From contig JAULBX010027507.1 of assembly GCA_032358255.1 (NCBI GenBank), positions 1-36,483 of the forward strand: a stretch of 36,483 bases of DNA, read 5' to 3'. The notes below the pieces were generated by a model, which did no database searches, was not told where the DNA came from, and worked only from the letters and a program-made list of their open reading frames with translations. Below, in pieces: positions 1 through 36,483 of the stretch; within the stretch, counting starts at the first letter, position 1, and each line of letters begins with the position of its first letter. The position numbers and the translations under genes were made by a program. This DNA is from Heterotrichella gracilis. Its lineage: Eukaryota > Sar > Xanthophyceae > Tribonematales > Xanthonemataceae.

Positions 1-74
<74 letters not shown>
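1..74. repeat. Poly-G homopolymer at window edge
   Basis: An uninterrupted run of 74 G residues. It may be a real homopolymer, but at a sequence edge it is just as likely a sequencing or assembly artefact. The minus-strand gene at 687-877 must continue to its left. Confidence 0.95.
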
Positions 75-75
<1 letters not shown>

Positions 76-686
76 GGCGTATGCAAGCCAGTGCTGGTGT
101 GGATGCACAAACACCCAGCTGGTTCCTTATGAGAGACCGCCCAACAGAGTCTCCTGGTGGATGGGGGTGGGGTGGGGTGTATAATGGCGTGAATGATCTG
201 TTTGACTGCATACGAGCTCTGTTCCTGTGCAGGTGTTGCGCCCAAGGGCGGGTGTGGGATGTAAGCCGGTAAAGTGTGGATGCGGAAAAGCCCACTGTGG
301 ATGCAGGTAACCTGTGTGGATGTAAAAGACCAGTGTGGCATTGCTGGTTATTTTGGGAAAGGGCAGGTCGACAGGCAGGGCAGACTGAATGCGCACACAC
401 TGTTGGCCAAAGTGAGGAAGCTGTCTGTGCATACATGAGTAGAGGTATCTGCGCATGGACAGGGCTAGCTGGCGCAAGGAGTGTATGCAAAGGTACTGAT
501 ATGTCTGTATTGCTGGGACCCATGTTGAGTACATAATTGGCACTAAGTCCAGTGCATGCAAGGGGGGGAGCACCACATGCATGCACCATATGCATGCACC
601 TTGCCTTGAGTATCTACGTCTTGTAGGCAGCGTTGATAAAACAGCAGGACCACCACACCGTAGGTAGAAAGAGACTCGCAACCTAC
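75..686 (-). other. Probable first intron of the ASCC2-like gene
   Basis: Read on the minus strand, this stretch follows a good donor (GTAGGT, first bases at 686-685). I found no second exon with recognisable coding sequence before the poly-G tract, so the intron probably runs past the window edge. The longest minus-strand open frame here (127-720) is in the wrong frame relative to the exon and looks non-coding. GCATGC-rich motifs occur near 555-600. Confidence 0.45.
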
Positions 687-877
687 CTGGCATAGCGCAG
701 GAAGGAGTCCAAGCTCTCAATATAGGACTTATCCCTCACGACAGCCTCCCAAAACTTGGCATCGTCGAGCTTGAGCAGGGCGGAAAGGGCTGCGCTGGTC
801 TGCTCCACTGCCAAGCGCGTGTCTTCTTGGCTGAAGCTGAAGTTGTCCTCCGGGAAGAATGGCAGGGCTTGCGACAT
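687..877 (-). CDS. ASCC2: ASCC2-like protein, first coding exon (partial)
   Basis: Only the first 63 codons plus two bases are present, from the ATG at 877-875 to a donor after base 687. The peptide has FWEAVVRD around residues 42-49 and LDSFLRYA at 56-63. This matches the conserved N-terminal segment of activating signal cointegrator 1 complex subunit 2, where a similar FW...V..D block precedes LDS(Y/F)LRY. In animals ASCC2 is a ubiquitin-binding CUE-domain partner of the ASCC3 helicase in alkylation repair and ribosome quality control; plants have a CUE-protein homologue. The CUE domain would lie in later exons outside the window. The next exon must supply one base to finish the split codon. 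Recognition rests on this short block alone, so another protein sharing it cannot be excluded. The gene is divergent to the YRDC gene on the plus strand. Confidence 0.55.
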
Positions 878-2139
878 GGTGGCGTGGACGTGGCTTCACT
901 TAGAGGGTTCACCAGATGCAGCCCACATAGAAGACGGTAGGCAGTACCGAGTTTCGCTGCAGACGGGGGCCAAAATGGCAAGAAAACGTGGGGTTCATTG
1001 CCCGGGGGAGTGTTTAGCTAGTGCATGCGAGCAGCAAATACTGGTTGCATGCGATGGCAGTATGCATGCAAATGTGTTCGATGATGCGATAAGGGTGTGC
1101 CACGAGAACGGGCACTTATTGATGTCAGGCTGACGGGCTGGCAATTAATGACGCGGTGCTTCCAAATTTGCACACTGAAAAGCAACTGCACCAAGGCATT
1201 GTATGGCACGAGGGCACCGGCAACATCATAGTATGCAAAGTGAACGGGGCGACGAGGGGACTTGGCTGATAGATGGTGCCGTCAACGCTTGCACAAGGCT
1301 GGTATTATAAAGCCCTCTTTATCAGTGTCATTTCGTTATCAGAAGGAACGCATCAGCTACGTGCACTGTTGCTTTCTATCGGGATTTTGCTGCACGACAA
1401 CTACTGACAACCTGGGTGGGTCTCCGAGACTCCGAGACTTGCAAGCGCAAGAGTAGGGTAGAGAAACAAACGGATGGGTTTTCTATTTTTTGCCAGTGTG
1501 GTGGCCCTCGTTACCACCGCTGCCAGCTGACTCAGACTCTAACTGGGTGTTCTGCATATGCATGCATGCATGTGCGAACCACATGCAATAATCGGTTGCA
1601 CCTACGCTTGCCCTACGAGCGGGCATATAACATTCCCCTGAAGTGCCAGTGGTACCTTGATATTGCGTTCCATTGAATTGGGCGCCTCTTGCCACAGTCC
1701 TTTGGAGGTCCTACTACTCACCACACATCGCCGCCAACATCGCCTTCGCAACGCCCGCCCCGCCCGTCAACAGCAGCAACGGGCCTCCTTTCAACAGTAT
1801 CAGGCGCAACACATGGGATACAGCACCTGGTCGTGACCCCCACAGAAGTGCACCCGTGTCCCCAACCACACTGCCAGTTCCACGGCACCTGCTGGTCCCA
1901 CCCAACGAGAGCCCAACAACGGCTGCCCACTACCAAGCAAGCTACCGTGTGGCGCACAGTAGCCCACTCAGGCCGTGCCATGGTGGCGTCATGGTCGGGG
2001 CTTGGAACCCGCCTTACCCTAGCTAAGGGTGCACAGGTATGCAGCCATGCCCCGATGGACAACCACACGCACCAAAACCTTTACGTGTAGCACTTCCCAC
2101 ATCTGGACGGGGATGGCATTGGCGTTGTTTGTCACGCTC

Positions 2140-2340
2140 ACCCCAACCCGCAGCCACAGCCACAGATCCCCCATGCTCACCCCAATCACCGCAACCACAC
2201 CCACAACCACACTGGCACCCACATCCACACGCACATCCAAACGCACGCCCACACTCACACCCATACCCACACCTACATCCACACCAGCGGCCACATGCAC
2301 ACCCACGCCAACGCTCACATCCACATCCACCCCCCATTGC
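2140..2340. repeat. CCACAC/CCACAT-rich degenerate minisatellite
   Basis: About 200 bp of imperfect 6-base units of the type CCACAC, CCACAT and CCCACA, strongly C/A-skewed on the plus strand. It produces spurious His/Thr/Pro-rich frames on the plus strand and Val/Gly-rich frames on the minus strand. Confidence 0.85.
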
Positions 2341-2388
2341 CGTGCATGCGCCACCACTTTACGGCCTGTCAACTTCGGTCCCTTTAGG

Positions 2389-2400
2389 GTTTTAGGGTCT
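2389..2400 (+). repeat. Telomere-type motif (TTTAGGG-like)
   Basis: Two imperfect TTTAGGG-type units upstream of the YRDC gene. Comparable short runs recur at 6574-6588, 6603-6614, 9173-9190, 11404-11420, 12238-12275, 12326-12350, 21872-21888, 24251-24290, 25265-25300, 26378-26395, 26540-26575 and 27080-27115, in introns and spacers rather than exons. The heptamer is the plant/green-algal telomere type. None is long enough to be a real telomere. Confidence 0.7.
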
Positions 2401-2624
2401 TATCGGCCTAGAGTCCTGGCGGACTATGCTGGCATCAAACCACAAGGTTGATTAACCCTCTCAAATCTCTATGTGTGCAGGCATGGGACACCCTGCGCAC
2501 TCCGCCACCTCCCCACTGCTGCCCAAGCGCACCCCTTGCCTGGAACCACGCCCCCGCACAGCGGCATCGCACCAATTGCCATGTACCCCAACGCCGTGGG
2601 CCGCATGCCACACACTGCACCAGT

Positions 2625-4284
2625 ATGGAGCGGGAATACATGCCTGCAGAGACAACAAAATGCGCCCCTACGGATGACAGAGTACCCTCAGGGAGAGCGG
2701 CTGTGGAGGACCGAATACCCTTAGGGCGCGACAATGTGGTACCAGCTGCGGAGGACAGGATAGCCCAGGGCTGCGCAGCCCTGGCAGCGGCGCAGGTTGT
2801 TGCTGTGCCGACCGACACCCTCTACGGTACGCCCTGCAGCTCCATTCCTGACCGGAAACCCTAAACTTTGAACCCTTCGAGTTGTTGCGATGCCAACCGA
2901 CACCCTCTACGGTACGCCCAGGAGCGGCACCTATGGCTGGAAGTTCTTAAGCCTCAACAATAATACTTTTTTATGGTGCGCTGTACGGGACTACAGTGCC
3001 ATTTTTAAACTCTGAGCAGTTGTTGCAGTGCCATCCGGCATGCTCTAGAAAACGCCTTGCAGCTGCGTCCCTGGTGAAATGTCACAATTCATAAACTCTG
3101 AACGAGATAGACACGCGCATACCATGTGCCTTGCAGCAGCTTCACTGCTTATGGAATGGATATTTTTATGTTACCCTGCTTTGTCATGCGATTTTAGCCC
3201 AAAATTGGCCACATAGGTCATTTCCTGACCACCATACTCAATCGTGTCGCCATCGCACCTCCACCGTCACTTCACCGCCACCCACACCCACCCCACCCCA
3301 CCCGCAGGCCTGGCGGCGTGCGCCAACAGTCCCCAAGGGGTGCGCGCCATCTACTCCATCAAGCGAAGGAACCTGACCTCCCCTCTGGCGATAACTGTGT
3401 CTGATCCCTTGCACGTGGGTCGATACGCACATGTGGACCACCTGCCACATGGCCTGCTAGAGGACCTGCTGCCTGGCCCTGTGACTTTGCTGCTGAGGCG
3501 GAGGGAGGATGCCCCGCTGTGTGCGGAGCTGAACCCCGGCGTGGGGTCTATAGGTGCGCTGGGATTACCCTTCTGTAGGGTATGAGATGTGTACTACCTG
3601 CTGCCAGGCGCCCTGTGCATCCTTTCTGGGGTCAATTTTATCTCTTTCTGTTGTGTGCATTTCGCATCCCAGGGCAGGCAGGGGGCATTCGATTGAACTG
3701 TATATTTTGAACAAACATCTAAGTGTTTTTAATATACGGTATATATTGTATGTTAACATGTATGCATGTGCTTTTCCTGCAGGCATTCGGATCCCTGACC
3801 ACCCTCTCCTGCGCGCCCTGTGCCGCGCCTATGGGCGGGCCCCGATTATATCTATTATGTCATGTGTAAACACAGCTGATTGAAATGGTTTTATTTTAAA
3901 TCTTAAATTTATATGTACTTTTCTAATCCTTATTTGCATGTTCATATGTGTGTCTGTTTGCCTGCAGGCATTCGGGTCCCTGACCACCCTTTCCTGCGCG
4001 CCCTGTGCCGCGCCTACGGGTGCGCCCTCGCCCTCACCTCAGCCAACATCTCAGGGGCCACCAGCCCCTTGCGGGTGCAGGAGTTCCAGGAGCTCTGGAA
4101 CCAGCTGGCGGTGGTGTATGATGGGGGTGCCATCCCCTCGGGGCGCGCAGGGTCTACCGTGGTCGAGCTGGTCCAAGGGGGATGTTATAGGGTTGTGAGG
4201 GAGGGGAGTGCGCTGGAGGCGACGGTGGGGGTGCTGGAGGGGCGGTATGGGCTGCGGCAGGGGGAGGGCGAGGGGGGGGCATAG
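2625..4284 (+). CDS. YRDC: Threonylcarbamoyl-AMP synthase, YRDC/Sua5 type
   Basis: Three exons: 2625-2826, 3308-3553 and 3968-4284 (stop TAG), giving 254 aa; both introns are GT-AG and phase 1. The enzyme joins threonine, bicarbonate and ATP into threonylcarbamoyl-AMP, the donor for the t6A37 modification of ANN-decoding tRNAs. Family motifs appear in order: AVPTDTLYGLA across the exon 1/2 junction, KRR...PLAI, LLPGPVTLLL, GIRVPDHP across the exon 2/3 junction, ALALTSANISG, and STVVEL...YRVVREGSA near the C-terminus. There is no C-terminal Sua5 domain, so it is the short YRDC form, with length close to the animal protein. The start is uncertain. ATG 2625 gives a compact protein, but the frame is open upstream to an ATG at 2448 and the added residues could act as an organelle-targeting peptide. 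Both introns hold partial copies of neighbouring exon ends. Confidence 0.88.
2881..2925 (+). repeat. Partial copy of YRDC exon 1 end with donor
   Basis: About 45 bp nearly identical to 2796-2840, which is the last 31 bases of exon 1 plus the start of intron 1. The offset is 85 bp. The copied segment still encodes PTDTLYG followed by the same GTACGC donor. A more decayed third copy can be traced at 3019-3075. Using the copied donor would retain 85 bp with an in-frame TAA, so it would not give a functional enzyme. Confidence 0.85.
3783..3838 (+). repeat. Partial copy of YRDC exon 3 start with acceptor
   Basis: A CTGCAG acceptor followed by about 50 bases that match the start of exon 3 (3968 onward) with few differences, encoding IRIPDHPLLRALCRAYG. 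It then diverges into AT-rich intron sequence. The offset is 185 bp. The upstream flank also resembles that of the true acceptor. Splicing to this acceptor reaches an in-frame TGA before the real exon 3, so I treat it as a pseudo-exon. Confidence 0.85.
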
Positions 4285-4700
4285 GGGGGTGGGGGATGGC
4301 TATTATAAATAGCCATAGAGGGAGGGGCGTCCGACCTTTTACAAACATGTTGGTGTTGAGGACCTAGTATGAACCGTTTCATAAGCGATGCGTGTTTGAA
4401 GCTTCATGTCTTGGGTTGACCTGCCAGGGTTTAGGGTGTGAACAGTGCCAGCCTCAGGGGGAGGCGATAGGGCCGTGCTTTTTACCATTTGTTGGCGAAT
4501 GGCTTGCCCGGTGTGTATTGAGTGCAGACTTAACATCCCCGATAATACCATACATTGAGGTGTAGCCCCCTTGTGTGGAGATGTTGTGCCTTCTTCCCTT
4601 GTCCGACAGTGGGACGGGTGTTAGCCGGCACCCAAAGTGAGAACAACCCAGCACCCGTGTCCTTGCTGCACTGCAAACGTTTGGGACACAGTAATACACT

Positions 4701-4725
4701 GTACTGTACTGTACTGTACTGTACT
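4701..4725. repeat. (GTACT)5 microsatellite
   Basis: Five exact 5-base units in the spacer downstream of the YRDC gene. Confidence 0.95.
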
Positions 4726-5480
4726 ATGGGCTGTGTACTATGCAAGCACAACGCCCAGCTGGCTGCACTTCTTTGGAGATAGGAGGGGAGTTAAACCACG
4801 CCTGAAGTATGGTAACCGCGCGCTTGGTCTGCCGCATCAGTTTGCGTTCAAATTTCTTTTGGGCCCAGAACCTAAACAGAGATCTCTTCGACCTACAGGC
4901 CGTTTAATTGCCTTCCAGTGCACAGTGCACTGACTCGCAACCGAGGCTAGTATATTATGCAGAGCAAGCGTCGTGGCAAAATTGTGGAGCGGGCAGAAGA
5001 ACAACTTTACTGGGCATTTTAAAACTTGGGTTTTGTTGTTGAGACTACGTTTATATGCACGCACGGTGAGAAACCACTTGCATGCATGCATTTTTTGTAT
5101 GCATGCATGTGGTGTCTCAGCTGCCTGCGCGTTACCACTCGGAAGCGCCAAGTGCACTCGTGGTGTCAACGTGCTTGCTCCTGGTTGGCGACAGCTTGAC
5201 TCTGGGCCAACGGCTATCCTCTCATAGCCCCGCAGAAAACGTGAAGCAAGCATCCACCTTTGGCACAAAGTATTGCAAACAACCCAGGATGAAGCAAGAG
5301 TGACTAGGTATCTTATCCACGGTCGTTGGTGGTGAAGTTGTAGCTCCAACGTCTTGTGATCTACCCACCCTAAGCTTCTAAAGCTGTATAAGGTATATGT
5401 TTCACAGCGTCTTGGCAGCAAGTGAAAGCTTTCAGGCTTCAAGGTGGCAGTGTGCACGTTCACCCAGCAACAAGGTTGAG

Positions 5481-5610
5481 GCAACCCACCACCCACCAGC
5501 ACCACCCACCACCAGCACCACCAGCACCACCGCAACAAGGGTGAGCATCCCACCAGCAGCACCACCCACCACCAGCACCACCAGTACCTACAGCAACCAG
5601 CACCAGCAAA
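5481..5610. repeat. CCACCAGCA-type minisatellite
   Basis: Two longer units (around 5494-5533 and 5550-5588), each made of CCA/GCA triplets and separated by a stretch beginning GCAACAAGG. It is an imperfect tandem repeat upstream of the permease gene. Confidence 0.8.
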
Positions 5611-5927
5611 CCAGCGCAACCAGAAGAGGGAGATCAGCTGCAAGCCCTGAGCCAGGGTTTTCGGCACACCTCAAACGCCTGCAGCTTATAACCACTGGTT
5701 AGTCAGGTACTGTACTTGCGTTCCAGCACTACAGCCAGGTCAGCAACCCTAGCTGCCCTGCAGGCGGCCAGCCCCCTCATCCTATTCCCCTGGCTAGTGA
5801 ACCCCACTGGCACAGATCACTATCCGCCAATAAGAGTCCAGTAATAGGACAACAGGGGGTTGGAGAGGAGCCCCCCGAAGCCCAAAGGACCACCGGCAAC
5901 TCCCAAAAGAGGTCAAGCAGTGGCCCA

Positions 5928-8900
5928 ATGGCGCTCCCACCCACCCGCCACTGCCCGACGTGGCTCACCCCTTGCACGGCCACAGCACCCCTCCGCACCC
6001 ACCACCGCAGCCACCACCACCACCACCATCACCACCGCAGACCGCCCCTCCCCGCCACCACCACCACCTGCAGCGCCAGCCCGCCCCCACCCCCCACCCC
6101 CACCCGCGCCCGCCTCTTCTCCAACCTTAACCCCGCCACGCTCCGCCATGAGCCAGGCACCGTGTGGGGATCCACAGCCCTGGTTGCGGGGACCACAGTC
6201 GGGGCGGGGATCCTGGCGCTGCCAGCTGTCACCGAGGGCTGCGGCTTCATTGCCTCCAGCACAGCACTAATAGCCTGCAGCATCTACTCAATTACCACCG
6301 GGTTGTTGATAGCAGAGGTGAACGTGAGTACTATGTGTGAGCTGGGCAGTGGCGGGGTGTCGATCGTGACGATGGCGGAGCGGACGCTGGGCAGGGGGGG
6401 GACGGTACTCGCGTCCTCCACCTACATCTTCCTGCACTACGCGCTCCTGGTGGCATGTAGGTGCAGCACCCTCAACTCTAACCCGAGAAAGTATACATGG
6501 ATGGCACCCGCCTTGTGCACTGATGCGCCTGAGAACCGGCATGCATGCTGGGTTTAGGAGCCCCGCTTGCATCTACGGTTTAGGGTTTGGCCTTGATGAT
6601 TCCTAAACCCTAAACAGCATTGGGCCAAGCTGACAAGTTGCTACAAGCACATCCCTTATATCGCCTAATTCATCCTGTGTGGGGCTAAAATCTTACAACC
6701 CCCCCCTGGCCCCCTGCAGATATCTCCCGATCAGGGCAGGTCATATCCGACGTCACAAATGCGCCCTCCTGGGTGGCAGTGACGGCATTTGTGTCGACAT
6801 TTGGGGGGCTCTGCTATTTCAGCTCCCCCAGGACGCTGGATACCGCAAATTCAGTGCTGGTGGCGGCGGTGGTGGGCTCGTTTGCGGTGCGCATGGGAAA
6901 CCCTAAAGCGCAGGCTTGAAACACTGCTCGTTCAAAGCAGCAAGGAAAAGCGAGGGAAAGAATTTACCCCTTGCCATCTTCCTAATGACTGCGATTATCA
7001 TGCAAGTGCCATGCTGGCTATCCAATTTCAGCTGCATACGAGGCTGCCACAGCCAATAGAGCCTTGAGTCAAACTTGCCACTGCGGAGTGAATGGCGTGG
7101 TTGAAATGCGCACAGCCAGATCAGCAGTTGAAATCCTGAAAAATCATCACATCCCCCCTTGCAGTGCCTGCTGGTGGTGGTTGCAGCGGGGTTGGACCCA
7201 GCGGCTCTGGTCAAGGCCGAGTGGACTCAGCTGCCTGGCGCCCTCCCCGTCATCGCGCTGTCATTTGTCTACCAAAATGTGGTGCCAGTCATTGCGAGCA
7301 GCCTGGAGGTGCGGTGTTATTAAAATGTTTTTTTAAGTGAATTTTAAATAATTCATAGAAAGTAATTGCGAGCAGCCTGGAGGTGCGTGCCACAGATGAA
7401 AACACGTATCCCGAAATTTTCCGTGCCTGTCCTGGTAGGTGGGTTGGTCCCCACCCGCATATCATTATGACATGGTCTCAAGAGGGTTGGAGGGTTGAGA
7501 GTAATGAGTTATCATGTGTTACAGTAACAAACCCAAAATTTATCACAGTAAATGAACCCAAATTCACAAAACCTGATTACAAGGGGGAATTAAATGCATA
7601 AACATGAATGGAAGTTGCATGGGTGGGGGCATAGACAGCAAGGGGGGCATTACTATTATACGCGTACCGACCACAATAGCCAGATCAGCAATCAAACTCG
7701 CACAAGCATGCGCCACTCAGTCCTGTCCTGGCATTGTTTGTACCGTTTTTGGATGTGTCTAGCCTGCAGGTCCTTAGTAACGGGCATGCTCCCCCAGTAA
7801 CACCTAGGGTACGTATGATGAGTGACGCGAAAGGGTAAATATTTAACCCGCATGCAGGGAGACATGCCCAAGATCCGCACCAGCATCGTCCTCGGGGTTG
7901 TCCTCCCCTTGATCATGTTCCTCGCCTGGAATGGGGCCATCCTGGGATCATTGCCGCCTGCTGACGTGGCAGGTGGGCTGTCATCAGACCCACTCATGGT
8001 GCTGAGGTCGGGCGATGCAGCGCTCATCGGGCCGCTCATCGACACGTTTTCGTTCCTGGCGATCGCGACGTCGTTCATCGGGTTTGCGTTGGGTCTTTCT
8101 GACTTCATTGCTGATGGGCTGAAGGTCAGGGTGGTGCAGTGGGATGTACATGGGTTTGAACTTGTGATCGATTTGATCCACTCTTAAAGAGAAATACTGA
8201 TGGGTGGGATGCTTGCCAAGGTACCATCCCACGAGAGGTGTGTCCTGTCATCGCCCATTAGTACAACCCTGGCACGTGTGTGTGTGTATTGTGCCTGGCA
8301 TGTTAGATGTGCGTGTACCGATGCCACATTTTTCAGACCAAAGCATATGCATCCCGAGGTGTCTACCTGTCCTCTCAACGTACAAAGGGATCATGCCTCC
8401 CATCTTGATGGTATGTCCTCGTTGCCATGCTTTGCTTACCAGCTCGACGTCTCAAAAGGGTAAGGGCCAAGGGTTAGCGCAACCAGCTCCCCCTCATAAG
8501 GTTGAGTTAGAGGTTAGGGATATTAGGGATCTGCTCACCCTAGGAGGTTTAGGTTTAGGAGGTCTAGGTTTCAGCTCATTCTCATGGAGCAGCGCTGTTC
8601 ACTGAACGGCGCATCTCGCCCTTGTTCACTTCCCTCCCCACCTGGCACTAACCATCACTTTCCGCCCCCTGCAGCTGCCCAGCAGCCGCCAGCCCCTGCC
8701 CTACCTCCTGGCCCTCCTCCCCCCCTCCGTCCTCGCGGTGCTCTTCCCCGGGATCTTCTTCTCAGCCCTGGACTTTGCGGGAACCTATGGCGTGCTAGTG
8801 CTGTTTGGGCTCATTCCCGTTGCAATGGTATGGCGCGAGCGGTACGGCGGGGTGGGCATGCGAGTCCCGCAGGCGGTCCCCGGTGGGAGGGTGGTGCTGG

Positions 8901-8989
8901 TGGGCGTGGGGGGGCTGACGGTGGCTGTGATTGGAAATGAGGTGGCGCAGGCGCTGGGTGGGGTGCTGGGCTTTACTGGATCTCACTGA
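5928..8989 (+). CDS. Aromatic amino acid permease (Trp/Tyr permease family)
   Basis: Five exons: 5928-6456, 6720-6886, 7165-7308, 7858-8124 and 8675-8989 (stop TGA), giving 473 aa. All introns are GT-AG. The first transmembrane segment, residues about 77-99, carries GTTVGAGILALP, the hallmark of the HAAAP/Trp-Tyr permease family of proton-coupled aromatic amino acid transporters. Later segments also fit: SFVYQNVVPVIASSLEGD, followed by KIRTSIVLGVVLPLIMFLAWNGAILGSLP and FLAIATSFIGFALGLSDF (residues roughly 265-360). The exon 3/4 junction joins SLE to GDMPKIR exactly where the family is continuous. Residues 1-75 are rich in Pro, Thr, His and Arg, include an eight-His run, and contain no membrane segment. 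Plant homologues are predicted plastid proteins, so this may be a transit peptide. ATG 5928 is the only upstream Met in frame; an extra 5' exon is possible. The substrate (Tyr or Trp) cannot be read from sequence. Confidence 0.85.
7365..7387 (+). repeat. Copy of permease exon 3 end with donor
   Basis: Twenty-three bases identical to 7291-7313, the last 18 bases of exon 3 plus the start of its GTGCG donor, repeated 74 bp downstream inside intron 3. Using the second donor (after 7382) would add 74 bp and shift the frame. Confidence 0.85.
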
Positions 8990-10381
8990 ACCCCATTGTG
9001 CTGCCTTTTGTGGGGTGGGGGGTTGTCCTTCTCTTCTTGCGATCAGTGCAGCTGGGGTGCCAATAAGAGTGGTCAAAACGCAGCGTCAGGTGAAGCATCA
9101 GTTGAGTTACAAGTATACACCTTGTGCCGTTGCACTTGTAGGCCGGAGGATGGCCTTTCTTTGCTGACCCTGTTTAGGGTTTAGGGTTTGGTGGACCCAT
9201 GGCACACACTATGTACCACTACGAAGACGGGGACAGTGGGTGCAATCTTCTTTGCGCAGTGCCAGAGGACGGCTTGTAAAAGGCTAGGAAGGCAACTGAT
9301 TCTCTCTATGTTGCACTATATATAATGCAGTGTGCACTTTGTACCCCTAGTGGCAAACACCATATTTGCCCAGCCAAGCGGGTGGTGTGGGAAACCCTTG
9401 ATCCGCTGATCAAACGCAAGCACTTGTCCACAGCTTACACCTTGTGGGGTGGCTTTCTACTACTGCCACTTAGTAGGTACAAGATATCTTCTTGTGTGAG
9501 CTTCCACTGTTGTCTAGTACCAGGGCAATGCATCTGCCAGCTGCTAGATAGCCTCACCCAATAGGTAGCACGGTGCTGGTGCCAGTTGGTGTTTTCAGAG
9601 CTCGAAGGGCATCCCTGCTGCCAGCTGCACCCACCGTCCGCGTAGGGAGAGCCTCTCAAACTTTGATACAAGTTTTTGAAGGTGGCGCCTCTTGAGTTGG
9701 CTGTCGGAGTGACGTTTGGGTGTGCGTCAGCCACGCGTCAGGTGATGACCTGGAGGTTGAAGCTTCCAAGCTAGCTTCCAATAGGACCAGGGGGCATCAA
9801 TATGCTTCAGCATGCAACGAGGATGCAAATAGACCAATAATGGTGCTTGATTGGGTTTTAAATCATATTGGATTGTGCCAACTGGATCCCTGCTTCCTAC
9901 TACTGGCAGTCCTGTTTCGTGAAAAACGTGCACCCCCTCGCCAGTCCTCGCCCATCCATGGACTATAGAAGCACAGACCATCGAGTAGCAAGTTATTCTG
10001 CCTGCTTACAACCTGGACGGTGTTTTATCCTGTTGCCGAACAACCGCCCACCTCCGCCCACCTCGTCTAAACCCCTTCACTGCTAAGTGCATGCTTGGCA
10101 AGCATATAGCCATCGCGTAACGGCATACGCTAGTGTTTGAGAGCACCGCCCATCTCCTTGAAGCGTTTGCCCTTGTGTTGACTGCGGTCGAACCGCTCTG
10201 GTAAGCTTCGCTTGCTTCATCCGTGAAGTGCTGATTCGGCATGCATGCATGTGTCATTATCTGGGGGTGTTTATCAGTCCAAAGACAACGCATCAAAGCC
10301 CAACATTTGCCGCAACGATGCACTATCTGACCCAAAACCGTTCCGCTACCTCGCAGGTGAGGACCGTGTACCTAGGCAAGT
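8990..10381. other. Spacer and upstream region of secreted paralogue 1
   Basis: No gene recognised. From about 9150 rightward this sequence is homologous in blocks to 21840-23207, the flank of paralogue 2. Shared blocks include a telomere-type motif (9173-9190 and 21872-21888), CCACAGCTTACAC (9428 and 22269), GTGCGTCAGCCACGCGTCAG (9721 and 22557), and the bases just before each ATG. This region probably contains the promoter and 5' UTR, but I cannot place a TATA box or start site. Confidence 0.65.
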
Positions 10382-13300
10382 ATGGCTGCCATGAAGAGGC
10401 GCCAGGCTGGGGCTCTGGCGGCACTTGGGTTGTTGGCGTATGCCCTCTGTCTAACGAGCGCAGGTAAGAGTTTTGGGGTCCAGCCTCCACCCACATATCT
10501 TTATCGAAACTTGAGTTCGTAAATTTATCGTTACCAATTTATCGTTACCTGAGTCTTGCGCCAACCTTGTCCAAGTAGCGCTGTGGGGCATGGTCATCAC
10601 AACTTGTCACCCATCAGAGGAGATCGTGCTTATTCACTTTTGATCCCACTACCTCTTGCACTGCAATTTCGCTAACTCAACATCCGAAACGCCGGTTTAG
10701 TGTGTCTATTTCGGAGCGTGGCTGTATATGCCATCATGGCGAGCTTGATCCTTGTTTGTTATGCATATGGGTCGCTTGGCATACACTCTCATGCGCAGCC
10801 TTAAACGGGCACACGCGTCACCCAGGGGTCCCACAACACTGCCTTGTCTATCTCTGAGTTAACCTTAACTGGGCAAGCCCATGCAACACACGCACCTAGC
10901 AGGGTTGTCCCCCCACTCACTGCCCTACCCTACCGCGTGCAGCCATCGTCGTCAAACCGCCAAGTACCACGGGGGTCAGTCCCAGTCCCGTGGGGATTAA
11001 AACACCAGTCGCAGGAACAGGACCCCTCGACGTTAAGTACAAGGCTCTGGGAGGGTCAAAGGTGACGGGGTCGACTATCGCTCCCGTCATCCTGGGAACC
11101 AACACCACCAACAACGAGGGCACCGCATACTACCAGCAGTTCACCAATGGAGTGATCGCCTACCACCCTGCCTATGGCGCGGTGTGGATAGGTAGGAACC
11201 CTAGCAAACCTTACACCTTCAGCACTTGAGCACTGACTTCTGGTCAAAGCCCAGCGCTGCAGCTGCACCAAGGTAGGGTAGTCACACATACTTGAGCAAC
11301 ATGAGCAGCTACAGTGCCATAACAGGTCAACAACACCTTTCCTGCTATGTGGCATGCATCTGTTGGTGTGTACCGTGGCGTGCTAGCCTACAGCGCGAAC
11401 CATGTTTAGGGTTTAGGGTTTTGGGTCTAGGGGTTTACCACCTCCTGTCCCTTTCCTCCCTCACATCCGCCCTCTCCCTGCAGCCGGTGCCGACGTCTCT
11501 CAAAAGTGGGTTGACCAGCGAAACGACCTCGGCTACCCGCTCAAGGACACCTACCGCTGGGGACCTAATATCAGCCCCCCCTCAGAATACACCCCCATTC
11601 TCACATTTAAGCAGTACGCCTCCATCTGCGTCAAGCAGCCTGGTAACTCCTTCATCAAGGGCTCCATCACAGTGTGCGCCAAGGGCGCCATCACCCAGGT
11701 ATGTGCGCACACCCTAGCCTAGGGTTTTGGTGCGATGGGTGTGTGCGTCGAATCCTGTTCATCATTGTGCCTGGCCCGCACCATGATGTGTGCGCACACC
11801 CTAGTCTGGGTTTTAGTGCGATGGCGTGTGCGCACCCTAGCCAAGGGTTTTGCTGTGACTGGGATGTGCGCACACACCCTAGCCAAGGGATTTGGCTGGC
11901 TGCAATGGCTGCCTCTGGAATGCAACTGACCCAACTTCCTGCGGTGTCTGCAGCGCGACGTCACTGGGGATGACTTCATCCCCCCTCCCCCCCGCACCAT
12001 CAGCGGCGCCCTGTTCTACAAATGGCGCTCTGAAGCCGATGTGTTTGGCCCCATGGGGGACATGGAAGTTGGGTTCTACAAGCCGGTGTTCAGCACCCCT
12101 TCCCAGCTGTTTGTGTGCGCTGTTCTATACCAGGTGAGCTTCCAAGGAATTTGTGAAGCATGCCTAATCGATTTAATCCAATGCTCCTGGCCATTGTAGG
12201 ATCTCAAAGCTGTCCTGCACCATGCACACTATCTATTGACAACCCTAACCCTGGAAGATGAACCCTGAACCCTAAACCCTGTGGCCCCAATGTGCAGAAG
12301 GACCCAAACTGTGTTCTATCCCATGCACCCTAAACCCTAAACCCTAAGCCCGTGTTATGGCCACCACGTGCAGGAGGACCCCAACTCAGTGGCTGGCAAT
12401 ACCGTCCTGCCCCGCGCATACTACCTCCTACAGAATAGCCCCCTCACCGCCCGCTACCGCGCCTCCGGGGTGGGGACCAAGCTGGGCAGGCCTAAGAGCG
12501 ACCAGGTGCGCAACACCCTAATGAGGATTTTATGGTGTAGGGTTAGGGTTTGCTTCATAGGCTACCGCGCCTCTAGGGTGGGGACCAAGCTGGGCAGGCC
12601 CAAGAGCGACCAGGTGCACAACACCCCAACGATTTTTAGGGTTGAGGGTTTACTTCCCAAACTTTGGGGCATACTGCTTAATGAGGAGCTGCACTGTCTT
12701 CACACGCTAACATGCCACAGGGATGGGCTTTAATCTAGGCAGCCTCAAGGGTGCCCAGTGCTGAAAATGACTCTTAGATAGATTTTTAGCGGCTTAGCTT
12801 GGATATAAAATACACTCATCAAAGCCTTCTTGCTGCAGTACGACGTCAAGGTCGGCGGGGTGACTGCCAGGGCCCAGGAATTCGAATCATGGAGTGCTTT
12901 TCAAAAGATACATTAATACTTATTAACCGCCCCCCCTTGCTGCAGTACGAGGTCAAGGTTGGCGGGGTGACTGCCAAGGCCCAGCAGTTTGAGCTTGGCT
13001 ACCTCATCTACACCTCATCCACCGGCGCCTACGAGATCATCTATGGGGACATCGAGGCACGCTATGAAGTGCTCAAGGGTTTCAGAGGGACCCTAGGGTT
13101 TCCCGTGGGCCCGCCCACCTCAGGCAAGAACAGCATCTCCTGGCAGAACTTCGAGAATGGGGTCCTGATCAAGTACCCCAACAAGGCGCCCTACAATGGA
13201 TGGCCAGGGTCTTTCATGGTCAAGATGTTCACCACCCTCTCGGTAGGTCCTAAACCCTGAGCACGGTAAAGCTGAATCCCCCGACGTGCAAAGTGTACCT

Positions 13301-16300
13301 AGCCGTCACATTGACAGCAGGGCCAATGCCTGTTGCCTGTGTTTAGAATTACAAAGTCCGAATCCTACACCCCTACCCCTCCCCTCCTTGTATAGGTGTA
13401 CCTTGCCCCAAATTTGACACCAGCTGCTTTGTGAAATGAGATTTGCTAAACCCTGATCCTATGCCCAAAAAACCCTAATCTTACACCCCAAACCCTTGCC
13501 TCATTGTGCAGGTGTACGTTGACCGCTTTGACACCAGGGGCGATGACTGCTTCCTGTGCGGGGACCAAGACCTCTACGTCAAGACCAACGTGCACTCTAC
13601 CAGCCCAGGTACGGCAGCGCAGTTTTTAGGGTTTAGGTTTCTGCGTTCAGGGTTCAACCAGTGCATGTATGGCAGCGCAGGGTGGATGTGCACAGCGGAA
13701 CACAACTTGCCACCGGTGCATGCCATGCAGCATGTAGTGGCACGCACTGCGTAGTTGACTACATATATAGCCAACTGTCTGCCCCTCCCTTGCATGCTGC
13801 CTCCCTTGCACAGCCCCCAGCACCTCCCATTGCCTGTTTATCCCCCCCCCACATATGCCATCCCCCACATGCTCCCTCCCCTTGCATGGTCCTCCCCGCA
13901 GTCCCCACCACTCCCTGCTTAAATGCTAACCCCCTTTGCACCCCCCCTCACACCCACACCCACACCCACCCCCACCCTACCCCAGGTCGCAGCTACATCA
14001 AGCGCATGCCCTCCAGCGGGGACTACGGCAAGGATCAAAACATCCAGGGAAACATCCTCAACATCTCGGTAAGAAAACCCTATCTAGCCCTGCTATCCCC
14101 TGCTTAGGGTTAGAGGATTGCTGGCCGTACTGATGTAAAGAGTGTAAAATTTAGGATAAGTGACCGCTAGCCCATTCTGTATGCTGCCTCTACCTCTGCT
14201 TTGCATTACACACAACAATGACACATAAGAAGTACCAAATTGTTTTCTTTTCTTACCCTACCCCTCCCTGCCTTGCAGCCAATGCGTGGAGAGACTGTGA
14301 TCAGCGCCAAATTCGAGGGCTGGGATTCCGACGACACCAGCAGCGATGACAAGCTTGGGACCACCACCGGCACCTTTGACTACACCACAGCCTGGGATGC
14401 CTACGCGGGGCTCAAGGTATGAGTCTGGAGATCAGGAACATTGCCTGCGCTTGTCAAAATATACACGGGTGTAGCACTTGAAAAAGGGAAGTATGCATTA
14501 AAGACCACTGCACTTTTCAGGTCAGGCAAGGGTAGAAAATGAGATTAAGTAGGACTAGTATCAACATTATTATTACCCTTGGGTCAGGGCACTGCAACTT
14601 TTAAGGTGCCCAATGCAATAATACAATGCAAGTTAACTGCAAGTTTGAGGCCTCCAACTTTAAGGCCTCCAACGCAGTGATGTAACCCACATGTTTCCAC
14701 TTCACAGAACTCTTGGAGCGGCAATTCAAGGTCTGGTACTTCTTCAAGGCGCCCCATGTACATGAAAAATCCCTCCTTGTCTAATGTAACTTCCCACATG
14801 TACAGAACTCCTGGAGCGGTGACTTCAAGGTCAAGTACTCCATCAAGGCGCCCAATGCAATCGACCCCAAGGCGCCGTGGAGGCAGACCTACTCATGGGC
14901 CTTTGACAACTTCAAGACTGCAGAGCTGAGCTACAACGATATGGCGGAAACCTTCAGGTAACACCCCAGTAGGCTTTAACTCGTGAGGTCCAGATCTTTC
15001 AAGCACACCCCTGCCTAGAGGTCTAGGGTTGGTGTGGGGTTTCTGCACCCACTTGGACCAGGATTTATGGTTCAAGTGGGTCTGTGGCTTGGGTAGTGAA
15101 TTATTGCAAAATAATTGTCATTGTACTCTGCACTACCCCTGACCACACCTCTGCAGGTTGAAGGTCCAATCAGGGTCCCTTAGCTAGGGTTTAGGGTTCG
15201 TCTCTGACACTTGCTGAAGATATTGACAAGCGAGAATGAAATGCTTTTACAGTGGCTTCAAAACCTTTGAGAAACCAGGCTTGCGGTAAACCACCGTAAC
15301 TGACATTCTACCCTTGACCACCCTTTTGCAGGGACATCGGTAACGACGAGTTCTGGTTGTGGCACCCTATCCACAAGATATTCTACGAGGTGGCATACAA
15401 GAGCATCGCTGACAAGGGCAACTGCTTTGGAATGGCCCTGGCATCAATCTACGCACAGGTGCGGGGATGTCTAAAATAGAATCAAATTATAACTTTTATG
15501 GGACTTGATCTATGTTACTCCACTTTGGAACTATACTAATTGTTGCCATTTTACGTGTTGCAATTGCATCAGCTTTGCATTTCTCCACACAAGTGTGGGC
15601 CCATGGGGGCGATGCAATATCCATCTGCATTTGACCTTTGACCAAAACCCCCTGTTGCTCGCAGATCGGCCGCAGCCCCTACAACCTGCCCCTTTCCAAC
15701 TGGGGATCCCCCAAGGCCCTGGCATCCCCAAACAAACTGGACCTGACCACCGCTGTGGATAAGAGCCTCGCCAAGACCATGAACATCTTCCACGGCTATC
15801 AACTGGGGGCCCCCGCGGCAATGTATGCACTGGCCAAGTACGCCAGGTGGCTTAAATCCTTTGGCAGCTTCGACGCCAAGCAGGCGTTCTTGGATACTGA
15901 GACACAGATCAATGGCAAGGACTACCCCGTCATTGCACTGGTACGTCAAACCCTAAGAATCCTACAGTGTGCTAGGTGCATGGCATTTTGGCTGTATCAG
16001 ATAGAGAGCCAGCCCTGCTCGGCTACGTTGGTTTGGCTGCCAGTCGTATTTCAATCCCCTTGGCTGCCTGCCGAAGGGTTCCCCTCCACCGTCCGCCATA
16101 GCTTGCGCCCCATCTGTCTTTGGCATGTCTTACACCTTTTGAAAAACTCCCTGGATGCATTGTTGCCACAGCTGGGTGGCCCAGAGCTACAGTACCCTTG
16201 CTAGGTTCCTTGCAACATTGCTCGACCATAGCCAAGCATTGGGCGCCCAACCACCCTTTACCACACTAGCATCTGACCCTTAGCTAAGGGTTTCTTGCCT

Positions 16301-19300
16301 CCTTTGCCAGGTGCCCTCCAACCTGCTTGACGGTGGCGGCCACGTCATCAGACCCTATGCTGCGGACCGCTCAAACCCTGACAAGTGGATCCTCAAGGTG
16401 GCAGACCCTAACACCCCCTACAGCCAGGACACAAACGAGAACAGCGCAAACAACATCCTGTGGGTGAGTGGACGGCCCCAAAACCCTAAATTGAAGACCC
16501 TACCTTCAGAGAATTCTATGGGTCAGCATGTACCCCCGAACCCTATCTGGGAACATCTTCACATTGTGCCAAAGTGTTGTGTTCAGTTGTGTTATGGTAG
16601 GGAATGTAGCCTTGCCAAACCCACCATTGTGCATTTTCCATTTCCTGCTCTATCTACCCCCTACTGCCTCCAACAAGCCGCCATGTGCCATCCCGTCTGC
16701 CGTTACCAGCTCCGATGGCCTCCTATTGCTTGCACACCCTGGCCTGTTTGCCTCCTATCGCTCGTTTCACCTCCCTCCTCCACCGCCTCCTCCCCCCTCC
16801 AGGTCATTTAAACAGCGTTACCCCAAAAATGAAATGGAATTGCTATTTTCTTATACGTTTCCAACCCTTTTATCTCCACCTGCAGGTCAACCCCAAGACC
16901 AACAACTGGGCCTTTGAGGGCTCCCTCAAGTTCCTGGGCCAGCCCGGTGGCCTTGGCGCGTGGTTCTACCCCATCCCCTTCCACCTGCTTTGCGAGCAGC
17001 CTGCCTCCGTCACAGACGACCTGCTGGGTAACATCCTGGAGGGACTGGCAATTCTGGTGTTTGGTGCGTGCCTGATTAGAAACCTAGCTGACCCTTAAAC
17101 CCTTAGATAGGATATGTTGAGGACCTGCTGAGCAACATCTAGATAGGGTATGGCTGCTGTCCAACGTCCTGGTGGGCCTGGCTTCCAGGTGGTCTTGTAA
17201 ATACTGCATTAATGTGCTACATCGAGATTGCTGCGTCTGTTCATCCACCCCTGTCCTTCTGGACACATGCAAATGCGCCTCTGGCCTTCCTTTCTAATCC
17301 TCCCCCTGAATTTCCCTGTTGCAGGATCTGCTGACACCCAGCAAGTTGAGGATGGACAGGGGCGCAAGCTGTACAAGGCTGGCGCGGCGCCAACCAAGTG
17401 GAGTGACATCGACTTCTCATCCAACACAAACGTTTTCAGGGTCCCCGTCACCCCCGCTGGCCGTCCTCTTGGGGATGCTGTCCAGGAGACAGTCGCAGAA
17501 GGTAATTATAAGGAGCCCTTTTGCAACAACAGAAAATGCCCACATGCAAAGGACTACACTTACCACTGTCTGTGTTCCAAGTTGGCGGGTCAAGGCACAC
17601 CACCAACAGCTTCTGCAGTGTTGCTTCGTTGTGGCATTGCGTGCTTGCGCTACACTCAATGGCAAGGGACTTTGAAACACTTCTACTTAGCTTAAGCTGC
17701 TACATGTCGCTTTGTCAACGCTTGACCTGTTTGCTTTTCTGGACTTTCCATTTCTTCCCAATAAACACTTGTTATCATCCAACATTCATCACAAATAACC
17801 TCATTGGGGATACACATGATTTTTTGTGGCCTCCTACCACCAACAACACCATCCCCTCCCCCCTCCAGCTGCAGGCAACACCACCACCGCTGTGGAAGCC
17901 AGGTCACTGCGCCCATTCATCAGCATCGGCCCGAAGGTGCCTTACGAGCTGTACTACGTGCGCAAGGCCTCGGGGGGTACCCGGGGGGCAGCGCCCGTGA
18001 AGCATGTGGTCAAGCCCAGGGGCAGCGCTGGGAGCTACAAGGTGGCGTTCAAGTCCCCGGCAGGTAGGGCTTCTGTTCAGTAGGGTTATAGGGTGTAAGG
18101 TGACTGGGAAGGGTTTTGGTGGCACATCTGGGGGTGTAATAGTTGAGGCAGTGGGTGACCTTGGTGTGGTCTGTGACATAGCAAATGTAGAGGGATGTAA
18201 AAGCAGTGCCCTTGCGTGGTGGCAGGATAGGCGATTTCAAAAAAACATGCATAATCACAAGGGGTGGGTAGGCGGCACACATTGATCTAACACCAAAGCA
18301 GTCGCCCAGGCATTGCATGATTTTTTATATCACTGGCAAGTGCTCTTCTTAGCGTTCTTCCCTCCATCTCCTTCCTTCATGATTACCCGCCTTTGCAACC
18401 AATATCAGCCCTTGCCTCTCAACTTACCATAGTCCATCATCAACACCCACCACCCATTGGCCGCACAGGTGCCCTGGACATCGAGGTCCAAACCACAGCC
18501 AACGACCGCGCACCCGACACATTCACCATCAACAGGTTTGGCTACGCCGACCAATCCCTGGGGCTGGAGCTGGGATCTCAGAAAACGCTCAAGCTGCGCC
18601 TGTCCACACAGCCCCTCTCTGGGTAGGTGCTGCAACCTTGCAAAACCTAAACCTGAGCACTTGATAGGGATGCCCATGCCCATGGGGATATGAATTACTT
18701 GGACAGTGAAACTCCAAGCGTGTGTTTGACATCCCTGGCCCTGACAGATGATGTAGATGTTGTGACATCCCAGGTGAAATTGATATTAATTTGTTTCTTC
18801 TCCTTTTATTTGAAGGAGAAGAAAGAGATTTGATGATGTATAGAAATCTTACGATTAGCTGTTTTATTGTCTAATCAATTCCCTCCCCTTGCTGCAGGAA
18901 GCCCAAGGTGTTTGAGATCTCCAACCTCGTCCTCCCCGCTGGCCAAGCCATCCGCGCCTCCCTTGCGGGAGGCACCTCCAAGCCCGCCCTGCTCCTGCGC
19001 AACCTCCAGGTTGGGTCCTTGGACCTCAAATTCGACCTCAAGCTGTCCAACGGCGTGGAGGTTGGGGCGGTCAGCAAGAGCTTCAGCAACCTTGTGGTCG
19101 GCAGGGAGGTGCTGCAGTCCGTCAAGTGAGTACCCGCACTGCTGCATGCACTGCCAAGCAGATACCATGGTGAAGTGGAGTTTGTACAGTGGCGCATCCT
19201 GATTGCTGTGCAGCCTTAGTTTTGACTTGGCGTTCCATCTAGATTCCAGCTGGTGTGAATTGTGTGCAATCATGCCAATTATACATTGGCAGCGCAATTT

Positions 19301-19585
19301 ACATGTGTCTAGCATACAAGCTTTCTCACTCGCTCTGAATCATGTGGAAATTGCGTTACGGTCTCTGTTTCCCGTCATGCGTCCTTTTGGCCTGCATAAA
19401 AGCACAAGGAAAATTTCAGCTGGAGTTTCACTGTCACTTGAAATGTACAATCCTGAGGGACTCATGGTGCAGTTGTCTGTTACTGACCCATGCCCCTTCT
19501 ATTCAACAGGTTTGCTCCCAACAGCTGGTCCAACATCGCCCAAATTACAGGCATCACTCCGGTCACCCAAGTCAGCTTTGGCTAG
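10382..19585 (+). CDS. Secreted LGFP-repeat / papain-like peptidase protein, paralogue 1
   Basis: Nineteen exons: 10382-10463, 10943-11191, 11484-11698, 11954-12133, 12374-12505, 12946-13242, 13512-13608, 13986-14068, 14279-14416, 14806-14957, 15332-15458, 15665-15940, 16311-16463, 16886-17063, 17325-17501, 17869-18063, 18469-18622, 18898-19125 and 19510-19585; 1062 aa. Residues 1-27 form a signal peptide with core ALAALGLLAYALCL. Residues about 60-132 (YYQQFTNGVIAYHP, LGYPLKD) and 265-364 (LGRPKSD, LGFPVGPPTSG, WQNFENGVLIKYP) look like LGFP repeats, which in bacteria bind cell envelope. Residues about 386-491 are Asp-rich (GWDSDDTSSDDKLG) and resemble a C2-type calcium site. C573 in GNCFGMAL, H687 in GGGHVIRPY and D708 in VADPNTP fit a papain-like Cys-His-Asp arrangement, so a secreted peptidase or transferase is inferred. 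Residues 728-1062 are beta-rich and unassigned. Exon 16 may instead start 6 bp later. Activity is not shown by sequence alone. Confidence 0.82.
11699..11890 (+). repeat. Degenerate repeats in intron 3 of paralogue 1
   Basis: Four imperfect copies of a unit built from TGTGCGCACACCCTAG followed by a telomere-like CTAGGGTTTT-type segment, beginning near 11702, 11788, 11827 and 11865. The first copy overlaps the intron 3 donor (GTATGTGCGCAC), so the repeat appears to have grown out of the donor region. Confidence 0.7.
12561..12623 (+). repeat. Copy of exon 5 end with donor (in frame)
   Basis: A near-identical repeat of 12453-12515 at an offset of 108 bp, comprising the last 53 bases of exon 5 plus its GTGC donor. 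Because 108 is a multiple of three and 12506-12613 has no stop, the second donor (after 12613) gives an open-frame exon 36 codons longer. The added part ends with a second LGRPKSDQ. Confidence 0.85.
12831..12890 (+). repeat. Copy of acceptor and exon 6 start, paralogue 1
   Basis: TGCTGCAG plus about 45 bases resembling the start of exon 6 (12946 onward), offset 107 bp. It encodes YDVKVGGVTARAQEF and then diverges. Splicing to 12839 would run into an in-frame TAA before reaching the real exon. Confidence 0.85.
14700..14758 (+). repeat. Copy of acceptor and exon 10 start, paralogue 1
   Basis: CACAG followed by about 50 bases similar to the start of exon 10 (14806 onward), offset 98 bp, with small losses and substitutions. 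Splicing at 14708 would add 98 bp and break the frame. Exon 10 itself is conserved between the paralogues. Confidence 0.8.
15522..15786 (+). repeat. Identical tract shared with 29025-29289
   Basis: By direct reading, 265 bp of intron 11 and the start of exon 12 are identical to the same interval of paralogue 2 (offset 13503). The first mismatches are at 15787 (C versus A) on the right and in a short duplicated stretch of paralogue 2 on the left. Confidence 0.9.
17112..17190 (+). repeat. Decayed copies of exon 14 end, paralogue 1
   Basis: GAGGACCTGCTGAGCAACATC and TGCTGTCCAACGTCCTGG are degenerate copies of the end of exon 14 (around 17020-17063), without an intact donor. Paralogue 2 has a better preserved and longer array at the same place. 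Confidence 0.7.
18795..18822. other. Short inverted repeat in intron 17
   Basis: CTTCTCCTT and AAGGAGAAG are exact inverted complements separated by a few bases, in intron 17 of paralogue 1. It could form a 9-bp stem. No function is evident. Confidence 0.5.
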
Positions 19586-20712
19586 AACCCTTGCAGCAAT
19601 CTTCCAATGCGCAGCAGCATAGTGGAGGAGCACTGAATCGGAGTGAGAGTAGCTTTGAAGGGAGCAACTGGGGGACTGGCTCATGCGCTGGCCAATACTT
19701 TAGGGTTTTGAGGGGAAGCTTTGGCTGGGTACTCAAACACTGGTTAGGGCGTTACCTTCCATCACCTTGAGCTCCATGCCTACGCATTGAACTCCGCCTA
19801 TTTACGGATTTACTATCGTCAATTACATGGGTATAGGGATTGGCTGTGAGTGTCATGACTGCTCCTCTGAACAGAGGGCTTCGTTGTTGTGTACTCATAC
19901 ACTGCGACATTATGGTTTTTTGGGCACACTATACCTCTCTCACAAGGTGAACATATTTTCCTGCGCGCACGTATCACTTCCAGCGGGCACACTATCTAAG
20001 TTAGGACATGATCGTATTACAAACCTGTATATACTACTAAAAAACTCAGCCTACTATGACTGCGTGTGAAAACATATTCTCATCTCTTCAGCACACATGG
20101 TCTGCGAGGTCATGTTTGCGAGGTCATGTAGCCATTCCTTCTTCTACTACAAGACTATGTTGCTTTGGCCATGGGTGGCGCACAATGTTGGCATTTACTA
20201 TACCATAGTGGCATTGTTCCCCTTTTACAGTGGTTTTGCATGCACTACCATGTGGGATCTGGTTTTTTAATGTATTGCCTGTTGATTGTTGTTACTCGGC
20301 ATCAGCTAATTTCGTCATCATTGGATGAAAGCTGGTCAAATTTTATCACTGTAAATTTCAAAGGATTGTGAAATGAATCTGTTTGAGAATAAGAATCACT
20401 CGGTACCTTTCAACATGACTCAATGTTAATGAAAGAAGAAGAAAGAAAGAAACAAAACGCCCCCACAAATGCCATATCAGAAATTTATCTTGAATATCCG
20501 GCATTGTCCCTCTATTCCGTCCCATTAATTTTCTACTGTCCATTTAACTGAGTGGTCTGATCAAAGAATTACCAAGACTTTCAAGCTTATAGACCTATAG
20601 GGCATAAGCCAACTTAGGGCACTCATGGTGCTCCTAGTCCCGGACTATGATAAAACGTTGACGGATTTGTTCTGTTTCTGAACATGTACTACATGTATAT
20701 ATCTACATGTAC

Positions 20713-20743
20713 ATACGTTACAGTGTAGTACACCGTAACGTAT
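20713..20743. repeat. 31-bp imperfect palindrome
   Basis: Arms ATACGTTAC and GTAACGTAT enclose a second perfect inverted core, GTGTA-G-TACAC, with a single A/C mismatch on each side of it. It lies in the AT-rich spacer next to smaller TACATGTA inverted motifs. Confidence 0.8.
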
Positions 20744-20928
20744 CAGTAGTGAAACTCAATGAAACAAATACTTTCAAAATTACATCACGACAGTGTCAAC
20801 GAACTCTCTTCACTGCTCTCTAAATTTCGAAGAATTTTGGTCGATGGTCCAAGGGGTGGCGCATTTAATAGAGTTTGTTGCTAACTTTTGCGTACAAGTT
20901 GGTAACACAGCTGCGCAGCGCAGCAGTG

Positions 20929-20988
20929 CTGTCAAAAGGGAAATACTGCAGTTAAAAGGGCAATACCATGGTTAAAAGGGCCTCCGTC
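20929..20988. repeat. 20-bp tandem repeat, three units
   Basis: Three units, each starting with GT(C/T)AAAAGGG, at a period of 20 bp. Confidence 0.7.
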
Positions 20989-21489
20989 AACATGACTTAA
21001 AAAATGAATGTTGTAGACTTCAATTTTCACTGATATCATGCAGACTTCAATACTGTATGACAAATGATATGTCATGCGCTAGCACCTATTGCCATCTGGT
21101 AACATACCAGGGGTACATGTAGCATTGTAGTTCTTCCCCAGTGTGGGGCACATCATAATAATTTTACACCTCACAGGTACTGGCGCATGCATACGCCATA
21201 TCCCACAACACATCAGTGATATATTGAAGTCCTCCTGCCTGCATGCCTGTTTTGCAGCCAATGGATGAGCATGCTTCAGCTGAGTACAGGAACGCGTTTC
21301 TTTATTGGATTGCACCTTTTTATAGGGTCCTGAGGTGTGATTATTTTGGCATGGCGTGCCTTTTGACTTTCGAGCAGTCTGTGCACGTTGGGAGGGCCAA
21401 GAGACATGCCTAGCAGAGCTAGGAAATTTAATTATAGTGTGATATCAATAGTGTTGGACCAGGTGTGAATCTAGCTAGCTGTGAATTGG

Positions 21490-21657
21490 TCTGGACACCA
21501 GCCAAGTGAATCCACACATATCCCTTTGAACTTCATGGTGCATTTTGTTACTGGCCCATGCCCCTTCTTTTTTCCAGGTTTGCTTACACAACGAGCTGGT
21601 CCAAGTCGCCTTAATCGCAGGCATCACTCCGGTCACCCAATTCAGCTTTTTGCTATA
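21490..21657 (+). pseudogene. Remnant of a third terminal exon of the secreted family
   Basis: The end of the last intron and the last exon of paralogue 1 reappear here in decayed form. CCCATGCCCCTTCT, a polypyrimidine stretch and CCAG lead into 21578, then come blocks matching GCTGGTCCAA and GGCATCACTCCGGTCACCCAA of 19510-19585. The reading frame hits a TAA after about eleven codons, and the Phe-Gly-stop end has been altered. No other exons of such a copy are seen nearby. It is either the relic of a deleted third gene or a local duplication of the 3' end of paralogue 1. Confidence 0.75.
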
Positions 21658-21839
21658 CCCCATCCGGTGATATTCCAGTGAGCGCTAGCAGCAGCGTACT
21701 GAAGGGGCACTAGAATAAACAATTTGATATGACTGAATGACTCATTAGGATAGTCAATTCGAGCTGCACATAAGTATCCAACATCCACCTACATCCCAAC
21801 TTCACAGCCCCATCCTCCAGTAATTTTCTACGGTTGCAG

Positions 21840-23207
21840 ACCATTGCTGGTGACACCTCTGGCGACCCTGTTTTAGGGTTTAGGGTTGGTGGGTGCTTGC
21901 CACATGTGTACCTCTAGTTGTGGGACAGTGGGTGTCCTGGTGCAAGGGTGTAGCTATTTGCCATAATTAGGAATTAGGTTAAGATGGGTTTAAGCAGTCT
22001 CTAGTCAACATAATTTGCGAGAGCAGTATGTAGGCAATCGTGTCCGCGCAGTGCCACATGTGTGTGTGTGTGGGTGAGTGTGCAAGGTTAAAAAGACCAT
22101 TAATAACTGATGTTTTTTAGCTTTCAAAAGTAAAGTGTGTACTCTTGTATCCCAGTGACTAAAACACTGGCACGCGCCCCACAGCTGTTACCCTGCACGA
22201 GGAATATGCGGGTATTGTGTGTTCACAATAACCCCCCATTGAGCAGCCTGGCCATCCCAAGGACTTGACCACAGCTTACACTGTGTGGGGTGCCTTTCCA
22301 CTACTGCCACCTGGCAGGTTTATTTTTCTCTTGGTGGGCTTCCACTATGTAGTGATGCAGCTAGGCAGCCCTCCCCAATGGGCTAGCTTTCTACAACAGG
22401 TGGGTGCCAGTTGGGTTTTTCAAAAGCTCGATAGGGCATCCCCGCCGCCAGCTGCACCCACTGTCTCTGTGGGAGGAGCCTCTCAACTTTTGAGTGAGAG
22501 TTTTTTGAAAGGTGGCGTCTCTTGAGTTGGCCTGCGCCCAAGAGTGACGATTGGGTGTGCGTCAGCCACGCGTCAGCTGATCAGCTGGACGATGAAGCTT
22601 CCGATTGTACCAGGAGGTTGACAACTACATTAAACATGTAACGAGAACGAGGCCAGTAATGACACTTGACAGGGTTTCTGATCATATTCGATTGTGCCAT
22701 TTGGCCCCCCCCTTCCTACAACTGGCAGTCCTGTTTCGTTAAAACACATGCACCCCTCGCCCAAGTCCTCGCCCATTCATGGAGTATAGAAGCACAGACC
22801 ATCCAGTGTCGAGCTATTCTGTTCTTCTTCATACAACGGTACTTATCCTGTTGCCGAAGTACCGTCCACCTCGTCTAAGCTCCATCACTGCGAACTGCGA
22901 CCAAAGTGGCATCAAAAGGGAAGTGCATGCTTGGCAAGCATACGCCATCGCGTAAGGACATACGACAGTGGTCGAAAGCACCACCCGTCTTCTTTGAGTG
23001 GTTGCCCTAGCGGTCGAGCCGTTCTGGTAAGCTTCCCTCGCTTCATTATGGTGCCTCCATTTCGGCATGCATGCATGTGTATGCATCGGGGCTATCATCA
23101 GGCCCCGAAGACGACGTATCAGCGCCCATCACTTGCCTCGACGTTGCGTTGGTTTACTCATAAACGTTCTCTACCTCGCAGGTTAGGTGCTGTGTACCTA
23201 GGCAAGT
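21840..23207. other. Upstream region of secreted paralogue 2
   Basis: Diverged copy of the flank at about 9150-10381, with matching blocks in the same order. It extends from a telomere-type motif at 21872-21888 to the shared CCTAGGCAAGT just before the ATG. It holds a TG microsatellite near 22059-22072. This block marks the left end of the duplicated unit. No coding exon is seen. Confidence 0.65.
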
Positions 23208-26200
23208 ATGGCTACCACGAAGAGGTGGGCGGTACTTGGGCTGTTGGCATATGCGCTGTGCTTCACGAGCGCAGGTAAGGCTTACTTTAGGGCTCAGCCT
23301 CCGCCTGTTATGCGCATTGAAATCGATTTTATAATCACCGCTTTGCTTGAATCTTGGTTCGAACGGCGCTGTGGGTCAATGGTAATCACAACGTGTCACC
23401 CATCAGAGTAGGACGTGCATTCTCACTTTTGACCCCACCACCTCCTGTAGTGCCAACTGCACTAGTAACCTTAAAGACCGACTAGTTTGACGGTTTCGGA
23501 GCTTGGTTGTCTACGCCGTAATACATCATGGCGAGCTTGATCCTCTTGTCATGGGGTCGCTTGACAAGCATGTACACAGCCTAAAAGGGCACACGTGTCA
23601 CCCAAAGGGCTTACGGCGCTGCACTTGTCTGCTTCTGCGCACTCGATATTATGCAAACACGGTGGCTTTTACAACACACGCACCTAACAAGCGCACCAAC
23701 AACGGTTTTCACTGACTACCCTACCGCATGCAGCCCTCATCGTCAGACCGCCAAATACTACTCCCACGGGGTCCAGTCCGGCCCCCGTGACCGTAGTAAC
23801 TCGGGCTGAAGGGACCGGTCCCCTTGACATTAAATATAAGGCTCTGGGAGGGTCAAAAGTGACAGGGCCAACCATCGCTCCCGTCATCCTGGGCACAAAC
23901 ACCACCAGCAACGAGGGCACCGCCTACTACCAGCAGTTCACCAAGGGAGTGATCGCCTACCACCCTGCCTACGGCGCGGTGTGGATAGGTAGGAACCCTA
24001 ACAAACCCTTAACCTTGAGCACTTGTGCCAACGCCCATCATCTCCAGTGTAAGTACACATGGACTAGTCATGGACCAGTACTGCAGCAACAGGAACTGCT
24101 TTAGCACTACTACACTACACTACACTACACTACACCACACTACACTACACTACACTACACTACACTACACTACAGCATGTCAACTCAGCTTTGCTGTATG
24201 CGGCATGGACCTTTTTGTATTGTCTGCCAAGGTGTGCCCGCCTCTTCACATGTTTAGGGTCTAGGGTTTATAGTTTAGGGTTTAGGGTTTCACCCCCTGC
24301 CCTTCCCTCCCTCACAACCGCCTTTCCATGCAGCCGGTGCCGACGTTTCCCAAGTGTGGGTTGATCAGCGAAACACCCTCGGCTACCCACTAAAGGACAC
24401 CTACCGCTGGGGGCCTAATGTCAACCCCCCTTCCGAGTACACCACCATCTTGACATTTAAGCAGTACGCCTCCATCTGCGTCAAGCAGTTTGCCAAGGCA
24501 GATGTCAAGGGCTCAATCACAGTGTGCGCAAAGGGCGCCATCACCCAGGTATGTGCACACACCCTAGCCTAGGGTATTGGTGTGTGCGTCGAACCTAGCC
24601 TTGGGTTCTGATGTGGCGGTGTGTGTGCCAAGGGTGCCATCACCAAGATATGTACGCACACCCTAGCCTAGGGTAGCAGTCGGCCTACCGACGCAGCCGG
24701 TCACATTTACTTGTCAAGCGATGGCTCTACATGACATGCTCTCAACTTATCACTTGGTGATTTCTTCCCGTTTGAAAACTGCATTTCTTTCCATGTTCAG
24801 GCACCTTCCCATTGACAGGAAACAACCGTTGTAAATTTATGTCCCTGGCATGTGCAAATACCCTAGTTAAGGGTTTTGGCTGGTCTGTGCTTCCGAACCC
24901 ATGCAACTGACATAATAACTCCGGTGCCTGCAGCGCGACGTCACTGGGGATGACTTCATCCCACCTCCCCCCCGCACCATCAGCGGGGCCATCTTCTACA
25001 AGTGGCGCTCGGAGGCAGATGTGTTTGGCCCCATGGGTGACCTGGCGCTGGGATCCTACAAGCCCCAGTTCAGCACCCCATCCCAGCTGTTTGAATGCGC
25101 AGTCGTGTACCAGGTAAGCAGCCAACTTCAATCCAAAACCCTAGGGAAGGGTTTAGGTTTCCATGCAGGGTGACACAGTCGTGTACCAGGTGAGCAGCCA
25201 AGAAACTGGCAACACAGTCTTGCCCCACGCCTCATGCCTGCTTGAAACCTGAACAATGAACAACCCAGACCCTGAACCCCAAACCCCAAACCCTAACCCG
25301 CTTGGCCACCACCCGCAGGAGGACCCCAACTCTGTGTCTGGAAACACCGTCCTGCCCCGTGCATACTACCTGCTTCGGAGCAGCCCCATCTACGCTCGCT
25401 ACAAGACCTCAGGGGTGGGCTCAGTGCTGGGCAGGCCTAAGAGCGACCAGGTGCGCAAAACGCTATACAAGTGCGCAAACCCTACAAAGTTTTGCCCTTA
25501 TTGCTGCTTTATGCCGTCAAGGTCAGCCAAGTGACCGCCAAGGCCCAGCAGCTTGAATATTTAGCTGGCTTTTGTTGAATGTACTCATCATTATAATAAG
25601 GGCGTTCCAGCAAATCGGCAATCAGCCTTGCTCATGCACGGCTCACAAAATACACTTGTCAATGCGCCCCTTCTTCCCCTGCTGCAGTATGACGTGAAGA
25701 TTGGCCAGGTCACAGCCAAGGCCCACCAGTCCGAATAATCAAATGGCGAATTTTCAATACGAATATACTTTGTTGATGCGCCCCTTTCCCCCCCTTGCAG
25801 TATGACGTCAAGATCGGCCAGGTCACAGCCAAGGCCCACCAGTCCGAATAATCAAATGGCGAGTTTTCAATACGAATATACTTTGTTGATGCGCCCCTTT
25901 CCCCCCCTTGCAGTATGACGTCAAGATCGGCCAGGTGACAGCCAAGGCCCAGCAGTTTGAGCTCGGCTACATTATCTACACCTCATCCACTGGCGCCTAT
26001 GAGATCATCTACGGGGATATCGAGGCGCGCTACGAGGGTCTCAAGGGTTTCAAGGGAACCCTAGGGTTGCCCGTTGGCCCGCCAACATCAGGCAAGGGTT
26101 TTACTCCTGCTACTCGAACCCTCTGTATGTTCCACCTGGCTGAACTCCTAAATCTGTCATTTGTTTTATCAGCTGTGGACACTCTTGCCTCTCCCACTGG

Positions 26201-29200
26201 GAATCCCAGTATGTTGATTATGACCCCGTCTTGCCTTCGTGCTGCATCCTCCTGTGTTGCTATTACTGATGCATTAGAGCTAGACCCCCTGATAGGTCAT
26301 GACGATCTTGCACCTCTGTCATGTAGGCACCAAATGTAAATTGTACAACTCGATTAGAGGCTCCCACCGCAAGACTTTCAGAACCCTAAACCCTAACACT
26401 GAATTCACTTTCACAGGCAAGAACGGCATCTCCTGGCAGAATTTCCAGAATGGTGTTCTCATCAAGTACCCCAACAAGGCGCCCTACAATGGATGGCCAG
26501 GCGCCTCCCTGGTCAAGATGTACACAACCCTCTCGGTAGGTTTAGGATTTAGGGTTTAGGGTTTAGGATTTAGGGAATAGGCACCTTGCAACGGCTGGCC
26601 AGGGGATCCCTGGTCAAGATGTACACAAACCCTTTCCGTAGCGCCCTGCAACCCCGTTCCGTTACCCTTATGGATGGTAACTTTCGACCCCCCTTGGCCT
26701 GGGGGTTGTATGCACATGTTCTGTCCTGGATGCTCAATTGATGGGCTCCGGCATGGTGGTTCTCGATGTAATAATTGGTCATGCACCTTAACAAAACCCT
26801 AACTCATCAAGGCACACAATGGCTGGCTGGGATTGTTGCACATTCATATTGTGCGCCGCCACCTCCTGGAAGTCCCACATCCTCAATGTTCAAGTCCCGC
26901 TACTTGAATCTTTCGTCCTATTTATTTCCCTACCTTGCCTCCTGGACCATTTTGGCAAGCAAGAGGAGCACCCTGAACATCTAACCCTGAACTCCTAAAC
27001 CCCAACGCCACTTCTCCCGTCTGTGCAGGTGTACCTTGACCGCTTCGACAGCAAGGGGAGTGACTGCTGCCTATGTCTTGAAACCCTAAACCCTAATCTT
27101 ACACCCTAAACCCTCCCCTTTGTGCAGGTGTACCTCGACCGCTTCGACACCAAGGGGAGTGACTGCTTCCTGTGCGGGAACCAGGACCTGTACGTCAAGA
27201 CACATGTGTACTCAACCAGCCCAAGTATGTGATGCACCAAATGCATGACACGACATGCATTGCCATGCAATTCCTGTTGGCATCAATTGCCTTGCAGAAT
27301 TGCCAGTCATGTAAGCAGCTGCCTACTAGCTCCCCCTTGTGATCAAATGCCCACGCTGCCCTGTTTTCCTCTCCTTGCATGTTTTATGTATCCTCATAAC
27401 CCTGTTTTCTCCCATTTGCAACCAGCCAGCACAAGTATGTGATGCACCAAATGGTTGGCATACCATGACTTGCCATGCAGTGCCAATTGCCACACAGCAT
27501 ACATTGCCTTGCAGTGTACCAAGCACCATGCAAAGCTGCTGCCTGCAAAAAAACCCTTGCAGCGGGGGCTGTTACCATGCCACCCTGTTTCCCTCCCCTT
27601 GCATGTTTGCTGTATCCTTGCCTTGCCTTTATATATGCTTGCAGGCCTCAGCAATTCCCCATTGCTTGGTTTCTAACCCTTGCATGTGCCTCACCCCTGC
27701 AACTCCCTTCGCCTTTTTTAAAACCCCATGTGCACTTCCCCCTTCCCGCAGGTCGCGACTACAACCATCGCTTGCCATCCAGCGGGGACTACGGCAAGGA
27801 CGAGAACATTCAGAAAAACATCCTCACCATCTCAGTAAGGAAACCCTAGGGCTTAGGATTTTGGGTCTAGGGTTTGTGGACTACGGCAAGGACCAGAACA
27901 TTCAGAAAAAACATCCTCAACATCTCGGTAAGGAATCCCTAGCCTATCCTGGGCGTATCTAGGGCTTAGGTTTATGGTTTGTAGACTGTTGTACACACAG
28001 CTTGTGCCATTCCATGTGCACATTCCCTCTATGGGGAGCGTCGACAGAATGAGCCATAGCTACGTCAGACTGAATATGATAATACACTTCCCTTCTACTC
28101 AATGTGTTCCTCTGTACTGTCCCACATAGAATGTGCCACCCGGATGGTTGAACGCGTTCCCTTTTCTCACTCCTCCCCGCCAACTGCAGCCCATGCGTGG
28201 AGAGACTGTGATCCATGTCAGGTTTGACGGGTGGGATTCTGATTCCACCAGCAGCGATGACCACCTGGGGACTACCACCGGCACCTTTGACTACACCACA
28301 GCCTGGGATGCGTACTTGGGACTCAAGGTGGGAGGCTCCGGGGATTTGGGTTTGTAGACGCCGTCCTGCATTATGCCTATTCGACAACCCAATGTCTGAT
28401 GTCCATTTGTCTAGACAGTAGATATAGGTACTGTTTTCTTTCAATGTCTAATGTCCAATGGCTAGTGCCTCTTGTCCAATGCCTAGTGTAACTCTGCCAG
28501 ATGTAATGGTTTCCACATTTGCACATCTACAGAACTCCTGGACCGGTGATTTCAAGGCCAAGTACTCCATCAAGGCGCCCAATGCAATCGACCCCAAGGC
28601 GCCGTGGAGGCAGACCTACTCATGGGCCTTTGACAACTTCAAGACAGCGAAGCTCAGCTACCAGGATATGGCCGAGACCTTCAGGTAACACCCAGATTAG
28701 GGTTTTGATTGACCAGGGATGTACTTATGAGAAATGCAGGCAACCCCCTGGCCAGATGTGGAGCGTTCAACCAAGGGTTAGTAACGCTCTACCCTTCACC
28801 ACCCTTGCAGGGACATCGGCAACGACGAGTTCTGGTTGTGGCATCCCTTCCACAAGATATTCTATGAGGTGGCATACAAGGGCATCGCTGACAACGGCAA
28901 CTGCTTTGGAATGGCCCTGGCGTCCATATATGCACAGGTGCGGGGACGTTTAAAATATAATTCAATTATAAACTTTTATGCGACTTGTTCTATGTTACTC
29001 CTTTTATGCGACTTGTTCTATGTTACTTTGGAACTATACTAATTGTTGCCATTTTACGTGTTGCAATTGCATCAGCTTTGCATTTCTCCACACAAGTGTG
29101 GGCCCATGGGGGCGATGCAATATCCATCTGCATTTGACCTTTGACCAAAACCCCCTGTTGCTCGCAGATCGGCCGCAGCCCCTACAACCTGCCCCTTTCC

Positions 29201-32200
29201 AACTGGGGATCCCCCAAGGCCCTGGCATCCCCAAACAAACTGGACCTGACCACCGCTGTGGATAAGAGCCTCGCCAAGACCATGAACATATTCCACGGCT
29301 ATCAACTGGGGGCCCCCGCGGCGATGTACGCACTGGCCAAGTACGCCAGGTGGCTTAAATCGTTCGGCAGTTTTGACGCCAAGCAGGCGTTCTTGGACAC
29401 CGAGGCTCAGATCAAGGGAAAGGACTACCCCGTCATCGCACTGGTACGTTGGGTGAACCTAAACCCTAAGAACCCTACAGTTAGGTTGGTATATGGCATT
29501 CCAGCAGTCCTCCAGACTTGTGCTCAGCCTTGCGCACCCCAAATCTGCCTTGGTCTATTACAAAAGTCACCAGGCCCTAGCTAAGGGTTTCTTGCCTGCT
29601 TTGCCAGGTGCCCTCCAACCTGCTCGATGGTGGCGGCCACGTCATCAGACCCTACGCCGTGGACAAGTCAAACCCTAACAAGTGGATCCTCAAGGTGGCA
29701 GACCCTAACACGCCCTACAGCCAGGACACAAACGAGAACAGCGCAAACAACATCCTGTGGGTGAGTGCTCGGTCCTGGAAGACCTAAACCTAGCCTGTAG
29801 GGTTGCTTTGGTCGTACCAAAGTGGCTGATGTTGTGGGTGGCATGTAGTGTGTGCTGAAGGATGCAATCAATAGACCTTGCGCGCTCGGAGTTTCGAGAC
29901 AGCTTGACCCAGTCCCTGCTTGCTAGCTACGTTGGTTGAATCTTCTGAGACTACTTGCTTCCGCGCTGACCCTCATTTCAGAAAATGACCCCAGCTGGCC
30001 GTCTCTCATTCTGCCCCTGCCTTGACCAGTACCCTCCTAGGGCACTTGATACAATGGGCATTCGCTTGTAATAAATCGCGACCAAACGAAAATGCGAATC
30101 AGGAGTCTTGTCCTAACCTTTTCGTTCCCCCTCTCACAGGTGAACCCCAAGACCAACAACTGGGCCTTTGAGGGATCCATCAAGTTCCTGGGCCAGCCGG
30201 GCGGCCTGGGCGCGTGGTTCTACCCCATCCCCTTCCACCTGGTGTGTGAGGAGCCCCCCTCGGTCACAGAGGACCTGCTGTCCAACATCCTGGAGGGTCT
30301 GGCAATTCTGGTGTTTGGTGCGTGCGTGCATGGAACTTTAGCTGACCCTAGAACCCTTAGATAGGGTATGGTGAGGACCTGCTGAGCAACATCCTGGAAG
30401 GACTGGCAATTCTGGTGTTTGGTGCGTGTGTGGTTGGAACCCTAGAACCCTTGGATAGGGTATGGTTAGGACCTGCTGTCCAACATCCTGGAGGGCCTCG
30501 CAATTCTGGTGTTTGGTGCGTGTGTGGTTAACAACCCTAGAACCTTTAGATAGAGTATGGTTCGGACCTGCTGGGCAACTCCTGGCAATTCTGGTGTTTG
30601 GTGCGTGTGTGGTCGAAACCCTGAACCCTTAGATAGGGATTGGTTGCTGGCCAACATCCTGGACGGTTTGACAACGCAAGTTGATGGGTTGATTAGAACC
30701 TTGCAGCTTTGGATAACGGATCCTGTGGCTAATATACTGGAAGGTCATACTCCTATTTAAGTGCGTGCATGGTCCAAAGTCTTTTATATATCCAATATTG
30801 TTTTCACCGATACCGTCCTGTGAACATGACGTGCAGTAGTTCCCCCCTCTACTCTCCTGGCAATTAGCAGATGTAGCATAGGCATGTGAGTACTTTGACA
30901 TCCGCCCTAATTAAAACTAGCATTTGCATTTCACATATCTTTGAACCCCGCTTCTGTGCTGTCCTGATCACCACCCCGCATCCCACCCCTGCAGGTTCAG
31001 CCGACACCCAGCAGATAGAGGATGGGCAGGGCAGGAAGCTGTACAAAACCACTCGGGAGCAATCCCCAACCAAGTGGAGCGACATCGATTTTTCGACCAA
31101 AACCAACGTTTTCAGGGTCCCCGTCACCCCCGCTGGCCGTCCCCTTGGGGATGCCCAGCAGACCACCGTGGCTGGTAAGAAATTGATGACATTGTGTTGT
31201 TGCAAGGCTTATGCCTTGTTTGCTTTTTGCTGTTTGTGTAACAAACAGGACGCTTGCTTGTATCTTACAGTTATCACTACTAGACCTTGCAGAGAGTGCA
31301 TGCCATTGCCACCCTCGCTCAAATCCAAGACCCACTTAGGGTTTTCTTTTTCACGCACCCCTCCTGCCTCTTGCCTGAAACCCCATGAAAACCCCCACCA
31401 CCTCCCCACCTCCAGTTGCAGACAACACCACCGTGGAGGCCAGGGCGCTCCGCCCCATCATCATCATCGGTACCCAGAAAGTGCCTTTTGAGCTCTACTA
31501 CGTGCGGAGGGCAGGGGGCCTGCGCAGCGGTGCCACCGTCAAGCATGTGGTCAAGCCACGTGGCATCGCGGGAAGCTACAAGGTGGCGTTCAAGTCCCCG
31601 GCAGGTAGGGCTTGTCACTAGGGTTATCGCTAGGGTTTATCACTAGGCTATAAGGTAGTTTCCCCGGCAGATAGGGCTTGTCATGACACTAGAGTTGAAG
31701 GGTTTGTTACTTGTTGTTTTTCACAAGGGTTTATGCAAGTGCCATGTGCCAGCAGCCAAAATGACAACTACAAGGCCAATCTCACTTCCCTCCTACCCAA
31801 TCAACAACACGTCAACATCCCTCGTACACTACGAAGCACCCACCACCACCTACCATCCACGCAGGTGCTTTGGACATTGAAGTTACCACCACAGCCGACG
31901 ACCGATCACCCGACACCTTCACGATCAACAGGTTTGGCTATGCCGACCAATCCCTGGGTCTGACTCTGGGGTCCCAGAAATCGCTCAAGCTGCGCCTGTC
32001 CACACAGCCCCTCACCGGGTGAGTGAGCACTTGAAATCCCTCAAACCCCATAACCTAGTCCAGACCCACTAAATGCCTGATTTCAAATCACGTGTGATCT
32101 GTCCTTTGCAGACTACACCTTTGCCTTTTCAATAGATTGGTGTTATGCAGACCTCATACTCTTGTCAGTTCCTCCTATCACCCCAGTTCCCTCAAATATG

Positions 32201-33161
32201 ATCTCCCTCTCCAGTACCCACCGCTGTGTGCCATCCCCTCCTCCTAATACAGAATCTCTGCAGAAATCTCTGTCAACACAAAGTATGTTGTATCTGCAGC
32301 CTCTCCTCCCCCCCCCCCAAAAACTTTACCTCTCCTGAGTCGTGACCTATAACAATACCCACATGGCATGCAGGCCTTCTCTAATGTAAATCCCCGCTAC
32401 ATTCCTGCTAAATCCCTGCTCTCCCCTTGCCACAGGAAGCCCAAGGTGTTTCAGATCTCCAACTTCAACCTCCCCGCCGGCCAATCCATCCGCGCCTCCC
32501 TTGCGGGAGGCACCTCGAGCCCCGCGCTGCTGCTGCGCAACCTCCAGGTGGGGGCTGTGGATCTCAAGTTCGACCTCAAGCTGTCCAACGGAGTGGACAC
32601 CAGCTCGGTCAGCAAGAGCTTCAGCAACCTGGTGATCGACAAGACCGTGCTGCAGTCCGTCAAGTGAGTATATTTGATATATTATCTGATTCATTTTTGG
32701 TGAGGGCTATGTGTTAACTGCTGTGGCGCCTTATGCAGGCCTATGGCGTTTTTTCTTCTTCATTTTTCTTTTCTTTTCTAAATGTTTAGTTGTTGTGTAC
32801 GAGCCTGCACCTCCACATTACCTTGGTAGCAAAGGCTTGCTGTGTCCATTGGTGGCAAACTTCAAATTTTGCAGTATGACATGATTATGTCTTCAGCGTG
32901 GGAGGCTTAATTATGATCACTTTTATATTTAATGGCGACGCTTCCCATATGCTCCCTCCCAAGGACATGCAAGGCAAAGTGGTGCCTGGGATTTCCTTGC
33001 ATTGTTATTAGGAATGTGCAACATTCCTATATCCATGATGCAGCCTGCTGCAATAGGTACTGACACATGCCCTTCCTATCTGCAGGTTTGCACCCACTAG
33101 CTGGGCCAACATTGCCTCCATCTCGGGCATTACTCCAGTGAAGCAAGCCAGCTTTGGCTAA
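23208..33161 (+). CDS. Secreted LGFP-repeat / papain-like peptidase protein, paralogue 2
   Basis: Twenty exons: 23208-23274, 23734-23988, 24334-24548, 24934-25113, 25319-25450, 25914-26091, 26417-26535, 27128-27224, 27752-27834, 28190-28327, 28533-28684, 28811-28937, 29168-29443, 29608-29760, 30140-30317, 30995-31174, 31416-31604, 31865-32018, 32436-32663 and 33086-33161; 1058 aa. Intron phases match paralogue 1 throughout, except for one extra intron (26092-26416). The signal peptide core is AVLGLLAYALCF. All domains of paralogue 1 are kept, with putative catalytic residues C570, H684 and D705. The linker after the signal peptide (residues about 23-50) and a short segment before PTKWSDI are the most diverged parts; the segment around the Cys is almost unchanged. 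Conservation of frame, motifs and splice sites suggests both copies are functional. Substrate and partner are unknown; a cell-wall or extracellular role is inferred from the signal peptide and LGFP repeats. Confidence 0.82.
24106..24174. repeat. (TACAC)n microsatellite in intron 2
   Basis: About 69 bp of TACAC units with one variant, in intron 2 of paralogue 2. It is absent from intron 2 of paralogue 1. Confidence 0.95.
24623..24676 (+). repeat. Copy of exon 3 end with decayed donor, paralogue 2
   Basis: Resembles 24522-24575 (end of exon 3, donor and the CCCTAGCCTAGGG that follows), offset 101 bp. The donor has changed from CAG-GTATGT to AAG-ATATGT, so it is probably dead as a splice site. 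Confidence 0.8.
25177..25205 (+). repeat. Copy of exon 4 end with donor, paralogue 2
   Basis: AGTCGTGTACCAG followed by a GTGAGC donor repeats 25101-25120 at an offset of 76 bp. Use of the second donor would shift the frame. Confidence 0.8.
25688..25950 (+). repeat. 113-bp tandem triplication of acceptor plus exon 6 start
   Basis: Exon-6-like starts preceded by TTGCAG or CTGCAG occur at 25688, 25801 and 25914, exactly 113 bp apart. The first two units encode YDVKIGQVTAKAHQSE and then TAA; only the third reads on into the real exon. A still more decayed version lies at 25513-25562. Units one and two are nearly identical to each other over their whole length, including the intron-derived part. 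Confidence 0.92.
26092..26416 (+). mobile_element. 325-bp GC-AG intron unique to paralogue 2 (introner candidate)
   Basis: Paralogue 1 has a continuous exon 6 here. In paralogue 2 the same codons are split by 325 bp that begin GCAAGG and end TTCACAG. The 8-mer CAGGCAAG stands at both ends (26089-26096 and 26414-26421) but only once at the matching place in paralogue 1, as for a target-site duplication. The repeat supplies AG-GC at the left junction and the acceptor AG at the right. Removing 325 bp restores the reading frame exactly. No long terminal inverted repeats are visible. The frame stays open for about 82 codons if the intron is retained. A telomere-type motif lies near the right end. 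Confidence 0.8.
26576..26640 (+). repeat. Decayed copy of the following exon end, paralogue 2
   Basis: Resembles the last 55 bases of the exon ending at 26535 (CTGGTCAAGATGTACACAA is shared). It lies just downstream of a telomere-type run and has no intact donor. Confidence 0.75.
27022..27075 (+). repeat. Copy of acceptor and exon start before 27128
   Basis: TGTGCAG plus about 45 bases of the exon starting at 27128 occur 99 bp upstream (pseudo-exon from 27029), encoding VYLDRFDSKGSDC. The sequence then passes into CCCTAAACCCTAA motifs and reaches an in-frame TAA before the true acceptor. Confidence 0.88.
27876..27932 (+). repeat. Copy of the exon ending at 27834, with donor
   Basis: GACTACGGCAAGGAC and the rest of the exon end, followed by a GTAAGG donor, recur 92-93 bp downstream. 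The copy has one extra A in its A-run. Retaining the spacer would meet an in-frame TAG. Telomere-like sequence separates the two copies. Confidence 0.88.
28976..29027. repeat. About 26-bp tandem duplication in intron 11, paralogue 2
   Basis: CTTTTATGCGACTTG and the bases up to TGTTACT occur twice in a row. Paralogue 1 has a single copy. The duplication marks the left end of the identical tract shared with paralogue 1. Confidence 0.85.
30268..30640 (+). repeat. Array of exon 14 end plus donor, paralogue 2
   Basis: The real exon end (donor after 30317) is followed by three further copies with donors after 30421, 30515 and 30600, spaced 104, 94 and 85 bp apart. Each reads GACCTGCTG...GCAATTCTGGTGTTTG before GTGCGTG. 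Each unit also carries CCCTAGAACC-like sequence. Weaker fragments continue to about 30760. Only the first donor keeps the frame without stops. Confidence 0.9.
31656..31684 (+). repeat. Copy of exon 16 end with mutated donor
   Basis: TCCCCGGCAG followed by ATAGGGCTTGTCA repeats the end of exon 16 (donor GTAGGGCTTGTCA, 31605 onward). The donor GT has become AT. Confidence 0.75.
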
Positions 33162-33265
33162 ACCTCGTCCCACGAGGCTTTGAAGTCATACTGGGGAGTC
33201 AGTCAGCTTTGGCTGAACCCCTTCCCGTGAGGCTCCAACGAGCTCCCAATGTCATACTAGGGAGT
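33149..33265 (+). repeat. Tandem duplication over the stop codon, paralogue 2
   Basis: CAGCTTTGGCTAAACC at the end of the coding sequence is repeated as CAGCTTTGGCTGAACC 55 bp downstream, followed by similar GAGGCT and GTCATACT(G/A)GGGAGT blocks. The duplication affects only the 3' UTR. Confidence 0.8.
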
Positions 33266-34820
33266 AGTTTTAGCGCAGTAGAGCACTAATTCAGTTCCTG
33301 GCAGCGACGTGAGTGATGTCACATGCGCTGGCCAGTAGTACGAGTGCTAACACTTTCCTGGATTGTGTGGGTAATCCCTTGGAGAGATAGAGACACCGCT
33401 CAATCAGAGGTTCACAATAGCATCCTCCTATTTACAACTTACTATCTCCATAACTTTTCATGGACCATCGGATGCCATTTGTCATTTCCACCATACTTTT
33501 CTCTGTGCATAGGCTGTTGTGTGCTCATCTGTTGATTGTTGCAACGGTACCCCGAGCCACCCCTCTCACCAAAATGACTCATGTTGAACCGCTTACTCAC
33601 TGGTATGCTACCATTCACACTCTTCTATGCCTGGAATATATTCACTATCGTGATAAAGCCATGTTTCCGTTTCTTCTTTTGCTGGCGGGCACATCTGCGT
33701 CACACAGTGAGCGCTTCTGAACGTTTGAGAGTGTTGCTGCATATGATGCCTGTGCTTTGGGCCCAAAAATATATGCAAACAGTGACACGCAGGATTTGGT
33801 GTTTATCATGTCGTGTGTTGACTATTTTTCGTCAACGTTGAATATTGAGTAATAGGTTTTTGTGACGAACACTTGTTGTTTGCAGCTGGATGATCAGAAT
33901 TTGAATTATCATCGGATTTAGGCTGCAAAACACACCTGCACCAATGCTTTTCTACGTGACTTGGTGGTATCTATTTTGAGTATGGACAAATTCTTCCTTT
34001 TGCGGTGATATCAAACGAAACTGTTGGTGTGATCGTTGAACTGCCAACTCAATGACAGAGCACAATGGCTCTGTGGACAATTGTACCTGAAATTATACCT
34101 GTCAAAGGTTGATGCATCGGCAAACATTGTTGAAGTAAAAGAGTGCTCAGGCCTATAGTATATGGCCTATGCATTGCATTTTTAGCGCTGTCAAGTGGCG
34201 TATGGCAGTCAGTGGCCCGTTAACTCCACCTTTGCGCATCCCCTTTCTTTCTGTCTTCTTCTAAGAAGACGGCTTCCATAACCAGCCATTCATTGCTAGA
34301 AAAATCACACCAGGTGCCTTCAATGATTGATTCGAAAGGTGTAGGTTAACCAGGACAATGCAACGTTCTCCATTTCTCCAAAAGTGTTTCAGAAAGCTTT
34401 CCTTTTTTGCATGTTAAATACCATTCATTTTTACCCAACATTCATTTTTTTATCACAGAATGACCGTTGTATCCGTCACTGTTTGCAACCTGTTAAAAGC
34501 TTGAAAGCTTGAATGGCAAGCTGGACGTCACCAACGTGTTATCACACCCCCCTGCTGTTGGTTGCGCCAGGTGGGACGGACACATGGCTAAGTAGTTACA
34601 CCAAGCCATGATGGTCTAGCCCTCAGCATTGCGCGTGGCTCCTAGCCCAACGCTGCAGGCAGGTATCACCTTTGCTCCAGTGCTTGAGTGGACAACGGGC
34701 TGCACCCCATCGGTCAGCACCATGCATGCATATGGTATTGGCACCCAATAGGTCCCTTGATGCGTTTACCTGTATACCAGCTTGGTTCACGTTCACTGGC
34801 GTAGTCTGGAGCGGAGCAAA
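33266..34820. other. Intergenic region downstream of paralogue 2
   Basis: No gene recognised. The left part shows patchy similarity to the 3' flank of paralogue 1 (for example TCCTATTTAC and TTGTGTGCTCAT blocks). The middle is AT-rich and has no long open frame of coding character. The right end contains the upstream region of the next gene. Confidence 0.55.
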
Positions 34821-36404
34821 ATGGATGACGACGACTTCAACGACGACTTGTTTGCTGAGATTGACAAGCTAGTGGAGCAGCACAAGGCACAAAGCAAGCG
34901 GGTGCGTTGTGCAACACGCAGGGAATTCAGGCAACTCTCAACCCGCCCTCAAGCTTCAGCGCCACTCTCTCGAGTAGCTTGTTGATAACCTTCTCCCCAA
35001 GCTATTTTCCATCAACGCCAAACCATGCGTTGGTACCCATATTCTGGTCGATGACCATCACTAACCTGGCTTCAAAGCTGGAATGCACCTCCTTTCTTGA
35101 TTACCACCACTTGCCACAGGAGAAGCAGCAAGCTTCGGCAGATCCCAGCAGCCCTCAGCCAGCCTCGTTGCCAGGGGGCACTAGTGCACTGCAAAATGCT
35201 CCATTCCCTGGTGCAAACCCCCCTCAAGGACACCACCCCCCACCAGGTCCATCCACTACCCAGGGCCCACCCCCACCCACCCACCCACACAACAGCTACC
35301 AGCAGCCCTATGGAAACCCACAGCTGGGACAGCGTGCTGGTGGTGCGCAGGGCAGCAATAATGCCCCACCCTTCCAGCAGGGGATGTCACAGCGGCCGCC
35401 CTATGGTGGGGGCAACAAGGCAGCAGGGAATGTTGCGCAGCAAGCACCCCAACAATGGCACTCTGGGCGATCGGGTCAACCACACCATGCCACAGGTGGG
35501 AAATACCAGCTGCCCAGTCCTTGTTCAATGGTATCGGAGTCTTGTACATGCATACACGCACTGGGTCCGACAACATCTTGTACTGTAAAAACGTGTTTTG
35601 TTGGTTTGTTACAAGCCGTTCAACAGCAAAACACTGCCTGAGACCTAGGGGTCGTTTTCGTCAAGATGTTCCTGAGTTCAGTTATATGCACGCACACGCG
35701 GTCTGCATCTTGTACTATGAAAATACGTTCACTTTGGAAGCGAGTTCAATTGGTTCGTTCTTCGTAATGCACCTGCTGCTCCACTGTATTTAAATTAGTT
35801 ACATGCATTTTGGCAACTCTGCTTACGTCCACTGCACCTCCCCCTTCAGCAGTGCATTCCCTTGGTCTGCGCCAATATTATTGCACGCCACACACGCCGC
35901 AGGTTTGAACCAGAATGGGCATCTGCAGCAAGGCCCGCACCACCCACACCCACACCCACACCCACCTCCCCACCAGCAGCACCAGCACCAGCAGGGATTG
36001 GGTCCCCACCAGCTTCAGGAGCAGCTGGCGGTACTGCAGCGGGAAAAAATGGAGCTGCACCAGAGGTAGGATCACAAGGCGGAACGGTTTTTACTAGCAT
36101 CGGTTCTTACTAGCATCGGTTCAACCGGTCCGCTTGGTCCCCTGTGTTGCACAGATTTTCCCCCCATTTTACCCCGTTTTCCCTCCCTTGGCACAGGCTT
36201 TCCTCCCAGGAAGGTGCCGCCACCCTCCTCCAGGCGCGTCTGGCAAAGGCCGAGCGGCAGCGTGTGGAGCTGATGGATCAACTGAATGCAGCGGTGGTGG
36301 AGCGGCAGCAGGTGGCGGCTGGTGGTGGTGGTGGTGTAACTGGTGGTGAGGTGGCGCGGCAGGTGGAGGCGCTGCAGCGGGACATGATGTTCAAGGAGCA
36401 GGAG
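34821..36404 (+). CDS. Coiled-coil protein, possibly ATRIP-like (5' part)
   Basis: Four exons fit: 34821-34901, 35120-35495, 35903-36065 and 36197-36404, all phase-compatible. The gene continues past the window. The protein starts MDDDDFNDDLFAEIDKLV, an acidic N-terminus. It is followed by a long Pro/Gln/Gly/His-rich disordered stretch (residues about 28-185) and then a Leu/Gln/Glu/Arg-rich coiled coil (HQLQEQLAVLQREKMELHQR, and onward through LAKAERQRVELMDQLN). The coiled coil is interrupted by a Gly run and ends in MMFKEQE. An acidic N-terminal DDxxxDDLxEID-like segment before a coiled coil recalls ATRIP, the ATR kinase partner in DNA-damage signalling, but no diagnostic domain is in view. 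An in-frame ATG also exists at 34782. Other coiled-coil proteins are possible. Confidence 0.6.
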
Positions 36405-36407
36405 GTG

Positions 36408-36483
36408 GGTGGTGGTGGTGGTGGTGGTGGTGGTGGTGGTGGTGGTGGTGGTGGTGGTGGTGGTGGTGGTGGTGGTGGTGGTG
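36408..36483. repeat. (GGT)n microsatellite at the right edge
   Basis: Continuous GGT triplets fill the intron after the last exon to the window edge. The preceding exon contains a related in-frame run that encodes Gly. The true length is unknown because the sequence stops inside it. Confidence 0.95.

Follow-up and report, generated by a model that had tools for sequence, protein, structure and literature searches.

A paralogue-specific GC-AG intron between exact 8-bp direct repeats in a tandem pair of LGFP-repeat genes

Results

A tandem pair of intron-rich genes

The stretch of DNA analysed here (the window) is a whole contig of 36,483 nt (C500) from a 68.5-Mb assembly of 903 contigs, and most of it is occupied by two tandem copies of one intron-rich LGFP-repeat gene. 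Exon models built from paralogue conservation and splice sites comprise 17 exons (a to q) common to copy 1 and copy 2, in addition to a last exon and a first exon that encodes a signal-like peptide. Exons a to q are free of stop codons in both copies (1007 codons in copy 1, 1008 in copy 2), and the two proteins are 86% identical over 1003 aligned codons. For the same exons we obtained dN = 0.084 and dS = 0.417 (dN/dS ≈ 0.20); exons a to q of copy 2 are without other lesion and evolve under constraint. Pieces of exons are duplicated in short tandem arrays at many places in the locus, and a conversion-like stretch of 300 nt is near-identical (99%) between the two copies, indicating that rearrangement and conversion occur here.

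The gene is present in the assembly as these two copies only. No third paralogue that could serve as an outgroup was found there, and the one further match in the paralogue search (contig C340, E = 0.086) was not accepted as a third copy. A large protein collection contained four homologues with 28-30% identity, covering 75-95% of the copy-1 protein. All four are single uninterrupted reading frames and one is placed in a Bacteroidetes MAG, so that the gene may have come from bacteria, judged on an incomplete search of eukaryotic relatives. A search of the protein collection with exon e for fragments from algal relatives gave no candidate, and the 13 matches of an exon k pattern in viral contigs included no relative of the gene. 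Telomere repeats of plant type, together with genes rich in introns, point tentatively to a green alga as the source. The assembly itself is mixed: 200 kb of contig C1 have 35% G+C and are densely coding, with bacterial families (FtsK, CHU_C and SprB domains).

An intron present in copy 2 only

Exon e of copy 1 (12946..13242; 297 nt; this and all following features are on the forward strand) is uninterrupted and carries an LGFP repeat (E = 1.1e-8). A sequence-only reading of this DNA had proposed that the exon is whole in one paralogue and split in the other by 325 bp, with an 8-mer on both sides that occurs once in the intact paralogue. End-to-end alignment bears this out. Exons e1 (25914..26091; 178 nt) and e2 (26417..26535; 119 nt) of copy 2 together align with the whole of copy-1 exon e, and the flanks overlap by exactly the 8-mer CAGGCAAG, which lies at 26089..26096 on the left and at 26414..26421 on the right. 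The matching place in copy 1 is an empty site with one CAGGCAAG (13121..13128). Both copies read TCA GGC AAG (Ser-Gly-Lys) in the exon at this point.

The resulting intron (26092..26416; identified from sequence, splice scores and the alignment of the copies) is 325 nt long (325 mod 3 = 1), is in phase 1, starts with GCAAGG and ends with TTTCACAG. In the left repeat, exon e1 ends with CAG and GCAAG forms the donor; in the right repeat, CAG is the acceptor and GCAAG the start of exon e2. Between the repeats lies an insert of 317 nt (26097..26413). Near the acceptor it contains two telomere-type units (ACCCTAAACCCTAAC; 26383..26397), one of them forming a CTAAC (26393-26397), which may serve as a branch site and lies 20 nt upstream of the acceptor.

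Predicted splicing of the interruption

If left unspliced, the exon frame of copy 2 meets a stop inside the intron, near 26339; the open and constrained reading frame of copy 2 therefore requires that these 325 nt be taken out. Using a splice-site weight matrix derived from 65 other introns, we scored all in-frame pairs of donors within 26050-26139 and acceptors within 26340-26469. The pair 26092/26417 ranked first with a score of 16.2 (runner-up, 8.5), which agrees with the earlier placement of the last exon base at 26091 and the first exon base at 26417, and also with the proposal that the repeat itself makes a GC donor and an AG acceptor. Splicing at this pair yields PTSG|KNG, compared with PTSGKNS in copy 1. 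The GC donor scores 9.4 without credit for the C at position 2 (median of the others, 9.0). The acceptor is the weak side, with 6.8 against a median of 11.4 and a lowest tenth of 6.2. Sliding the junction through the repeat revealed, at the level of sequence, no GT-AG alternative giving the same protein. A GT donor at 26125 would insert 11 residues in frame and may be used as a minor form; splicing in vivo presumably occurs at the predicted 26092/26417 sites.

All 65 other resolved introns are GT-AG, leaving 26092 as the only GC donor (1/66). With a GC donor embedded in a strong consensus, an AG acceptor and a restored frame, the interruption of copy 2 is a real paralogue-specific GC-AG intron, and a single instance of a type of event already known.

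The junction repeat compared with other introns

The 8-mer CAGGCAAG is no rare word in the window, where it occurs 7 times against 2.64 expected. To judge the repeat at the intron junction, each donor was compared in register with its own acceptor for 37 window introns and 29 introns of CCT genes. The 65 introns other than the one at 26092-26416 thus consist of 36 from the two gene copies, whose boundaries were placed manually with paralogue conservation as the guide, and 29 from CCT genes on other parts of the assembly. The CCT introns represent 29 of 41 neighbouring exon pairs at ten loci (dropped: 7 with a wide gap, 3 with no solution, 2 with a low score); GC donors were allowed in their placement with neither penalty nor bonus, and one poorly placed intron was kept (locus L030, 295/314).

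At least 8 matching junction bases were found in 2 of the 65 other introns, both GT-AG (9 bp at L030 and 8 bp at L032), or in 2 of 61 if locus L037 is excluded, whose short introns may be another organism's. Among 4160 shuffled donor-acceptor pairs the same length was reached in 1.0%, and a smaller count with 32 introns gave 0.8% in shuffles and 0.4% by independent positions. Matches of at least 5 bases were present in 9/65. Since both other introns and shuffled pairs reach it, repeat length alone is unconvincing, and 8 bp at the junction carry little weight on their own. Its CAG half is common, being found at 13/31 other exon ends and 31/31 other acceptors in the first set.

The match on the intron side (GCAAG, 5 nt) is more telling than total repeat length, although we settled on this measure with the data already in view. 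The maximum among the 65 others is 4, reached by 3 introns; at least 5 matches occur in 0/65 and in 0.17% of shuffled pairs, and the combination of at least 3 on the exon side with at least 5 on the intron side in 0.096%. None of the 65 other introns is followed by an exon starting with GCAAG. Because the exon reads TCA GGC AAG, the intron-side match and the rare GC donor are one fact and not two.

We also considered whether insertional gain has left junction repeats in excess genome-wide. Over all introns, 3/66 with at least 8 matches were observed against 0.66 expected (P = 0.013); with the 26092-26416 intron removed, the values were 2/65 against 0.67 (P = 0.13), with P = 0.81 for the mean match, and no such excess is claimed.

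Searches for a source of the insert

The suggested genome search for other copies of 26097-26413 recovered none in the 68.5-Mb assembly: DNA queries of 333 nt and 317 nt matched the window itself only (for one of them up to E = 10), and end patterns of 24 nt and 23 nt had no second match in the assembly at up to 3 mismatches. These searches are sensitive to close copies; diverged ones (below about 70% identity, an estimate) could escape, the assembly being mixed and possibly not complete. The insert is thus a single copy in this assembly. It has no terminal inverted repeats, the best inverted match of its 70-nt ends being the internal 7-mer AGGGTTT, and no internal similarity goes beyond such a 7-mer. 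Compared with the rest of the window, it gave short telomere-type stretches and one 27-nt match of 78%, all at E of at least 0.088. Plasmids and phages contained no foreign source, and with Rfam, at gathering thresholds, no part of the window was assigned to a family. Two candidate explanations were rejected. The AGGT model, a tandem duplication of an exon piece, does not apply to an intron without similarity to its neighbouring exon; a structured element is not indicated by the single-strand DNA fold of the insert, which is no better than shuffles (z = -0.75).

Telomere-type motifs were also counted. Exact AAACCCTAAACCCTAA occurs 3751 times in the assembly, while its reversed control is absent (0), and TAGGG/CCCTA was counted 92 times in the window introns against 26 expected, leaning to intron ends. 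The CCT introns carry 31 such motifs, which is not above the largest of 200 shuffles (34). These motifs could be merely good splicing signals or simple repeats, and we consider it improbable that telomere-type healing of exon breaks gives birth to introns in this lineage. Pairing of intron ends through these motifs was rejected as a general property, the mean duplex energy differing from that with shuffled partners only at P = 0.095 (60 introns of at least 140 nt); for the ends of the 26092-26416 intron the duplex energy is weak (-11.0).

Discussion

Probable gain of the intron by insertion

We favour the reading that copy 2 gained the intron by an insertion with an 8-bp duplication, to which we assign a probability of roughly 0.6, as a judgement and not as computed odds. 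That the change was a gain, and how the DNA came to be inserted, is our inference. After the gene duplication, DNA for which our searches found no source would have entered exon e of copy 2 at CAGGCAAG, and the insertion would have duplicated 8 bp, either through a staggered break that was filled in and joined or through a solitary transposition. The target would have been an exonic proto-splice site. Since CAG|GCAAG already resembles a GC-type donor, the left 8-mer could have supplied the 5' splice site, while the right 8-mer would have provided the AG acceptor and restored the exon. Splicing out 325 nt would then leave message and protein unchanged. Ser-Gly at the site corresponds to PTSGG in 2 of the 4 homologues, which makes it probable that the target had its AG|G before the intron was there.

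An 8-bp duplication would explain the only non-GT donor of the set, as the exon reads GGC AAG there. Without a duplication, a GC donor (seen in 0/65) must by chance copy the GCAAG start of the next exon (likewise 0/65). The sequence-only reading had also taken the GC-AG boundaries to favour a young intron; by themselves they do not, since the GC follows from the GGC codon of the exon. Nor is the identity of the repeats a sign of youth, because codons maintain one part of each 8-mer and splicing the other. As observations against a gain we record the 8-9-bp repeats at 2/65 GT-AG introns, an insert that comes without source or transposon signature, and the Drosophila introns cited below, where gained introns do not exceed conserved ones in flanking repeats.

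Alternatives to gain by insertion

A comparison of just two gene copies does not by itself separate gain from loss, and the four homologues are silent on the intron state at the time of gene duplication. The intron may instead predate the duplication and have been lost precisely from copy 1, either because the DNA between the 8-mers was deleted (by slippage or by joining at microhomology) or because a spliced copy was reverse-transcribed and took its place. If the two 8-mers recombined, exactly one would be left, as in copy 1, at a locus which shows many short duplications and the 300-nt, 99% conversion-like stretch. Moreover, at 297 nt exon e of copy 1 exceeds the 16 other exons in length, whereas e1 and e2 (178 and 119 nt) are of ordinary size. 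Under a loss, however, the GC donor, which is rare and repeats the start of the exon, would have to be a coincidence or stem from a previous insertion of this type, and copy 1 keeps the introns flanking exon e, which disfavours a long cDNA replacement. We regard loss as the leading alternative, less probable than gain by insertion but with an appreciable probability.

A further explanation would be an intron gained without target duplication, on which the 8-bp repeat is a coincidence of splice consensus. The 2/65 other introns with 8-9 bp and the 1.0% of shuffles are compatible with this, and consensus explains the CAG on both sides; the five intron-side nucleotides, however, go beyond consensus, and GCAAG starts 0/65 exons after introns, making such a coincidence very unlikely. 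Also very unlikely is the proposal of the sequence-only reading that the insert is an introner, a member of an intron-making transposable family. A target duplication remains coherent as the origin of the repeats, and duplications of 8 bp, GC donors and splice sites taken from the insertion site have all been described for introners in the parts of PMC9860276 drawn on here; yet the families reported in those parts have 5 to >2,000 copies, compared with one copy in the assembly, at a search depth that covers close copies, and no terminal inverted repeats in the present case. That the stretch is not an intron at all, copy 2 being broken or the insertion an assembly error, is scarcely credible given splice sites that fit and restore the frame, and exons a to q of copy 2 that are under constraint and otherwise undamaged.

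Meaning of the intron pair

A presence/absence intron pair with exact repeats offers a case in which a splice-site-like coding word may yield an intron invisible to the protein from the outset. It also illustrates that an 8-bp repeat is weak as sole evidence and needs to be weighed against what donors and acceptors of that genome share anyway, with attention to the portion on the intron side. Should related strains prove to have the empty site, the intron would represent a recent gain outside any introner family and carry greater weight.

Comparison with known systems

That ordinary introns often carry direct repeats is known. In the portion of PMC11782384 used here, such repeats are reported for each of 213 introns, at the borders or close to them, with a search range wider than ours, and in Drosophila, flanking repeats of at least 5 bp were given for 19/77 gained and 26/100 conserved introns, with no enrichment (PMC3296678, as far as excerpted). 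The same Drosophila excerpt contains one possible case of loss by deletion between direct repeats; the present repeats would permit such a loss to be exact, whereas the Drosophila case was imprecise.

The intron of copy 2 resembles introners in an allowed GC donor and in a repeat whose size would suit their target duplications and whose duplication would have supplied the splice sites, although 2/65 ordinary introns have repeats as long. Target-site duplications are listed for 49/130 families and terminal inverted repeats for 72/177 (PMC9860276, same parts); the present insert differs in being neither multi-copy nor bounded by inverted repeats.

The gains by staggered-break repair described in Daphnia, where short direct repeats flank 43% of gained introns according to the excerpt of PMC3443670 used, resemble our case in the insert of no known family, the short direct repeats and the empty site in one copy. 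In the Daphnia accounts as excerpted, gain was shown among populations, whereas here a gain is the favoured reading of two paralogues and the GC donor lies inside the repeat.

In its splice sites, finally, the intron of copy 2 is like the GC-AG introns of the major spliceosome, having a CAG acceptor and, in AG|GCAAG, a donor whose bases on either side of the GC pair strongly.

Probable duplication and exchange at the paralogue locus

The two copies of the LGFP-repeat gene occupy about 10.3-19.6 kb (copy 1) and 23.2-33.2 kb (copy 2) of the window, and the adjoining genes encode a YrdC/Sua5 domain and a tryptophan/tyrosine permease (3229-3585, 5703-6557 and 8606-8989). In both copies, introns adjoining real exons contain extra exon pieces that include the splice sites and frequently carry stops. 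Such pieces lie at 24621-24674, 25500-25847, 27022-27075, 27878-27941 and 30345-30622 in copy 2, and at 12561-12632 and 12829-12885 in copy 1. Tandem duplication seems to be frequent at this locus. A 300-nt stretch covering part of an intron and part of exon k is 99% identical between copy 1 (15522-15821) and copy 2 (29025-29324), while the exons of the two copies are otherwise approximately 85% alike; this stretch is probably the product of gene conversion.

Origin of the gene and composition of the assembly

Four homologues of the gene were found, one of them in a Bacteroidetes MAG, and the reading frames of all four are uninterrupted. The gene was possibly transferred from bacteria and then gained at least 18 introns. 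Contig C1 (loci L010-L029 of assembly G000), at least 894 kb long, appears to be a contaminant from the Bacteroidota; only one tRNA gene was present in the 200 kb read. Contig C101 (locus L037), whose introns are short, may come from a second eukaryote.

Repeats in introns

The copy-2-only intron (26092-26416) contains a 15-nt palindrome, ACTGGGAATCCCAGT, seen in the sequence at about 26196-26210. In-register junction repeats of 9 and 8 bp were observed in introns of CCT genes at L030 (HMM 376/372) and L032 (HMM 377/375), respectively, both introns being of the ordinary GT-AG type. Telomere-type TAGGG/CCCTA motifs numbered 92 in the 37 window introns, where they were skewed toward the intron ends, compared with 26 in shuffles; for the 29 CCT introns the corresponding values were 31 and 21, inside the shuffle range. 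The plant-type telomere repeat AAACCCTAAACCCTAA was also found inside genes, with 3751 exact occurrences in the whole 68.5-Mb assembly and none for its reversed control.
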